Shown: piece after piece, positions 1 to 64,000 of the stretch
How positions within the stretch are numbered: position 1 is the first letter of the stretch
How the letters are laid out: each line of letters begins with the position of its first letter
Source of the DNA: an uncultured Erysipelotrichaceae bacterium
GTDB lineage: Bacteria > Bacillota_I > Bacilli_A > Erysipelotrichales > Erysipelotrichaceae
Reading direction: 5' to 3'
NCBI GenBank assembly: GCA_947569705.1
Contig: CANOSP010000001.1
Location: 124,001-188,000 of the forward strand
Length of the DNA stretch: 64,000 nucleotides
The notes under the pieces: model-generated
The model's database searches: none
Told to the model about the DNA's origin: nothing
What the model saw: only the letters and a program-made list of their open reading frames with translations
Translations under genes and position numbers: made by a program

Positions 1-296
1 AATAAAAATCCAAAAGGAATTGTCATTATAATATTTAATACGACTTGTCTGACAAAATCTCCTCTACTATTTAAAACATCAATAAAAGGAATTAAATTCA
101 TTGAAGTATACGAGTGATTAAATATATATGGCAAAGCAGTTATTATCGGCATTAAAGTAAAATATAATACAAATGATAAATATATATACATTGTAGTATT
201 AACAAGTAATACATCTTTTCCTTTTGCTTTCCATTTTTTATATAGTATAAAAACATATAAAATTATCAAAACAATAAAATCTGTTATTTCCTTCAT
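1..296 (-). CDS. VanZ-family membrane protein, partial at the left edge
   Basis: The gene reads leftward off the window edge, so only about 98 N-terminal residues are present. The start ATG at 296-294 is preceded by a GTGAGGT ribosome binding site. The product begins with a hydrophobic helix (residues 5-19), has a second one (about 38-58), and then the family signature: MNLIPFIDV followed about 15 residues later by LNIIMTIPFGFL. The NLIPF...N...F/PFGF pattern is typical of VanZ-like proteins, membrane proteins whose founding member gives low-level teicoplanin resistance. Most homologues have no known substrate. Its role here is unknown, and resistance should not be assumed. The C-terminal half lies outside the window. 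Confidence 0.72.
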   Translation of the reverse strand, partial: MKEITDFIVLIILYVFILYKKWKAKGKDVLLVNTTMYIYLSFVLYFTLMPIITALPYIFNHSYTSMNLIPFIDVLNSRGDFVRQVVLNIIMTIPFGFL

Positions 297-391
297 AATT
301 ACCTCACTTTCAAATTCCGGTTAGTTGTTCTTTTGCCTGTATCTATAAAGACAGCAATTCTTTCAGTCAGCTCCGATTTACAACCCGGTAT

Positions 392-952
392 TTATCTATT
401 TATCAATTCAAGAGTTTTTTCAAATGAAATACATTCTGCGAATCTTCCGTTCCACAGGAACTCATTATAATATCTATAAGAATTTTCTGCTGTCATATAT
501 TTATTATCAATCGTACTGTTTGTATTAGTCGGTACAATCATTTTAAACCCATGCTCAAAACCACATTTCACTGTTGCATCTATACAGTAATCTGTTTGCA
601 GTCCTACAATAATAACTGTATCTTCGCCTTTTTCACGCAGGTAATCCAGCAACCCCGTATCTCTAAAAGCACTGTTTACATTTTTGTCAAAAACAAGCTC
701 ATTTGGCATTGGCTGAAATTCTTCGTATATTTCATAGCCTAATGTGCCTTTCGTTAATTTCTGTCCGACACCATCATCATGTCTAACATCAATAACTTCT
801 ATATTATTATTGCGTGCCTCTTTGATTAGTGTTTTAATGCGATATATAAAAGTCTGAAATTGATACAAGTCATCATTCATAATTAAATTTTGAGTATTAA
901 CAGTGCCTAATATTGCACTTGCTGTAAAACAAAACGTTTCAAAATCTTTCAT
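392..952 (-). CDS. Isochorismatase-fold cysteine hydrolase, atypical active site
   Basis: This 186-residue protein has the size and motif order of the isochorismatase/nicotinamidase cysteine hydrolase family. The nucleophile region reads GLQTDYCIDATVKCGFEHG (about residues 117-135), matching the family Cys in TDxCxxxT. A candidate catalytic Lys lies in VFDKNVNSAF (about 88-97). The usual N-terminal catalytic Asp (LLxxDxQN) is replaced: the aligned stretch is ILGTVNTQN, which puts Asn at that position. The protein may therefore be inactive, altered in chemistry, or use another acid. An upstream GGGAG about 12 bases before the ATG is a modest ribosome binding site. It follows an extended -10 promoter on the same strand. 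The substrate is unknown. Confidence 0.8.
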   Translation of the reverse strand: MKDFETFCFTASAILGTVNTQNLIMNDDLYQFQTFIYRIKTLIKEARNNNIEVIDVRHDDGVGQKLTKGTLGYEIYEEFQPMPNELVFDKNVNSAFRDTGLLDYLREKGEDTVIIVGLQTDYCIDATVKCGFEHGFKMIVPTNTNSTIDNKYMTAENSYRYYNEFLWNGRFAECISFEKTLELINR

Positions 953-1398
953 ATATTATCTTACTCCCTGATTGTGGTTTACCGTAATAAGTGAATTGGA
1001 CAATCAAAAATTGCACCTATGAATCACTTCTGTCTTCTCAACAACCGGCTGTTTGTCTGTGAATCAATTATAGCATTTTTTGATCATAATAGGTAATATT
1101 ATTTATGATTAATTTAAAACATTGCTTCTATAGTAGATGTATAACCAGAGAAGGATATAAATAAAGACAGAAATAAAGCAGAATCTAAAATAGAAAAAAG
1201 AGGGGATAGTGTAAACTGCCGCAAAGTTAATTTATGCTTTTTAACTTATGAAAAGCAAAAGCGTTTATCATGTAAGCGATATTGTTTTCGGAATACAAGG
1301 ATTTAATGAAAATGCCGATCGTTTCAAATAAATCATGAATTGAATTACAACTGTTCAAAAGAAAATAAACAGAAAAGTGCAGAGAATTCCTAAATATA
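953..1398. other. Intergenic stretch without a recognisable gene
   Basis: Both strands are A/T-rich and interrupted by stops. The only clear signal is the leftward -10 element near 1067-1075. A 27-codon reading frame opening at the ATG in the 1240s lacks a ribosome binding site and resembles nothing I know. A short inverted repeat, GCTTTT...AAAAGC, lies around 1238-1258. No RNA gene or insertion sequence end is convincing here. Confidence 0.5.
1067..1075 (-). promoter_or_regulatory. Extended -10 promoter for the isochorismatase-like gene
   Basis: On the minus strand the sequence reads TGCTATAAT, an extended -10 element with a perfect TATAAT. No good -35 is visible at 16-18 bases upstream. 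It would give a leader of about 110 bases before the gene that starts at 952. Confidence 0.5.
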
Positions 1399-1833
1399 TT
1401 ATTTTATGATGAAATCGCTCAAAATTCTATATATGCAATAAGCTGCCCATAATATCCATGTAATTGCCCATTCTTGCGTAATAATGCTGATGATTAAGTA
1501 TAAGCCTGCGACAGTAAGCGCGACTGTCCAATTCATAATTTTCTTGTTTCTTGTAATTGTTTGATCAGAAGCAACGATTAAATCAGACAGCACTCGTTCA
1601 ACCTTTTCACTTTCTTCAGAATCATTTTTTTCTCCGTTAAATAATTCTATAATAGATATATTTAAGCATTTAGCTAAAGGTTCAATCAATGAAATATCAG
1701 GGAAACCGATGCCACGTTCCCATTTAGAAACAGTCGCACTTGATATATGCAGTTCATTCGCTAATTCTTTTTGTGTTTTATTACTTTGTTTACGAAGATC
1801 CGCAATTAAGCTGCCTGTTTTTTTAGCGTCCAT
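1399..1833 (-). CDS. XRE-family regulator with C-terminal membrane segments
   Basis: Residues 4-60 form a Cro/C1-type helix-turn-helix domain (QKELANELHISSATVSKWER, then DISLIEPLAKCLNISIIELF). After a charged linker the C-terminal third is hydrophobic, with two likely transmembrane helices near residues 95-112 and 117-135. The start is placed at the second of two in-frame ATGs (1833), because AAGGA overlaps the first ATG at 1842 and is spaced 9 bases from the second. Membrane-anchored XRE proteins of this type often sense envelope or peptide signals, but nothing here shows the target. A palindrome at 1887-1909 just upstream is a candidate autoregulatory operator. The gene is divergent from the carboxypeptidase gene at 2084. 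Confidence 0.85.
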   Translation of the reverse strand: MDAKKTGSLIADLRKQSNKTQKELANELHISSATVSKWERGIGFPDISLIEPLAKCLNISIIELFNGEKNDSEESEKVERVLSDLIVASDQTITRNKKIMNWTVALTVAGLYLIISIITQEWAITWILWAAYCIYRILSDFIIK

Positions 1834-1886
1834 AAGAATCATTCCTTTCTTCTGTTGCTTTTATTATACACATTTATCATGAAAAG

Positions 1887-1909
1887 ACTATCAACGCTTC
1901 GTTGAAAGT
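1887..1909. promoter_or_regulatory. 23-bp inverted repeat, candidate XRE operator
   Basis: The half sites ACTATCAACG and CGTTGAAAGT are inverted around CTT, with one mismatch in ten. The repeat sits about 55 bases upstream of the XRE gene, close to a leftward TATAAT (about 1860-1866). It also faces the divergent carboxypeptidase gene. Position and symmetry suggest a dimeric repressor site; binding is inferred. Confidence 0.4.
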
Positions 1910-2083
1910 ATGATTCATGTTATAAATAAGAAAGCATGAATTCCTATCAGCTGATATTTAATAAAACGATTCTTGTTGCACTGCGTATATTTGATCGATT
2001 TTATTTTCACGATAAAACAGCTTTCGATAAAAATTTATTCTAAATACCAATGTTCAATCATACGCTTTATTGAGGTAGATAAG

Positions 2084-3277
2084 ATGAAAAAAATACTTAG
2101 CTTATTCATAGCCGTTTTATTAGGCTTATCCGTTGGCTTAATGAATGTGCAGGCAGAAACAAAGGAACCTGAAAAGAATGCGGAAGCGAATGAAAACAGT
2201 GCAGATTTAGCGAAGAATGCCAAAGCAGCGTATTTGATTGAATATACCAGCGGCAAGGCGATCTATGCGAAAAATGAACATGAAAAGCTATATCCTGCAT
2301 CTATGACCAAAATGATGGGCTTATTACTGATCTATGAAGCTTTGCATGACGGAAAATTAAAATGGGACGATGTGGTTTCGACAAGTGAACATGCCGCAAG
2401 TATGGGCGGCAGTCAAGTGTTCCTTGAAGTCAATGAACAGATGAGTGTAAAGGATATGATTAAGAGTATCTGTATCGCATCGGCAAATGATGCGATGGTT
2501 GCGATGGCAGAAAAAATCGGCGGTACGCATGAGCATTTTGTACAGCTGATGAATGATAAAGCCAAGCAGCTGCAGTTAAAAGAAACGCATTTTGTCAATG
2601 CGACCGGATTACATGATCCAGAGCATTATACAAGCGCTCATGATATGGCAATCATTGCCAAAGCTTTGATCAAAGAAGGCGGTAAAGAGCTGCTTGACAT
2701 CACTTCTACGTATGATGCCTATATTCGTGAAAACAGTGACAATAAATTTTGGCTGGTCAATACAAATAAGTTAATCAAGCAATATCCCGGTGTTGACGGC
2801 TTGAAAACCGGCTTTACACAAGAGGCAATGTCTTGTATAACGGTAACGGCGCAAAAGGATAACTTACGTTTAATCAGTGTTGTGATGGGGGAGCCGTCCT
2901 CCAAACAGCGCAATGCGGAGATTAAAACGATGCTGGATTATGGGTTCTCGCAGTTTGAACAAGGTTTGTTATATCCGGCAAATACAGTGATAGAGACGAA
3001 GCAAATGGATAACGGGAAGCCGGATCGTGTGAATCTCATTACGATGCAGGATATTCGCTATGTATATGAAAAGGGGACACAGCCGAAAGAAGTCGATCGA
3101 AAAATAACCATCACTAAACCGAATTTACCGTATCTGCGCGGTGAGGTGATCGGTAAGGTCACAATTACGATGGATGACGGTTTCGTGGCAGAAAGTGATT
3201 TAAGCGTGGAAGCCGATGTACAGCCGTTGGAATATCTTGATTTGTTTATTAAGAGCTTCGGTGATTTTCTGATTTAA
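2084..3277 (+). CDS. D-alanyl-D-alanine carboxypeptidase (DacA/DacF type)
   Basis: This 397-residue protein removes the terminal D-Ala from peptidoglycan pentapeptides outside the membrane. It has a signal peptide (MKKILSLFIAVLLGLSVGL, cleavage near VQA), then the serine-type PBP motifs in order: SMTK in YPASMTKMMG, SAND, and KTG in GLKTGFT. The C-terminal 90 residues form the beta-rich PBP5_C domain, ending in an amphipathic segment (YLDLFIKSFGDFLI) that probably anchors it to the membrane. Upstream in-frame codons exist, but the ATG at 2084 has TGAGGT at a sensible distance and starts exactly at the signal peptide. In Bacillus dacF precedes spoIIAA; here the spoIIA operon lies 14 kb away. 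A strong terminator follows. Confidence 0.93.
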   Translation: MKKILSLFIAVLLGLSVGLMNVQAETKEPEKNAEANENSADLAKNAKAAYLIEYTSGKAIYAKNEHEKLYPASMTKMMGLLLIYEALHDGKLKWDDVVSTSEHAASMGGSQVFLEVNEQMSVKDMIKSICIASANDAMVAMAEKIGGTHEHFVQLMNDKAKQLQLKETHFVNATGLHDPEHYTSAHDMAIIAKALIKEGGKELLDITSTYDAYIRENSDNKFWLVNTNKLIKQYPGVDGLKTGFTQEAMSCITVTAQKDNLRLISVVMGEPSSKQRNAEIKTMLDYGFSQFEQGLLYPANTVIETKQMDNGKPDRVNLITMQDIRYVYEKGTQPKEVDRKITITKPNLPYLRGEVIGKVTITMDDGFVAESDLSVEADVQPLEYLDLFIKSFGDFLI

Positions 3278-3324
3278 TTCATCGTCTTTTCATTGATTTA
3301 AGCAAAACATTTTATGCGTTTGAT

Positions 3325-3380
3325 AAGCAGGAAGCAGCTTTCTTAAGGATTATTCTTGAAAGCTGTTTCTTGCTTTTTTA
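3325..3380 (+). terminator. Rho-independent terminator after the carboxypeptidase gene
   Basis: A long stem forms between AAGCAGGAAGCAGCTTTC (3325-3342) and GAAAGCTGTTTCTTGCTT (3358-3375), followed by a run of T. Confidence 0.85.
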
Positions 3381-3420
3381 TGTTATGTAAAATTCTTTTT
3401 GTGTTTGGATGATCGTACGA

Positions 3421-3450
3421 TTGCACACAACTTTATGCTTATGTTATAAT
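3421..3450 (+). promoter_or_regulatory. Sigma-A promoter for the GNAT-like/unknown gene pair
   Basis: TTGCAC at 3421-3426 and TATAAT at 3445-3450 are separated by 18 bases. The start codon lies 43 bases downstream of the -10. Confidence 0.72.
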
Positions 3451-3492
3451 GAAGTGGGTAAGTAACGATTACAGTAAGGAATCGGTGATACT

Positions 3493-4128
3493 ATGGCATT
3501 AGAAAATTTATACCAATGCACACCATCACAACTGCAGACTTTACCGGAAAAACTGGCTGATGCGTTTTATAACAGTCCGTTATTTCAAATTGCTTTTCCC
3601 GATGAGAAGCAGCGTAAGGAATGCATGGTATTTTACTTTAAACAATATTTATATGCAATAGCGCCGGAAGCGCTGTTTTTGGCTGACAGTGAAGAAATGA
3701 ATACGATTATGATTGTTTGTGATTCGCGCCGTTTTAATCAAAAGGAATATTATAAACGATTATGTAAAATGAATCTGCGTTTTATTCGTTTCGTGAGAAA
3801 GCTCGGTGTAAAACATTGCTTATACTTAGTCAAGCACTGGGATATGTTTTCCAGCCGATGGATGAAGGATTTTAAGCGATCCGAGCATTTTCATTTAGAT
3901 ATGATGATAACCGATGTGAATGAACGACATAAGGGAAATGCCGAACGGATGGTAAGAGAACTGATTGATGAAGGCGATATTATGAATATGGATGTCAGTG
4001 CTGAAGTCTATCAAAAAAAGACTGCACTATGGTTGGAAAAGCTTGGATTTGTATTGATGAATACGATCGTTGATGAAGAAAATGATCTGTATCAGTACTG
4101 CTTGATCAATCAGCAGCATAAGGAGTAA
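3493..4128 (+). CDS. GNAT-like acyltransferase, divergent
   Basis: The 211-residue product probably adopts the GNAT acetyltransferase fold. The segment HLDMMITDVNERHKGNAERM (about residues 134-153) resembles strand 4 and the acetyl-CoA loop of motif A. A following stretch with TALWLEKLGFVLMNTI matches the family's terminal helix and strand. The canonical Q/RxxGxG/A loop is degenerate (ERHKGNA), so cofactor binding is not certain. The ATG has GGAATC upstream and a good promoter. Its stop is two bases before the next gene, whose ribosome binding site (AAGGAG) lies in its last codons, so the two are co-transcribed. The substrate is unknown. Confidence 0.6.
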   Translation: MALENLYQCTPSQLQTLPEKLADAFYNSPLFQIAFPDEKQRKECMVFYFKQYLYAIAPEALFLADSEEMNTIMIVCDSRRFNQKEYYKRLCKMNLRFIRFVRKLGVKHCLYLVKHWDMFSSRWMKDFKRSEHFHLDMMITDVNERHKGNAERMVRELIDEGDIMNMDVSAEVYQKKTALWLEKLGFVLMNTIVDEENDLYQYCLINQQHKE

Positions 4129-4130
4129 AT

Positions 4131-5177
4131 ATGGATACGAGATATCGAGTAAAGAATTTTTGGAAATATTTTACAGGTGTTCAAAAAGAGATTGAGGATG
4201 CTTTTCAAAATCAAGATGAGAGTCTGATTGAAGAACTGCGCAAGGAAGTCAGCCAACAGGTTCAAAGTGTATGCGATGCAAGTGCGGAGTTGGAATGGCA
4301 GGACGGCTTTTTTGAATTGGCATTTCACGGCGGTGTAAATAAGACAAAGCAGTATATTTGTGCGTTGTTAAAAAAGGAAGCGCCGAAGCAGCTTGTCAAT
4401 GATTGGATTATCAGCAGCTTTCGCCAGCCCTTGTCGCAAAGTGCGCTTCATGCGAAGATTCAGCTTGACGATGAGGTTTACAGCGGCAGTGATTTTATGA
4501 TCTATTATGAAATACATAAGGATGCCAAATGTATTACGATTGAGGTTTACAGTAAAGCATTGACAGGCTTAGAGGAAACAAAGCAGCGAAATATCGTGAC
4601 GGCAATGCTGGAGCTTTTTATCGGTGAAATTGAATTGGAAGCACGCATCAGTGATATTCAAATTTCAACGGAACCAAAAAGCGATGCCGAGAATTATTGT
4701 CTGTTGCCGAACTTTTATGAAGATATATGTGATATTGTGATTGATGAAGAGTGGACGGAATACAGTGAACCGTGTGCGATTTACGCCGCCTATAAGCTGG
4801 ATCAAACAATTGTCAGTGAGACACTGCGCAAGGATATGAAACTGATTATTACGACCAATCCGCAGCTGCAAAGTGAGCTTTTGAATCAGGAAAGCGACAG
4901 CTGTGAGGAAGCAAGGCGCTTCGGCAGTGAATACGGCTATCTTTATTATGAGATCGAACAGGAAAAGGAACAGATCGCATTGGTGCGCCAACAGCTGGAA
5001 CAAGAGCTGCAGGGGTTATTTTACGAAGCAGGCATCGCTCGTATGATCGGCGGCGCTGTCGGTACCCATTATGCGTATGTGGATTGTATCGTATTTGATC
5101 GCGATGCTTTTCAGATTTTATTGTCTAAACTGAATGAGCATTTAAGCTTTCCGCTGTATTATCAAAGCTTTGCCTAA
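4131..5177 (+). CDS. Uncharacterised 348-residue cytoplasmic protein
   Basis: I do not recognise this family. The product has no signal peptide or membrane segment and is acidic overall. The N-terminus looks helical (residues 10-50), the middle is mixed alpha/beta, and the region around residues 260-295 (YEIEQEKEQIALVRQQLEQE) could form a coiled coil. A glycine-rich turn (GIARMIGGAVGTHYAYVD) precedes the C-terminus. It is translated from a ribosome binding site inside the end of the GNAT-like gene and ends before a terminator, so the two form a bicistronic unit. The pairing suggests a shared job, for example substrate and modifier, but nothing shows this directly. Confidence 0.75.
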   Translation: MDTRYRVKNFWKYFTGVQKEIEDAFQNQDESLIEELRKEVSQQVQSVCDASAELEWQDGFFELAFHGGVNKTKQYICALLKKEAPKQLVNDWIISSFRQPLSQSALHAKIQLDDEVYSGSDFMIYYEIHKDAKCITIEVYSKALTGLEETKQRNIVTAMLELFIGEIELEARISDIQISTEPKSDAENYCLLPNFYEDICDIVIDEEWTEYSEPCAIYAAYKLDQTIVSETLRKDMKLIITTNPQLQSELLNQESDSCEEARRFGSEYGYLYYEIEQEKEQIALVRQQLEQELQGLFYEAGIARMIGGAVGTHYAYVDCIVFDRDAFQILLSKLNEHLSFPLYYQSFA

Positions 5178-5190
5178 AAGGAATCAGGAA

Positions 5191-5216
5191 CGGTTTCAAG
5201 AGAAACCGCTTTTTTA
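5191..5216 (+). terminator. Rho-independent terminator
   Basis: CGGTTTC and GAAACCG pair around AAGA, followed by a T run. It closes the GNAT-like/unknown transcription unit. Confidence 0.8.
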
Positions 5217-5308
5217 CTGATGATATTCTTTCTAACCGCCGGGATTGGCTTTTCAAGCGGTGCGAAAAATGGTAAAATACTGTTCATAAGAAAGATGAGG
5301 AGCATTAC

Positions 5309-5842
5309 GTGAAAAAACTATTTACTCCGGATTGTTATATCCGATCTTTTCGAGATTTAAATCTGAAACGATTATGTCGCATGGGGATTCAGGTACTTGT
5401 ATGCGATATTGATAATACACTGGTCGCACATGATGAGGCATTGCCGAGTGAAGCGGTGAAGGAATTTATCGAAAAGGCAAAAGCCGAAGGACTGAGGGTT
5501 GTTTTAGTATCCAATAATGTAAAGGAACGTGTGGATACATTTGCGCAGGATTTAGCTGTCAAAACATATCCGTTTGCACAAAAGCCGTTAAAGAAAACCT
5601 ATCGGAAGATGATGAAGGACAGCGGTTGTAAGGCACATCAGATTGCGGTGCTGGGAGATCAGCTGTTGACCGATATGTTGGGCGCAAACCGCATCGGCTT
5701 TTATACGATTCTAACAACACCGGTGGCGCAAAAGGATTTGAAATGTACGAAAATTAATCGTTTTTTTGAAAATATGGTATTTCACGTATTGGCTTTGCAA
5801 GGTAAACTGCACAGAGGAGAATATGATGAACAAACGATGTAA
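5309..5842 (+). CDS. yqeG: YqeG family HAD-IIIA phosphatase
   Basis: This 177-residue protein belongs to the HAD superfamily, subclass IIIA, YqeG family. Motif I is VCDIDNTLVAHDE (about residues 31-43), with the nucleophile and acid/base Asp pair. Motif II is VLVSNN (about 68-73), the conserved Lys lies in FAQKPLKK, and motif III is VLGDQLLTD. The start is a GTG at 5309 behind GAGGAG. It opens a tightly packed operon in the same order as Bacillus yqeG-yqeH-(aroE)-yqeI-nadD-yqeK-rsfS-yqeM; aroE is absent here. The physiological substrate is unknown. Its end overlaps the start of yqeH by 17 bases. Confidence 0.92.
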   Translation: MKKLFTPDCYIRSFRDLNLKRLCRMGIQVLVCDIDNTLVAHDEALPSEAVKEFIEKAKAEGLRVVLVSNNVKERVDTFAQDLAVKTYPFAQKPLKKTYRKMMKDSGCKAHQIAVLGDQLLTDMLGANRIGFYTILTTPVAQKDLKCTKINRFFENMVFHVLALQGKLHRGEYDEQTM

Positions 5843-6905
5843 AGGCTGCGGGGCAATTCTGCAGCAGGAACACAAGGATCAAATAGGTTATACACCGAAG
5901 CAGGATGCCGAATACTGTCAACGTTGTTTTCGGATCTCGCATTATGATGATGTGACAATTTCAATGAAAACGGGAATTGATCCGGATACGGTATTGCGCA
6001 AAGTGGAAAAACTGGATGCACTCATTTTATGGGTTGTGGATTTGTTTGATTTTGAAGCGAATTTAATTGCCGGTTTGAATCGTCATCTGCAAGGAAAAAC
6101 GATTGTACTGGTCGCTACGAAACGAGATTTACTGCCGGAAACTACGGGAAATCAAAAGCTGGCAGATTTTATTACGGCACGCTGCCGTGATTTCGGAATC
6201 ACTGTTTCGGGACTTGTTATCTGCGGTGATTTGGTGAAGCATGCATTTGATCAAGAGAATCATTCATTGAGAGAGGTCCATAAAGCGATTGCGTATTATC
6301 GAAACGGACAGGATGTCGCCGTGATCGGCATGGCAAATGCCGGGAAAAGCACGCTGTTAAACGGCTTGTTAAAAAACAATACGCTGACGACTTCAAGACA
6401 TCCCGGAACGACATTAGATCTTGTGGCGATGGTTATGGGTGAGTATACGTTATATGATACACCGGGTCTGACGCGTAAAGACAGCTATTTAACGATCGCA
6501 GATGATTCACTGTTGAAACAGCTGATTCCCGATCGACGCTTGAAGGCAAGAAGCTATCAGCTGTATGAGGATCAATCGATTGCGGTTGCCGGATTGGCTC
6601 GTTTGGATTTGATCGGCGGAACTAAGGTGACCTGTGTCGGCTACTTCGCATCAGGATTAAAGCTGCATCGCGGGAAGGCGAGCGGTGCGGATGCGCTGTG
6701 GAAGGCTCATATGGGTGAACTGTTGGCTCCTGCACTTCACAGTGATCCCGACTCGATGAAGCGCTACAGCTATACCAAAGGAAAAGACAAGGTAGATGTT
6801 GTAATTCACGGCTTAGGTTGGTTCTGTATCAGCGGTGATGTGAAAGAAATACATATTTATGTAGATCAAGAGGTTGATGTGACCTTTAGAAAGGCAATGA
6901 TATAA
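5826..6905 (+). CDS. yqeH: YqeH, circularly permuted ribosome-assembly GTPase
   Basis: YqeH is a GTPase needed for 30S subunit maturation in Bacillus. The product begins with a zinc-finger-like motif (CKGCG ... YCQRCF). The G motifs then appear in permuted order: G4 TKRD (VATKRDLLP) before G1 GMANAGKST and G3 DTPG. The C-terminal third is the RNA/ribosome-binding region. Two adjacent ATGs exist at 5823 and 5826. The second is preferred because AGGAG is then 6 rather than 3 bases away. It overlaps yqeG at its start and the RNA-binding protein gene at its end by one base (TAATG). Confidence 0.94.
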   Translation: MNKRCKGCGAILQQEHKDQIGYTPKQDAEYCQRCFRISHYDDVTISMKTGIDPDTVLRKVEKLDALILWVVDLFDFEANLIAGLNRHLQGKTIVLVATKRDLLPETTGNQKLADFITARCRDFGITVSGLVICGDLVKHAFDQENHSLREVHKAIAYYRNGQDVAVIGMANAGKSTLLNGLLKNNTLTTSRHPGTTLDLVAMVMGEYTLYDTPGLTRKDSYLTIADDSLLKQLIPDRRLKARSYQLYEDQSIAVAGLARLDLIGGTKVTCVGYFASGLKLHRGKASGADALWKAHMGELLAPALHSDPDSMKRYSYTKGKDKVDVVIHGLGWFCISGDVKEIHIYVDQEVDVTFRKAMI

Positions 6906-7189
6906 TGCTGAATAATAAAGAAAAACAATTATTGCGCAAAGCTGCGCAGAAACAGCGAGCGCTGTTTCAAATCGGTAAGGATAATATCAGTGAAAATATG
7001 ATAAAGTCGATTTCAGATTCACTGGAGGCTCATGAATTAGTAAAAATCTCTATCTTGAAAACGGCAACGGTTCCGGTAAGAGAGGCAGCCTATGATATTG
7101 CGGCGGCAACTCACAGTGAAATCGTTACGATTATCGGCAGAACCATGGTTTTGTATCGCCGCAGTAAGAAAAATCTGATGGAGCTGTAG
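6905..7189 (+). CDS. yhbY: YhbY/YqeI CRM-domain RNA-binding protein
   Basis: The 94-residue product is a single CRM domain (chloroplast splicing and ribosome maturation), which binds pre-50S ribosome particles in E. coli. Recognisable segments are LRKAAQKQRALFQIGKD near the N-terminus, LEAHELVKISIL in the middle, and IIGRTMVLYRRSKK at the end. Its length is typical for the family (about 95-100). The start ATG shares a base with the yqeH stop codon, which indicates translational coupling, and the next gene starts one base after its stop. Confidence 0.92.
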   Translation: MLNNKEKQLLRKAAQKQRALFQIGKDNISENMIKSISDSLEAHELVKISILKTATVPVREAAYDIAAATHSEIVTIIGRTMVLYRRSKKNLMEL

Positions 7190-7190
7190 T

Positions 7191-8246
7191 ATGAAGATCG
7201 CTATTATCGGCGGCAGCTTTGATCCGATTCATCTCGGACATACCGCAATGGCACGTTATGTATTAAAGCATCATTTGGCAGAAGCGGTGTGGTTTATGGT
7301 GACAGCCAGAACACCTTTAAAGGATCGCAGTCTGACTGACAATGAGCTGCGCAATGAGATGGTAGAAGCAGCTATCGCTTATGACAAGCGGTTTAAAATC
7401 TGTTTGATGGAACAACAGCGGGACGGCATTTCTTATACGCTTGATACCGTAAGGGAATTAAAAAAACGTTATCCGCAGCACTCTTTTGTGTGGTTGATCG
7501 GCAATGATCAAGCGATGCAGCTGTCAAAGTGGAGAGGTATTGAGGAATTGTCAAAACTGATCGAACTTTATGTATTTCCCCGTCATAATGAAACGATTTC
7601 ATGTGCCTATCCGCATCAGCCGATGAAGATGGAATTAATGGATGTATCCAGCAGTGAAATTCGCAGCGGACAGCGCTTATGGCTTGTTTCCAAGGCTGTG
7701 AAGGCTTTGATGGCAAAGCATTATTTGTATCTTGACAGCTTCACCGCAGCACGTATGAGCGAGCGGCGTTTTGCACATTCTAAAAGTGTCGCAAACCTTT
7801 GTGTCACATTGGCACAGTGTCACGGTGTCGATGTTTCAGAGGCATATTGTGCCGGTATTTTGCATGATGTATGCAAAGAATGGGACAAGCAGCGTTTATA
7901 CGGTTATTTACAACAGCTGGATCCAAGTAAATTACAGGAACATCCGGCTGTTTGGCACGGTTATGCGGCAGCTTATTATATATCAAAAAGCCTCGGCATT
8001 CATCAGCGGGGAATTCGCGCCGCGATTTATCATCATGTGAAAGGCAGCGATCAAAGCAAGCTGTGTATGATCGTTTATGTCAGTGATAAATTAGATCCTT
8101 CACGCGGTTATGACTCATCAAAAACAATTGCGTTATGTAAAAAGGATTTAGCTGCCGGTTATCAACTTGTGTTAAAACAGCAGGCAGAATATTTAATAAA
8201 GGAGAAACAAAATAAACATGAATCAAGAACTGAAAGTGGTAATTGA
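7191..8246 (+). CDS. nadD: NadD-YqeK fusion: NaMN adenylyltransferase plus HD hydrolase
   Basis: Two enzymes that are usually separate are joined in 351 residues. Residues 1-185 are nicotinate-nucleotide adenylyltransferase, which makes deamido-NAD from ATP and NaMN. They contain the nucleotidyltransferase motif GGSFDPIHLGH and the SSSEIRSG phosphate-binding motif. Residues about 195-340 are a YqeK-type HD-domain protein; YqeK enzymes hydrolyse diadenosine tetraphosphate symmetrically. Metal ligands are visible in RFAHSKSVA, GILHDVCKEW, EHPAVWHGYAAA and YHHVKG. The order equals nadD-yqeK in Bacillus, so the fusion removed the gene boundary. I see no internal stop or internal ribosome binding site. 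The tail overlaps rsfS by 29 bases. Confidence 0.93.
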   Translation: MKIAIIGGSFDPIHLGHTAMARYVLKHHLAEAVWFMVTARTPLKDRSLTDNELRNEMVEAAIAYDKRFKICLMEQQRDGISYTLDTVRELKKRYPQHSFVWLIGNDQAMQLSKWRGIEELSKLIELYVFPRHNETISCAYPHQPMKMELMDVSSSEIRSGQRLWLVSKAVKALMAKHYLYLDSFTAARMSERRFAHSKSVANLCVTLAQCHGVDVSEAYCAGILHDVCKEWDKQRLYGYLQQLDPSKLQEHPAVWHGYAAAYYISKSLGIHQRGIRAAIYHHVKGSDQSKLCMIVYVSDKLDPSRGYDSSKTIALCKKDLAAGYQLVLKQQAEYLIKEKQNKHESRTESGN

Positions 8247-8556
8247 CGCATTAGCGGAAAAAAAAGCACAAGATATTGTTGCGTATGAATATCAACCGTT
8301 GAATCCGTATATTGATTATACCGTGATTGCTTCGGCAGGCAGTATCAGACAAGCAGCCGCATTGGCGGAAAATGTAATTGATCGCGCGTATGAGGCGGGA
8401 ATTGCGGTAAAAAGCAAAGAAGGCGATAAGGAAAGTCCGTGGATCTTAGTGGATTTACATTCGATCATTGTTCATATCTTTTTAACCGAGGAACGTGCAG
8501 TGTATCGCTTAGAACAGCTGTATGCCGATTTGGTAAGCGTGGATGTATCATGTTAA
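8218..8556 (+). CDS. rsfS: Ribosomal silencing factor RsfS
   Basis: RsfS binds ribosomal protein L14 on the 50S subunit and blocks subunit joining when nutrients are scarce. The 112-residue product has the family length and the segments KAQDIVAYEYQP, DYTVIASAGSIRQAAALAEN and the C-terminal WILVDLHSIIVHIF followed by YRLEQLY. AAAGGAG lies about 13 bases upstream of the ATG, inside the coding region of the preceding fusion gene, with which it overlaps by 29 bases. The stop codon overlaps the start region of the methyltransferase gene. Confidence 0.93.
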   Translation: MNQELKVVIDALAEKKAQDIVAYEYQPLNPYIDYTVIASAGSIRQAAALAENVIDRAYEAGIAVKSKEGDKESPWILVDLHSIIVHIFLTEERAVYRLEQLYADLVSVDVSC

Positions 8557-9272
8557 TGTATGATCAACTGGCAGCTTATTATGATGCTTTGGTAAAAGAT
8601 GAGGAAGCAACTGCGGCATGGGTGCGCTTTGTGAATGAGTATGCTTACGGAGATGCTTTTTTAGAAGTCGCTTGCGGCAGCGGTGAAATTACACTGGCAT
8701 TGGCTGATCAAGGCTATCATATGACAGCCGGTGATCTCAGTGTGAAAATGCTGCAGCGTGCGCAGGCAAAGGATCACAGCGAAAAAGTTGAATGGCATTG
8801 TTTTGATATGCGTGATTTACGGCAGTTCGCTGCCTATGATTCAATTCTCTGTTTTTGTGACAGTATTAACTATTTAATTGAATGCGAAGACTGGCGCTTA
8901 TTTTTTCAAGAGGCATATGATCATCTGAAGGAAAACGGGGTACTGTTATTTGATATGCATACAAAGGATCGATTGACGGAATTTGCGGAAGATTATTGTG
9001 AAGCGGGATATATCAATCAGACTGCGTATGAATGGACGATCAGTGCCGAAGGGGATCTGTTGTATCATAATTTTGTGTTTTATGATGATCGTGCGAAGCC
9101 AAGTCTTGAGCAACATATTCAGCGTGTGATGTCATCCGATTGGGTTACTGCATGTTTGAAGGAAATCGGTTATCAAGTCAAGATCATCACCGATTTTATG
9201 AAGCCCGGCTGTCAAAGTGGTGAAAAATATTTTTATGCATGCAAAAAGATAAGGGAAGGAGAAAAAAGATGA
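8550..9272 (+). CDS. YqeM-like SAM-dependent methyltransferase
   Basis: This 240-residue protein is a class I SAM methyltransferase. Motif I is FLEVACGSGEITLALADQG (about residues 34-52), followed by the acidic residue of motif II in TAGDLSVKML and an FCDSINYL segment at motif IV. It occupies the yqeM slot downstream of rsfS in Bacillus; the substrate of YqeM is not known to me. Candidate starts are ATG 8550 and ATG 8556, and the latter overlaps the rsfS stop as TAATG. Both give nearly the same protein. The gene ends with an ATGA overlap onto mtnN. Confidence 0.88.
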   Translation: MLMYDQLAAYYDALVKDEEATAAWVRFVNEYAYGDAFLEVACGSGEITLALADQGYHMTAGDLSVKMLQRAQAKDHSEKVEWHCFDMRDLRQFAAYDSILCFCDSINYLIECEDWRLFFQEAYDHLKENGVLLFDMHTKDRLTEFAEDYCEAGYINQTAYEWTISAEGDLLYHNFVFYDDRAKPSLEQHIQRVMSSDWVTACLKEIGYQVKIITDFMKPGCQSGEKYFYACKKIREGEKR

Positions 9273-9952
9273 TAGCGATTATTGCGGCAATGCAATCAGA
9301 AGTAGATGAAATGCTGAAGCTTGTAAAGGATGCGAAAAAAGTTTGTAAAGATGAGCTTACTTTTTGGGAAGTACAAATGGAACAACAGTCTGTTGTTATC
9401 ATGTTAAGCGGTGTCGGTAAAGGACATGCTGCGATTGCTGCTACTTGTTTAATTCATCATTATCAGCCGCAGTATATAATCAATATCGGAACGGCAGGCG
9501 GCTTATGCGATGAAGAAGAGGTACTGGATGTGGTAATTGCTTCCGAAGTCGTCCAGCATGATTATGATACGAGCGCACTTGACGGTCCAAGCGGTATCGG
9601 TCTTTTGTTTCAAGCTGACGCAGCGTTATGTGAGCTTTGTAAACATGTATGTGAACAAATGAAGGTTCGTTATCATTTCGGACTCATTGCCAGCGGTGAT
9701 CAATTTATCTCCGGCGATGAACCGGTACAGCTGTTAAAGCAGCGCTTTCCAAAGGCGCTTTGTGCTGAGATGGAAGCAGGTACAATCGCTCAGACAGCCG
9801 CTCATTTTCATATCCCTTTTGTAATTTTGCGTTCTCTTTCGGATATTGCCGTCCATCAAAATAATTATTTGACCTATCAGGAATATGTTCGTGTTGCCGC
9901 ATCACGCAGTGCGCGAATGTGCTTAGAAATTATCAAAGAAATTGCTTGCTGA
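9269..9952 (+). CDS. mtnN: MTA/SAH nucleosidase
   Basis: MtnN (Pfs) cleaves 5'-methylthioadenosine and S-adenosylhomocysteine to adenine plus the thioribosyl product. It thereby recycles by-products of SAM use, including that of the methyltransferase encoded just upstream. Family signatures in the 227 residues are IAAMQSEVDEM at the N-terminus, SGVGKGHAAIAAT, INIGTAGGL, and CAEMEAGTIAQTAAHFHIPF with the substrate-binding MEA motif. The catalytic Asp lies in RSLSDIA. The ATG at 9269 has AGGAG upstream and overlaps the preceding stop by four bases. The terminator overlaps its last codons. Confidence 0.95.
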   Translation: MIAIIAAMQSEVDEMLKLVKDAKKVCKDELTFWEVQMEQQSVVIMLSGVGKGHAAIAATCLIHHYQPQYIINIGTAGGLCDEEEVLDVVIASEVVQHDYDTSALDGPSGIGLLFQADAALCELCKHVCEQMKVRYHFGLIASGDQFISGDEPVQLLKQRFPKALCAEMEAGTIAQTAAHFHIPFVILRSLSDIAVHQNNYLTYQEYVRVAASRSARMCLEIIKEIAC

Positions 9953-9972
9953 AGCAGGCATTTCTTTTTTTA
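9938..9972 (+). terminator. Rho-independent terminator closing the yqeG-mtnN operon
   Basis: GAAATTGCTTGC pairs with GCAGGCATTTC around TGAA (with one G-T pair and a bulge), followed by a T run. It overlaps the mtnN stop codon. Confidence 0.7.
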
Positions 9973-10029
9973 TCACAAGACAAATAAATAAAAATCATGT
10001 ATAATAAAGAAAGAAGTGGAAGTGAAATT

Positions 10030-10509
10030 ATGGAACATGAACGAAAGCGATTTTCTTTTCGTCAATTACTTGCCACGCTTGGGTTATTGTGTGTCCTGCT
10101 GGCATTGATTTGGCTGGAGATCAGTGTCTTTATCAGCGGTCCTGCAATTCATTATGATGATAAAATCGCAGCGCAAAAAGATACGATTTTGAAGCAACAT
10201 CAAACTATTAAACAATTAGATCGTCATGTGTTTGCTTATGTAATTTACAGCGGCGCAAACCAAGAAAACTATTATTGGTTTAATGAAAACGGGGAACTGT
10301 TGACATGGCGTGCTTTAAATAAAATTGATCGGGAGCGTGCTTTAAGTATTGCGAAGGACAGCTATCAGATGGAGGAGTGTCAAATATCGATCGGTTACGG
10401 ATATGAGAATCCCGTTTACCGTATTGAAAATAATGAGTTTGAATTATATTTAGATATTGATTCATGTAAACAAGTATTTTTCCGCAAGAAGGTTGAGGGA
10501 ACAAAATGA
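10030..10509 (+). CDS. TseB/YpmB-like membrane protein (DUF5590)
   Basis: The 159-residue product has one N-terminal transmembrane helix (residues 12-34, LLATLGLLCVLLALIWLEIS). Behind it is an extracellular domain with the motifs EYY/YYWFNENGEL and ALSIAKDSYQ...GYENPVYRI, typical of the YpmB/TseB domain. In Bacillus TseB works with a class A PBP in cell elongation. The gene sits directly before dnaD and nth, as ypmB does before dnaD-nth-ponA. The start is the ATG at 10030, not the earlier in-frame ATG at 9997 that lies inside a TATAAT-containing promoter region. It overlaps dnaD by four bases. Confidence 0.8.
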   Translation: MEHERKRFSFRQLLATLGLLCVLLALIWLEISVFISGPAIHYDDKIAAQKDTILKQHQTIKQLDRHVFAYVIYSGANQENYYWFNENGELLTWRALNKIDRERALSIAKDSYQMEECQISIGYGYENPVYRIENNEFELYLDIDSCKQVFFRKKVEGTK

Positions 10510-11036
10510 AATGGTGGAATGAGAAGTTTATCAGTCGCAGAGATTATTTGTTAGATCACTTTGAAGATTTAAGCCTATCTTGTGAAGAATGTATGGCAAT
10601 TCTGTTGATTGATTTTATGAATGAACATAATATACCGATTGCACACGGTATTTTAGCTAATAAAATGAAACTTGAGGAAGCACAGATTGATGATTTGTTA
10701 TCAAGATTAACGCAAAAAGGGTATTTAGATATTGTTTATGAAAATAAAAAGATTGCCTTTTTGATTGACGGTGTATTTGAAGATCGTGCCAATAAAACGC
10801 TAAGCTTTGATCAATCTTTGTTTGATGTATTTGAAAGTGAATTTGCTCGTCCGCTGACACAGCCGGAATTGCAGCGTTTAAGCGACTGGCTGAAACAGTA
10901 TGAACAGAAATTGATTCTGTATGCCTTAAGAGAGGCATTGATGTATAATAAGCGCAGTTTTGATTATATAGAGCGAATTTTAATGGAATGGAAAAAACGT
11001 AATTATACGGCAAAGGATTATGAGGAAGGCAAATGA
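10506..11036 (+). CDS. dnaD: DnaD replication initiation/remodelling protein
   Basis: DnaD acts with DnaB and DnaI to load the replicative helicase. The 176-residue product has an N-terminal winged-helix domain (residues about 10-95, including the recognition region KLEEAQIDDLLSRLTQKGYL). It ends in a DnaB_2/DnaD C-terminal domain (about 105-170) with FESEFARPLTQPELQRL and YIERILMEWKKRNY, the conserved YxxxILxxW motif. It is somewhat shorter than Bacillus DnaD (232), having little linker and tail. It overlaps its neighbours on both sides, so tseB-dnaD-nth are one operon. Confidence 0.9.
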   Translation: MKWWNEKFISRRDYLLDHFEDLSLSCEECMAILLIDFMNEHNIPIAHGILANKMKLEEAQIDDLLSRLTQKGYLDIVYENKKIAFLIDGVFEDRANKTLSFDQSLFDVFESEFARPLTQPELQRLSDWLKQYEQKLILYALREALMYNKRSFDYIERILMEWKKRNYTAKDYEEGK

Positions 11037-11683
11037 TGACAACAGATGAAATCTTAGATGAATTGGAACGACGTTATCCCAATGCACATTGTGAATTGGT
11101 TCATCACAATGTATTTGAGTTGATTGTCGCGGTAGTGCTTTCGGCACAGACTACCGATGAGGCAGTGAATAAAATAACACCGGCATTGTTTGCCGCTTTT
11201 CCGACACCGCAGGCTTTGGCTGATGCGGATATAAAGGATATTGAGGCAAAAATCAGAAGAATCGGACTTTATCGCAATAAGGCAAGAAGTATCAAGGCTT
11301 TGGCAACCGCGTTAAGTGAACAAAACGGGGAAGTTCCAAGCTCCATGAAGGAATTGACGGCATTGGCAGGAGTAGGGCGTAAAACAGCCAATGTGGTGCG
11401 CAGTGTTTGGTTTGATATTCCTTCTTTTGCGGTGGATACTCATGTGGAGAGAATTGCGAAGCGTTTGGGACTTGCGAAGGTGTATGATAATGTAGAAACA
11501 GTGGAAGAGAAGCTGAAGCGCAAGATCAAACGGGAACGGTGGAATCGCGCACATCATCTGTTTATCTTCTTCGGTCGTTACTGTTGTACGGCACGAAATC
11601 CGCAATGTGAAGGGTGTGCATTTGCGAGCTTTTGTAAGCGAGATAAATTAGCGGCTTACAAAGAACAAAAAGTGAAATCATAA
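11033..11683 (+). CDS. nth: Endonuclease III
   Basis: Nth is the DNA glycosylase/AP lyase that removes oxidised pyrimidines. The 216-residue product has the helix-hairpin-helix motif ELTALAGVGRKTANVV with the catalytic Lys (in GVGRKTA). The catalytic Asp lies in VDTHVERIAKRLGL. The C-terminal 4Fe-4S cluster cysteines have the C-x6-C-x2-C-x5-C spacing (CTARNPQCEGCAFASFC). Starts at 11033 and 11036 are both possible; AGGAAGG is spaced slightly better for the second. The gene ends at a bidirectional terminator shared with the convergent ponA. Confidence 0.96.
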   Translation: MMTTDEILDELERRYPNAHCELVHHNVFELIVAVVLSAQTTDEAVNKITPALFAAFPTPQALADADIKDIEAKIRRIGLYRNKARSIKALATALSEQNGEVPSSMKELTALAGVGRKTANVVRSVWFDIPSFAVDTHVERIAKRLGLAKVYDNVETVEEKLKRKIKRERWNRAHHLFIFFGRYCCTARNPQCEGCAFASFCKRDKLAAYKEQKVKS

Positions 11684-11717
11684 AAAAAGCGTCAGTTCGA
11701 TTGAACTGATGCTTTTT
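11684..11717. terminator. Bidirectional terminator between nth and ponA
   Basis: AAAAAGCGTCAGTTC pairs with GAACTGATGCTTTTT around GATT, giving an A run on the left and a T run on the right. It can stop transcription from both convergent operons. Confidence 0.88.
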
Positions 11718-14547
11718 ACTCTTTATCGTTTTTATCCTTAAGAGGATGCCGTTTTAATTCGGTAAATGCTTCTTGTAACAGGCGCAGCTGTTCATCAATT
11801 TCTTCCTGTGTGACATCTGTTTCATAAGTCAACAGGGCAGCATTATTGCTGGCAATCTGCAGCTTATTTACATATTCATATTCATATTTCGTAGTATCGA
11901 TATATGTGTTTGCTTCTTCAATAAGACTGATTAAGGTAGTAAAATCAGCTTCTTTTTGTTTCTCAGGTACTTCAACTTTTGTACAGATTTCATTAGAACG
12001 CTTTTTGTCATTTTCATATCCGTAATATCCGCATACCTCGATTACTTGACCCTGATAATCTTCTTTTAAAGTTTGCTTGGATTTCGGATCATTTGCGGTA
12101 ATCGTTTGAACGGTTGTACCGTTTACCTTAATATCAGCTTTATAAACAACACGTCCGAATACAAACACCGGACTGTAATAAACATTACCGGTAAATTTGA
12201 TTCCTAATACATTATATTCTTTGGTATGTGAAGCAGCGCGCGTTTTATCTGCTTCCGGATAACCGGCGAAGCTCAGTGTTAAGCTTCCGTCATCCTTGTT
12301 TAAAGTGGCTTGGAAGCTTGACAGATCTTTAAGATCATCGGCAGTTAATGCCGCAAGCTTTGCTTTATCACTGCGGATCATACCGCTGATTACCATATCG
12401 GAAGGAATTCCCTCAGTCGGTGCTGCATAAGGATATTTGCCTTTGACATGAGAGATAGTGCTGATGCCGCCCGGATTTTTCACGGATCCCATATCTTGTT
12501 TTTTCGATAATGTATCAAATAATGCACGATTTATATGTCCCGGAACATTACGATTCAATAATTCTGAATTGATGTAATCATAGCCGTTATGACCTTCCCA
12601 TGTTGCGACTACATAATTGCCGCAATAGTTGACCATCCACTCATCACGAATAGAGCCTTCCGGAATACCTTGTGACACGCCGGAATCGCCCCAGTCACTT
12701 GTTCCGGTTTTTCCGTATACCGGATATCCGACCTGCGGCCACAACTGACTCATAAACACATTGGTGTTGGCAGCGGTATGCAGAATATCAGACATCAGGT
12801 ACGCGGCTTGTGCCGAAATCGTTTGTACTTGATCATATTCGGCGACGATGGTTTTCTTTTTCGGATCATCAGGGAATTCAATTTTGGTAATGATGTGCGG
12901 TTCAATGTATTTGCCGTCATTCGCAAAAATTGCATATGCTGCAGCGAGTGTTTTCGTTGATACAGTCATATTGCTGCCGCCGATACCGTATTGTAAGTTA
13001 AAGCCTTTAACTATTTCTTCTTCAAAACCGAGTTTTCGCAGATAATCCTTAATATTATCTTCACCCCAAGCTTTTACGACTTCGATTAACGATTGGCTTG
13101 CAGTAGTATTATAGGAATTGGAAACTGCTTCGGCAAACGGAACATCGCCTTGATATTTGTTATTGGAGTTTTTAACAGCTCGACCGTTTCCGTAAATATC
13201 GGTCGGAATGTCAGCAAATGTATGAGAAGTCGCATAACCGAGAAGATCAAATCCCGGTGCGTAATCCAGTACAGGTTTAATTGTAGACCCTGTCTGATGC
13301 CGTTCATTTACTTGATTTTTTGATTGTGAATCATCAAGGCTGAAGCTTCTGCCGCCGATCAACGCAATGATTTCACCGGTTTTGGTATTCAATACCGTCG
13401 ATCCTACATCAAAATTATCTTTATTAGGGAACGCATAAACAGATCCGTCTGCCTGCGGTACTCCGTCACTTGAAATGATCTTATCGGCAGTTTGCTGTAC
13501 CTCACTGTTAATGGAAGTGTGTACAATTGCGCTGGTTGTATATATATCTATATCATATTTTTCTAATGCTTCTTTTCTGACAAGATCAAGAATTGTATCA
13601 TTAGAATCACTGTGGAAGAATCGCTCTCCCTTTAATTGAAATGCCAGTTCGGTGTTTTTCGCCAAATGATATTCTTCTTCACTGATATAACCGTGATTCA
13701 ACATTTGATACAGCGTATCGTTTCTTCGCTCAATCGCATAATCATAGAAATTAATCCATTTTTGCGAGACTTCACTCCATTGCGTACCCTTATACGGATT
13801 AAAAAGGTTAGGGGCATTCACAACTCCTGCCAAAAAGGCACTTTCCGAAAGATTCAGCTGTGATACATCTTTACCGAAATAGTATTCTGAGCCTTTTTGA
13901 ATTCCGCGTGCGGAATTACCGAAATTAACTTTATTCAAATAATTGATCAGAATTTCTTCTTTAGACATACTGTTTTCTGCCTGCATACTTAAGAAGATCT
14001 CCTGTACTTTCCATTCGATTTTCTGCCAGCTGCTGGCATTGGTCTCATCGTAATCGGGATCACCCTTGCGCACATTGTCTACCATCTGCATCGTTAAGGT
14101 AGAACCGCCTTGTCCTAAATCACCGTTGCGTAAATTATTGACGGCTGACATCGCAAAACGGGGCAAGTCAAAACCATTATGTTTAAAGAAACGGGAATCT
14201 TCAATCGCCAAAAAGGCATCGATTGTTGTCTGCGGTACTTGATCATAAGTAATGCTTTGACGATTTTCCAGTCCGACTTCCACTAAAATATCGCCCTCAC
14301 TGGATAGGATCGGCGTACTGTCCTGACTCTGAAATTTATATGATGCCAATGATTTCGCATCTTTCATAATATTTGCAATCATAACGAAGATGCATACACC
14401 GCTGATAATAATCAAAGACAGAATACAAACGAGAATCGAATTTAAAATTTTCCGTTTATTCATTTTCGTTTCTCTTTTAGCAGTTTCTTTCGGCTGCTTA
14501 GGTTTTCTCAATTTAGCTGCAGCGCTTTTTTTAGCAGTTTCTTTCAT
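11716..14547 (-). CDS. ponA: Class A penicillin-binding protein PBP1
   Basis: This bifunctional murein synthase (943 residues) polymerises glycan and crosslinks peptides. A basic cytoplasmic tail (residues 1-32) precedes a transmembrane helix (about 34-60). The GT51 transglycosylase follows, with [12 protein letters not shown] and [10 protein letters not shown]. The transpeptidase has STIK (TGSTIKP), SNSYN and KTGT (YGKTGTSDW). After about residue 700 there is a beta-rich region. A final helical module (about 870-938) resembles a FIVAR repeat, an uncommon tail for PBP1. The start could be GTG 14553 or ATG 14547; the ATG overlaps the recU stop (ATGA) and is preferred. It is co-transcribed with recU, as in Bacillus. 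Confidence 0.95.
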
Positions 14548-15131
14548 TCGCACGCTTCCTCCTTAAAATAACATTGATCGACAACATCAAGATAATGTAA
14601 ACGTGGGGTATATCCTTGTTTGATCAGATGTCCGTTGGTTTTAATATCCGTATAGGGAATTGATTTACTTTCCTGTTGATAATATTGTTTTATGATATAT
14701 TCGGCATCGATTAAATAGGTTTCATCAAATGCACAAAAGCGAATAATCACAAACCCGATTCCGCCGTGATCCAATACCCGCTGCAAATGCTTGACTTGAT
14801 GGGGATGAATGTTTTTGAGCGGAAATGAGGATTTTAATTTTGTTTCCTTCGCTTCAAAATCGATTGCCTTACCGCGGTAAATTCCGTTGTAATCGGTTGT
14901 ACTCGGTGTTTTATAGTAGGCTTCCACAATTTTAGCAGAACTGCGTTTAGGATAGTCAACACGGACAATTTGTACCGGTATCGGTTTTTTATGAATTAAT
15001 GCCCGCTCTGTCTCCAAATAGTATTCATTGCTTTTATTCAAATCATCCTCTAAAGACATTCCTCGCCCCATATAGTTATCTTTGACTTCATGGCGCATCG
15101 GAAGACTTTTTTTATTCGGATAGCCTATCAT
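14544..15131 (-). CDS. recU: Holliday junction resolvase RecU
   Basis: RecU cuts four-way junctions during recombination and chromosome segregation. The 195-residue product contains the restriction-endonuclease-like core with [19 protein letters not shown], holding the catalytic Asp/Glu/Lys set, preceded by [12 protein letters not shown]. The later segments [20 protein letters not shown] and YLIDAEYI are also typical. The ATG at 15131 has AAGAAAGG at about 8 bases and is preferred over the GTG at 15140. It lies directly upstream of ponA with a four-base overlap. An extended -10 promoter lies just upstream. Confidence 0.95.
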
Positions 15132-15148
15132 TATTATCACCTTTCTTT

Positions 15149-15157
15149 ATTATAGCA
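15149..15157 (-). promoter_or_regulatory. Extended -10 promoter for recU-ponA
   Basis: The minus strand reads TGCTATAAT. The -35 region is weak. The start codon of recU follows within 20 bases, so the leader is very short. Confidence 0.55.
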
Positions 15158-15362
15158 TAACTGTTAAAAGATAGGTAGAAAAACAATTTTAATTCATAAT
15201 GATTTGTAAGAAAAAGGTGAGACGATTCCGCATAAATCAATGATGACAGATCAGCGCATGATTGTTTTTTCAGGCACTGTTTTGATTTCCGATGATTCAA
15301 ACATGAGTTAAGTCAATAAAACTGCATAAATTTTCATAGAAATTTCATTTTGCACTTGCTTT

Positions 15363-15390
15363 TTTACGGTTTTTTTGAGAAACTTATACT
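15363..15390 (+). promoter_or_regulatory. Possible promoter for gpsB
   Basis: TTTACG (15363-15368) and TATACT (15385-15390) are 16 bases apart, just before the AGAAGGTGA ribosome binding site. Four of six -35 bases and five of six -10 bases match consensus. Confidence 0.4.
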
Positions 15391-15405
15391 TAGAAGGTGA
15401 AGTAG

Positions 15406-15717
15406 ATGGAGAAAAGATTCAAACTGAGTGTAGAGGATGTGCTGGAAAAGCAATTCAACATTGATTTCAAAGGATATTCCTCCGGTGAAGTAGATGAATT
15501 CCTCGATTTGGTAATCGCCGATTATCAGCAGTACAATAAAATGATTGAGGAATTAGGAGATCATTTACAGGAATATGAACGTCAAATCAATACGTTAAAG
15601 GCAAAGGTTGTTGAATTAGAGGGCAAACAAGGCCTCAGCACAAATGAGCCGAACGGGAACAACCTCGATATTTTAAAACGGCTGTCTCGTTTGGAAAATG
15701 AAGTTTTTCGTCGTTGA
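15406..15717 (+). CDS. gpsB: Cell-cycle protein GpsB (DivIVA family)
   Basis: GpsB coordinates septal and side-wall synthesis by docking PBP1 and other partners. The 103-residue product starts with the DivIVA-type membrane-binding head (LSVEDVLEKQFNIDFKGYSSGEVDEFL), then a coiled coil (residues 35-70). After a short linker it ends with the C-terminal trimerisation helix (LDILKRLSRLENEVF). Its length and domain order match GpsB rather than full DivIVA; a separate DivIVA is encoded at 58894. It lies opposite recU-ponA and just upstream of rnpB, as ypsB does in Bacillus. Confidence 0.93.
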   Translation: MEKRFKLSVEDVLEKQFNIDFKGYSSGEVDEFLDLVIADYQQYNKMIEELGDHLQEYERQINTLKAKVVELEGKQGLSTNEPNGNNLDILKRLSRLENEVFRR

Positions 15718-15722
15718 TTCAT

Positions 15723-16082
15723 TCATATAAGTGATGCGGTCGCTGATTGTATAATCAGAGGAAAGTCCATGCTCGCACAAGCTGCGATTGCTTGTAGTGT
15801 TTGCGCCGGATGAAACAATAAGTCCGGGCAGAGTATTCTGACGGCTGTCTTTTGATCCTAAGGTTCTGCTATGGATGAAAAGCTTTAAAAGTGCCACAGT
15901 GACGATGCTGTCGGGAAACCGGCAGAGTGGAACGCGGTAAACCCCGTAAGCGAGAAACCCAAATTCGGTAGGGGAGTCTGAAGCTGATGAAAGATAAGGA
16001 AATCGGCTTTGGAATCTGTATCACAGATAGATAAATGGCTGCACCTCTTTTGAGGAACAGAACATGGCTTACCTTATATGAA
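15723..16082 (+). ncRNA. rnpB: RNase P RNA, type B
   Basis: This is the catalytic RNA that matures tRNA 5' ends. The conserved core is plain: GAGGAAAGTCCATGCTCGC (P4 5' strand and flanks, about 15758-15778), AAAGTGCCACAGTGACGA, GAGTGGAACGCGGTAAACCC, CGAGAAACCCAAATT, and near the 3' end ACAGAACATGGCTTA. The details match the Bacillus-type (B) architecture. P1 is formed by TTCATATAAG at 15723 and CTTATATGAA ending at 16082, which sets the approximate ends and gives about 360 nt. A terminator follows directly. Confidence 0.96.
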
Positions 16083-16087
16083 TCCAC

Positions 16088-16108
16088 AGGAGCGCTGCTC
16101 CTTTTTTT
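16088..16108 (+). terminator. Terminator of rnpB
   Basis: AGGAGC and GCTCCT pair around GCT, followed by seven T. Confidence 0.85.
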
Positions 16109-16191
16109 GTGCGTTGATGTATTTGTGTTTTACATATTCTTATTTTATATTCATCTGATTGATTCAGTTTAACAGAGCGGTTTATCACTGT

Positions 16192-16221
16192 TTGACAATA
16201 CTCGACAGATGATAATATTTT
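16192..16221 (+). promoter_or_regulatory. Possible promoter in the 300-base gap before spoIIAA
   Basis: A perfect TTGACA (16192-16197) is followed 15-18 bases later by TAATAT or TATTTT. In Bacillus spoIIA is transcribed by sigma H; I see no convincing sigma H site (AGGA...GAAT) in 16109-16403. The rest of this gap shows nothing. Confidence 0.3.
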
Positions 16222-16403
16222 CTTAAACAGCACTTGCGTTTACAGTTAGTGGAAATGGCTGCTTATGTAAAGCTTGTGTTATGAAATTCGCAGTTTTTTC
16301 GCTTTGGAAACAGACTGTCTTTTTTTTATATGCTTTGTCGAAACTGTAATCAGAAGATGAAATTCATGTTAAGATGAACACGCAGAAAGGACTGATTATT
16401 TTG

Positions 16404-16721
16404 ATGAAACATCAAATGATAGGAAATACACTGTATTTTTATTTTTACGGTGATTTCGATAATCTGGCGGTACAGAAAATCAAAGAAACATGTATTCAGT
16501 TGATTGATCATTTTGAACCATCTGCGGTAAAGATGGATTTTGAAGAGGTCAGCTTTATCGACAGTACCGGAATCGGCTTTGTACTGGCAAGATATAAGCA
16601 GTTAAAAAAACTGGGAAGTGAATTGATCTTATGTAATTTATCAAGGGCAAATCAAACTTTATTTCATATGTCCGGTATATTTCAGATCATTTCTTATGAG
16701 AGAAGCGGGGTAAAACTATGA
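16404..16721 (+). CDS. spoIIAA: Anti-sigma F factor antagonist SpoIIAA
   Basis: SpoIIAA frees sigma F in the forespore by binding SpoIIAB, and it is controlled by phosphorylation of one serine. The 105-residue STAS-domain product contains the phosphorylation-site motif SFIDSTGIGFVLARYKQLKK, with the acceptor Ser in the DSTG segment. The start was placed at ATG 16404 because the STAS domain begins there (MKHQMIGNTLYFYF). An earlier in-frame ATG at 16374 has no ribosome binding site, while AGAAAGGA precedes the chosen one at a long distance. The stop overlaps spoIIAB by four bases. Confidence 0.93.
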   Translation: MKHQMIGNTLYFYFYGDFDNLAVQKIKETCIQLIDHFEPSAVKMDFEEVSFIDSTGIGFVLARYKQLKKLGSELILCNLSRANQTLFHMSGIFQIISYERSGVKL

Positions 16722-17158
16722 ATGAGATGACATTGAGATTTTTAAGCAATCCGGTCAATGAGCCGTTTGCGCGTACAAGCATCGTGGCTTTTTTAATGCC
16801 GCTGAATCCGAGTGTTGAGGAAATTATGGAAATAAAAACGATGATTGCGGAGGCTGTAACCAATGCGATGATCCACGGTTATGAAGGGCATGAGGATGGT
16901 TGGATTGAAATTAAAGCAGCTTATGATGAAACCGGGATACTCGATCTGACAATCAAAGATGAGGGCTGCGGCATTGAGGATATCGAGCTTGCGATGCAGC
17001 CGCTGTATACCAGCAAGGCGTATTTGGAGCGCTCAGGGATGGGAATGACGATTATGGATACCTTCGCCGATGATTTCAAAGTAAACAGCAGCGAAGGCAA
17101 CGGTTGTATTGTACAGATGCGTAAACAGCTTCATGGACAAACAGAACCCGCTCACTAA
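16718..17158 (+). CDS. spoIIAB: Anti-sigma F factor / serine kinase SpoIIAB
   Basis: SpoIIAB holds sigma F inactive and phosphorylates SpoIIAA. The 146-residue product is a GHKL-type kinase with the N box EIKTMIAEAVTNAMIHGYEG, the G1 box IKDEGCGIEDIE and the G2 region ERSGMGMTIMDTF. These motifs sit at the expected spacing, and the length matches Bacillus SpoIIAB (146). It starts in an ATGA overlap with spoIIAA and overlaps the sigF start by 26 bases, so the three proteins are translationally coupled. Confidence 0.96.
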   Translation: MNEMTLRFLSNPVNEPFARTSIVAFLMPLNPSVEEIMEIKTMIAEAVTNAMIHGYEGHEDGWIEIKAAYDETGILDLTIKDEGCGIEDIELAMQPLYTSKAYLERSGMGMTIMDTFADDFKVNSSEGNGCIVQMRKQLHGQTEPAH

Positions 17159-17864
17159 TGAAGAGCTGATTGCCAAAATTAAACAGGGGGATGAAGAGGC
17201 AAAGGATGAGTTTGTAAGACGCAATACACCGCTGATTTATGCATTGCTGAAACGATTTCATAAACCGAAGGGAACCAATGAGGATCTCTTTCAAATCGGC
17301 TGTATCGGTTTAATGAAAGCTTTGAATCACTTTGATTTCAGCTATCAGGTGAAGTTTTCTACTTATGCCGTACCGATTATACTGGGCGAAATCAAACGCT
17401 ATTTTCGCGATGAGGGAAGTATGCGTATCTCACGTTCGCTGAAGGAAGGCTATTTGGCGATGGTCAAGGCAAAAGAGGAACTTGTACAAGTGTTGGGCAG
17501 AGAAGCAACGTATCAGGAAATAGCCGATCATTTGCATTTGGATGTTGCCGATGTGATATTAGCGTTTGAAGCGAATCAGTTTGTTTATTCCTTAGATGAA
17601 ACGATCTATGAAAATGACGGATCACCGATTCATTTAGAGGATAAAGTCACAAAAGAGAAGCAGCGCGATCTCGTATTGGAATTGGCATTAAAAAAAGAGA
17701 TGAAGCGACTGGATGAGCGAGAACGCTTGTTAATCTATTATCGTTATGAAAAGAATATGAAGCAGGAAGAAATCGCAAAGCGGCTTCAAGTTTCGCAGGT
17801 TCAAGTATCACGATTAGAAAAGAAAATACTGGCAAAGTTAAAGGAGCGACTTGTCAGCGGATAA
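17133..17864 (+). CDS. sigF: Forespore sigma factor SigF
   Basis: SigF starts the forespore-specific programme after septation. The 243-residue product has region 2 (ELIAKIKQGDEEAKDEFVRRN, then EDLFQIGCIGLMKALNHFDF and FSTYAVPIILGEIKRYFRDE), region 3, and region 4 (EEIAKRLQVSQVQVSRLEKK). The FSTYAVPxIxGEIKRYxRD stretch is the hallmark shared by SigF, SigG and SigB. The ATG at 17133 lies inside spoIIAB and has only a weak ribosome binding site; an earlier TTG at 17109 is less likely. A terminator follows, ending the spoIIA operon. Confidence 0.95.
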   Translation: MDKQNPLTNEELIAKIKQGDEEAKDEFVRRNTPLIYALLKRFHKPKGTNEDLFQIGCIGLMKALNHFDFSYQVKFSTYAVPIILGEIKRYFRDEGSMRISRSLKEGYLAMVKAKEELVQVLGREATYQEIADHLHLDVADVILAFEANQFVYSLDETIYENDGSPIHLEDKVTKEKQRDLVLELALKKEMKRLDERERLLIYYRYEKNMKQEEIAKRLQVSQVQVSRLEKKILAKLKERLVSG

Positions 17865-17876
17865 GCTTTTTGTAGA

Positions 17877-17912
17877 AGATATGAGTTCTGAATGGATTCA
17901 TATCTTTTTTTG
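17877..17912 (+). terminator. Terminator of the spoIIA operon
   Basis: AGATATGA and TCATATCT pair around a 13-base loop, followed by a T run. Confidence 0.8.
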
Positions 17913-18198
17913 TATTGATTATTTCAAGAAGCGGTTATTATATCAGTTATGATTTTAGAATAAATATGAAATCGTACAGATAAACAAATTGGTATTACCG
18001 TGTGCTGTAAAAAAGTAAAACCGTTCCTGAATTGTGTTTTAGCGTTTCTGCTGTTTCAGTTTCTGCTGTTTCAAAGATATATTACAGTCCGGTCAATTCG
18101 CTGTGATTGTACTATCAACTTGTAAACGCTTCGATTTCATTTATCCGACAATAAAGATAAAAAATATTTCAAAAACAATAGGAAAGAAATGGTTTTGA

Positions 18199-18227
18199 TT
18201 GCGTTGAAGTGCTTTTTATGCTATATT
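18199..18227 (+). promoter_or_regulatory. Promoter for the 18259 gene and tig
   Basis: TTGCGT (18199-18204) and TATATT (18222-18227) are 17 bases apart, with TGC before the -10 (extended). Of the gap 17913-18258, only this part carries a recognisable signal. Confidence 0.6.
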
Positions 18228-18258
18228 ATTATATGTTTGTGTAAGAAAGGAAGATCGT

Positions 18259-18987
18259 GTGGAATACTATTACGAGGATATCCTGAAGCAGCTTCACAAA
18301 CTGATGGCAGAGCATAAGGAACAAGAAGCATATGCAATCTTGGAACAGGAGCTTTCTATGCCGTATATACCGAAGGATGTCGAGCCGGAATTGATTAGGC
18401 TTTATAACGAATGCCGCAGTGCATTACGGGCGCAGAAAACACAGCGATCCTATGATGAGGAAGATATTGAGGCGTTATTGAACGGCAGTCTTGAGGAACA
18501 GTTTATGGCTGTTGAACAGTTGAAAAAAAGCAATATCCGCAATCATTTAGACATCATTGAAGCTTATTTATGCAAAGAACCGCATGTACTTGTAAGCTCT
18601 TATTTAATCGATGCGATGATGGAGCAAAAGATTGCCGATGAAATCCATATGACTTATCAAAATATGGATATTAGCTTTTTACCTTGTTATATTGAAGCAC
18701 CGATGCGTTCCAAAGGCGCAGTCATCGCAGTTAATGCCTTATGTGAATGGTTTGAGGACGAGGATCCGACTTTCTTGAAAATGTGTATTGAATCGCTGAT
18801 TCAGGAATGTTATCTGCATTTGCCTTTCAATATTGATGAAGATGAGGGGATTGCACTGGCACTGTCGATTGTCTTATATGTCAAAGCGGCAAGCGGTACT
18901 CAGGCTTCGTTTGATGCCTTTTTGCAGGAGAAAGGGATACAACAGGATTACGGCTTCGCATTATTGTTAAATAAGCATGGTATCTGA
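18259..18987 (+). CDS. DUF3196-like helical protein of unknown function
   Basis: The 242-residue product is acidic, soluble and almost entirely helical, with a short-repeat feel reminiscent of TPR/HEAT proteins (LHKLMAEHKEQEAYAILEQEL, then LLNGSLEEQFMAVEQLKKS). It resembles the DUF3196 family that is common in Mollicutes and Erysipelotrichia; I hold that assignment loosely. Translation starts at a GTG behind AAAGGAAG. The gene lies 50 bases upstream of tig without a terminator between them, so the two are probably co-transcribed. Its position suggests a link to protein folding or quality control, which is inference. Confidence 0.7.
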   Translation: MEYYYEDILKQLHKLMAEHKEQEAYAILEQELSMPYIPKDVEPELIRLYNECRSALRAQKTQRSYDEEDIEALLNGSLEEQFMAVEQLKKSNIRNHLDIIEAYLCKEPHVLVSSYLIDAMMEQKIADEIHMTYQNMDISFLPCYIEAPMRSKGAVIAVNALCEWFEDEDPTFLKMCIESLIQECYLHLPFNIDEDEGIALALSIVLYVKAASGTQASFDAFLQEKGIQQDYGFALLLNKHGI

Positions 18988-19038
18988 GATACATTGTGTT
19001 TATGATAAAAGAGAAAATTTATACAGGAGGAATAAACA

Positions 19039-20319
19039 ATGAATTCAAAATGGGAATTAAAGGAACATTCAACCGGAGATTTAACGGTAACTATTGAGGG
19101 TGAAACATGGGAAAAGGCACAGAAGAAGGCATTTGCTAAATTAGCTAAAAATGTACAGCTTCCGGGTTTTCGTAAAGGTAAAGTACCTGCCAATGTATTA
19201 AAGCGTGCCGTGAATCCGCAAAGCGTGATGTATGAAGCCATCGATGAAATTGCCAATGATGCTTTTTTAGATGCTGTCAAGGAACAGAATTTGGATATTG
19301 TAGGCAGAGCAAGTCTTGATATTGACGATATTAGTGAAACAAAGGTAACGATGCGTTTTACGGTAGCGATCAAACCGGAAGTGAAGCTGGGCGAATATAA
19401 AAACTTAGATGTGAAAAAGGAAGCTGTGACAATTACCGATGATGAAGTAAATGCACAGATCAAACGCATTCAGGAACGTAACGCAGATTTTGTCATTCGT
19501 GAAGATGAGGAAGCGATTGAAAACGGCGATACGGCTGTGATCGATTTTGAAGGAAGTAAAGACGGTGTCTTATTTGAAGGCGGCAGCGGTACTTCTTATC
19601 CGCTTGAAATCGGCAGCGGTTCTTTCATTCCGGGATTTGAAGAACAGTGCATCGGTATGAAAAAAGGCGAGACAAAGGTAATTGACGTTACTTTCCCCGA
19701 AAATTATCAGGCAAGTGAACTGGCAGGACAAAATGCACAGTTTAAAGTGACTGTTCATGAAATTAAATATAAGCAATTAAATGATTTTGATGATGAAATG
19801 GTAAAAGAACAAAACATCGAAGGTGTGGAAACAGTCGATGCGTTTAAAGAATATACGTTAAAGAATCTGACAGAACAAAAGGAACAACAGGTAGATGAAG
19901 CATTTACCAATGAACTGTTGACAAAGGTCGTTGACGGTGCCGAAATCGATATTCCGCAGGTGATGATCGATGAAGAATGCGACAGCTTGGTGAATGATTT
20001 TGCGCAAAGATTGAAATCTCAGGGCTTTGAAATGGATACTTATTTGAAACTGACCAATATGAGTGAGGAAAGTCTTCGTGAGCAATTCGCAATCGATGCG
20101 AAAAATAAAGTTTCTGCACGTTTGGTATTAGAAGCAATTGCCGATGCGGAAAATATTATAATCAGCGAAGAAGATGTCAATACTGAAATAGAAACGATTG
20201 CGAAGACATATAATATGGAAAGTGAACAAGTAAAACAGTTAATTCCTAACGAAAGCGTTTCTTATGACTTAAAGATGCGTAAAGCATTGGAACTGGTGAA
20301 AGAAACAGCCGGCAAGTAG
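19039..20319 (+). CDS. tig: Trigger factor
   Basis: Trigger factor is the ribosome-bound chaperone that meets nascent chains. The 426-residue product has the N-terminal ribosome-binding domain with the signature GFRKGKVP (about residues 45-52). The FKBP-type peptidyl-prolyl isomerase domain follows (about 150-240, with GDTAVIDFEGSKDGVLFEGG and GSFIPGFEEQCIGMKKGE), then the helical C-terminal arms. Length and order are standard. AGGAGG precedes the ATG. The neighbours lon and engB follow in the same order as in Bacillus (tig-clpX-lonB-lonA-engB), with clpX and lonB missing. Confidence 0.97.
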   Translation: MNSKWELKEHSTGDLTVTIEGETWEKAQKKAFAKLAKNVQLPGFRKGKVPANVLKRAVNPQSVMYEAIDEIANDAFLDAVKEQNLDIVGRASLDIDDISETKVTMRFTVAIKPEVKLGEYKNLDVKKEAVTITDDEVNAQIKRIQERNADFVIREDEEAIENGDTAVIDFEGSKDGVLFEGGSGTSYPLEIGSGSFIPGFEEQCIGMKKGETKVIDVTFPENYQASELAGQNAQFKVTVHEIKYKQLNDFDDEMVKEQNIEGVETVDAFKEYTLKNLTEQKEQQVDEAFTNELLTKVVDGAEIDIPQVMIDEECDSLVNDFAQRLKSQGFEMDTYLKLTNMSEESLREQFAIDAKNKVSARLVLEAIADAENIIISEEDVNTEIETIAKTYNMESEQVKQLIPNESVSYDLKMRKALELVKETAGK

Positions 20320-20326
20320 TCAATCG

Positions 20327-20356
20327 AAAGACGCAGTCGAAGGCAGCGTCTTTTTT
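20327..20356 (+). terminator. Terminator after tig
   Basis: AAAGACGC and GCGTCTTT pair around AGTCGAAGGCA, ending in a T run. Confidence 0.8.
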
Positions 20357-20386
20357 GACCTTTTATAATGAAAGGAGTGCGAAACT

Positions 20387-22711
20387 ATGAGTGATCAAAC
20401 AAATCAAACAAAACAGCTTCCTTTGGTATGTACCCGCGGAGTAGTGGTTTTTCCCGGTCAAGAAGTAATCATTGATGTAGGAAGAAGCAAATCGGTACAT
20501 GCGGTTGAGGATTCACAAAATGACTTTGAAGCGAGAATTGTTTTAGTTGCACAGAGGGATTTAAGTGTAGAAAATCCGACTGCAGAGGATTTATATCAGT
20601 TCGGAACATATTGTGCCATCAAGCATATTCGCAGAATGGACGGTTATTTAAGAGTGAAATTCAAGGGGTTAGAGCGTGCGGCGATAACCTCGGTAGTTGA
20701 CAGTGATACCGGAATGCTTGCGGATGTGGAAATAAAAGAAGATGCTGCTCAGGATCCTATGGAAGAGATTGCGCTTGTGCGTAAGCTTGCTAAGCAGTTT
20801 GAAGCGATAGACAGTACACATATCAGTATTCCGAAAGAAATGATGAATAATTTAGCGAAGGGCGGAAGCGCTGCGCAAATGACCAATATGATCGGACAGC
20901 TGTTTCCCTTTACATTAGAGCGTAAACAGGAATTATTGGAAACACTGGAAATCAATGAGCGTTTGTTAATCATCTTACAGGAGTTGGAAAGTGAAAAAGA
21001 GCTTTCATTACTGGAGAATAAAATCAATGAAAAAGTAAAAACGCGCATTGAAGAAGGACAGAAAGAATATTATTTGCGTGAGAAGCTGCGCGCGATCAAA
21101 GAGGAACTCGGTGACGTACCGGACGCAGATCGTGATGCCGATGAAATTCGCAGACGGATTGAGGAAAATCCTTACCCGGAAACGATCAAGGAAAAATTAA
21201 AGGAAGAATTGGCTCGCTATGAGCTGCTTCCGAATGCCAGCGGTGAATCCGGTGTGATTAAAACTTATATCGACTGGGTGCTGTCATTGCCTTGGTGGGA
21301 AGAATCGAAGGATAACGATGATTTAACAGCGGCAGAACAAATATTAGATGAAGATCATTACGGTTTGGAAAAAGTGAAAGAGCGTATTTTAGAGTATTTG
21401 GCAGTAAAACAAATGACCAATTCTTTAAAAGCACCGATTTTATGTTTGGTCGGTCCGCCGGGTGTCGGAAAAACCTCATTATCAAAATCAGTGGCACGTG
21501 CATTGAACCGCAAGTTTGTAAAAATCTCATTGGGCGGTGTCAAGGATGAAAGTGAAATCAGAGGTCATCGTCGTACTTATTTGGGTTCGATGCCGGGACG
21601 CTTTATTCAAGGAATGAAAAAAGCCGGCACTTTGAATCCTGTCTTCTTAATTGATGAAATTGATAAGATGGCATCGGATTATAAAGGAGATCCTGCAAGT
21701 GCGATGCTTGAAGTACTGGATCCCGAACAAAATGCAATATTTTCAGATCATTATTTAGAAGAGCCGTATGATTTAAGCAAAGTATTATTTATTGCGACAG
21801 CGAATTATTTAGAAGATATTCCTGTTGCTTTAAGAGATCGTTTAGAGATCATTCAGCTTTCTTCTTATACCGAAATGGAGAAGCTTCATATTGCCAAAGC
21901 GCATTTGTTGCCGAAGCAGCTGCAGGAAAACGGCTTAAAGGCAAGTCAGTTAAAAATTGATGATGATATGATGATGTATATCATTCGTTATTATACAAGA
22001 GAAGCGGGTGTTCGTTCGTTAGAGCGTACGATCGCGACCTTGGCACGAAAGAGTGTATTGGCGATTTTAAAGGATCACAAGCGCTCTGTTAAGTTGACTA
22101 AGAAATTGGTTCAGGAATGGCTCGGTCATGAAAAATACGATTACGGCAAACGTGAAATGAGAAATCAGGTCGGTACGGTTACCGGATTGGCTTACACGGC
22201 ATTCGGCGGTGATGTGCTGCAAATTGAGGTCACGCATTTTGACGGTAAGGGCAAGCTGGTTATTACCGGACAACTTGGAGATGTCATGAAGGAGAGTGCG
22301 ACGATTGCCTATGATTATGTTCGTGCCAATGCCGGCAAATATAAGATTAAACCGGATCTGTTTGAGAAGAACGATATTCATATCCATGTGCCGGAAGGGG
22401 CTGTTCCCAAAGACGGACCGAGTGCCGGTGTCACCTTAACGACAGCTTTGGTATCATCATTAAGCAACGTGAAGGTAAAGGCAGATGTCGCAATGACCGG
22501 AGAGGTTACTTTACGCGGCAATGTATTGGCAATCGGCGGATTGAAAGAGAAATCAATGGCTGCACATCGCAGCGGCATCAAAACAGTAGTGATTCCGAAA
22601 GCTAATGTGAAAGATATTGATGAGATTCCGCAAACCGTAAAGGATGCGATTGAGTTTGTACCGGTGGAGAAAATTTCACAGGTATTAGATGTCGCACTGG
22701 TAAAGGAGTAA
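20387..22711 (+). CDS. lon: ATP-dependent protease Lon
   Basis: Lon degrades misfolded and regulatory proteins in the cytoplasm. The 774-residue product has the N-terminal substrate-recognition domain (about 10-200) and a coiled linker. The AAA+ module carries Walker A GPPGVGKTS and Walker B VFLIDEIDKM, and the S16 protease domain holds the catalytic Ser (PKDGPSAGVT) and Lys (GIKTVVIPKAN). The length is typical of LonA. An ATG with AAAGGAG is used. The stop codon overlaps the start region of engB (TAATGATG), so the two are translationally coupled. A TATAAT at 20364-20369 without a clear -35 may add a local start site. Confidence 0.97.
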   Translation: MSDQTNQTKQLPLVCTRGVVVFPGQEVIIDVGRSKSVHAVEDSQNDFEARIVLVAQRDLSVENPTAEDLYQFGTYCAIKHIRRMDGYLRVKFKGLERAAITSVVDSDTGMLADVEIKEDAAQDPMEEIALVRKLAKQFEAIDSTHISIPKEMMNNLAKGGSAAQMTNMIGQLFPFTLERKQELLETLEINERLLIILQELESEKELSLLENKINEKVKTRIEEGQKEYYLREKLRAIKEELGDVPDADRDADEIRRRIEENPYPETIKEKLKEELARYELLPNASGESGVIKTYIDWVLSLPWWEESKDNDDLTAAEQILDEDHYGLEKVKERILEYLAVKQMTNSLKAPILCLVGPPGVGKTSLSKSVARALNRKFVKISLGGVKDESEIRGHRRTYLGSMPGRFIQGMKKAGTLNPVFLIDEIDKMASDYKGDPASAMLEVLDPEQNAIFSDHYLEEPYDLSKVLFIATANYLEDIPVALRDRLEIIQLSSYTEMEKLHIAKAHLLPKQLQENGLKASQLKIDDDMMMYIIRYYTREAGVRSLERTIATLARKSVLAILKDHKRSVKLTKKLVQEWLGHEKYDYGKREMRNQVGTVTGLAYTAFGGDVLQIEVTHFDGKGKLVITGQLGDVMKESATIAYDYVRANAGKYKIKPDLFEKNDIHIHVPEGAVPKDGPSAGVTLTTALVSSLSNVKVKADVAMTGEVTLRGNVLAIGGLKEKSMAAHRSGIKTVVIPKANVKDIDEIPQTVKDAIEFVPVEKISQVLDVALVKE

Positions 22712-22713
22712 TG

Positions 22714-23301
22714 ATGCAGGTTCAAAAGGCAGAACTTGTGATCAGCGCACCCAATCGCGAATCATGGCCTGACAGTGAGCTTCCCGAGCTTGTGCTTGCA
22801 GGTCGTTCCAATGTCGGAAAATCAAGCTTTATCAATGCGATCACCGGTCGTAAAAAGCTGGCATATGTCGGTAATACACCGGGTAAAACAAGGTTGTTGA
22901 ATTTTTTCAATATCGATGATCGCTATATGTTTGTCGATGTTCCCGGATACGGGTTTGCGAATCTTTCCAAAGCGCAGCTGATCGCATTCGGTCAAATGAT
23001 GGAAGATTATTTTGCGAACCGCATTCAGAAAAAAGGTTTGTTAATGCTTGTCGATGCTCGTCATTTACCGAGTGAGGATGATTTGGGTATGCTGGAATAT
23101 GCCCGCTATTATGAAATACCGGTTTGTATTGTAGCGACAAAGACCGATAAGGTACAGGCATCAAAGCGTTATCATATGTTAAAGCAGATCAGAAAAGCGC
23201 TTGATTTAAAGAGCAATGAAGTTTTAATCCCGTTTTCTGCGCAGACTAAGGAAGGCGTAGATGAGGTATGGGAACAGATTATAAAAATTATGGAGGCTTA
23301 G
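22714..23301 (+). CDS. ysxC: Ribosome biogenesis GTPase EngB/YsxC
   Basis: EngB (YsxC/YihA) is an essential GTPase for 50S assembly. The 195-residue product carries G1 GRSNVGKSS, the G2 region GNTPGKTRLLNFF, G3 DVPGYG, G4 TKTD and a G5-like FSAQT. Two starts compete at 22711 and 22714. The second gives AAAGGAG a 5-base spacing and matches the usual N-terminus (MxVxKAExVISA), so it is preferred. It follows lon as in Bacillus. Confidence 0.95.
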   Translation: MQVQKAELVISAPNRESWPDSELPELVLAGRSNVGKSSFINAITGRKKLAYVGNTPGKTRLLNFFNIDDRYMFVDVPGYGFANLSKAQLIAFGQMMEDYFANRIQKKGLLMLVDARHLPSEDDLGMLEYARYYEIPVCIVATKTDKVQASKRYHMLKQIRKALDLKSNEVLIPFSAQTKEGVDEVWEQIIKIMEA

Positions 23302-23372
23302 CGGTCTCCTTTTCTTAGATACAGCTGTCAGTGTATCATAACTCATTTAATGATATGATTTTAAAATTCTTA

Positions 23373-23401
23373 TTGGGTTTATCACTGTTTTGTTGTATAA
23401 T
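23373..23401 (+). promoter_or_regulatory. Promoter for the membrane protein gene at 23426
   Basis: TTGGGT (23373-23378) and TATAAT (23396-23401) are 17 bases apart. Confidence 0.6.
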
Positions 23402-23425
23402 ATTAATATCACGGAGGGATTAGAT

Positions 23426-24268
23426 ATGGATCAATTTTTCATCGGCACTGCCGCTATTGCTTTTTTAGTTTTAATCGGTGTTTTTATCAAACTGAAGTCA
23501 TCAAAACGAAACGGTAAGGATGTGGAGAAAACTCAAAGTCTTTTAAATAATGTCGCAATTATATTTGCGGTTTTGTTTGTGCTTGCAATCGTAACCAGAG
23601 TAATGAGACCGGCACAGGAACCTGTTGCCGATCAAGGGGAACAAACGGAACAGACAGACGAGAACAACTCGGGAATTATATTTAATGCGAATGAGTATGC
23701 GAAAATCAGCGTTGATGATCTGAAGCTTAAAATGGGAGAACCGCTCAGTGTCAAAGAGGTACAGCAAGGAACTAAGCAAAAGAATATTTATGCGTATGAT
23801 AAGAATTCGCTTCACTATGAATTCATTGTTATCGAAAATGTAGTCACAGATGTGGATATTTATTCCGAAAAAGCATGGAATAAAAAGGGTGAGTTTTTTA
23901 AATATGAAGCAGATGATAAGAGCGATATTTTAAAAGCGTTTAATTTAGAACAAAAGAAAGAAAGCTCAGGCTTTAAGAACGATGATCATGCTTATGATCT
24001 TACCAATATTTCAGACAGAGTGGACGGTTTTCATGCATATGATATTAATGTCAAAGATAAAACCTACGGCAGAGTGAATATTTCTTATGAACCGACTTAC
24101 AAGATACCGAATCAAAGAACTTCATCAATCCCTATTGTATCTATTATGCTTTTTGCCGTTGCCGGTATTATCGTGCTTTATCTGGCAAAAGTGAATGATA
24201 AAAAACGTAGGATCAAACGAATTGAAGAACAAATGATTCAAGAAATGAAAGCACAGAATAAGCAGTAG
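23426..24268 (+). CDS. Uncharacterised membrane protein with three TM helices
   Basis: I do not recognise this 280-residue family. The N-terminal half has two hydrophobic helices (about residues 4-21 and 40-58). They are followed by an acidic linker, a domain of about 130 residues (roughly 85-225) and a third helix near 235-255 with a basic tail (KVNDKKRRIKRIEE). The middle domain contains repeated Val/Ile-rich strands (YEFIVIENVVTDVDIY) and ends with VNISYEP; on topology grounds it should be on one side of the membrane, probably outside. The ATG has GGAGGG at good spacing. The gene is monocistronic, with its own promoter and terminator. Confidence 0.75.
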   Translation: MDQFFIGTAAIAFLVLIGVFIKLKSSKRNGKDVEKTQSLLNNVAIIFAVLFVLAIVTRVMRPAQEPVADQGEQTEQTDENNSGIIFNANEYAKISVDDLKLKMGEPLSVKEVQQGTKQKNIYAYDKNSLHYEFIVIENVVTDVDIYSEKAWNKKGEFFKYEADDKSDILKAFNLEQKKESSGFKNDDHAYDLTNISDRVDGFHAYDINVKDKTYGRVNISYEPTYKIPNQRTSSIPIVSIMLFAVAGIIVLYLAKVNDKKRRIKRIEEQMIQEMKAQNKQ

Positions 24269-24312
24269 TTATCTTGCGTCTTGTCGTTTCGCTATATTTT
24301 AATCATTATTTA

Positions 24313-24350
24313 AATGTACCGAACTCAGTCTGAGAAAGGTACATTTTTTT
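24313..24350 (+). terminator. Rho-independent terminator
   Basis: AATGTACC and GGTACATT form the outer stem and CTCAG/CTGAG an inner hairpin, followed by seven T. Confidence 0.85.
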
Positions 24351-24463
24351 ATGAGCAGCTTTTACAGCATGTTTTAACAACTCTTATATTGAATGCTCAA
24401 TCAAAAATTGAATACATATTTATATACTGATTGACATATATATCAATAGGAGGATTTTTTAAT

Positions 24464-25168
24464 ATGAAAAAAATGAAAATAGAAAAACAGCTGATATTCG
24501 CTGATCAGGTTCAGCAGGTTAATTCGTTAAAGGTAAGCGAGCATTTAAACTATCGACATGAGGAAGACGGAATCAGAGCGATGGGACCGCTTTATATCGA
24601 AGGGGAATATACAGGGACGGACGGTGCGGAAAAATTTCGTGAAGCGTTGGAAATGGATGTATTGGCACCGAATCATAAGTTGAATGGAGAACCTTTTTCA
24701 TTGAACATCGAAGATTATCAAGCAAACGCTAACGGTGATACGATTCAAGTTTCAATCACACTGGCAATTCAAGGAATTGCCGATGAACAGGCTGCGAATC
24801 AAGAGCAGCCGCAACAGAAAGTATCTCAAGAAACTGCTGTTTCAGCACCTAAGCTGACATCCTCGCTGACACAACAATCTGAAAAACAAGTCATGAAAAC
24901 ATCAGAAAAAGTGCCGGAGCAGCCAATTCAATCTGATATTGAGGATCAAAGTGAGAATGGAAAAGAAAATACTGCAGTCGATGATTTCAATGACTTATTT
25001 CAAGATACGGAAAGCACCTACACAAGCTATCGCATTATTGTCGCAAAACCAAATGATACGTATGCGACGATTGCGAATCGCTGTGAGGTAGACGAACAGC
25101 AGTTAAGAGATACGAATAAAAATAAAGAGATTGCTGCCAAAACACCGGTTATTTTACCGTTTCAATAA
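24464..25168 (+). CDS. Putative SpoVID-like spore coat morphogenesis protein with LysM
   Basis: The 234-residue product has the three-part layout of SpoVID. An N-terminal beta-rich domain of about 105 residues includes EGEYTGTDG and FSLNIEDYQANANGDTIQVS. A low-complexity acidic/Gln-rich middle (about 108-180) follows. The C-terminal LysM-like segment (about 185-232) runs YRIIVAKPNDTYATIANRCE...LRDTNKNKEI...VILPF. SpoVID guides coat assembly around the forespore. Synteny supports the call: in Bacillus spoVID lies between engB-hem genes and valS, and this gene lies between engB and valS. There is no signal peptide. AGGAGG precedes the ATG. Overall identity looks low, so the assignment is probable rather than proven. 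Confidence 0.65.
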   Translation: MKKMKIEKQLIFADQVQQVNSLKVSEHLNYRHEEDGIRAMGPLYIEGEYTGTDGAEKFREALEMDVLAPNHKLNGEPFSLNIEDYQANANGDTIQVSITLAIQGIADEQAANQEQPQQKVSQETAVSAPKLTSSLTQQSEKQVMKTSEKVPEQPIQSDIEDQSENGKENTAVDDFNDLFQDTESTYTSYRIIVAKPNDTYATIANRCEVDEQQLRDTNKNKEIAAKTPVILPFQ

Positions 25169-25176
25169 AAAAGCAG

Positions 25177-25205
25177 TTGAAATGCCTGTCATTGTTTGAT
25201 ACAAT
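25177..25205 (+). promoter_or_regulatory. Promoter of the valine T-box operon
   Basis: TTGAAA (25177-25182) and TACAAT (25200-25205) are 17 bases apart. The start site would lie near 25212, at the 5' end of the T-box leader. Confidence 0.65.
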
Positions 25206-25211
25206 ACTACC

Positions 25212-25431
25212 TGTAAATGCAGAGAAGAGAAGGAGTATTTTCAACATTCCTGTGCAGAGAGTTCCTGTTCGGTGAAAAGGAATCAGGCGGTTGTTAAGAA
25301 GTAGTCTTGGAGCAGAATCACTGAACTTAAGTAAGTGATTCCGTAATGATACGTTACATCAAAGAGGCAGTCATTCGATTGTGAAAATAGGTGGTACCAC
25401 GTGTTACAGCGTCCTTGCGGGCGCTTTTTTT
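25212..25431 (+). promoter_or_regulatory. T-box riboswitch, valine (GTA) specifier
   Basis: This leader senses uncharged tRNA-Val and lets transcription continue only when charging is low. Visible elements are the Stem I AGAGAG bulge with its GGTGAAAAGG partner (about 25257-25280) and a specifier region AAGAA-GTA-G at 25296-25304, with GTA at 25301-25303 encoding Val. The canonical T-box sequence AGGTGGTACCACG lies at 25389-25401. The terminator AGCGTCC/GGGCGCT plus a T run lies at 25408-25431. The antiterminator would pair the T-box side with the 5' strand of the terminator. It controls a GNAT gene and valS. Confidence 0.93.
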
Positions 25432-25465
25432 ATTTTAAGCCAAAAAAGAGATCAGAGGTGAGCAG

Positions 25466-26017
25466 ATGTCTGAAATAGTCACAGAGCGGCTGATATTAAG
25501 AGACATGGAGCGAAGCGATGCATCGGATCTTTTATCACTATACAGTGATCGACAGGTAATGCTTGGGCAAAGTCTCGCAGAACCGCTTGATACGGCAGAT
25601 GATGTCTTAGCGCTGATTGATTACGAAGCGGCACATCAAAGAGTGGATCAGCCGAAGGCAAAGGTCATTGAGCGTAAGTGTGATGAAGCGGTGATCGGTG
25701 TAATCAGTGTCAATGAATGCGTTGATAACACAGTGGATATTGCATACTATCTGAAAAAAAATATGTGGCATCACGGTTATATGAGTGAAGCGCTGAAGGC
25801 TTATTGCGGCGATGTATTTCATCACTTTGATATTCATTTGATCACTGCACAATATCGATGTGACAATGTCAAAAGTGCATCGGTATTAACGGCATGCGGA
25901 TTTCACGGAATCAATGAGTCAAAACAGATGCTTATGAATGATTACAAGCTTCATGATACTTTCATTGCCGGATTGAATTTTGAAGATTTCAAAAAGGTTT
26001 CACAAGGTATAAAATGA
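25466..26017 (+). CDS. RimJ/RimL-type GNAT acetyltransferase
   Basis: The 183-residue product starts with the RimJ/RimL signature (IVTERLILRDMERSDASDL). It carries the GNAT core in VIGVISVNECVDNTVDIAYYLKKNMWHHGYMSEALKAY split over two strands, where WHHGYMSEAL matches the acetyl-CoA loop (W..GY..EA). The tail NVKSASVLTACGFH is the usual N.xS..vl...GF motif. The family acetylates protein N-termini, amino acids or antibiotics; the substrate here is unknown. It lies between the valine T-box and valS, with 56 bases to valS and no terminator, so its expression should rise when tRNA-Val is uncharged. Confidence 0.88.
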   Translation: MSEIVTERLILRDMERSDASDLLSLYSDRQVMLGQSLAEPLDTADDVLALIDYEAAHQRVDQPKAKVIERKCDEAVIGVISVNECVDNTVDIAYYLKKNMWHHGYMSEALKAYCGDVFHHFDIHLITAQYRCDNVKSASVLTACGFHGINESKQMLMNDYKLHDTFIAGLNFEDFKKVSQGIK

Positions 26018-26073
26018 ATTGATAAAAGTTAAAAATCAATTAGTTGAAGAATGATAAAAACAGGAGGATGAAT

Positions 26074-28698
26074 ATGAAAAAAGAATTAGCACCTAAATAC
26101 GATCACAAAAAGGTAGAGCATTACTATGAGGAATGGTGTAAAAAAGGATATTTTACTGCCGGAGATAAAAGCAAAGATCCGTATTGTATCGTGATTCCGC
26201 CGCCGAATGTGACCGGTAAGCTGCACTTAGGTCATGCATGGGACACGACGATGCAGGATATGGTTGCCCGCTATAAACGAATGCAGGGATATGATATGTT
26301 GTGGCTTCCCGGTATGGATCATGCCGGAATTGCGACACAGGCAAAGGTTGATGCGCGATTAAAAGAAGAAGGAATTTCTCGATACGACATCGGAAGAGAG
26401 GCGTTCTTAAAAAGAGCTTGGGAATGGAAGGATGAATATGCCGGTCATATTCATGAACAATGGGCGAAGCTGGGATTATCACTGGATTACAGCCGTGAGC
26501 GCTTTACTTTGGATGAAGGACTTTCCAAAGCAGTTCGCAAGGTGTTTGTGGATTTATATAAAGAAGGCTTGATTTATCAAGGAGAGCGTATTATTAACTG
26601 GGATCCGCAGGCTAAAACGGCACTTTCCAATATTGAGGTTATTCATAAAGAAATTGAAGGCTGCATGTACTATTTTAAATATGAAGTACAGGAAACCGGT
26701 CAACAGCTTGTGATTGCGACGACAAGACCGGAAACGATGTTTGCCGATCAGGCGATCTTTGTTCACCCTGAAGATGAGCGATATACAGATTTAATCGGTA
26801 AGCATGCGATCAATCCGGCTAACGGTGAAGCACTGGTGATTATGGCTGATGATTATATCGATCGTGATTTCGGTACAGCGGTAATGAAGTGTACGCCGGC
26901 ACATGATCCGAATGACTTTGCCTTGGCGAAGAAATATGACTTGCCGATGCCGGTTTGTATGAATCCGGACGGTACGATGAATGCGATGGCTAAGCAATAT
27001 GAGGGAATGGATCGCTTTGCCTGCCGCAAGGCGCTTGTGGAACAGTTTGAAAAAGACGGCGTTGTCGATCATATTGAAAAGATTATGCATCAGGTAGGAC
27101 ACAGTGAGCGTACCGGTGTGATCGTTGAACCGTATTTATCGAAACAGTGGTTTGTAAAAATGGAGCCGTTGGCTCAGGAAGTGCTGAAAAATCAATCGGA
27201 TGAAGCAGAAAAAATTCATTTTTATCCGCAGCGCTTTGAGAAAACGTTCCGTCAATGGTTAGAAAATATTGAGGATTGGTGCATTTCCCGTCAATTATGG
27301 TGGGGGCATCGTATCCCGGCTTGGTATCATAAGGAAACCAATGAAATCTATGTCGGAATGAATGAGCCGCAGGACTTGGAAAACTGGGTACAGGATGAGG
27401 ATGTTTTGGATACTTGGTTCTCTTCCGCATTGTGGCCGTTCTCAACACTGGGATGGCCGGAAGCGACTGAAGATCTGAATCGCTATTTCCCAAATGATCT
27501 GTTAATCACCGGATATGATATTATTTTCTTCTGGGTTGCCCGAATGGCTTTTCAAACACGCTATTGCATGAAATCAAGACCGTTTAAAGATGTGTTGATT
27601 CACGGTCTGATTCGTGATGAAAAGGGCAGAAAAATGAGTAAATCGCTCGGAAACGGTGTTGATCCGATGGATGTAATCGATCAATACGGGTTGGATTCAC
27701 TGCGCTTCTTTTTGACAACGAATTCGACACCGGGACAGGATCTTCGCTTCTCTCCCGATAAGATGGAGTCCAGCTGGAATTTTATCAACAAGATTTGGAA
27801 TGCGTCACGCTTTGTATTGATGCAGCTGGATGATGATATGGAAATCGGTGATATTGACTTTACGCATGTATCAATGATCGATAAATGGATTATCAATCGT
27901 TTTAATCAAGTGTTGAAGAATGTCACGGAAAATATGGAGAAATATGAGTTTGCCCTGGTCGGTAATGAATTATATGGCTTTGTATGGGATGATTTCTGTT
28001 CTTGGTATATTGAATTATCGAAGGCAGGATTACAGAGCGAGGATCAAAATGTCGCTAACGCAACAAAATCAACGCTGACAGCGATTTTAAACGGGATTGT
28101 GCGTTTACTGCATCCGTTTATGCCGTTTGTTTGTGAGGAATTGTTCTTATCTCTGCCGCATGAGGAAGCCAGCATCAATCTTGCCAAATGGCCTGAACCG
28201 ATTGCGGTATCAATCGATCAAAAGGATGCGGAAGGCGTATCACAGCTGATTACGATGATTGAGGCAGTGCGTGAAATTAAAACAACCTATCAGCTGAAGC
28301 CGAGTACGGACATTCAAGTTGTAATCACCGATGCGCAGGATGTGATTGTGCCTTGTGCTGCGAATATCAATGCGATCTTACAGAAGATGTGTCATGCGAC
28401 ATGGGTTGATCAGCTACCTGATGAGGAAATGGTTGTCAGAGCGATTCGCGGCGGTTCCTTAAAGGTTGCGCTGGCAAGTATCGTCGATGTGGAAGCGGAA
28501 ATTGCCAAGCTGACAAAAGAGGTACAGCGTCTTATGCAGGAAATTAAGCGCAGTGAGGGAATGCTGAATAATCCGGGCTTTGTGCAAAAGGCACCACAGG
28601 CGAAAGTAGACGCTGAAAAGGCAAAGCTTGAAGATTATCGCAAGCAGTATGAGATTGCCGAAAAGCAGCTTCGTGCTTATGAGGCAAAGCGCAGATAA
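26074..28698 (+). CDS. valS: Valyl-tRNA synthetase
   Basis: ValRS charges tRNA-Val. The 874-residue class Ia synthetase shows the HIGH motif as LHLGHA in PPPNVTGKLHLGHAWD (about residues 40-55). The editing (CP1) domain includes TTRPETMF and DFGTAVMKCTPAHDPND, and KMSKS lies in GRKMSKSLGNGVDP. The anticodon-binding helical domain follows, and a C-terminal coiled coil (about 810-874) is typical of ValRS. AGGAGG at 6 bases selects ATG 26074. The upstream T-box specifier encodes valine, which agrees independently with this product. The folC gene that often follows valS is absent. Confidence 0.97.
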   Translation: MKKELAPKYDHKKVEHYYEEWCKKGYFTAGDKSKDPYCIVIPPPNVTGKLHLGHAWDTTMQDMVARYKRMQGYDMLWLPGMDHAGIATQAKVDARLKEEGISRYDIGREAFLKRAWEWKDEYAGHIHEQWAKLGLSLDYSRERFTLDEGLSKAVRKVFVDLYKEGLIYQGERIINWDPQAKTALSNIEVIHKEIEGCMYYFKYEVQETGQQLVIATTRPETMFADQAIFVHPEDERYTDLIGKHAINPANGEALVIMADDYIDRDFGTAVMKCTPAHDPNDFALAKKYDLPMPVCMNPDGTMNAMAKQYEGMDRFACRKALVEQFEKDGVVDHIEKIMHQVGHSERTGVIVEPYLSKQWFVKMEPLAQEVLKNQSDEAEKIHFYPQRFEKTFRQWLENIEDWCISRQLWWGHRIPAWYHKETNEIYVGMNEPQDLENWVQDEDVLDTWFSSALWPFSTLGWPEATEDLNRYFPNDLLITGYDIIFFWVARMAFQTRYCMKSRPFKDVLIHGLIRDEKGRKMSKSLGNGVDPMDVIDQYGLDSLRFFLTTNSTPGQDLRFSPDKMESSWNFINKIWNASRFVLMQLDDDMEIGDIDFTHVSMIDKWIINRFNQVLKNVTENMEKYEFALVGNELYGFVWDDFCSWYIELSKAGLQSEDQNVANATKSTLTAILNGIVRLLHPFMPFVCEELFLSLPHEEASINLAKWPEPIAVSIDQKDAEGVSQLITMIEAVREIKTTYQLKPSTDIQVVITDAQDVIVPCAANINAILQKMCHATWVDQLPDEEMVVRAIRGGSLKVALASIVDVEAEIAKLTKEVQRLMQEIKRSEGMLNNPGFVQKAPQAKVDAEKAKLEDYRKQYEIAEKQLRAYEAKRR

Positions 28699-28831
28699 TT
28701 ACGATTTCTCATCAGAATGAATTCATTTATAACAAAGAATAATGAAAAGAATCGTTATATCACTTGTAAAAAATGAGTGATGACTATTGAAATAAATGCT
28801 TATATTTTCATGAAAAATCGTGAAAAAGCTA

Positions 28832-28860
28832 TTGACGAACGAATAAAAAGGGTGTAACCT
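28832..28860 (+). promoter_or_regulatory. Promoter for the branched-chain aminotransferase gene
   Basis: TTGACG (28832-28837) and TAACCT (28855-28860) are 17 bases apart. The -35 is strong and the -10 weak. Confidence 0.45.
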
Positions 28861-28890
28861 AAAGAAAATTAAAAGTTAGGAGTGATATTT

Positions 28891-29967
28891 ATGAAAATAA
28901 CGATTGAAGAAGCAAAGGTGAAGAAGGCGAAACCGCAGCCGGGAACACCGTTAGGCTTCGGCAAATATTTTACCGATCATATGTTTTTAATGGACTGGAC
29001 AAAGGAAAATGGGTTTGAAAATGCCCGTATTGTTCCTTACGGACCGATTTCCATGGATCCTGCCAGCATGGTACTCCATTATGCACAGGAAACCTTTGAA
29101 GGAATGAAAGCCTATCGTGCGAAAGACGGACGCATTTTATTGTTCAGACCGGAAATGAATGCGAAACGTTTTATCAACTCTAATCGTCGTTTATGCATGG
29201 CTGAGGTGCCTGTGGAAGATTTTGTGGAAGCAGTCAGAGCCGTGGTTGAATATGAACAGGATTGGGTACCGAGTGAGGAAGGAACTTCGCTTTATATTCG
29301 TCCGTTTATGTTTGCGTCAGAAGCGGCTGTCGGTGTTCATCCGGCCGCAAGCTATACCTTTGCGATCATTCTGTCACCGGTCGGTGCTTACTATCCGCAA
29401 GGGGTAAATCCGGTGAAGATTTATGTGGAAGATGAGTTTGTCAGAGCGACCAAAGGCGGTACCGGCTTTACGAAATGCGGCGGAAATTATGCATCAAGCA
29501 TCGCTGCACAGGTAAAGGCGGAAAAGCTTGGTTATACACAGGTTCTGTGGTTAGACGGTGTGGAACGCAAATATGTTGAGGAAGTCGGAACGATGAATGT
29601 TATGTTTAAAATAAACAATGAAATTATTACGGCTCCTTGTGACGGTACAGTGCTTCCGGGCGTTACCCGTGATTCCATCATTACCTTGTTAAAGGAATGG
29701 GGATATACGGTACGTGAGGAACATTTGGCTATTGATGATCTGATGGAAGCAGCGCAAAACGGTTCATTAGAGGAAGCCTTCGGTACCGGTACAGCGGCGG
29801 TAATTTCCCCGGTCGGCGAATTAAACTACAAAGGCAATATCGCGGTGATCAATGATTTTAAAACCGGAGCGCTGACCCAAAAGCTTTATGATACCTTGAC
29901 CGGTATCCAATGGGGCAATATCGAGGATACACACGGCTGGGTTCATGATATTGCGAAAATGAAATAA
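28891..29967 (+). CDS. ilvE: Branched-chain amino acid aminotransferase
   Basis: This PLP fold-type IV enzyme transfers the amino group between glutamate and Leu, Ile or Val. The 358-residue product is of the longer type II class (Bacillus YwaA/YbgE-like). It shows QETFEGMKAYR near residue 71, RFINSNRRLCMAEVP, and TKCGGNYASS with the Lys that should bind PLP. EEVGTMNVMF and LPGVTRDSI follow, and the C-terminus contains EEAFGTGTAAVISPV. ATG 28891 follows TTAGGAGTGA at good distance. It is monocistronic, with its own promoter and terminator, and lies just after the valine-responsive valS operon. Confidence 0.95.
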   Translation: MKITIEEAKVKKAKPQPGTPLGFGKYFTDHMFLMDWTKENGFENARIVPYGPISMDPASMVLHYAQETFEGMKAYRAKDGRILLFRPEMNAKRFINSNRRLCMAEVPVEDFVEAVRAVVEYEQDWVPSEEGTSLYIRPFMFASEAAVGVHPAASYTFAIILSPVGAYYPQGVNPVKIYVEDEFVRATKGGTGFTKCGGNYASSIAAQVKAEKLGYTQVLWLDGVERKYVEEVGTMNVMFKINNEIITAPCDGTVLPGVTRDSIITLLKEWGYTVREEHLAIDDLMEAAQNGSLEEAFGTGTAAVISPVGELNYKGNIAVINDFKTGALTQKLYDTLTGIQWGNIEDTHGWVHDIAKMK

Positions 29968-29974
29968 TTTATGC

Positions 29975-30006
29975 GGATATGTTGAAAACTCACATATCCT
30001 TTTTTC
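29975..30006 (+). terminator. Terminator after the aminotransferase gene
   Basis: GGATATGT and ACATATCC pair around TGAAAACTC, followed by six to seven T. Confidence 0.85.
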
Positions 30007-30059
30007 TCGGATCACTCGTACAGCTCGCATTTCATTGAGATTTCGGCAAAGGATAATGC

Positions 30060-30088
30060 TTGAGAGCGATGTTTAACAGTGTTATACT
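30060..30088 (+). promoter_or_regulatory. Promoter for the two CobW-type GTPase genes
   Basis: TTGAGA (30060-30065) and TATACT (30083-30088) are 17 bases apart. I see no Zur or Fur box that I could defend. Confidence 0.6.
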
Positions 30089-30119
30089 ATTGATGTACAA
30101 TAACAGGAAGGAAGATACT

Positions 30120-31196
30120 ATGACAAAAATTGATATTATCTCCGGTTTTTTGGGAGCCGGTAAAACGACTTTAATCCGTAAGCTGATTCAAGAGGCATAC
30201 GGGAATGAAAAATTGGTGTTGATTGAAAATGAATTCGGTGAAATCGGAATTGACGGCGGTTTTTTAAAGGAAGCCGGGATTGCGGTAAAGGAAATGAATA
30301 GTGGCTGCATTTGTTGTTCCTTGGTCGGTGATTTTGCGCAGAGCTTATCAATGGTTATGGATCAGTATGCGCCTGATCGCATTATTATTGAACCAAGCGG
30401 TGTCGGAAAGCTTTCCGATGTCATTCAGGCAATTAAGGATTTGAATGATGACAGACTGCATTTACAGTCTTATACAACAGTTGCGGATGCGAAAAAGGTG
30501 AAAACGTACAGTAAGAACTTTGGTGAATTCTTCAATAATCAGATCGCTTATGCAAAAACGATTGTATTAAGCCGTACTCAGCTGCTTGATCAAAATGCCT
30601 TAGATGAGGCAGTAGCGCTGCTTCAGAAGCAGAATCCGCAGGCAAGCTTGATCGTTACACCGTGGGATGATTTAGACGGTTCAAAGATTCTTAAGGTGAT
30701 GGAACAGAAAAGCGATATGGCAGCGGAAATGATGGAAGAAATGAAAGCACATGAGTGTTGTTGTAATCACGATGAACATGATCATCATCATGAAGAATGT
30801 TGCTGTCACCATCACGATGATGAACATCATCATTCTAACGAACACAAGCATCATGAACATTGTCACCACCATGATCATGAAGAATGTGAATGTCATCATC
30901 ACCATCATGCGGATGAGGTATTCACCAGTTGGGGCAAAGAAACCGCGAAGCTTTACACCAAAGCGGAAATCACTTCGATCTTGGAAACGTTAAGCAATGA
31001 AGAAAGCTATGGCAAGATACTTCGTGCCAAGGGAATGCTGAAAGGAGAACATACATGGTATTATTTTGATATGGTGCCGCAGGAGTATGAGATTCGCGAA
31101 GGAAGCCAAGAAACAATCGGTAAGCTATGTGTGATCGGTTCTGACTTAGCAGAAGAAGCTTTATCGAAGCTGTTCGGATTGGTGAGTGAATCCTGA
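30120..31196 (+). CDS. CobW/COG0523 GTPase with a His/Cys-rich metal-binding stretch
   Basis: COG0523 GTPases are metal chaperones or insertases, often for zinc. The 358-residue product has G1 GFLGAGKTT, the family GCICC metal motif (NSGCICCSLVGDF, about residues 60-72) and a Walker B-like IIIEPSG. Between the GTPase and the C-terminal CobW_C domain lies a stretch of about 55 residues (roughly 212-268) made mostly of His, Cys, Asp and Glu (such as HHHEECCCHHHDDEHHH). It could bind several metal ions. The GGAAGG ribosome binding site selects ATG 30120. The stop overlaps the next GTPase gene by one base (TGATG). The metal is unknown; zinc or nickel are the obvious candidates. Confidence 0.9.
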   Translation: MTKIDIISGFLGAGKTTLIRKLIQEAYGNEKLVLIENEFGEIGIDGGFLKEAGIAVKEMNSGCICCSLVGDFAQSLSMVMDQYAPDRIIIEPSGVGKLSDVIQAIKDLNDDRLHLQSYTTVADAKKVKTYSKNFGEFFNNQIAYAKTIVLSRTQLLDQNALDEAVALLQKQNPQASLIVTPWDDLDGSKILKVMEQKSDMAAEMMEEMKAHECCCNHDEHDHHHEECCCHHHDDEHHHSNEHKHHEHCHHHDHEECECHHHHHADEVFTSWGKETAKLYTKAEITSILETLSNEESYGKILRAKGMLKGEHTWYYFDMVPQEYEIREGSQETIGKLCVIGSDLAEEALSKLFGLVSES

Positions 31197-32134
31197 TGGA
31201 AGTACCTGTTTATTTATTCACAGGCTTTTTAGACAGCGGAAAAAGCACGTTTATCCAAGATACATTGCGAGATCCGCAGTTTCATGATCAAGAGAAGACG
31301 TTACTACTGCTTTGTGAAGAAGGTGAAGTATCTTTTGATCCTGTGGTAATGGCTGATTATCATGTAGATATTGTAACGGTGGAAAATGAAAGTGATCTTA
31401 CCTATGAATTTCTGTGTGAACTGCAGCGTCGCTATCAGCCGCAGCGAGTGATGATTGAGTTTAACGGTATGTGGAAGGTAACGGATTTCCTTGACGTTGA
31501 ATATCCGATCGAATGGATCCTTGTTCAAATCATGACGACGATTGATGCTTCTACGTTTGCGTTATATATGAATAATATGCGCTCTCTTGTCTATGAACAA
31601 GTTGTTCACAGTGAGTTGATTATTTTTAATCGCTGTGACAACAGCACAAAGAAAAGCTTTTTGCGCGGCAATGTAAAAGCAATCAATGCCAATGCACAAA
31701 TTATTTATGAAAGTGTTGACGGCTCGATCAATCAATTAGCGGATGATGTGCTGCCATTTGATAAAAACAGTGATACTCTTACTGTGGAAAGCGGCGATTA
31801 CGGTCTATGGTATATGGATATTATAGAGAAACCGCAAAGCTATGAAGGGAAAACAGTAACTTTTGAAGCACAGGTCGTTGAAGTCGACCGTTTTCATCAA
31901 GATGTGTTCTTAATCGGTCGTGAAGCGATGGTTTGCTGCGCCGATGATATTCAAATGATCGGCTTTGTTGTTCATTATGCAAAGAGTACACAGTTAAAAA
32001 GCGGGCAGTGGGTTCGTCTTCAGGCTAAGGTTCATTGTGAATATGATCAACAGTATGACGGCATTGTTCCGGTATTGTATGCAGTATCTGTAAATTCCTG
32101 TGATGCACTCGATGATTATGTGACCTTCAGTTAA
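31196..32134 (+). CDS. CobW-like GTPase fused to a YcgQ-type (DUF1980/TIGR03943) domain
   Basis: This 312-residue protein starts with a degenerate CobW-type GTPase domain: G1 is GFLDSGKST, but the GCxCC metal motif is missing and the Walker B-like segment reads VMIEFNGMW. Residues about 215-305 look like the C-terminal domain of YcgQ/TIGR03943 proteins: YEGKTVTFEAQVVEV, FLIGREAMVCCADDIQMIGF and LKSGQWVRLQAKVH, with the characteristic CCADD motif. YcgQ normally partners the YcgR permease next to CobW GTPases; no permease is present here. It is translationally coupled to the His-rich GTPase upstream, which suggests that the two act together in metal handling. The domain assignment is from memory of motifs. 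Confidence 0.72.
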   Translation: MEVPVYLFTGFLDSGKSTFIQDTLRDPQFHDQEKTLLLLCEEGEVSFDPVVMADYHVDIVTVENESDLTYEFLCELQRRYQPQRVMIEFNGMWKVTDFLDVEYPIEWILVQIMTTIDASTFALYMNNMRSLVYEQVVHSELIIFNRCDNSTKKSFLRGNVKAINANAQIIYESVDGSINQLADDVLPFDKNSDTLTVESGDYGLWYMDIIEKPQSYEGKTVTFEAQVVEVDRFHQDVFLIGREAMVCCADDIQMIGFVVHYAKSTQLKSGQWVRLQAKVHCEYDQQYDGIVPVLYAVSVNSCDALDDYVTFS

Positions 32135-32137
32135 TCA

Positions 32138-32163
32138 ATAAAAAACAGAGCCTTAACTCTGTT
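32138..32163 (-). terminator. Leftward-reading terminator
   Basis: AACAGAG and CTCTGTT pair around CCTTAA. The run of A at 32138-32144 becomes a T run only on the minus strand, so it would stop transcription coming leftward from the IS element. Confidence 0.6.
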
Positions 32164-32188
32164 CACGGTTATTTCATATTTCCGTCTA

Positions 32189-32219
32189 AAGTCTTTGTCA
32201 TATTGATAAAGGCTTTTTT
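32189..32219 (+). terminator. Terminator after the GTPase pair
   Basis: AGTCTTT and AAAGGCT pair (one G-T) around GTCATATTGAT, followed by a T run. Confidence 0.65.
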
Positions 32220-32455
32220 ACTGCCGGGAAATAATTTACGGTAGAATAAGATTAGATACTGTTCATCTACGTTTTGAATATATTCATTTCAATTACCAAC
32301 AGATAGCCAACTATATAGAAGTCAATAGCTTTTTATGAAAAAGTTTGAAAATATAAAGCAAAGACTCAAGTAAGAAAAAGATCTTTGAAAAGTGAAAAGT
32401 GTACACTGAAAACAACTAACGATGTAGCCTGTTTGAAGTATAAGATAGATATAAA

Positions 32456-33624
32456 CTATTTTAGTAAAGCAGGATTAAAACACATGTTTTCAGTAAGCAA
32501 CTTAAAAATAACTCTTAGTAATTTACAAACAATATGACCTTGAGCGCAACGATGGGATTTACCTTCTGCACGTTTTCGGTTATAATATGTATTGAAAGTA
32601 GCATTAAACCTACAAACGGTCAGTGCTGCTTGATAAAGTGAAAGTCTTATGTGAGGAGATCCACGCTTGGTAATCGCAGTTTTGTCTGCGTTATATTGTC
32701 CTGATTGATAAACAGCGCAATCCAAGCCGGCATAAGCGATGACTTTAGAATGTGAGCTAAAGTGATCAATCGGACCAAATTCACATAAGATGGACATCCC
32801 AATAATGAAACCAATGCCGGGAATCGTAGAGATAGGAGAGTTGAGATTGCGTGCCAATTCTTCTATTTTTTTATCCACGATTGAAAGTTGATTCAAAATC
32901 AATTCAATACTATCAATGAGTTGTTTGATTTCAAGAGTTATGACTGCGTTGTCCTCACCAATGGAAGTTTTCGCTGATTCTTTCAAGCGTGCAGGATAAT
33001 CAGAATTGAGCTTACCATTAGAAGCATCTGAGATGATTTTCTTTAAATGAGTCAAATGAGTGTTTCTAACGGCTTTCGCAGAACCACATTCCTTTAACAC
33101 AGCCATATAGATTTTGGAATACTTAGTAACGAAAACGTCGTTGAATTCAGGGAAAACAATGTCGATACATTTCTGAAGTTTATTCTTGGCTTGATTCAAA
33201 GAGCGGGAAAGATCATGATGATAACGAGTCAGCTGCTTTCCTTCACGCAAGGATAACCTAATATGGCCATATGTGTAAATACCCAGGACTGAAGAATAGC
33301 ACAAATAGTCAGAGAATCTTTCTTATCATTTCTGGTATTACGAATCTTCTCTTTACGTTTGGCATCAGTAGAAATAGGGTTAATAAGCCCTACTTCGAAT
33401 CCATGATCCAAAAGGAAGCGAAGAAGATTATCACCGTAATGACCGGTAGATTCCAAGCCGGAGATATGGCGAGATGAACGAAATTGATTGATGCTAGATA
33501 AGAGCAAATCAAAGCCGGTACTGTTGTTTGGAAAGAAAAAAGGCTCCACGAGGACTTCACCATCCGAATTCAAAACCGCACAACAATGATTAAACTTACC
33601 GACATCAATACCAATAAAAAACAT
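32456..33624 (-). pseudogene. IS110-family transposase, broken by a -1 frameshift
   Basis: Two overlapping frames make up one transposase. The first (33624 to 33229) starts at an ATG behind AAAGGAAG and holds the RuvC-like DEDD domain: IGIDVGKFNH, GLESTGHYGDNLLR, RNTRNDKKDS. The second (33304 to 32456) begins in frame with GHIRLSLREGKQL and ends with the Transposase_20 domain: TIPGIGFIIGMSILCEFGP, KVIAYAGLDCAVYQSGQY, TKRGSPHIR. Adding one G to the GGG run near 33265 would rejoin them smoothly. No slippery heptamer is visible, so a one-base deletion is more likely than programmed frameshifting. The copy is probably dead unless the base is a sequencing error. Confidence 0.85.
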
Positions 33625-33803
33625 AAAAGCACTTCCTTTCTGATGTGAAGTGAGATCCACAAACAAGAAACCAAAGATCCTAGTGAGAAATACAAGTTCA
33701 TAACATACCCGAATGGGTAAAGACTTATCCAACTTATCACAATTACGGTTCAGAGCTGTGGCAATAGACTATCCGAGGTAGTCAAGCTACAAGGAGTATT
33801 TAA
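33625..33803 (-). ncRNA. Candidate IS110 bridge-RNA region (non-coding end)
   Basis: IS110-group elements encode a bridge RNA in the non-coding end upstream of the recombinase gene. The 180-base region here has no reading frame and contains small hairpins, for instance GACTA/TAGTC around TCCGAGG (33767-33783) and ACCC/GGGT around GAAT (33707-33718). The other end of the element has only about 50 non-coding bases. The assignment rests on position and hairpins only. Confidence 0.3.
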
Positions 33804-34068
33804 AGTACACATTCACTTTACAATTCTAACAAAATCAGCTAGAAAGAGATAGGTGTAATTTGACTCATTGGATAAGTCGATTACATTATACTAGGATATA
33901 AGTCTTATCTTCTTTTTTATTGTATTATGCATTGATGAAGTCATTGTAAGAGGGAAGTGGCATATTCTAATCTTTTAGTCGTTTAGGAATAATATTCAGT
34001 TCTTTTTAATTCTGTTGCGATCATTACAACCAGAAACAGCTTTTTTCAAAAAATCAGCACAGGCACTA

Positions 34069-34082
34069 GGAAAACGCTTTCA
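34069..34082 (+). promoter_or_regulatory. Catabolite-responsive element (cre) upstream of ppdK
   Basis: GGAAAACGCTTTCA differs from the ideal cre palindrome TGAAAACGCTTTCA at only the first base. It ends seven bases before the TATAAT at 34090-34095, so CcpA bound here would overlap RNA polymerase and repress. CcpA is not encoded in this window, so its presence is assumed. Confidence 0.6.
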
Positions 34083-34089
34083 AAAAGTG

Positions 34090-34095
34090 TATAAT
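34090..34095 (+). promoter_or_regulatory. -10 element of the ppdK promoter
   Basis: A perfect TATAAT lies 35 bases before the start codon. No good -35 hexamer is present at 16-18 bases upstream; the space is occupied by the cre-like palindrome. The stretch 33820-34068 shows no gene. Confidence 0.5.
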
Positions 34096-34129
34096 ATATC
34101 CATGTGAATATATAAGAGGAGGAAAAGCA

Positions 34130-36757
34130 ATGGATAAGAAATATGTATATTTGTTTTCTGAAGGAAACGAAAATATGCGTGAATTGCTTGGCGGTAAAGG
34201 TGCCAATTTAGCAGAAATGATGAATTTAGGTATGCCTGTACCGTATGGCTTTACTATCACAACAGAAGCATGTAATCGCTATTATGATGACGGAGAGGCG
34301 ATTAACGATGCGATCAAGGAAGAAATTTTTAATTATTTAGGTAAACTGGAAGAAATGGCGGAGAAGCGTTTCGGTGATGCGAAAAATCCGCTGTTGGTAT
34401 CAGTTCGTTCCGGTGCGCGTGCTTCCATGCCGGGTATGATGGATACGATTTTGAATTTAGGAATGAATGATGAGGTAGTAGAAGGTGTCGCTGCATTATC
34501 AGGCAGTGAGCGTTTTGCATATGATTCCTACCGTCGTTTTATTCAAATGTTTGCCGATGTCGTAATGGGATTAAATAAAGCACGCTTTGAAGAAATCATC
34601 GATGAGATGAAAGAGCAAAAAGGCGTTAAACAAGATACGGAATTAGACGGCGAGGATATGAAAGCACTGGTGAAAAGCTTTAAGGCATTTTATCAGGAAG
34701 AACTTCATGAAGAATTCCCGAGTGATCCGAGAGAACAGCTGTATCGTGCAGTAGAGGCGGTGTTCCGTTCATGGAATAATCCGCGTGCGATCTTCTATCG
34801 TAAAATGAATGATATTCCGGGCAGCTGGGGAACAGCGGTAAATGTTCAGATGATGGTATTCGGTAATATGGGTAATGACTGCGGTACCGGAGTTGCCTTC
34901 ACTCGTAATCCGAGTACCGGAGAAAATAAGCTGTATGGTGAATTCTTGATGAATGCACAGGGTGAGGACGTTGTTGCCGGTATTCGTACTCCGCAGACGA
35001 TTGATCAGTTAAAAGATGTAATGCCGGATGCGTTCGATGCTTTCACAAAAATCTGTGCCAAGTTGGAATCCCATTATAAGAATATGCAAGATATGGAATT
35101 TACAATTGAACGCGGTAAATTATTTATGCTGCAGACAAGAAACGGAAAGCGTACTGCGGCAGCGGCATTGAAAATTGCATGTGATATGTTTGATGAAGGC
35201 ATGATCACCAAAGAGGACGCCTTGATGATGGTGGAACCGAAACAGTTGGACAGCCTACTTCATCCGCGCTTTGACGAAGGTAAATTGAAAGCAGCGAAGC
35301 CGATTGCGTCAGCACTTCCGGCATCTCCGGGTGCTGCCTGCGGACAGATTGTGTTCACTGCCGAAGAAGCGATCGTTGAAACTGAAAAAGGCAATAAGGT
35401 TGTGTTAGTACGTTTGGAAACTTCACCTGAAGATATTGAAGGTATGCATGTTTCCGAGGGTATTCTGACAGTACGCGGCGGTATGACTTCTCATGCGGCA
35501 GTCGTTGCGCGCGGCATGGGTACTTGTTGTGTATCCGGATGCGGAGAAATTAAAATTAATGAAGCAGATCGTTCCTTTGAGGTAAACGGAACAACCTATC
35601 ATGCTGGAGAATATATTTCTTTAGACGGATCAACCGGAAATATTTACGGTGAAGCGATCCCGACCGTACCTGCGGCAATCTCAGGTGATTTTGAACGCTT
35701 TATGAATTGGGCGGACGAAGTTCGTGTGTTAAAAGTAAGAACGAATGCCGATACGCCGAAAGATGCGGCACAGGCAGTGAAGTTCGGTGCCGAGGGCATC
35801 GGTTTGGTACGTACGGAGCATATGTTCTTTGAAGGTGATCGTATCAAAGCAGTCAGAGAGATGATTGTATCAAAAAATGAAGAACAGCGCCGCAATGCAT
35901 TAAGCAAATTATTGCCGATGCAGCGAGGTGATTTCGAGGGTATTTATGAAGCGATGGAAGGTCGTCCGGTAACTATTCGTTATTTGGATCCGCCTTTGCA
36001 CGAATTCCTGCCTACAAGCGCACAGGATATTGAACAGCTTGCGCAGGAAATGAATATCAGTGTGGAAGAGCTGCGCAGTGTCGTTGTCTCCTTACATGAA
36101 TTTAATCCGATGATGGGACATCGCGGTTGCCGTTTGGCAGTTTCTTATCCGGAAATCGCAGAAATGCAGACAACGGCAGTGATTGAAGCGGCGATCAATG
36201 TCAACCGTAAGCATCCTGATTGGAAGCTTGTTCCGGAAATTATGATTCCGCTTGTCGGCGATATTAATGAATTAAAGTATGTAAAAAATGTTGTAGTTAA
36301 AACAGCAGATGCGATAATAGAACGTGAAAATGTCACTATGGAATATCATGTAGGTACCATGATAGAAATTCCGCGTGCTGCGTTATTGGCTGATGAAATT
36401 GCGCAGGAAGCAGAGTTCTTCTCCTTCGGTACAAATGATTTGACACAGATGACTTTCGGCTTCTCCCGTGATGATGCCGGTGCTTTCTTAAATGATTACT
36501 ACGGAAAGAAAATCTTTGAACAAGATCCGTTTGCCCGTGTCGATCAAAGAGGTGTCGGAAAACTGATTAAATTAGCCGTAGAAGGCGGAAAAGCAACTCG
36601 CCCGAATATTAAACTGGGTATTTGCGGTGAACACGGCGGGGATCCAAGTTCCATTGATTTCTGTCATCGCATGGGCTTGACATATGTATCCTGCAGTCCG
36701 TTCCGTGTACCGATTGCAAGACTTGCGGCAGCTCAGGCAGCTATTACAAATAAATAA
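34130..36757 (+). CDS. ppdK: Pyruvate, phosphate dikinase
   Basis: PpdK interconverts pyruvate + ATP + Pi and PEP + AMP + PPi. In anaerobic Firmicutes it can serve glycolysis or gluconeogenesis. The 875-residue product has the N-terminal ATP-grasp domain (GGKGANLAEM at residues 18-27, then SVRSGARASMPGMMDTILNLG). The phosphohistidine domain contains the catalytic His in GGMTSHAAVVARGMG. The C-terminal PEP/pyruvate TIM barrel has GAEGIGLVRTEHMFF, FSFGTNDLTQMTFGFSRDD and LGICGEHGGDP, with the catalytic Cys. Its length is standard. AGAGGAGG precedes the ATG. The regulatory protein PpsR/PDRP is not adjacent. A cre site implies glucose repression. Confidence 0.97.
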   Translation: MDKKYVYLFSEGNENMRELLGGKGANLAEMMNLGMPVPYGFTITTEACNRYYDDGEAINDAIKEEIFNYLGKLEEMAEKRFGDAKNPLLVSVRSGARASMPGMMDTILNLGMNDEVVEGVAALSGSERFAYDSYRRFIQMFADVVMGLNKARFEEIIDEMKEQKGVKQDTELDGEDMKALVKSFKAFYQEELHEEFPSDPREQLYRAVEAVFRSWNNPRAIFYRKMNDIPGSWGTAVNVQMMVFGNMGNDCGTGVAFTRNPSTGENKLYGEFLMNAQGEDVVAGIRTPQTIDQLKDVMPDAFDAFTKICAKLESHYKNMQDMEFTIERGKLFMLQTRNGKRTAAAALKIACDMFDEGMITKEDALMMVEPKQLDSLLHPRFDEGKLKAAKPIASALPASPGAACGQIVFTAEEAIVETEKGNKVVLVRLETSPEDIEGMHVSEGILTVRGGMTSHAAVVARGMGTCCVSGCGEIKINEADRSFEVNGTTYHAGEYISLDGSTGNIYGEAIPTVPAAISGDFERFMNWADEVRVLKVRTNADTPKDAAQAVKFGAEGIGLVRTEHMFFEGDRIKAVREMIVSKNEEQRRNALSKLLPMQRGDFEGIYEAMEGRPVTIRYLDPPLHEFLPTSAQDIEQLAQEMNISVEELRSVVVSLHEFNPMMGHRGCRLAVSYPEIAEMQTTAVIEAAINVNRKHPDWKLVPEIMIPLVGDINELKYVKNVVVKTADAIIERENVTMEYHVGTMIEIPRAALLADEIAQEAEFFSFGTNDLTQMTFGFSRDDAGAFLNDYYGKKIFEQDPFARVDQRGVGKLIKLAVEGGKATRPNIKLGICGEHGGDPSSIDFCHRMGLTYVSCSPFRVPIARLAAAQAAITNK

Positions 36758-36764
36758 GCAAATG

Positions 36765-36797
36765 AAAACGATAGGAAGTGATTCTTATCGTTTTTCT
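36765..36797 (+). terminator. Terminator of ppdK
   Basis: AAAACGATAGGA and TCTTATCGTTTT pair (with a G-T pair) around AGTGAT, followed by T. Confidence 0.75.
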
Positions 36798-36935
36798 TAT
36801 GTAAGGTCAAAATTTATAAAAGGCTGATCAAATGGACGTTTAACGGCACTAAGATAACCGGCACTGACATTAAGAGGGGAATTGGTGTAATACTGTGAAC
36901 AAAGTATGCTTAATACCCGCATTATATTGTAACAG

Positions 36936-37118
36936 GCTGTTATCGTGTGGTATTATAAAAAGGATTTTAAATAGATATTTGCTGAACCGGAAGGATATGC
37001 AAAGCCAACAGAGCCTGAGAAATGTATTAGATATGAATGTGAAAGAGCTGCGGAGGGAATTAAGGACAGTGAATACGGCACTACGTTTTTAATACTGTCT
37101 ACAACCGAGAAAGACTGA
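36936..37118 (+). pseudogene. Decayed coding remnant
   Basis: One frame reads AVIVWYYKKDFK, an amber stop (36972-36974), then about 46 codons with good protein character (FAEPEGYAKPTEPEKCIRYE ... GTTFLILSTTEKD) to a TGA at 37116. There is no start codon or ribosome binding site. I do not recognise the family. A shorter frame with a GTG start at 36895 overlaps it but looks like noise. The rest of 36798-37428 has no convincing gene. Confidence 0.35.
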
Positions 37119-37428
37119 TAAGCCGATGAAAGAATTCTTTCATGATTATTCTTAAAATTTTGATGGTGGAATTATGAGTTATTGATTAAAGAGCAACAGA
37201 AGTCTTCAATATCTTTTCATATCCGAATACATTGATTGAATGCTTCTTTCCCGCAATGAAATACTATAAAACAAAATCATTTACTGCCGTTAATCAAGGA
37301 ATGAATCAATAGAGCTGCAGATAAATAAGATCATTTTCACAGCTTTAGAAGGCTTATAAATACGCATGTCAAAGACTTTTGACAGACAAAAATGCTTCTT
37401 TCATATAGAATGTAATCGGAGGTGCAGG

Positions 37429-38010
37429 ATGGATATCGGAGCGAGAATCAAACAATATAGAGAAAGACAAGGCATAACACAAGAAGAGCTTGCGTTAAAA
37501 GTTTTTGTTTCAAGACAGACTATATCAAATTGGGAAACAAATAAAAGTTATCCTGATATAAAAAGCTTGACTCAGTTATCTAATATCTTTCATGTATCTT
37601 TAGATGATTTCATAAAAGCTGATGTAGAGGAGATGAGAAAGATAGTTGATAAAGATAAAATAAGAGAATTTAATATACTGAGTTATATTTTCCTGGCAGA
37701 AATATTAATTGTAATGATCAGTGCATATCCGTTATTCAGCCTAGACGGATATATTGGTGTCGCTATTTGGGGTTTGTTGTTTGTGATAACATTCGCTACA
37801 GCAGCAATCATTGAAAAGTTTAAAAAGAATAATGACATTCAAACGTATAAAGAGATAATTGCTTTTGTGGAAAATAAACCATTAACTTATGAAGAATCTC
37901 AACGTGAAATAGGAAAAAGAATTTATCAAAAAATCCTGTTAGCTCTTTTGGCAGGTGTGATAACATTAATTACTGTTATTATTGTAATGGTCGTTGTAAA
38001 TCATATATGA
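37429..38010 (+). CDS. XRE-family regulator with a C-terminal membrane domain
   Basis: The 193-residue product has an N-terminal Cro/C1-type helix-turn-helix (RIKQYRERQGITQEELALKV, VSRQTISNWETNKSYPDIKSL, residues 4-60). The HTH is followed by DVEEMRKIVDKDKIREFN. Three hydrophobic helices follow (about 86-104, 107-127 and 170-192). This is the common membrane-bound XRE layout of Firmicutes. ATG 37429 is chosen for its CGGAGGTG ribosome binding site and the domain start. A strong ribosome binding site at its stop codon leads into a 39-codon gene, so the two form an operon. The target genes are unknown. Confidence 0.88.
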   Translation: MDIGARIKQYRERQGITQEELALKVFVSRQTISNWETNKSYPDIKSLTQLSNIFHVSLDDFIKADVEEMRKIVDKDKIREFNILSYIFLAEILIVMISAYPLFSLDGYIGVAIWGLLFVITFATAAIIEKFKKNNDIQTYKEIIAFVENKPLTYEESQREIGKRIYQKILLALLAGVITLITVIIVMVVVNHI

Positions 38011-38021
38011 GGAGGTATAAA

Positions 38022-38141
38022 ATGGAATTTTGGATTATATTTATATTATTGGCATGTTTGGGCGGAAGCTGTTCATTAACCGGTACTTGGTGGACTAAAA
38101 AATGGTGGGGAGAAAGGAAAGAAAAGAGATATAATAAATGA
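38022..38141 (+). CDS. Small 39-residue membrane peptide, partner of the XRE regulator
   Basis: This short gene starts at an ATG 6 bases after a near-perfect GAGGAGG, which overlaps the stop region of the XRE gene. The peptide MEFWIIFILLACLGGSCSLT continues with GTWWTKKWWGERKEKRYNK. It has one hydrophobic helix (residues 3-15), a Cys-containing turn, two Trp-Trp pairs and a basic tail. The strong ribosome binding site, coupling and amphipathic composition argue that it is real. It could be a small membrane regulator, such as an anti-repressor, or part of the signal-sensing unit. I know no family for it. Confidence 0.65.
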   Translation: MEFWIIFILLACLGGSCSLTGTWWTKKWWGERKEKRYNK

Positions 38142-38708
38142 TTATAAGGTAGTATAACTGAAATGTAACGGATTAAATCAGAAATTGCTTCAATGGTGAA
38201 TTCATACACTGTTGTATGTGATTTCTTTTTTTTAAAGTCAGATGAGTATAATAAACGATAAAAAGGTAATTTGTTGAAGTATGATTTTATATTTTTATTA
38301 CATCAGATAAGATTATTATACATTAAGTCGGGATGTGTGCATTAAAAATTGTAACCCCTAACATTTTTTACCAAGATTCGCTTAAAAAACTGTTCATAAA
38401 GGGCTGTTTGTGCTATAATCAATTGTGATGAATATGGTAAATAACGGTCTTTATTTATCACATTCAAGAAAGATTAAATTTTTGTAAATTGTTTATAATC
38501 GTGTACATTTTAAAACAGCTGTTTTTTTAACAAAAGCACTGTTTTTTTTATATATAGCTTATACTTTCAACCATATAAGCAAGGTTTATTAAAGTACACC
38601 TTTATAAACATTGCAGAGGAAAGGAGAGGGTGAGGATTATATTTATTTGCGAACGAAAGATAAAAAAAATTCATGAAACATGTCTGATACGGACAAAAGG
38701 AGGGAAAC
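38142..38708 (+). other. Long leader region upstream of the surface protein gene
   Basis: This 567-base gap holds no gene. A hairpin CATACA/TGTATG with a T run at about 38203-38232 may end the XRE operon. An extended -10 promoter (TGCTATAAT, 38411-38419, with TGTTCA at 38391) is the best start site and would give a leader of about 280 bases. Around 38512-38550 the sequence AAAACAGCTGTTTTTTT and a later CTGTTTTTTTT resemble weak attenuator-like hairpins. I recognise no riboswitch class. Confidence 0.45.
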
Positions 38709-41700
38709 ATGAAATTTTCGTTTAAATCAAGCTTAAAAGCGTTGCTTGCATGTGCGATGATGTTACAGATTGGTGTGATCAGTGCGAAGGCTGCGGATTT
38801 GCCGCAAATTGATGCTACTAACATTGCTAATGTGGAATCAGATAAAACCGGTGCTGGTCAATCTGCATCAAAGCTAATCGATGGAGATAAAACGACCTAT
38901 GGCAGATGGGAAACTGATTATTCTCAGGATGTTACGAATAGAATGCCGGTTACTATCACTTTTACCTTAGACGGTCTTTATAATGTAGGAAAAGTTATTC
39001 TATACACAGATACCAATAAAGGTGCACCAACTGACTTTACTGTATCAACAAGTATGGATAACGCTACATGGACTGCCGGTACTCAAAAAACTCTAGCACA
39101 AAGCGATATGGCTGAAACCGGCGCAACTCCACTTATTGTTGAATTTACTCCGGAGGAGGCTAAGTATGTAAGGATTGTTGTCAATCATACGACAGCTACA
39201 GCAAACGATTATAATCCGGCCGATGGCTTTTTAAAACTGGCTGAAATTGAATTGTTTGGTGAAGCAACAGCAACAGTTGATAAAGAGGCTTTACAGGCTC
39301 TTTACGACGAAGCAGCAGAAATCACAGCTCAGGGCTTTTATACAAATGAAAGCTGGGCAACATTTACTGCCGCTAAAACAGCAGCTGATACTGTATTAAA
39401 GGATGATGCTGCTACACGTGAACAAGTAGATACAGCTAAAGCAAATTTACAGAGTGCTCTTAACGGTTTAACTGAAACACCGATCAGTAAAATTGCGAAT
39501 ACAAGTATTACTAATATCGAAGCAAATCAAGCTGATACAGGAAATGATCCAAATACACTTCACGACGGAAATACCACTAACAGATGGCAGACACCTTATG
39601 CACCGTTTGAAACAGTGAGAGTGCCGGTGATTTTCAATGTTACTTTAGATACTACATATAAAGTAGGAAAAGTTTCTTTATATACTAATAACGGGAATAC
39701 AGGCGCACCGTTAAGTTATCAAGTAGAAACAAGTACAGATAACACCACTTGGAATGCAGCGCATTCGGTTACATTTGAACAAAATGCAATTCCGTCAACA
39801 GGGTATACTCCGTTGAGTATTCGCTTTGCACCGGAAACAGCTAAATATGTAAGAATCACTGTTACCGCTACTTCTGCTACTGGTTCTAATCCAATTAATA
39901 CTTTCTTGCAGTTAACAGAAATTGAAGTGTTCGGTGATGTAGATATGACAGAATTAGCTACAGCAATCACTGATTCAGAAACAAAAGCTGCCCAAACAAA
40001 TGTTTATACCGGTGTAAGTATTGCTGCACTACAAACTGTTATTGATGCTGCTAAGCTATTGCAGAATAATGGCAGTGCAACGGCTGCACAAGTTACTGCA
40101 CAAATTACTGCTCTGCAGGATGCAATCAAGGCTTTGGTAAGATTAGCTGATAAAACAGCTTTAAAGGCTAAACTTGATGAAGTAAAAGCATTAGATACTA
40201 CAGGAAAAACTCCTAACAGTGTAAAGGTACTGCAGGATGCAATCACAGCAGCTCAAGAAGTATATGATAATGCACAGGCGGTACAGGCAGATGCAGATGC
40301 ACAGGTAGTTAAGTTGACTGAAGCTGTAGGTAAGCTGATTGATAAGGCAAATGTTTCTGCTTTAGATGCTGCGATTAAAGCTGCTCAGGAAGAGGTTGCT
40401 AAGACTGATGTTTATACTGAAGCGAGCATTAATGCTGTTCAGGACATCATTGATGAAGCAACTGACCTGATGAATGATGCAAATGCTGCGCAGGATGCAG
40501 TTGATGCTGAAGTAACAAAGCTGAATGAAGCAGTTGCTGCAATGGACAAGATCGGTAAGGAAGTTGATAAAACTCCGTTAACTAATTTAATTGCTGAGGC
40601 AAAAGAATTAGTTGTAAAAACTAATCTTTATACATCGGAAAGTTTGGCAGATTTACAAGCAGCTATCGATGCAGCAGAAGCAGCTGTTGATACAGTAGAT
40701 TCAACTGTTGCCGTTCAAGAGCAGGTACAGTTACTGCAGGCAGCGATCGATGCGTTAGAGGAAAAAGGTACAACACCTACTCCTACACCTGTAGATAAGA
40801 GTGAATTAGTAGCTGTAATCAATGATGCAAAGAAAGAAGTTTCCAAGACAGATGTTTACACGGCAGAAAGTCTTGCAGATTTACAAGCAGCTATCGATGC
40901 AGCAGAAGCAGCTTTTGATACAGTAGATACAACTGTTGCCGTTCAAGAGCAAGTAGACTTACTGCAGGCAGCGATCGATGCGTTAGAGGAAAAAGGTACA
41001 ACACCTACTCCTACACCTGTAGATAAGAGTGAATTAGTAGCTGTAATCAATGATGCAAAGAAAGAAGTTTCCAAGACAGATGTTTACACGGCAGAAAGTC
41101 TTGCAGATTTACAAGCAGCTATCGATGCAGCAGAAGCAGCTTTTGATACAGTAGATACAACTGTTGCCGTTCAAGAGCAAGTAGACTTACTGCAGGCAGC
41201 GATCGATGCGTTAGAGGAAAAAGGTACAACACCTACTCCTACACCTGTAGATAAGAGTGAATTAGTAGCTGTAATCAATGATGCAAAGAAAGAAGTTTCC
41301 AAGACAGATGTTTATACGGCAGAAAGTCTTACAAATTTACAAGATGCAATTACAGCTGCAGAAGCAGTAATGAATAATAAGAATGCAACAGAAAAAGATG
41401 TAGCAGATGCAATCGATGCAATCAAATCTGCAATCGAAACATTAGTAGAAATTAAAGATGAAGAACCAACCCCTGATAAAGCATTCCATGCTACTGATAA
41501 AGATACTAATGTGAGAATATATGCAGAAGCCGGCGTAGTTGATCCGAATGCAAAACTGGTTGTGAAACCAATTAACGTAGCTAATGCGAATGATAAGGTC
41601 GCTGCAGCTTTAAAATCTTTAGGCGGTAAACAACTTGCTTATGATGTTACATTACTTTTAAATAATGTTGCTATTCAACCTAACGGAAGACTATATATCT

Positions 41701-42053
41701 ATTTCGATGTACCAAAGGAATTCTTTGCTTATAAGAATTTCAAAATGTATCATATTTCAGATGACGGCAAAATTGAGGAAGTCATATTCAACGGAGCAGG
41801 TACTGTTGAAAACGGTGGCGGTGTTAATTTCCAAGCCGATCACTTAAGTATCTTTGTTTTAGTTGCCGGTGCTGAAGAGGCAATCACTCCAAGCAATCCT
41901 ATTGATAAAAATCCGGTAAAACCGAACACTCCGATTAAGAATACTGCCGATGTACCGAGCACAGCGGGTAACGCAACGGCAATGAGCTTTGTAATCCTGC
42001 TTGCTGGAGCATTTGCAGTTCTTTCTTACAAGAGAAAAAACAATAATGCTTAA
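38709..42053 (+). CDS. Large repeat surface protein: discoidin and FIVAR-like modules, sorting-like tail
   Basis: The 1114-residue product has a signal peptide (cleavage near SAKA-ADLP). Two F5/8 type C (discoidin-like) domains at about residues 35-187 and 255-412 share YNVGKVILY or YKVGKVSLY, APTDF or APLSY, and AKYVRI. Around and after them lie at least six helical FIVAR-like modules of about 65-75 residues (YTxESLxxLQxAIxAA). Three consecutive modules are almost identical and joined by TPTPTP linkers. A globular region (about 920-1060) precedes a C-terminus with VPSTAG, a hydrophobic helix and KRKNNN. VPSTA is a degenerate LPxTG, so sortase anchoring is likely but unproven. It probably binds host or dietary glycans. 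AAGGAGG precedes the ATG. Confidence 0.88.
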   Translation: MKFSFKSSLKALLACAMMLQIGVISAKAADLPQIDATNIANVESDKTGAGQSASKLIDGDKTTYGRWETDYSQDVTNRMPVTITFTLDGLYNVGKVILYTDTNKGAPTDFTVSTSMDNATWTAGTQKTLAQSDMAETGATPLIVEFTPEEAKYVRIVVNHTTATANDYNPADGFLKLAEIELFGEATATVDKEALQALYDEAAEITAQGFYTNESWATFTAAKTAADTVLKDDAATREQVDTAKANLQSALNGLTETPISKIANTSITNIEANQADTGNDPNTLHDGNTTNRWQTPYAPFETVRVPVIFNVTLDTTYKVGKVSLYTNNGNTGAPLSYQVETSTDNTTWNAAHSVTFEQNAIPSTGYTPLSIRFAPETAKYVRITVTATSATGSNPINTFLQLTEIEVFGDVDMTELATAITDSETKAAQTNVYTGVSIAALQTVIDAAKLLQNNGSATAAQVTAQITALQDAIKALVRLADKTALKAKLDEVKALDTTGKTPNSVKVLQDAITAAQEVYDNAQAVQADADAQVVKLTEAVGKLIDKANVSALDAAIKAAQEEVAKTDVYTEASINAVQDIIDEATDLMNDANAAQDAVDAEVTKLNEAVAAMDKIGKEVDKTPLTNLIAEAKELVVKTNLYTSESLADLQAAIDAAEAAVDTVDSTVAVQEQVQLLQAAIDALEEKGTTPTPTPVDKSELVAVINDAKKEVSKTDVYTAESLADLQAAIDAAEAAFDTVDTTVAVQEQVDLLQAAIDALEEKGTTPTPTPVDKSELVAVINDAKKEVSKTDVYTAESLADLQAAIDAAEAAFDTVDTTVAVQEQVDLLQAAIDALEEKGTTPTPTPVDKSELVAVINDAKKEVSKTDVYTAESLTNLQDAITAAEAVMNNKNATEKDVADAIDAIKSAIETLVEIKDEEPTPDKAFHATDKDTNVRIYAEAGVVDPNAKLVVKPINVANANDKVAAALKSLGGKQLAYDVTLLLNNVAIQPNGRLYIYFDVPKEFFAYKNFKMYHISDDGKIEEVIFNGAGTVENGGGVNFQADHLSIFVLVAGAEEAITPSNPIDKNPVKPNTPIKNTADVPSTAGNATAMSFVILLAGAFAVLSYKRKNNNA
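40767..41330 (+). repeat. 228-bp tandem repeats inside the surface protein gene
   Basis: Units begin at 40767, 40995 and 41223 with GGTACAACACCTACTCCTAC. Units one and two (228 bp, 76 codons each) look identical base for base. The third keeps identity with one change up to about 41330 and then diverges. The preceding module (about 40555-40766) is identical in its second half. Such identity implies recent duplication or gene conversion. Confidence 0.93.
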
Positions 42054-42070
42054 TCAGCATTAAGCTTCAC

Positions 42071-42104
42071 GAAAAGGTGATCTTAGGATCATCTTTTCTT
42101 TTTT
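42071..42104 (+). terminator. Strong terminator after the surface protein gene
   Basis: GAAAAGGTGATC and GATCATCTTTTC pair perfectly around TTAG, followed by six T. Confidence 0.92.
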
Positions 42105-42252
42105 AATCTGAGGTAATACTTGAACCTTATCTATAATATACTTAAGCCTTCAAGACAAATTCCGATGAAAATAAAAGAAAAATCAAACAATCGATGAGGC
42201 AAAGCGCAGGCATTCAATCCTTCTTTTTTTTGAATAAGTGTCAGGGTAATCA

Positions 42253-42281
42253 TTCCTATTTCGCTTTATTCATGATAAAAT
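42253..42281 (+). promoter_or_regulatory. Promoter for the YgiQ-ECF-DUF4430 operon
   Basis: TTCCTA (42253-42258) and an extended -10 TGATAAAAT (42273-42281) are 17 bases apart; the start codon follows 18 bases later. Confidence 0.45.
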
Positions 42282-42299
42282 GATAGTCGAGGTGATTTT

Positions 42300-44147
42300 A
42301 TGGCTTTTTTACCTACAAGCCGTGCAGAAATGCTTGAACAAGGCTTTGAACAGGTTGATTTTATATATGTTTCCGGTGATGCGTATGTCGATCATCCATC
42401 CTTCGGAACAGCAATCATCACAAGAACGCTTCAGGCCTTTGGCTACAGCTGTGCGATACTGGCTCAGCCCGATTGGCATAAGGATGATGAGTTTACTCAG
42501 TTCGGTGAACCGCGTTTAGGCTTTTTGGTAAGCAGTGGTAATATTGATTCTATGGTGAACCATTATTCTGTAAATAAACGTCGCCGTGATAAAGATTCCT
42601 ACAGCGATGACGGCGTTATGGGAAAACGTCCGGATCGTGCCGTGATTGTATATACCCAAATATTAAAACGCCTGTTTCCGCATAAACCGGTGTTGATCGG
42701 CGGTATCGAGGCAAGTCTTCGTCGATTGGCACATTATGACTATTGGGACGATAAGGTCAGAAGATCGATATTGATCGATTCGCAAGCCGATCTATTAATG
42801 TACGGCATGGGCGAAAATACGATTATTGAGGTTGCGGATGCGCTGAACAGCGGTCTTGCCGCAAAGGATATATGTTTTATCAGAGGAACGTGCTGGAAAA
42901 CAAAAGATATTCAATACGTAAGCGATGCATTGATTCTGCCGTCATTTGAAGAAATCGCATCTGATGTGTATGCATATGCGAAAAGTTTCAAAATCCAGCA
43001 CGAGAATATTGATGCGATTGCGGCACAAGTATTGATTGAACCGTATGACGGGTGGTATGTTGTTCAAAATCAACCGCCGCTTCCGTTGACACAGGAAGAA
43101 ATGGATTTCACCTATTCACTTCCGTATGAACGAACCTTTCATCCGAAATACCACTATATACCGGCAATCGAGGAAGTGCAGTTTTCCATTGTATCCAACC
43201 GCGGCTGTTTCGGTTCCTGTTCCTTTTGTGCCATTACGCATCATCAAGGCAGAGTCATCTCCACACGCTCTAAGGAAAGCATTGTACAGGAAGCGAAAAC
43301 GATCACGGAGATGCCGAATTTTAAAGGCTATATTCATGATGTCGGCGGACCGACGGCAAACTTTTCACGCACTGCCTGCGATAAACAAAAACAGTTCGGT
43401 GCTTGTAAAAAGAAGGAATGCTTATTTCCTAAACCATGCGGCAATATGTCGGTTGATCATTCCCGCTATGTAGAAATTCTGCGTGCTGTTAGGGCTTTGC
43501 CGAAAATCAAAAAGGTATTTATTCGTTCCGGTATTCGCTATGATTATCTGATGTATGATGAAGATGATACATTTTTTAATGAATTGATTCAACATCATAT
43601 ATCAGGGCAGCTAAAAGTAGCGCCGGAACATATCAGTGCCAAGGTGCTTGATAAAATGGGGAAGCCGCGCAAAGAACTGTATTTAAAATTCGTACAGCGC
43701 TACGAAGAAAAAAATCGACAATTTCAAAAAAATCAATTTCTGGTGCCGTATTTAATGAGTTCACATCCCGGCAGTGATTTAGAAGCGGCGATTGAGCTCG
43801 CCTGTTATTTGAAAAAAATTCACTATATACCGAAGCAGGTACAAGACTTTTATCCGACACCGGGAACATTATCCACTGCGATGTATTATACGGGAATGGA
43901 TCCGCGAACGATGAAGAAAGTGTATGTGGCGAAAACCTATGAAGAAAAAGCGATGCAGCGAGCATTGATGCAGTTTACTTATCCGCAGAATTATCATTTG
44001 GTGGAAAAGGCACTTCGTCAGGCAGGCAGAGAAGATTTGATCGGATTTCAGCCAAAGTGCCTGATCAAGCCGCAAAACCAAAACCAAAATCAAAATCGCC
44101 GTCATCAAGCAAAATCACGCTTTAAGCGAAAGCAGTTCAAACGATGA
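42300..44147 (+). CDS. YgiQ family radical SAM protein (UPF0313)
   Basis: The 615-residue product has the YgiQ layout. An N-terminal cobalamin-binding-like Rossmann region contains MAFLPTSRAEMLEQGFEQVDF and RLGFLVSSGNIDSMVNHY. The radical SAM core has the iron-sulfur motif CFGSCSFC (CxxxCxxC, about residue 303) and GPTANFSRTACDKQKQFG. The C-terminal part has DFYPTPGTLSTAMYYTG and a basic Gln/Asn-rich tail. The family's reaction is not established. GAGGTG precedes the ATG. The stop overlaps the ECF gene by four bases. Confidence 0.95.
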   Translation: MAFLPTSRAEMLEQGFEQVDFIYVSGDAYVDHPSFGTAIITRTLQAFGYSCAILAQPDWHKDDEFTQFGEPRLGFLVSSGNIDSMVNHYSVNKRRRDKDSYSDDGVMGKRPDRAVIVYTQILKRLFPHKPVLIGGIEASLRRLAHYDYWDDKVRRSILIDSQADLLMYGMGENTIIEVADALNSGLAAKDICFIRGTCWKTKDIQYVSDALILPSFEEIASDVYAYAKSFKIQHENIDAIAAQVLIEPYDGWYVVQNQPPLPLTQEEMDFTYSLPYERTFHPKYHYIPAIEEVQFSIVSNRGCFGSCSFCAITHHQGRVISTRSKESIVQEAKTITEMPNFKGYIHDVGGPTANFSRTACDKQKQFGACKKKECLFPKPCGNMSVDHSRYVEILRAVRALPKIKKVFIRSGIRYDYLMYDEDDTFFNELIQHHISGQLKVAPEHISAKVLDKMGKPRKELYLKFVQRYEEKNRQFQKNQFLVPYLMSSHPGSDLEAAIELACYLKKIHYIPKQVQDFYPTPGTLSTAMYYTGMDPRTMKKVYVAKTYEEKAMQRALMQFTYPQNYHLVEKALRQAGREDLIGFQPKCLIKPQNQNQNQNRRHQAKSRFKRKQFKR

Positions 44148-44644
44148 AAGCAAAGCAGCTGACAAAAATCGCTTTCATGGCTGCTTCTATGATATGCGTC
44201 TTTCAAGCATTTTCGCATATCTTATATTTAGAGCTGATTACTTTTACGATCGTATGTTTTGCGATGAATACAAGTCGAAAGGAAGCAATATTATCCTGTG
44301 TGATTTTTGCCTGTTTAAATATGCTGTTTCTCGGTATCACGCCGTGGACCTGTATGTATCTTATGATCTATCCGCTTTATGCATGGTTTATCGCATCCAA
44401 TCAAAGCTTTTTCAGAAGGCATTTGTTTTGTCTTTGCTTAGTTTGCGGCTTTCTGTCGTTTCTGTGCGGACAGCTGTTAGATCTGCCGTTTTTGTTATTC
44501 AGTAAGCATGTGACTCTGTTATATTGGATCAGCGGGTTAAAAACAAGCTTAATTCAAGGAATTTTATCGTTCTTAGCGTGTCTGTTTCTCTATGAGCCTT
44601 TAAGCAAGCGAATGAAGTGGACGAAACAAAATGAATATCAGTGA
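44144..44644 (+). CDS. ECF transporter S component-like membrane protein
   Basis: The 166-residue product is very hydrophobic, with about five to six membrane helices (near residues 10-25, 28-45, 48-68, 70-86, 95-115 and 125-150). It has the size and charge pattern of substrate-binding S components of ECF vitamin transporters. The N-terminal KLTKIAFMAA-like start (here QLTKIAFMAASM) and the small-residue-rich helix are typical. The energising EcfA/EcfT genes are not in the window, as is usual for group II ECF systems. It is coupled to the upstream YgiQ gene and followed by a DUF4430 gene, a pairing often seen for vitamin uptake. The substrate is unknown. Confidence 0.72.
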   Translation: MKAKQLTKIAFMAASMICVFQAFSHILYLELITFTIVCFAMNTSRKEAILSCVIFACLNMLFLGITPWTCMYLMIYPLYAWFIASNQSFFRRHLFCLCLVCGFLSFLCGQLLDLPFLLFSKHVTLLYWISGLKTSLIQGILSFLACLFLYEPLSKRMKWTKQNEYQ

Positions 44645-44675
44645 TGATTATCAAATAAAAAAGAAAGAGGTACTT

Positions 44676-45083
44676 ATGAGTAAAAAAATGAAATGGATTG
44701 CGGCAGGCATTGCCGTTGTATTATTAGTTGTATTAGCAGCTGCTTGGGGAATGAAGGGAACTCCGGTTGCCGGTCAGAAACATATTATTCTTCATATCAA
44801 AGGCCTTGAGAATCAAAAAGATGTAGAAGTGGATACCGATTGTGAAACCTTGGCAGAGGCAATGAGCGAACAAAAGGATTTACAGGTAAAAATTGACGAG
44901 GGTCCTTACGGTGCGTATTTAGTATCATTGATCGGTGAAACAGCGGGTAAGGATCAAGGCTGGGTTTATGAATCACCTAATAATGAAGTGTGCCTGTCGA
45001 TGGAATACTGTCCGGCATTGGAACAGGTTATGATTCAAGATCAAGATGAATTTACTTTTTCACTGATCGGCGGTTTTGAATAA
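44676..45083 (+). CDS. DUF4430 (transcobalamin C-terminal-like) membrane-anchored protein
   Basis: The 135-residue product has one N-terminal anchor helix (residues 5-24, with no lipobox Cys) and an extracellular domain of about 100 residues. HIILHIKG, TLAEAMSE, GPYGAYLVSLIGETAGKDQGWVYE and the final DEFTFSLI match the DUF4430 fold, which is related to the beta domain of transcobalamin. Such proteins next to ECF S components are thought to capture the vitamin outside the cell. AAGAGG selects the ATG at 44676; an earlier in-frame ATG at 44631 lies within the S-component gene. A terminator overlaps its stop codon. Confidence 0.78.
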   Translation: MSKKMKWIAAGIAVVLLVVLAAAWGMKGTPVAGQKHIILHIKGLENQKDVEVDTDCETLAEAMSEQKDLQVKIDEGPYGAYLVSLIGETAGKDQGWVYESPNNEVCLSMEYCPALEQVMIQDQDEFTFSLIGGFE

Positions 45084-45097
45084 TCGCCGTTTTTTTA
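45068..45097 (+). terminator. Terminator after the DUF4430 gene
   Basis: CGGCG and CGCCG pair across the stop codon region, followed by seven to eight T. Confidence 0.7.
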
Positions 45098-45164
45098 TCA
45101 AAAAAGCATATTAACTTTTTTTGAAGCTGTTTTAAAGAAACGTACAGAAAAAGTGATTCAATCA

Positions 45165-45193
45165 TTTTCATTGAATCAAAATTGTGATAAAAT
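45165..45193 (+). promoter_or_regulatory. Promoter for the 45226 gene
   Basis: TTTTCA (45165-45170) and TAAAAT (45188-45193) are 17 bases apart; TGA before the -10 extends it. Confidence 0.5.
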
Positions 45194-45225
45194 AAGGCAT
45201 GGCTGATTGAAAAGAGGGATCTTAA

Positions 45226-45687
45226 GTGGATAAGGAAACACAAAAAGAGCTGACATCGTTAGAAGAGAAAAATGCAAGAATTTTTCAGGTGATGGGTTCG
45301 TTAAAGCTGTTGAATCATCGAGTAAAACCGTTTGTGAAGCGCTTGGAAGCCATTTCCGAAGAAGATGCATTTGCCTGCGCAGCTTTAAATGAGTCATTTC
45401 AGACAATGATTCATGATGTGCGTTTCTTTAAGGCAGAACATAAAAGCTTGATTAAGCTGGGATTGCATATACCTTCGGTCGATCAATTTGCCCAAAATGC
45501 CGATCGCTTATTTCAAAAGAAAGCGGGAGAAGCATATACCATTTTGGAAATGCGCAGGATCTCCGTGTATATTTATCGAATGGCAGATGCGATGCTGACA
45601 CAGCTGTCGGCGGAAAAAAATGCGAATGAAACTCGGATTCATGCTATCCATGCGAAAAACGGCAAATATTATTTTAATCGTAAATAG
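45226..45687 (+). CDS. Uncharacterised helical protein, 153 residues
   Basis: I do not recognise this protein. It is soluble and predicted to be all helical, with a charged N-terminal segment (KETQKELTSLEEKNARIFQV) and a basic C-terminus ending YYFNRK. Four helices of 20-25 residues could make a bundle. Translation starts at a GTG behind AGAGGGAT. It is monocistronic, between its own promoter and a strong terminator. It sits just before a sporulation-type cortex-lytic gene, but nothing else links the two. Confidence 0.7.
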   Translation: MDKETQKELTSLEEKNARIFQVMGSLKLLNHRVKPFVKRLEAISEEDAFACAALNESFQTMIHDVRFFKAEHKSLIKLGLHIPSVDQFAQNADRLFQKKAGEAYTILEMRRISVYIYRMADAMLTQLSAEKNANETRIHAIHAKNGKYYFNRK

Positions 45688-45688
45688 G

Positions 45689-45713
45689 CATTGTCACTGA
45701 CAATGTTTTTTTT
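45689..45713 (+). terminator. Terminator after the 45226 gene
   Basis: CATTGTC and GACAATG pair around ACT, followed by eight T. Confidence 0.88.
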
Positions 45714-45777
45714 ATGCGATCGAAAATGGGCATTCATACAGCCTGAAATCCTTGAAATCCATACTCTAGCCTAGGGG

Positions 45778-47838
45778 GTGGAATTTATCGCAACAGGTTA
45801 TTTACAGGTTCAGACATCACTGGGAGATCAAGCATCGGCGATTAAACAGGCGATGGTCAGAGTCTATAAGGTAAATGATGATGAAGTAGTTTTTGAAGAT
45901 TTTTTTATGACAGATGATACAGGCAAAACCGAGATGATTGCCTTGTATGCACCGGAACGCTCTTTGAGTCTGAGTGAAAGCAACGCAAACAGACCGTATG
46001 AGACGTACAATGTTCAAGTGCGGGCAAACGGCTTTGAAATGGAAGAAATACTCGGTGTGCAGGTGTTTGCCGGTGAGTACAGCTACTTAAATGTAGAGCC
46101 GATCCCAACGCGTTTGCAGCGAAGCGCACAACGTAATATCGATGTGATTCCCGATCATCACTTGATGACAAATGAAGGCGGAAACAACGTCGGTCAAACA
46201 CCGCCGAATACGACTGCGCGTATTTTGACACAGGTGGCAATTCCGACCAATATTACCGTACATTTGGGAAGACCGGATCGTGATGCGGAAAATGTGACGG
46301 TGCCGTTTCTGTATTATTTAAAAAATGTTGCCAGCTCGGAGATTTATCCGACATGGCCTTATGAGGCATTAAAGGCTAATATTTGGGCACAGATGTCATT
46401 GGTGTTGAATCGTATTTATACCGAATGGTATCGATCAAAAGGATACAGTTTTGATATTACCAACTCTACTGCATTTGATCAGGCATTTGTGAAAAATCGC
46501 AATATTTATGATTCGATAGCGGAAGTGGTCGATGAAGTATTCGGAGATTATATTCAGAAGCGTAATTATATGGAACCGTATTATGCGGAATATTGTGACG
46601 GTAAAAATGCCCAATGTCCCGGATTGAAACAATGGGGAACATTGGATTTAGCGAATCAAGGATATTCGGCGCTGCGGATATTGCGTTATTATTACGGTGA
46701 TGAAATTAATATTCGCTCTACCGATAATATTCAGGACATTGTCTCATCTTATCCCGGTGCGCCGCTGAGAGTCGGGTCCAGCGGACAGCAGGTCAGACAG
46801 CTGCAGGAACAATTGAATGCGATAGCGATTAACTATCCGAATATACCGCCGATTTTTCCGGTTGACGGAAATTTCCAAGCCTCTACCGAGGCAGCGGTCA
46901 GAGCGTTTCAGCGCCAGTTTGATCTTGGAGTAGACGGTGTTGTCGGAAAGGCGACTTGGTATCGAATCAGCTATATTTATGCAGCAGTGCGCAAGCTGGC
47001 AGAGTTAAAATCGATCGGACAGATTCAAAATTTATACAGCGGTGAGTGGCCCGGCGTTACGCTTCGTGAAGGCAGTAAAGGTGTCGATGTGCAGCTGCTT
47101 CAATACTATCTGGCGAGCATCGGGGTATTTTATAAGGAAATCGGTGAAGTTGCCATTGACGGTCGTTTCGGACAGGGACTTGAACAAGCGGTAATTGCAT
47201 TTCAAAAACGCTTCGGTTTAATTCAGGACGGTATTGTCGGCAGAGCAACGTGGGATCGTATCTATGCGGTATTTACGAGCATTGATCAGGCAATCGTTCC
47301 TGACGGAAGTGCGCCCGGTTATCCGGGCAATCCGATTATGAGCGGGGCAAGCGGAACAAATGTTACGGCGATTCAAAGTGCTTTGAATACCGTCTCCTCC
47401 CAATACAGTGAGATCCCGGTTATTGTGGTTGATGGTATCTTCGGCAGCGCTACCCGCAATGCCGTGATTGCGTTCCAACGTAAATTTAATTTACCGGCTG
47501 ACGGTATCGTAAATCAGGAAACATGGGATTTATTGTTTACAACAGCGAATGAAATTGATAACGGCGATCTTCCGAGCGCTTCAACGCCGCCTTTCCCGGG
47601 AACGGTTTTGCGCGTCGGCTCACGCGGTAATGATGTGCTGTTAATTCAACAGCGTTTAAAAGCAATATCAATTTATTACACTTCGATTCCCGATCTTGCG
47701 GCTGACGGCATTTTCGGCAACGGCACAAGGGCAAGTGTAACAGCGTTCCAACAGCTGATGGGAATTCCTGCCGACGGTGTCGTGGGTCAGCAAACATGGC
47801 ATTTGATCAATCAAACGTATCAGGAGTTATTGCAGTAA
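45778..47838 (+). CDS. SleC-like spore cortex-lytic protein with four PG-binding domains
   Basis: The 686-residue product resembles Clostridium SleC, the pro-enzyme that digests spore cortex during germination. A beta-rich N-terminal region (about 1-150, TGYLQVQTS...) is followed by the SpoIID-like/SleC catalytic region (about 165-320). That region contains SEIYPTWPYEALKANIWAQ, RIYTEWYRSKGYSFDITNST and CPGLKQWGTLDLANQGYSAL. Four PG_binding_1 repeats start near residues 326, 423, 517 and 605 (LRVGSSGQQVRQLQEQL type). SleC usually has one such domain, so four is unusual. There is no signal peptide, as for SleC-like coat proteins. A stop precedes the GTG start by one codon; see the start-codon finding. 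A terminator follows. Confidence 0.82.
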   Translation: MEFIATGYLQVQTSLGDQASAIKQAMVRVYKVNDDEVVFEDFFMTDDTGKTEMIALYAPERSLSLSESNANRPYETYNVQVRANGFEMEEILGVQVFAGEYSYLNVEPIPTRLQRSAQRNIDVIPDHHLMTNEGGNNVGQTPPNTTARILTQVAIPTNITVHLGRPDRDAENVTVPFLYYLKNVASSEIYPTWPYEALKANIWAQMSLVLNRIYTEWYRSKGYSFDITNSTAFDQAFVKNRNIYDSIAEVVDEVFGDYIQKRNYMEPYYAEYCDGKNAQCPGLKQWGTLDLANQGYSALRILRYYYGDEINIRSTDNIQDIVSSYPGAPLRVGSSGQQVRQLQEQLNAIAINYPNIPPIFPVDGNFQASTEAAVRAFQRQFDLGVDGVVGKATWYRISYIYAAVRKLAELKSIGQIQNLYSGEWPGVTLREGSKGVDVQLLQYYLASIGVFYKEIGEVAIDGRFGQGLEQAVIAFQKRFGLIQDGIVGRATWDRIYAVFTSIDQAIVPDGSAPGYPGNPIMSGASGTNVTAIQSALNTVSSQYSEIPVIVVDGIFGSATRNAVIAFQRKFNLPADGIVNQETWDLLFTTANEIDNGDLPSASTPPFPGTVLRVGSRGNDVLLIQQRLKAISIYYTSIPDLAADGIFGNGTRASVTAFQQLMGIPADGVVGQQTWHLINQTYQELLQ

Positions 47839-47892
47839 TAGGTAAGCACAAAGAATTCATGAATGATAAAGGATTTTGTAATGTGTTAGCTC

Positions 47893-47927
47893 GAAAAGAC
47901 TATGACTGAGGTTATAGTCTTTTTCAT
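47893..47927 (+). terminator. Terminator after the cortex-lytic gene
   Basis: GAAAAGACTAT and ATAGTCTTTTTC pair around a 10-base loop, ending in T. Confidence 0.82.
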
Positions 47928-47993
47928 CATGAACTACTTATGTATGATTCAGTATATAACTTATTGCTTTGTTAGCGTATTGATGATCTTTTA

Positions 47994-48002
47994 TGCTATA
48001 AT
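47994..48002 (+). promoter_or_regulatory. Extended -10 promoter for the PLC-like gene
   Basis: TGCTATAAT lies 33 bases before the start codon; the -35 is weak. Confidence 0.5.
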
Positions 48003-48034
48003 AAAAACATCAAAGCAAGCATAGGAGGGCGCAT

Positions 48035-49018
48035 ATGCCGAATATTATTACGCACAAGCTTTTTGCACAAAAAGTATTTCAAAACTGTGATAAGCAAGAT
48101 ATTAAGAATATGATAGAAAAACACCTGCAGTTATTTTATATTGGTTCTAACGGACCTGATTTTTTGTTTTTTTATCATATGCAGCCAAAGGAAATGATGA
48201 AGGAGCATTCTTTGAATCATATCGGCAGTGCGCTGCATGCCGGCAATGTCAATGCATTTTATGAAAGTGCGGTCAATACGATTAAGCAGGAACAGGATCA
48301 CTTTACTAAGGAAAGTGAGCTTGTATACTTGCTAGGACATCTTTGTCACTGGGCGTTGGATATGAGTGTGCATCCGTATATTTTTTATCGCACCGGTCAT
48401 AATACGCGTTTAAGCAGCAGCTACCATCATCGCTTTGAGTCTATGCTCGATGCGATCATGTTAAAGCATTTTTACCATATGGACATCAGTGAATATCGCT
48501 GCTCGGCAATTTGCGAGTTTGACCGCGAAATGCTGAAAGCAATTGCTCGTATTTATGTGCCGGCGGTAAAGGATGCATTGAATGAACAAATTCATGTCAA
48601 TCAACTGCGCAATGCCTTAACAAGCTGGCGAAAGATTCAGGAATTGCTGTATGATCCGAAACAGAATAAAAAAGGTGTGCTTCAAAAAGTGGAGCGTTTG
48701 ATAAAACAGCCGTGGCTTGTATCGGGCAATGTGATTCCTACACAGATTGATGAGACTTATGATGTTATGAATCAGAATAAACAAACATGGTGCCATCCGT
48801 GTGATCAAACGCAAATCAGTAATGCTTCTTTTTTAGAAATGTTTGAAGAAGCGATTTCCCTTGCATTAACTGTATGGAAAAAAGCTTATGGCTGTATTGA
48901 ATATGATGCGGATATTCATGCATTACTCAATGAAATTGATGATCGTGCATATGATACAGGGAGAAAGGGGAATGCGGAAATGAAATATTTCGCTTGTATC
49001 TATGATGAAGCTGTTTGA
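48035..49018 (+). CDS. Zinc-dependent phospholipase C-like protein
   Basis: The 327-residue product matches the zinc-dependent PLC/S1-P1 nuclease-like helical family found widely in Firmicutes. Likely metal ligands are the N-terminal ITHKLFA, the GSNGPDFLFF loop, HxxxHxxxD in GHLCHWALDMSVHPYIFY, and SSYHHRFESMLD. There is no signal peptide, so it probably acts in the cytoplasm. That argues against a secreted toxin role; the substrate is unknown. AGGAGGGCG precedes the ATG. It overlaps the next gene by 17 bases, and the two may be co-translated. Confidence 0.82.
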   Translation: MPNIITHKLFAQKVFQNCDKQDIKNMIEKHLQLFYIGSNGPDFLFFYHMQPKEMMKEHSLNHIGSALHAGNVNAFYESAVNTIKQEQDHFTKESELVYLLGHLCHWALDMSVHPYIFYRTGHNTRLSSSYHHRFESMLDAIMLKHFYHMDISEYRCSAICEFDREMLKAIARIYVPAVKDALNEQIHVNQLRNALTSWRKIQELLYDPKQNKKGVLQKVERLIKQPWLVSGNVIPTQIDETYDVMNQNKQTWCHPCDQTQISNASFLEMFEEAISLALTVWKKAYGCIEYDADIHALLNEIDDRAYDTGRKGNAEMKYFACIYDEAV

Positions 49019-49940
49019 TTTACACGGTGATACCGGCTATGCGGTCATGAAGTTAAGAGCGCAGGGCAAACAGAATATTATGAATGACTTTCAGTTGAAA
49101 AAGCGAACACAGGGCGGTTTTCAATGGCTGTGCAGTGCTTCGTATTTTGAGGGCAGTGAAACATGGGAAGATATGCAGACAATGATTCTTGCACTGCGCG
49201 AAGAAATTGCTTTATGCAGCGATGTTAAGCAGGTTCATCAAGCTGTTGATCTTGAGCCGTCCGCCCAAATGCAAATGATCTTAAGTGTAGAGGGCATGTG
49301 CGGCATCAGGGAAGATGCAGAGGCTAAAATTGACTGGCTGTATGAACATGACATCAAACTGGCATCACTTGTATGGAATGAACAAAATGCCTTGGCAAAC
49401 GGTGTAAAAGGGGATTTCAACAGCGGTTTAACCGATATGGGAAAATGTGTTGTGAAGCGCATGAGTGAAAACGGAATGATTATCGATGTTTCACATGCCA
49501 ATGAAAAAACCTTTTGGGATATTATGAAATACGCGCAAACACCCATCATTGCATCACATTCCAACGTACGTACTTTATGCGATCATCCGCGCAATTTGTA
49601 TGATGAGCAGCTGCGCGCAATCGCCGATCGCGGCGGCTTGGTCGGAGTCGTTTGTGCCGGTGCTTTTGTGCATCCAAAGCGAGACAAACAGACGGTTTCA
49701 CAGCTTGTGAAGCATATTCAATATATAAAACAGTTGATCGGAATTGATCATATCGCTTTAGGCTGTGATTTTATGGATGATTATGATAATGCACAGGATA
49801 CGATGTTGACGGATTTGAACAGTCCGAAAGATGCCCAGCGCATTATCACGGAAATGCGCAAACAAGGTTTTCATGAAACAGAAATTAAACAGATTGCTTA
49901 TAAAAATGCCTATGAATTTTTTCAGCGGCATTTAGACTGA
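49002..49940 (+). CDS. Membrane dipeptidase family (M19) metallopeptidase
   Basis: The 312-residue product belongs to peptidase family M19 (renal dipeptidase-like), which hydrolyses dipeptides including those with a D-residue at the C-terminus. Visible zinc-site motifs are FDLHGDT (HxD, residues 4-10), SVEGMCGI with the bridging Glu, and IDVSHANEKTFWD and PIIASHSN with the two His. A later GCDFMDDYD completes the site. Family proteins in Bacteria are often cytoplasmic, and no signal peptide is present. Two adjacent ATGs (49002, 49005) are possible; no strong ribosome binding site is seen, which suggests coupling to the upstream gene. Confidence 0.9.
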   Translation: MMKLFDLHGDTGYAVMKLRAQGKQNIMNDFQLKKRTQGGFQWLCSASYFEGSETWEDMQTMILALREEIALCSDVKQVHQAVDLEPSAQMQMILSVEGMCGIREDAEAKIDWLYEHDIKLASLVWNEQNALANGVKGDFNSGLTDMGKCVVKRMSENGMIIDVSHANEKTFWDIMKYAQTPIIASHSNVRTLCDHPRNLYDEQLRAIADRGGLVGVVCAGAFVHPKRDKQTVSQLVKHIQYIKQLIGIDHIALGCDFMDDYDNAQDTMLTDLNSPKDAQRIITEMRKQGFHETEIKQIAYKNAYEFFQRHLD

Positions 49941-49957
49941 CGAAAGAGGGTGAAACG

Positions 49958-52516
49958 GTGATTCTCGGTTTATTTGCACATGTCGATGCGGGCAAAACAA
50001 CATTGAGTGAAGCTTTGCTTTATGAGTGTCATGCGTCTGATCACTTCGGCAGAGTCGATCATCAAGATGCTTTTTTAGACTATGAGGAACAGGAACGTAA
50101 GCGGGGAATCACCATTTACACCAAAGAAGCACGTTTTACATGGAAAGATCGGGAATTCACGTTGATTGATACACCGGGGCATGTTGATTTTGCGGCACAG
50201 ACAGAGCGAGTACTGCCGATATTAGATGCGGCGATTTTTATTGTCAGTGCAACACAGGGCGTACAGGCACACAGCGAAACACTTTGGCAGCTGTTGAAAA
50301 AGCATCATATTCCAACTTTTCTGTTTGTGAATAAAATTGATATTACCGATTCTACGCATGAGCAGCTGATGCAGGAATTAAAAACATTTCTTGATGTGAG
50401 ATGTATTGATTTCAGTCAAGAGGTTGAATTGCACGAAGCGATTGCGATGTGTGATGATGAACTGCTGGAACATTATATCGAAAACGAATTATTTTCTGCA
50501 AAGGAAATCACCGCATTGATTCATCAGCGGCGAATCTTTCCGTGTTTTTTCGGTTCGGCTTTAAAGCAGTCCGGTATAGATACATTATTAGATGCATTAA
50601 CTTCTTACAGTGAAGAAGGGAAGTATGCACAGGAGCTGTCAGCCTATGTGTACAATATTTCTTATGATGCTTCGGGAACACGTTTAACACATGTGAAGAT
50701 TAACGGCGGCAGTATTGTCAATAAGCAGCTGTTATTTGATGAAAAAATCGATCAGATTCGCTGTTATCACGGAAATGATTATACCTGTGTGAACAGTGTC
50801 GAGGCAGGGAATGTCGTTGCATTGTGCGGACTTAAGCATACAAAAATCAAAGAGTCGCTGCATTTTCAAAGTGAAGACTTTGCGGCTTGTATATCGGCTG
50901 CCTTCCTTTATCGCTTAGTACCGCCTGCGGGCGTGGATAACGCGGAGATGATGAAAAAGCTGCAATGGCTCATTGAAGAGGAACCGACTTTGCAGCTTCA
51001 TTATGATCAACAGCTGAAGGAGATTCGTTTACAGCTGTATGGGGAAGTTCAAAAAGAAGTGCTGATTGAACGCATCAAACAGCGCACCAAAATCGTTGTC
51101 AGCTTTGAGGAAGGAAGCATCGCTTATCAGGAAACGATCGCTTATCCGATAGAAGGGGTCGGACATTATGAGATGTTAAAGCATTATGCCGAGGTGCATT
51201 TACGCTTAATTCCGTTAAAGCGCGACAGCGGTTTAAAATTCGCCAGTGTGTGCCCGCCTCAGATGATTCCGGCTGCGTCTCAGCGAATGATTCTTCATTA
51301 TCTTCAAACCTCATCCTTAAGCGGTGTCATTAACGGCAGCCCGCTCACTGACATGGAAATCGTGTTAATAAGCGGCAAGGTTCATGAGAAGCACACATCG
51401 GGAAATGATTTGCGGGAAGCGGCGTTACGGGCGTTACAACAAGGCTTACAGATGGGAAAAAGTCTGCTTTTGGAACCGACGGCACACTTTCGTTTGTCAA
51501 TCCCGGCGTCTGCGTTTGCCCGTGCCGTGTATGATTTGGAACAAATGCAGGCAACATGGGATCCGCCGATTGAGATAAAGGATCAGCTGCGCATCAGCGG
51601 CAAGGCACCGCTGTCGCAAATACATAATTATTCATTTACTTTACGCTCTTATACAAAAGGCGAGGGAAATCTGTTTTTGAGTGTAATCGGCTCTCAGATT
51701 GTCAATGATCAGGCAATGCTTGATCGCATGGCGCATGAATACGCTAAAGAACATAAGCATTTAAGCAGTTCCTTGTTTTTGATTCAGGGAGCTCCGACTT
51801 ATATTCCTTATGATCAGGTGCTTCAATACGCAGATGTTAAACTCATGGAAACGATTGAAGACGACAGTGTGAAGTCACACAGTGTCCATCGACAGATCAA
51901 AATCGATGACGATGAATGGAAGCGAGTGGTCGCTAAGCTGCATCAGCCGCGGAAGCAATATCATGAGCGTATCGATCATCAAGCAGAACCGCCGCAAAAA
52001 CAGCGAAACGTATCAAGGCGAAAACCGCCGTGTTTGATCGTCGACGGCTATAATATGATTTTTTCATGGCCGCAGTTAAAAGAAACGGCACAAAACTCGA
52101 TTGAGAGCGCGCGAACGGAATTGATTTCCATGCTTGTCAATTATCACGGTTCACAAAAAGGTGAACTGATCGTCGTGTTTGATGCATATCGCACCGATGC
52201 CGTAAAAGAACACATCGTTAAAGATCATACCATTCATATCGTTTATACAAAGCAGGCACAGACTGCCGATGCATATATTGAAAAAACGACCCATGCAATA
52301 TCGAGTGATTATGAAGTGACGGTCGCTACTTCAGATCGCGAAGAACAAAATGTTATCCTTGCGCAAGGGGCAATGCGGATGTCAGCGGATGAACTGTACC
52401 GAAAGCTGCAAATTCAGCGCCAAAACGAAGCGGCACGCACGCTCTATGAGCCGCAGTATCGAAATCAGCCCTTGTCCGGCTTACGAAAATGGAATGAACA
52501 GAATGAAGATGAATAA
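49958..52516 (+). CDS. TetM/EF-G-like ribosomal GTPase fused to a Rae1 (YacP) endonuclease
   Basis: This 852-residue protein joins two ribosome-acting modules. Residues 1-650 resemble ribosomal-protection proteins (TetM/EF-G family): G1 AHVDAGKTT, G2 RGITI, G3 DTPGHVDF, G4 NKID, and EF-G-like domains II-V. After a basic linker (about 655-688) the C-terminal 150 residues match YacP/Rae1, the NYN/PIN-fold nuclease that cuts mRNA in the ribosomal A site of Bacillus. LIVDGYNMIFSWPQLK, VVFDAYRTD, QTADAYIEK and VTVATSDREEQ carry the acidic active site. A factor that enters the A site and delivers the cut is the obvious inference. Tetracycline protection is possible but not implied. Translation starts at a GTG behind AGAGGGTG. 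Confidence 0.88.
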   Translation: MILGLFAHVDAGKTTLSEALLYECHASDHFGRVDHQDAFLDYEEQERKRGITIYTKEARFTWKDREFTLIDTPGHVDFAAQTERVLPILDAAIFIVSATQGVQAHSETLWQLLKKHHIPTFLFVNKIDITDSTHEQLMQELKTFLDVRCIDFSQEVELHEAIAMCDDELLEHYIENELFSAKEITALIHQRRIFPCFFGSALKQSGIDTLLDALTSYSEEGKYAQELSAYVYNISYDASGTRLTHVKINGGSIVNKQLLFDEKIDQIRCYHGNDYTCVNSVEAGNVVALCGLKHTKIKESLHFQSEDFAACISAAFLYRLVPPAGVDNAEMMKKLQWLIEEEPTLQLHYDQQLKEIRLQLYGEVQKEVLIERIKQRTKIVVSFEEGSIAYQETIAYPIEGVGHYEMLKHYAEVHLRLIPLKRDSGLKFASVCPPQMIPAASQRMILHYLQTSSLSGVINGSPLTDMEIVLISGKVHEKHTSGNDLREAALRALQQGLQMGKSLLLEPTAHFRLSIPASAFARAVYDLEQMQATWDPPIEIKDQLRISGKAPLSQIHNYSFTLRSYTKGEGNLFLSVIGSQIVNDQAMLDRMAHEYAKEHKHLSSSLFLIQGAPTYIPYDQVLQYADVKLMETIEDDSVKSHSVHRQIKIDDDEWKRVVAKLHQPRKQYHERIDHQAEPPQKQRNVSRRKPPCLIVDGYNMIFSWPQLKETAQNSIESARTELISMLVNYHGSQKGELIVVFDAYRTDAVKEHIVKDHTIHIVYTKQAQTADAYIEKTTHAISSDYEVTVATSDREEQNVILAQGAMRMSADELYRKLQIQRQNEAARTLYEPQYRNQPLSGLRKWNEQNEDE

Positions 52517-52590
52517 ATATTGTAATAATCTTTTTCATTTCGCAAGAATAAATGCTTTCATGAAAACAAACAGCTTTTTTCACTTGCGAC

Positions 52591-52619
52591 TGGAAAGAAC
52601 GGGTAAAATATCTTATAAT
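52591..52619 (+). promoter_or_regulatory. Promoter for the 52674 gene
   Basis: TGGAAA (52591-52596) and TATAAT (52614-52619) are 17 bases apart. Confidence 0.45.
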
Positions 52620-52673
52620 GTAGTTTAGAATAAAATGAAACTTTACAGTTGTGATAGGGAAAGGAGGAAGTGT

Positions 52674-54074
52674 ATGCAGGATGAATTAGATATTCAAAAT
52701 GATCTCCATGAAATTGATATTGATCTTTGTAATGACGATCAACTGATATTACCTATGTCCTGCAGCTTTGAAACGACCTTCGATGAATTGCATTATTTGA
52801 TCTGTCAGAAGGTGCATCTGCATCCCAGATCAATCTATCGCTTTTATGTCCCTAAGCTAAAACTGACACTGCGTACCATTCCTCGCAGCAAGGATTCCCG
52901 CAGTGATAAACGATTACTGTCGTTACTGGATATCGGTGATGATTTTTACTATCAAAACCGCAATCAAAAACTGCGGCTGCATATTCGCGGAATCGGTGAA
53001 CAGATTGATAAAATTAATATTGAACGTGATATGCGAAGAGCCTACGCAGCACTGCAAAATACCGTGCTTCGCAGTACTCGCTTAAAACGCAATCGCATTC
53101 AGCGTGAAAATCTGACTTTGTTATACGGATTGGCAAATGATTTGTTGCAGCAACAGGTACAGCGCTTGTTGAGTGATCAAACCACCTTGGTCTTTAATCT
53201 TAAGGGCAATCATTTAATGGCATACTGCTTAATCACTCAAACGCGTGATCAGATCGAATATTTCTTCTTTCCCGATCAGGAAAGCTATATTCGTTATGCG
53301 TTAGTGCGTCAGGATTCTTATCTATCGGGAATTCATAAGGAAAAATATAAAGACGGAATGGCGATTGTCTTTTCCAAAAAGCAATTAAAGGAAACAGAAA
53401 TGACTAAGCCGTATAATTCACAAATGTATGTAGAGCATTCCTGTTATGTTTATTTTTACGATGTCAAAAGAGGCTATGAGGTAGATGTGGTAAATAATAC
53501 GCAGGCAAAGGAATTCATGCGCTATTTGGTGGCTTTACAAAAAGCATTGGTCAAACTGAAAACCTTTCACTTGGATTTCAGTAATCGCAATGCGGCATTG
53601 TATATCGGTTATAATCCGCATACTAAGGCTACGCTTTTACAGCAGGGACCGAAGCTGCCGCTGCGCTTAACGCAAAGGGAATATACGGATATTGATAATA
53701 TCGTATTGCTTCAACAATTTCCGCGTTCGATTGAAGCGATGGAACTGGACTATACGATGAATGAAAAACTGCCCCTGCAACAGAAGGACGAGCGTTATCG
53801 CTATTTAGCCGAAGCGATCTGCATCGGTAAAAACAGCCGCAGTAATCGAAGTGAGGCATACGAAAGCAATGAACAGTTGGAACAGCTGTTGGTGGATGTA
53901 TTGCTTGATACGATGGAAAGGGACGGCTTGCCGCAAAAGGTTATTGTCAGAGAACAATGCGTTTATGCCGCAATTAACAGCTTTTGTAAACAGCTGGGAA
54001 TAGAAATCGCCGTTTATGCCCGTTTGCCTAAAACAGATGCTTATTATCAGACAAGAAAAAAACAGACTGCTTGA
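52674..54074 (+). CDS. Uncharacterised 466-residue protein
   Basis: I cannot name this protein with confidence. The N-terminal 70 residues (FDELHYLICQKVHLHPRSIY, then FYVPKLKL) faintly recall pRiA4b ORF-3-like domains. A basic segment follows (about 105-150), then a middle domain with strands and aromatic pairs (EYFFFPDQESYIRYAL). The C-terminal 130 residues (SNEQLEQLLVDVLLDTMERD, GLPQKVIVREQCVYAAINSF) recall the DUF6930 type found with such proteins. No signal peptide or membrane helix is present. The ATG at 52674 has AAAGGAGG and is preferred over the ATG at 52635. It is monocistronic. A role in nucleic-acid transactions is possible but unsupported. Confidence 0.65.
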   Translation: MQDELDIQNDLHEIDIDLCNDDQLILPMSCSFETTFDELHYLICQKVHLHPRSIYRFYVPKLKLTLRTIPRSKDSRSDKRLLSLLDIGDDFYYQNRNQKLRLHIRGIGEQIDKINIERDMRRAYAALQNTVLRSTRLKRNRIQRENLTLLYGLANDLLQQQVQRLLSDQTTLVFNLKGNHLMAYCLITQTRDQIEYFFFPDQESYIRYALVRQDSYLSGIHKEKYKDGMAIVFSKKQLKETEMTKPYNSQMYVEHSCYVYFYDVKRGYEVDVVNNTQAKEFMRYLVALQKALVKLKTFHLDFSNRNAALYIGYNPHTKATLLQQGPKLPLRLTQREYTDIDNIVLLQQFPRSIEAMELDYTMNEKLPLQQKDERYRYLAEAICIGKNSRSNRSEAYESNEQLEQLLVDVLLDTMERDGLPQKVIVREQCVYAAINSFCKQLGIEIAVYARLPKTDAYYQTRKKQTA

Positions 54075-54226
54075 TGTTTCTGTCGCAGTCGTTTTTATTA
54101 CTGTAATGAAGTACCTGATTTATATAAATTATGATTCTTTTTCATTTATCAAAATAACACTGATACACCATTAGTTTACCATATTATGATTAGAAATGAT
54201 AGACTGTTTATTATAAAAATTTCAGC

Positions 54227-54232
54227 TATAAT
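54227..54232 (+). promoter_or_regulatory. -10 element upstream of hpf
   Basis: TATAAT lies 26 bases before the hpf start; the -35 at the right distance (CTGTTT) is poor. No sigma B or sigma H site is evident. Confidence 0.4.
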
Positions 54233-54258
54233 AATAGTAGAACAAAGGAGGAATTTTC

Positions 54259-54795
54259 ATGAAAGTCCAAATTTACGGAAAAAATATATCCGTTACCCCG
54301 GCGATTGCCGAAAAGATTGAAGCGAAGCTGAATCTTTTAGAGAAATATTTCATCATTGATGAATCGGCGGTTGCCAATGTTGTTGTCAGAGTATATCCGA
54401 CAAAACAAAAAATTGAAGTAACCATCCCGACTAAGTTTGCGGTATTGCGTGCAGAGGTTGTTCATGATGATCTGTATGCGGCCATCGATTTAGCAGTGGA
54501 TAAATTAGAGGATCAAATCAGACGGCAGAAAACACGCTTAAGCCGTAAAAATAAAGAAAAACTGGCAATGGCATTCGTGGAGCCGGAAATCATTGAAGAT
54601 GATTTTGAAGAAAGCGATGAAGAAGTAGTAAGAACCAAGACGATCACACCGGAGCGCATGGAGCTGGATGAAGCGATCATGCGTATGGAAATGTTAAATC
54701 ACTCATTCTTTATCTATCGTGATATTGAAACTGATGAAATCGCGGTTGTGTATAAGCGTCATGATCGCGGCTACGGTTTAATTGAAACAGAATAA
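54259..54795 (+). CDS. hpf: Ribosome hibernation promoting factor, long form
   Basis: Long HPF dimerises 70S ribosomes into inactive 100S particles in stationary phase. The 178-residue product has the N-terminal RaiA/HPF domain (about 1-100: QIYGKNISVTPAIAEKIEAK, and YAAIDLAVDKLEDQIRRQKT near its end). A charged linker (about 100-125) leads to the C-terminal dimerisation domain (about 125-176: TPERMELDEAIMRMEMLNHS and FIYRDIETDEIAVVYKRHD). Length and order are typical of Firmicutes. AAAGGAGG precedes the ATG. It is monocistronic, with a terminator after it. Confidence 0.96.
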   Translation: MKVQIYGKNISVTPAIAEKIEAKLNLLEKYFIIDESAVANVVVRVYPTKQKIEVTIPTKFAVLRAEVVHDDLYAAIDLAVDKLEDQIRRQKTRLSRKNKEKLAMAFVEPEIIEDDFEESDEEVVRTKTITPERMELDEAIMRMEMLNHSFFIYRDIETDEIAVVYKRHDRGYGLIETE

Positions 54796-54803
54796 GCAAT
54801 CAT

Positions 54804-54840
54804 AAAATGTGTCGAAATAACGGCACATTTTCTTTTTTTT
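54804..54840 (+). terminator. Terminator of hpf
   Basis: AAAATGTG and CACATTTT pair around TCGAAATAACGG, followed by a T run. Confidence 0.82.
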
Positions 54841-54904
54841 ATCATGCTGCTTCGACAGCTTCTCAATTTTGAATCACTATACTTATAGGTGAGGAGGGAT
54901 CGTT

Positions 54905-55642
54905 TTGGAAAGCTATGTGGAAGTGACATGGATCAGCGGATTTCTGATTCTGTTAAATGCAGGAACCTTGGCTTTTTATCTCAGTGCAAAGCCTTGTCGT
55001 TATCGATATTTGCTGCTTTACAGCTGTCTTGTGCCGTTATTATCCTGCTTGCTGTTTCATCGCTATGAATGGGGGATCATGATACTGATTGAAGCGCTGT
55101 TTTTTCGCTTGATCTATCATGATCAATGGAAAGGCTGGCTGTTAATGATCGCACATCGTCTGTTATGCAATTTCACCTGCTATGTGTGGTACGGGGGCAG
55201 TTTTCATCTCGGGATCCATTTTATTGAAAGTGACAGACTGCCTTATGCGTGCTGGATTTTGTTAAGTGCAACTTGGCTTTGGATGTTTTATTTTTGGAAA
55301 GTGGAATTGTCCCAACAGAACTTTATCTATCCGCTGGAATTAAAGGGCAGTGATAAAATTGTCAAGCTGAAAGGATATTTAGACAGCGGTAATTTAATGA
55401 TGGAAAACGGCGTTCCGGTAGTTTTTTTGGATCATCGCTTTGAGGTATATTTTCAAAGCGAAGACATACAATGGATAGTGATGAATACGATGCAGGGAGA
55501 GAGCAAGGTAAAGTGCCGCAAGGCACAGGCACGCTTATCCGATACGCATTATCATCCGGTATGGATTCATTTTACCGACAGTTTACATCTGCCTCACGGC
55601 GCCAAAGCTTTATTGAATTTACATATGATGACACAGGAGTGA
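54905..55642 (+). CDS. spoIIGA: Sigma-E processing aspartic protease SpoIIGA
   Basis: SpoIIGA sits in the septal membrane and cleaves pro-sigma E in the mother cell. The 245-residue product has about five N-terminal transmembrane helices (within residues 5-145). The cytoplasmic aspartic-protease domain follows, with its catalytic motif [12 protein letters not shown] (D-S-G) and PVVFLDHRF. It is shorter than Bacillus SpoIIGA (about 309), mainly at the C-terminus. Translation starts at a TTG 7 bases after GAGGAGG. The identification rests on the protease motif, topology and the position immediately before sigE. Confidence 0.9.
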
Positions 55643-55647
55643 GAACA

Positions 55648-56346
55648 ATGAACTTTTTAAAACGAGTGATTAATATCTTTCGCCGCAAAAAAACAAGCAG
55701 CGAAGTTTATTATATTCAAGGCAGTGATGCCTTGCCGCAACCGTTAAGCCGTGAAGAAGAGACAAAAGCATTAATTGCTTTGGAAAACGGTGATCAGGAA
55801 GCACGCAATACTTTGATTGAGCATAATCTGCGCTTGGTAGTATATATCGCAAAGCGCTATGAAACCAATCCGATTTTCATGGAAGATTTAATCAGTATCG
55901 GCTCCATCGGTTTAATAAAAGCCGTTAATACATTTAAACGAGATAAAAATATCAAGCTTGTCACTTATGCATCTCGCTGTATTGAAAATGAAATTCTGAT
56001 GTTTCTGCGCAAGAAAAGCCGTCGTAAAGTTGAGGTTTCCTTTGATGAACCGTTAAATATCGACTATGACGGCAATGAATTATTATTATCCGATATTATG
56101 GGTACCGATGATGATATTGTTACCAAAGAGGTGGAACGAAGAGAAAACAAACGTGAGCTGTTACAGGCGATGCAAGGCTTAAAGGAACGAGAGCGATTAA
56201 TTCTGCAGATGCGTTACGGCATTGAACATGAGGAATTGACGCAAAAGGATATTGCACAGCGTTTGGGTATTTCACAATCATATATTTCACGCTTGGAAAA
56301 GCGCATTATCGCAAAGCTAAAGGTACAGATGAAGCATCTTCAATAG
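55648..56346 (+). CDS. sigE: Mother-cell sigma factor SigE (pro-form)
   Basis: SigE runs the early mother-cell programme. The 232-residue product begins with a basic, membrane-binding pro-sequence ([20 protein letters not shown]) followed by [18 protein letters not shown]. This matches the Bacillus processing region YIGGSEALPPPLS, where SpoIIGA cuts. Region 2 ([34 protein letters not shown]) and region 4 ([20 protein letters not shown]) are intact. The ATG at 55648 has GGAGTG and lies six bases after spoIIGA, so protease and substrate are co-expressed. A hairpin terminator overlaps the gene end. Confidence 0.96.
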
Positions 56347-56362
56347 AAGCTTCATTTTTTTA
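56329..56362 (+). terminator. Terminator between sigE and sigG
   Basis: ATGAAGC and GCTTCAT pair across the sigE stop codon, followed by seven T. Confidence 0.7.
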
Positions 56363-56461
56363 TGATCAAATTACATTTTGCCAAATTTTTCTTAATCGGC
56401 TTCTTACGCATAAATCTTCTTTCATAAGGGCAAACTGAAATTGCGTGAAGGAGGAAGATGT

Positions 56462-57238
56462 ATGAGTCGCTACAAGGTTACGATCAGCGGTATTAATACC
56501 AATCAGCTTGTCGTACTGTCAAATAAAGAAATGAAAGAATTGTTTGTTCGCTATCAAAACGGTGATTTAAGTGCCAAGGAAACCTTAATCAACGGTAATT
56601 TAAAGCTTGTTTTATCAATCGTTCAGCGTTTTTCATCACGCTGTGACAATATGGATGATCTCTTTCAGGTAGGCTGTATCGGTCTTGTAAAGTCAATCGA
56701 TAATTTTGATTTGCGTCATGAGGTACGCTTTTCCACTTATGCCGTTCCGATGATCATGGGTGAAATCAAACGCTATTTGCGTGACAATCAGGTAATTCGG
56801 GTATCGAGACATTTAAAGGATTTGGCATATAAAGCATTTAAGCTGAAAGAGGAATACGTACATAAGCATCAAAAGGAACCGACAAATGCTTGGCTTGCAC
56901 AGCGCTTGGAAGTAAGAGAAAAGGATATTAATGATGCTCTTGATTCGGTACAATCAGTGATTTCAATCTTTGAGCCGGTCTATAACAGTGACGGTGATGA
57001 AATGTTTCTGCTTGATCAAATTAAGGATGAAAAGGATGAAATCGGTTTACTGGGAAATGTTTTGGCATTGAAAAAAAGCATGAAGGAATTAAAGGCAAAG
57101 GAAATGGATATTATTAAAAAGCGCTATTATGAAGATAAAACGCAAACGGAAATTGCGCAGGAATTAGGCATCTCACAGGCACAGGTTTCGCGATTGGAAA
57201 AAAATGCGATTGCGACACTTCGAAAGCATATCGGCTAG
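56462..57238 (+). CDS. sigG: Late forespore sigma factor SigG
   Basis: SigG takes over from SigF after engulfment. The 258-residue product starts with the diagnostic SRYKVTISGINTNQL (compare SRNKVEICGVDTSKL in Bacillus). It then has region 2 (DNMDDLFQVGCIGLVKSIDN, FSTYAVPMIMGEIKRYLRD), region 3 and region 4 (TQTEIAQELGISQAQVSRLE). The ATG at 56462 follows AGGAGGAAGATGT. In Bacillus sigG lies directly after spoIIGA-sigE, as here. I could not confirm a sigma F/G-type promoter in the 115-base gap. Confidence 0.96.
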   Translation: MSRYKVTISGINTNQLVVLSNKEMKELFVRYQNGDLSAKETLINGNLKLVLSIVQRFSSRCDNMDDLFQVGCIGLVKSIDNFDLRHEVRFSTYAVPMIMGEIKRYLRDNQVIRVSRHLKDLAYKAFKLKEEYVHKHQKEPTNAWLAQRLEVREKDINDALDSVQSVISIFEPVYNSDGDEMFLLDQIKDEKDEIGLLGNVLALKKSMKELKAKEMDIIKKRYYEDKTQTEIAQELGISQAQVSRLEKNAIATLRKHIG

Positions 57239-57282
57239 GATTATTTTGAGCGCTTCGTGCATATAATGGTACGGGTGAGAAT

Positions 57283-57525
57283 ATGCGATACAGCGATCTG
57301 CATTGTAAACAAGTAATTGATATGAAAACCGGTAAGGTGATCGGTAAGGTAAACGATTTATGTTTTCAGGAAAAGGATTTTGTGATTAAGGAACTTTATG
57401 TTGCACAGCCGCCGAATTGTATCAAGCGCTGTTTTCCATGGCTGTTTCCGACTGAGGAAATTACCGTGAAAATCAGTGATATTGTTCAAATCGGTGAAGA
57501 TGTAATAATTGTTCAAGTTTTATAA
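57283..57525 (+). CDS. ylmC: YlmC/YmxH family PRC-barrel protein
   Basis: The 80-residue product is a single PRC-barrel domain of the YlmC/YmxH sporulation family (MRYSDLHCKQVIDMKTGKVI, then VNDLCFQ and ITVKISDIVQIGEDVIIV). The function is not known. Its place after sigG matches Bacillus, where ylmC follows sigG-ylmA. It is short but of family length, with GGGTGAG before the ATG. Gene ylmD/ylmE equivalents are missing between it and sepF. Confidence 0.9.
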   Translation: MRYSDLHCKQVIDMKTGKVIGKVNDLCFQEKDFVIKELYVAQPPNCIKRCFPWLFPTEEITVKISDIVQIGEDVIIVQVL

Positions 57526-57681
57526 TCACATTGTAGGTTCTGATATACAAAATTTTTGTATAAGTTTGGCTCGTTAATCAGTGCTTTACGGTAAATGAAT
57601 GGTTCACAGTAAGAAAAAGACGCGGTTTTTATGATTTTTTAGGAAAAAATATCACTAAGGCTTTTTCTTAAAGCTGAATCA

Positions 57682-57690
57682 TGCTATAAT
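57682..57690 (+). promoter_or_regulatory. Extended -10 promoter for sepF-ylmH-divIVA
   Basis: TGCTATAAT lies 29 bases before the sepF start codon. The -35 (TTTTTC, 57662-57667) is weak. The gap 57526-57681 shows nothing else. Confidence 0.55.
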
Positions 57691-57718
57691 ACTGTTATCT
57701 TATAGGAGGTAATTTTCC

Positions 57719-58120
57719 ATGGGTATCAGTCAAAAGTTTAAAGAATGGGTAGCACCGATTGACGAAGACGAAATTTTGGAAGTAGAAGACGGTGAAGCAC
57801 CTACAATTTCTGAATATGAAGAACCTAAAGCAAAGGTGGTGAATCGTGTGCCTACCGATACAAAAATGGTTTTATTTGAACCACGTTCCTTTGATGAAGC
57901 AGAAGAGGTCGCAAAACGCTTAAAGGAAAATCGTGCCGCAGTTGTGAATCTGCATAAGCTGCAGCGTGATTATGCGCAGCGTACCATTGATTTTTTGACC
58001 GGTGTTATTTTTGCATTAGACGGCAGTATTCAAAAAATCGGACATAATGTCATTCTTTGCGCACCGCGTACCATCGGCGTTCACGGCAATATTACATTAG
58101 AAGGCAACGAGGAAGAATAG
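57719..58120 (+). CDS. sepF: Cell division protein SepF
   Basis: SepF bundles FtsZ filaments and tethers them to the membrane. The 133-residue product has an amphipathic N-terminal membrane helix (MGISQKFKEWV), an acidic linker, and the C-terminal SepF domain (about 48-128). The domain contains VLFEPRSFDEAEEVAKRLKE, RAAVVNLHKL, QRTIDFLTGVIFALDGSIQK and ILCAPRTIG. AGGAGG precedes the ATG. In Bacillus ylmG lies between sepF and ylmH; here it is absent, and ylmH starts three bases after the stop. Confidence 0.95.
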   Translation: MGISQKFKEWVAPIDEDEILEVEDGEAPTISEYEEPKAKVVNRVPTDTKMVLFEPRSFDEAEEVAKRLKENRAAVVNLHKLQRDYAQRTIDFLTGVIFALDGSIQKIGHNVILCAPRTIGVHGNITLEGNEEE

Positions 58121-58123
58121 CAG

Positions 58124-58879
58124 TTGAGCAATGTGTTTGAGCATTATCGGGGCAATGAACAGTTTGTTGCGCGCGTATTGGATTGGATAAGCCAATGCGA
58201 ACGCCGTTATCGCTGTATCATTACTCCTTTTTTAACGCCGCAGGAAGTAGAAGTTTCAAAGCAAGTCATCGGTAAACAGCTGTTTGTATATGAGGACGGC
58301 GGTTATCCCGATGCGGAGCGCAAGCGTTTAATGATCGCGCCGTTTGAAATTGAACATGAGAAATGTTCGATTGTTTGTTTGAAAAGTGAATATCGAAAAA
58401 GAAATCGCGTATTAACTCATCGAGATGTATTAGGTGCTTTGATGAATCAAGGCATCAAGCGTGATCAAATCGGTGATCTGCTTGTGCAGGATGAGAATAT
58501 TTACATGTTTGTGCGCAGTGAACTGAGCGAGTTAATTATGAGAGAGTGTAAGACTGTCGGATCCTGTGCGGTTGCTTTTTGTGAATATGAAGGTGAAATT
58601 CACTTTGAACAGCAGCTGATTTTACATACTGCAAGCGTCACCAGTATGCGTTTAGATGCTGTTGCGGCTGCTTGCATTCATGCATCAAGAAGCAAGGCTC
58701 AGGCACTGATCAAAGGGAAATGCGTAAAAGTTAATCAGATTCCCCTTGAAGATTGTCGCTATTTGTGTAATAATAATTGTACTGTTTCAATACGCGGTCA
58801 CGGACGTTATCGCATTAAAAGTGACGGACGGATCAGCCGTAAGGGCAAGATCGTAATTGAAATAGGTACCTATCAATAA
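58124..58879 (+). CDS. ylmH: YlmH, S4-domain RNA-binding protein
   Basis: The 251-residue product has the YlmH N-terminal domain (about 1-165: YRCIITPFLTPQEVEVSKQV and THRDVLGALMNQGIKRDQIG) and a C-terminal S4 RNA-binding domain (about 178-245: RLDAVAAACIHASRSKAQAL and KGKCVKVNQIPLED). In Bacillus YlmH has been linked to ribosome-associated quality control by binding stalled 50S-tRNA complexes. Translation appears to start at a TTG, with GAGGAAG at the end of sepF as ribosome binding site. It is in the operon with sepF and divIVA. Confidence 0.93.
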   Translation: MSNVFEHYRGNEQFVARVLDWISQCERRYRCIITPFLTPQEVEVSKQVIGKQLFVYEDGGYPDAERKRLMIAPFEIEHEKCSIVCLKSEYRKRNRVLTHRDVLGALMNQGIKRDQIGDLLVQDENIYMFVRSELSELIMRECKTVGSCAVAFCEYEGEIHFEQQLILHTASVTSMRLDAVAAACIHASRSKAQALIKGKCVKVNQIPLEDCRYLCNNNCTVSIRGHGRYRIKSDGRISRKGKIVIEIGTYQ

Positions 58880-58893
58880 CGGAGGTGAAGTGC

Positions 58894-59364
58894 ATGGCAA
58901 AGCCATTATTCGATAATATGAAAAATGGCTACAACCGATATCAGGTAGATGATTACCTTAACGAGATGGAAAGTCAGACAGCCATGCTGCACCGAAAAGT
59001 TGAGATGTATCGCCAGCGCAGTGAAGAAGTGGAAAAGCAGCTGAATGTGATTAAACAGAAATATCAGTTTGTGGTCGACGGCTTGAGTGCTAAGGAAAGA
59101 GCAGCTGACGATATGGCAAGGATGGCAATGAAGGAAGCGAATATGATTGTGGATACAGCCCAACATAATGCGGATGTCATTGTAAAGGAAGCCTTGATGA
59201 CTGCTCGAAGCATCTTACTTGATATTGCGAAGCTCGGCAGTGAAGCCAGTGAGCTTAAGGGTAATATGTATGAGCAACTGCAGGAACTGTCGCGGGCATT
59301 GGATGAATTTGAAGTTCCGCCGATTCCCGATATGGATTTATTGAATAAAAATCGTGAAGAATAA
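58894..59364 (+). CDS. divIVA: DivIVA polar/septal scaffold protein
   Basis: DivIVA binds curved membrane at poles and septa; in sporulating cells it also anchors the chromosome origin. The 156-residue product starts with the DivIVA domain (FDNMKNGYNRYQVDDYLNEM, about residues 6-25), including the conserved GY and D residues. A long coiled coil follows (about 30-140), and the tail EFEVPPIPDMDLLN closes it. ATG 58894 follows GGAGGTG; the GTG at 58885 is the ribosome binding site itself, not the start. It ends the sepF operon, before the ileS leader. It is distinct from GpsB at 15406. Confidence 0.94.
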   Translation: MAKPLFDNMKNGYNRYQVDDYLNEMESQTAMLHRKVEMYRQRSEEVEKQLNVIKQKYQFVVDGLSAKERAADDMARMAMKEANMIVDTAQHNADVIVKEALMTARSILLDIAKLGSEASELKGNMYEQLQELSRALDEFEVPPIPDMDLLNKNREE

Positions 59365-59374
59365 ATGCGAATGA

Positions 59375-59590
59375 GGAAAGACGTACATGCATGATGGATT
59401 TTACAGAGAGAAGTCGTTTGGTGCAAGACTTCAATGAAACATGCTTCGGCATCACTTTCCCAGCAGATATTGTGAATGAAGTAAGGATATCCGTGTGATC
59501 TCGTTATCGATCATGAGTGCCTGTCGCATGTGCGATGGGAATAAAGGTGGTACCACGACTAATGCGTCCTTTAGCGGCGCTTTTTTTATA
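59375..59590 (+). promoter_or_regulatory. T-box riboswitch, isoleucine (ATC) specifier
   Basis: The leader of ileS reads uncharged tRNA-Ile. The Stem I base pairs GGAAAG (about 59376) with CTTTCC (59455-59460), and the AGAGAG bulge lies at 59405-59410. The specifier loop ends GGC-ATC-A with ATC at 59451-59453 (Ile). The T-box AGGTGGTACCACG is at 59545-59557. The terminator hairpin GCGTC/GGCGC plus a T run lies at 59563-59590. No obvious promoter separates it from divIVA, so part of the transcription may come through from upstream. Confidence 0.93.
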
Positions 59591-59605
59591 TAAGGAGGAA
59601 AAGTT

Positions 59606-62329
59606 ATGGAATACAAGGATACGCTGTTAATGCCGAAAACAGCATTTGAAATGCGCGGCAAGCTGCCGAGCAAGGAGCCTAATATCCAAAAGCGATGGCA
59701 GGAAGAAAAGCTGTATGAAAAAATGTTGGAAAAGCGTGAAGGAGCGCCGAAATTTGTTTTGCATGACGGTCCGCCGTATGCAAACGGTGATATTCATTTG
59801 GGACATGCGTTAAATAAGATCATCAAAGATGTGATTGTACGCTCTCACTTTATGGCGGGGTATCAAACTCCGTATGTACCGGGTTGGGATACACACGGTC
59901 TGCCGATTGAAACGGCGATTACCAAACAGGGACATGATCGTAAAAAAATGCCGTTGTCACAGTTTCGTGCTTTGTGTCATGATTTTGCTTTGGAACAGGT
60001 AGAGAGACAAAGAAAAGGCTTTTTAAGTGTCGGAAGCATCGGTGATTATGATCATCCGTATATTACTTTGGATAAGGTATTTGAAGCACATCAAATTGAA
60101 ATCTTCGGTAAAATGGCGATGGACGGTTTGATTTATAAAGGCTTAAAACCGGTGTACTGGTCACCGTCCAGTGAATCGGCATTGGCAGAAGCTGAAATTG
60201 AATATAAGGATGTGAAAAGTCCGACAATTTTTGTCAAATTTCAAGTAAAAGACGGCAAAGGTATTTTAGATCAGGATGCGAATTTCGTAATTTGGACTAC
60301 GACACCGTGGACTATTCCTGCCAATTTGGCAATCTGTCTTCATCCGCAGTTTACCTATGCACTTGTAAAGAGTGAAAAGGGCAATTTGATCGTATTGGAA
60401 GATATGGTTGATGCACTGTGGGAAAAATTTGAATTAACGAAAAAGGAAATTCTAAAAACTTTTAAAGGTGCCGAGTTAGAAATGATTACGACAAAGCATC
60501 CGTTATATGATCGTGAATCACTCATTATCTTAGGTGACCATGTAACTGCCGATGCCGGTACCGGCTGTGTTCATACAGCGCCCGGTTTCGGTGCCGATGA
60601 CTTCTTTGTCGGACAGAAATACGGTCTTGAAGCTTATTGTAACGTGGATGAAAAGGGCTGTTTGATGCAGGATGCGGGCGAATGGCTGGCAGGACAGTAC
60701 GTTGAAGATGCGAATAAAACCGTAACGATGAAGCTGGATGAGATCGGTGCATTATTAAAACTGGAATTTATTACTCATGCTTATCCGCATGACTGGCGTA
60801 CCAAAAAACCGATTATTTTCAGAGCGACGACTCAATGGTTCGCTTCCATCGATAAAATTCGTGATCAGCTGTTAAAGGAAATCGATTCGGTGGATTGGAT
60901 TCCGGCGTGGGGCAAACAGCGTATGCACAATATGATTGCCGATCGCGGTGATTGGTGTATTTCCCGTCAGCGCGCATGGGGTGTACCGATTCCGATTTTC
61001 TACGGGGAAGACGATACACCGATTATGGATCAGAAAGTCTTTGATCATATTGCGGCTCTGTTTAAGGAATACGGCTCTAATATTTGGTTTGAAAAAGAAG
61101 CGAAAGATTTATTACCGGAAGGATATACACATCCGTCTGCGCCGAATCAAATTTTCCGCAAAGAGAGCGATACGATGGATGTTTGGTTTGATTCCGGTTC
61201 CTCTCATACCGGTGCGATGAAGGAGCGCGGACTCGGTTATCCGGCAGATTTGTATTTTGAAGGAAGCGATCAGTATCGCGGTTGGTTTAACTCATCTTTG
61301 ATCGTCGGAACTGCGGTTCACGGTCAATCACCTTATAAGCAGGTGTTAAGCCATGGCTTTGTAATGGACGGCAAAGGGGTAAAAATGTCTAAATCCCAGT
61401 GGAATGCCGTAGCGCCGGCGGAAATTACTAAGAAATACGGTGCGGATATTCTGCGTCTTTGGGCAGCGAGCGTCGATTATCAGGCAGATTGTTCTATGAG
61501 CGAGGATATTTTAAAGCAGTGTTCCGAAAACTATCGCAAAGTGCGCAATACTTTCAGATTCCTGCTTGCGAATATCAATGAGGAAGATTTTACTAAGGCG
61601 GATTTGATTGCGAGTGATCAGCTTCCGTTGAGTGATCAGTATATGATCATCATGTTAAATGAAGTGAATGAAAAAGCACAGAAGGCTTATCGCGAATATC
61701 GCTTCTCGGATATTACAAGCTTATTGACAAATGTTATGACGAATGAATTTTCTGCTTATTATCTTGATTATACAAAAGATATTCTGTATATCGAGAAAAA
61801 GGACAATCTGCGTCGTCGTCAGGTTCAGACGGTATTGTATCATGCGGTGGATGTATTATTGCGTTTATGGGCGCCTATTCTTGTGCATACGGCTGAGGAA
61901 ATCAATGATATTTTCCATGCGGAAGCAGACAGTATTCATTTAGGTGCGTTTGCCGAAAAGCTTGCCGTAAGTGACAGTGAACAAATCAAAGCGGATATGG
62001 AGCGCTTGTTAGAGCTGCGCAGTGATATTTTTAAAGCATTGGAAGAAGCCCGCAGTGAAAAGATTATCGGTAAATCACTTGAGGCTAAGGTTTCAATCAA
62101 TGTATCTGAAGAAGATCGTGCGCTGATTGAGCGTATTTTCCCGAATCAGTTTGCACAATGGCTGATTGTGTCTGAGGTTTATTTCAGTGAAGCTTCTTTA
62201 CAGGCATATGAACATTGTCAGGTAAAGGTAGAAGCATGCACGGGACAAACATGTCCGCGCTGCTGGAATATTACGCAAAGCACTGCCGCAGACGGCTTAT
62301 GTGAGCGCTGTGCAAAGGTGTTGAAATAA
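59606..62329 (+). CDS. ileS: Isoleucyl-tRNA synthetase
   Basis: IleRS charges tRNA-Ile and edits valine. The 907-residue class Ia enzyme has the HIGH motif in [16 protein letters not shown] (about residues 55-70) and the CP1 editing domain ([13 protein letters not shown] and [15 protein letters not shown]). A WFDSGSSH segment follows, and KMSKS lies in [13 protein letters not shown]. The C-terminal zinc finger reads CPRCWN...CERC. The zinc finger marks the bacterial type 1 enzyme, which is usually mupirocin-sensitive. AAGGAGG precedes the ATG. The position after divIVA and behind an Ile T-box matches Bacillus. Confidence 0.97.
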
Positions 62330-62336
62330 TTTATCG

Positions 62337-62374
62337 GACAGGTGCGATTCATGGAATTGTATCTGTCTTTTTTT
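62337..62374 (+). terminator. Terminator of ileS
   Basis: GACAGGTGCGATTC and GAATTGTATCTGTC pair (with G-T pairs) around ATG, followed by seven T. Confidence 0.9.
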
Positions 62375-62483
62375 GTGCCCAAAGAAATGCCTGAAAGCTT
62401 CGGCGATTCACTTAAGAGAGTTGCGGAATCACACACTTATCGTGTAAATGCTTACAAAAAGTGTGATAAAGTGAAAATAGTAT

Positions 62484-62512
62484 TTGAGAAATGAGGCAAA
62501 ATTCTGTATAAT
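62484..62512 (+). promoter_or_regulatory. Promoter of rny
   Basis: TTGAGA (62484-62489) and TATAAT (62507-62512) are 17 bases apart. Confidence 0.72.
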
Positions 62513-62519
62513 AATAGAT

Positions 62520-62536
62520 GTGAGAAAATTTCTCAC
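62520..62536. repeat. Palindrome at the rny transcription start
   Basis: GTGAGAAA and TTTCTCAC are perfectly inverted around one T/A base, starting about 7 bases after the -10. It could be a 5' hairpin on the mRNA or an operator. Confidence 0.5.
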
Positions 62537-62567
62537 GGAATATGTAAGGACGAACGGAGGAAAAATC

Positions 62568-64000
62568 ATGGATATGATGAGCGTTGCGTCCGGGTTGGCA
62601 GGTCTTGTTTTAGGAATCCTATTAATGATTGTGATTGCTAAAGCAGGTTTAAATAAAAATCAACAAAAGGCCGATTTATTGCTTAAGGAAGCAGCGTCCA
62701 AAGCGGACACTGTGGTAAAGCAGGCGGTATTAGACGGTCGTACTCAAGCACATGATCTGAAAATTGCAGCGGAAAAGGAGATTAAAGAGCGCAAGGCAGA
62801 GGTTACCGATATGGAAAACAAGCTGTTGCGTCGTGAAGATAATCTTAATTTTCGCGATGAAACTTTAACGAGTAAAGAAAAGCAATTAGATGTGAAAAGT
62901 GCGCAATTAACTGAAAAAATGTCAAAACTGGACGAGAAAGAAAAAGAATTACAGGCTAAAATTGATGTACAGGTAGAGGAGTTGGAGCGTGTAGCTTCTT
63001 TATCCAGTGCCGAAGCCAAAGAGGAATTATTTGCGATTGTAGAAAAACGCATGGAAAATGAAACAATGGCTTATATCAAGGAAAAAGAAGATGAAGCCAG
63101 AGCGATTGCCGATGAAAAGGCACGCAATATCGTGGCGCTGTCTATTCAGCGCTTATCTCAGGATGAGGCGATCGAGCGTACCGTATCGGTAGTTGCACTG
63201 CCGAGTGAAGAAATGAAGGGTCGTATTATCGGTCGTGAAGGCCGTAATATTAAAGCGATTGAGCAGGCAACCGGTGTTGATTTAATCATTGATGATACAC
63301 CGGAAACAATTACGGTTTCCTGCTTTGATCCGATTCGCCGTGAAATCGCTCGCTTGGCGTTGGAACATTTGATTAAAGACGGACGCATTCAGCCGGGCCG
63401 TATCGAAGAGGTTGTCAATAAGATCAAAAAGGAAATGGATGCGAATATTGCCAAGGTCGGTGAGGAAACGGTATTTAAACTTGGTATCGGCAAGATCGAT
63501 CGTGAGATCGTGAAGCTGATCGGACGTTTGAAGTATCGTTATTCCTATGGTCAAAATGCGTTGCAGCATTCCATTGAGGTTGCGAATTTATGCGGATATA
63601 TGGCAGTGGAGTTGGGGTTAAATCAAAACCTTGCGAAGCGTGCCGGACTTTTGCATGATATTGGAAAAGCCTTGGATACCGAAGTAGAAGGAAGTCATAT
63701 TGAACTGGGTTATAAATTCTGTAAGAAACACGGTGAGCGTGAAGTTGTATTGAATGCAATTCAGTCACATCACGGCGAAGTTGAGGCTAAGTTCTTAATT
63801 TCCAACTTGGTGATTGCTGCCGATACTATATCGGCAGCACGTCCGGGAGCGCGTTATGAGTCTTTACAAAACTATATCAATCGTTTGGAAGAATTAGAGC
63901 GCATCACAAAGTCCTTTGACGGTGTTGAATCTTCTTATGCAATTCAAGCCGGCAGGGAAGTACGTGTCATGGCAGTGCCGGAAAAATTAGATGATATTGC
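62568..64000 (+). CDS. rny: Ribonuclease Y, partial at the right edge
   Basis: RNase Y is the membrane-bound endonuclease that starts mRNA decay in many Firmicutes. About 477 residues are present; the family has about 520, so only the C-terminal end is missing. The order is standard. An N-terminal membrane helix (residues 5-24, GLAGLVLGILLMIVIA) leads into a long coiled coil (about 30-190). A KH domain (about 200-265: PSEEMKGRIIGREGRNIKAI) precedes the HD domain (about 320-420: HSIEVANLCGYMAVELG and LLHDIGKALDTEVEGSH, with the metal-binding His-Asp pair). ACGGAGG precedes the ATG. In Bacillus rny lies near recA; here it follows ileS. Confidence 0.97.
   Translation, partial: MDMMSVASGLAGLVLGILLMIVIAKAGLNKNQQKADLLLKEAASKADTVVKQAVLDGRTQAHDLKIAAEKEIKERKAEVTDMENKLLRREDNLNFRDETLTSKEKQLDVKSAQLTEKMSKLDEKEKELQAKIDVQVEELERVASLSSAEAKEELFAIVEKRMENETMAYIKEKEDEARAIADEKARNIVALSIQRLSQDEAIERTVSVVALPSEEMKGRIIGREGRNIKAIEQATGVDLIIDDTPETITVSCFDPIRREIARLALEHLIKDGRIQPGRIEEVVNKIKKEMDANIAKVGEETVFKLGIGKIDREIVKLIGRLKYRYSYGQNALQHSIEVANLCGYMAVELGLNQNLAKRAGLLHDIGKALDTEVEGSHIELGYKFCKKHGEREVVLNAIQSHHGEVEAKFLISNLVIAADTISAARPGARYESLQNYINRLEELERITKSFDGVESSYAIQAGREVRVMAVPEKLDDI

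Follow-up and report, generated by a model that had tools for sequence, protein, structure and literature searches.

Proteins that join a translational GTPase to an RNase domain in one chain have been described before. In ten Clostridiales, Atkinson 2015 (PMC4342817) described 'Tet' proteins with a fused NYN domain and proposed that they function as RNases. The earlier note on the DNA studied here (the window, by which we mean the whole analysed stretch of 64,000 nucleotides) had described a fusion of this kind; the fusion is real, but the combination of GTPase and nuclease is not new. What is new is the extent of the fusion, a separate GTPase clade in which it is near-universal, the empty rae1 position, a strictly invariant active site, and a failed test for membership of the Tet family. 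The description of 2015 also predates the work on Rae1, which dates from 2017. Rae1 reportedly cuts mRNA in the A site of Bacillus subtilis ribosomes (reviewed in PMC12320835; PMC6613710), and its gene adjoins yacO/rlmB, with which it is co-transcribed (PMC6613710).

The gene in the window (49958..52516, + strand) encodes a fusion of a translational GTPase and an NYN_YacP (Rae1) domain, and runs from a GTG at 49958 to a stop at 52516. A Shine-Dalgarno-like AAAGAGGG sits just 5' of the GTG, and the preceding gene ends only 17 bases before the fusion gene. The 852 residues are encoded in a single unbroken frame, in which all motifs quoted in the earlier note were found. The product begins with a complete five-domain EF-G-type translational GTPase; a conserved carboxyl-terminal extension and a flexible linker then lead to an intact Rae1/YacP nuclease domain, all encoded on the same strand. 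The G domain (residues 3-218, 49964..50611; Pfam GTP_EFTU, 2.8e-50) carries the P-loop AHVDAGKTT, the switch I motif RGITI, DTPGH with the catalytic histidine, NKxD, and GSALK, which are retained in the aligned relatives with rare substitutions only. Motifs G1-G5 with the catalytic histidine and domains II-V, which together define an EF-G-like translational GTPase, are all present. Domain II (residues 227-300, 50636..50857) gave a weak Pfam EF-G_D2 match below the gathering score and is built of beta-strands in the AlphaFold2 model; the matches to GTP_EFTU, EFG_III, EFG_IV, EFG_C, and NYN_YacP all exceed their gathering scores. Domain III (residues 321-384, 50918..51109; EFG_III, 3.1e-9) and domain V (residues 504-585, 51467..51712; EFG_C, 2.3e-10) flank domain IV (residues 387-499, 51116..51454; EFG_IV, 1.7e-14), the arm expected in the decoding centre.

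Alignment revealed three regions in which the GTPase half has a sequence of its own. The loop I region of domain IV (residues 400-414, 51155..51199) has the signature GxGHaEpLrHYAEVH, unlike Tet or EF-G: H409 and E412 are invariant (56/56) and L407 is found in 55/56 rows, and these residues are absent from Tet and EF-G. In the loop III region (residues 473-488, 51374..51421; consensus GKAHxKHTEGGDFREA), Tet has YYSPVSTPADFR and EF-G has SYHDVDSSEMAF; the fusion family has HxKHTEGGDFRE instead of SPVSTPADFR, and thus not the SPV that marks Tet loop III at the domain IV tip. Domain V is followed by a clade-specific carboxyl-terminal extension (residues 586-631, 51713..51850; consensus NPxGSIFCxHGAGxxVxWDEV), which is modelled as a helix plus hairpin, and in which S605, F607, and G611 are present in at least 55 of 56 rows and absent from Tet and EF-G.

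The flexible linker (residues 632-691, 51851..52030) was assigned from low pLDDT. In the AlphaFold2 model, built from 38 relatives with a mean pLDDT of 82.5, values below 50 occur only in the linker (632-648 and 662-686) and in part of the carboxyl-terminal tail (831-838); because the pTM is 0.63 and the linker is disordered, the placement of the nuclease relative to the GTPase is unreliable in this model. Between the two disordered stretches, a short helix is modelled at residues 651-661 (51908..51940; family consensus DEELxRxFxxTYG), and this helix-like motif was matched in 50 of 54 relatives. MAFFT put the helix (window 51908-51940) in one column with the carboxyl-terminal helix of Tet proteins, in a segment too short to tell homology from coincidence. 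Against the closest relative, the dN/dS values of the GTPase (0.08) and the nuclease (0.12) indicate purifying selection on both halves; that of the linker (residues 651-691) is 0.61. An assembly artefact or a chance frame was ruled out by a second genome with the fusion at 92% identity, by this selection, and by the full layout in 36 of the 38 nuclease-bearing genomes sampled.

The carboxyl-terminal domain (residues 693-829, 52034..52444) had been assigned to the Rae1-type nucleases, and this assignment holds. It matches Pfam NYN_YacP at 7e-44 (150 bits, against a gathering score of 24.6), and only one kind of solved structure was matched, that of B. subtilis YacP (Rae1; 5MQ8/5MQ9, E of about 6e-26, with 5MQ8 the best at 5.7e-26). 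Fusion residues D696, N699, D742, D771, S792, and D793 correspond to D7, N10, D53, D81, S103, and D104 of Rae1. Loss of the acidic active site across homologues had been named beforehand as an observation that would count against the assignment; all six of these active-site-type residues are invariant in the 44 aligned relatives (44/44), shortened and split members included, which rules out a degenerate nuclease.

Apart from the fusion, no NYN_YacP domain was detected in the host genome. In B. subtilis, rae1 lies before sigH. The corresponding region of the host has the order cysS, mrnC, rlmB, a sigma-like gene, secE, and nusG, with 12 bases from the end of rlmB to the sigma-like gene (rlmB was named by profile and the others from their sequences). 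Among the 19 genomes examined, the host and 18 more with or without the fusion, none had a rae1 gene between rlmB and the next sigma gene. In our preferred reading, the fusion has replaced stand-alone Rae1 in this bacterial group.

To see how far the fusion extends, we surveyed 392 genomes drawn evenly from one phylum, with one genome per species. NYN_YacP scored above the cut-off in 38 of these and was paired with a fusion-type GTPase in every case (38/38): 36 carry full fusions, one lacks domains IV-V (G095), and one is split over two ORFs (G263). A reverse search with the GTPase half gave matches in 99 of 148 genomes of the order, in frames of about 750-930 codons, enough to hold the fusion; the exceptions were contig-edge fragments, the split gene in G263, and one genuine Tet (G346). 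The fusion is old and the rule in the sampled group, and near-universal within its GTPase clade. Pairwise identities of the two halves are correlated (r = 0.78, with 0 of 2000 permutations as high; 0.72 without pairs above 60% identity), and a single ancient joining followed by shared descent is the simplest account. One genome contains three equal-scoring copies exactly 71,006 bases apart (G523:C1 2304870, 2375876, and 2446882), which reflects either a 71-kb segment present three times or an error of assembly. Full fusions were also found in two unannotated faecal records labelled 'Bacteriophage sp.' (L078, MT835563.1; L079, MT835514.1), the former of which has a neighbour resembling the peptidoglycan-binding gene of the window. 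Both may be bacterial contigs mislabelled as phage.

Departures from the full layout were found on both sides of the linker. In the G095 variant (L067 7843-9627), a single frame has lost domains IV and V; it still encodes the G domain, domains II and III, an intact nuclease, and the linker helix. Its relatives within the genus have the full length, and an assembly error is possible in this one genome. In G263 (L068 5527-8018), the GTPase and nuclease ORFs overlap by four bases, with the break at the end of the linker, and a close relative (L069) is fused. Ligilactobacillus salivarius encodes, on plasmid pMP118, a GTPase-only protein of 644 aa that retains the extension without the nuclease (L077 5977-7911); its gene lies directly next to an rpsN (S14) copy, likewise on the plasmid, and a gene annotated 'putative metal homeostasis'. 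This protein nests inside the fusion clade and has a four-residue insertion in common with its neighbour L078, so that it looks like a case of nuclease loss. As many genomes of the family do not have the gene at all, it is dispensable, and the G095 and L. salivarius proteins indicate that neither arm is always needed. A dispensable gene with separable parts limits any claim that both parts must act together.

We favour the reading that the fusion is a self-contained ribosome factor, which would cut A-site mRNA on stalled or slow ribosomes with the help of its GTPase, and which would include the replacement of Rae1. The idea of a one-protein ribosome factor survives from the earlier note; in our judgement the favoured reading as a whole has about an even chance of being correct. 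That the protein represents a distinct GTPase family, apart from both Tet and EF-G, that uses GTP to bring its own Rae1-type nuclease into the A site when a ribosome has stalled is a more tentative proposal, plausible but with the balance leaning slightly against it. We infer ribosome binding, A-site cutting, the order of events, and the trigger as follows. The EF-G-like half would recognise a ribosome whose A site is accessible and bind the factor site in its GTP form, and GTP hydrolysis would clear or reset the A site. Withdrawal of the GTPase arm could then let in the tethered Rae1-type nuclease to cut the A-site mRNA. The host has a tmRNA, which could afterwards release the ribosome on the truncated mRNA. 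EF-G-type GTPases place domain IV in the ribosomal A site. Since Rae1 is expected to occupy the A site of the 30S subunit just as domain IV is, the GTPase arm and the nuclease would probably take turns rather than act at once; the hand-over between them is a conjecture. The covalent link of Rae1 to a GTPase suggests that both halves work on the same ribosome, and it offers one molecule for measuring which comes first, GTP hydrolysis or mRNA cleavage. If the more tentative proposal is right, the fusion would to our knowledge be the first GTP-driven, single-protein rescue factor that cleaves A-site mRNA, replacing stand-alone Rae1 across a bacterial order.

The order of events could also be reversed, with the nuclease cutting first and the EF-G-like half then translocating, evicting the nuclease, or aiding ribosome recycling. 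This is the main rival, although we consider it unlikely. It fits the EF-G-like architecture and the results of Foldseek, which grouped the model with EF-G and EF-G2 structures; the top fold match, among many EF-Gs, was mitochondrial EF-G2 bound to a ribosomal subunit together with recycling factor. Most fusion members also keep a histidine at the position of the tip histidine of EF-G domain IV. However, the tip loops of this domain carry their own signature, unlike EF-G, tmRNA already provides a route for ribosomes on truncated mRNA, and the order of steps cannot be read from sequence.

Cleavage of mRNA, as we propose for the fusion, is what has been described for characterised Rae1, which cuts mRNA during translation. 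Atkinson 2015 suggested testing the clostridial fusions for the ability to act as an RNase on rRNA (PMC4342817), and a nuclease that cut rRNA or tRNA, either in the decoding site or where translation factors bind, could damage or mature ribosomes. The nuclease is Rae1-like by both profile and active site, however, which makes such a target improbable here.

Marginally less probable again is a role in antibiotic resistance, with the fusion acting as a tetracycline ribosomal protection protein that has gained an RNase. Several records are annotated in this way, and an RNase-based resistance mechanism was proposed by Atkinson 2015 (PMC4342817). Loop III, too, has the same length in the fusion and in Tet, and Tet(M) with the substitutions S508A/P509A/V510A can stay active (PMC4750697), so that the difference in loop III alone does not exclude tetracycline protection. 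Against this, the fusion scores 366.7 bits on the curated Tet model NCBIfam NF012153, where the cut-off is 775 and EF-G of the same host scores 365.9; genuine Tet proteins in the same family score 816-970 bits. EF-G is thus just as close to the Tet model as the fusion. In the GTPase tree, a quick search without bootstrap, every fusion falls into a single clade, separate from TetW and from a genuine Tet of the same family, with an SH-aLRT of 100 on each stem. At least nine related genomes contain a genuine Tet together with a fusion-length GTPase frame (G102, G425, G430, G441, G465, G476, G485, G506, and G519), and the host carries two separate EF-G-type genes besides the fusion. The context of the fusion is of a chromosomal type, the 17-base gap leaves no leader of the tet(M) kind directly upstream, and only 2 of 72,556 plasmid records match over at least 80% of the fusion. 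Of the earlier description as a TetM/EF-G-like GTPase, the EF-G-type architecture therefore stands, while the TetM framing fails on a score of half the cut-off and equal to that of EF-G, on the different loops, and on the coexistence with real Tet proteins. A true Tet protein appears to be ruled out on the NF012153 score, the tree, and this coexistence. One further genome has an intact fusion and also a Tet-type gene (G305:C6 86951-88770) that was matched as two overlapping segments, the first of them interrupted by a stop; it looks like a decayed tet gene.

Relatives are recorded as 'TetM/TetW/TetO/TetS family tetracycline resistance ribosomal protection protein' or as 'translation factor GTPase family protein', and these names bear out the suspicion that annotation as tetracycline resistance would hide the role of the protein. 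A gene class that is common in gut Firmicutes is thus counted by annotation as tetracycline resistance, whereas the curated resistance model rejects the members tested.

Beyond the genus level, no conserved partner gene was found near the fusion, which fits a protein that works alone, as our preferred reading of a self-contained factor would have it. Two genes downstream (window 54259-54795) lies a gene for a long-form hibernation promoting factor (S30AE plus carboxyl-terminal domain), in an order kept only within the genus. A structured RNA or attenuator nearby was considered and rejected, with no Rfam match and just the short upstream gap. Translation-arresting nucleases are common in defence systems, but with no PADLOC model match and no conserved partner neighbourhood, an anti-phage or abortive-infection effector that halts translation is the least probable explanation, and a very improbable one.

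Among known systems, TetM, TetO, and TetW have the same EF-G-derived five-domain GTPase architecture, but the fusion reaches only half the curated cut-off, has other sequences in loops I and III of domain IV, and has a different and longer carboxyl-terminal extension, with no mobile context seen. EF-G resembles it in domain architecture, GTPase motifs, and an equal score on the Tet model, and differs in its loops and in lacking the extension and the nuclease. B. subtilis Rae1/YacP (5MQ8) belongs to the same nuclease family by sequence, with all conserved acidic and Ser/Asn active-site residues in common; there, it is a small stand-alone protein encoded beside yacO/rlmB, whereas here it is the carboxyl-terminal domain of a GTPase. 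Closest of all in layout are the fusions of Atkinson 2015, which likewise join a Tet/EF-G-type GTPase to a YacP-like NYN RNase domain in one chain. Those were described as Tet proteins with an acquired domain and tied to resistance or rRNA cleavage, whereas the fusion described here is near-universal in a GTPase clade of its own, reaches across Erysipelotrichales-type genomes, is rejected as Tet by the curated model, and occurs where stand-alone Rae1 is absent.
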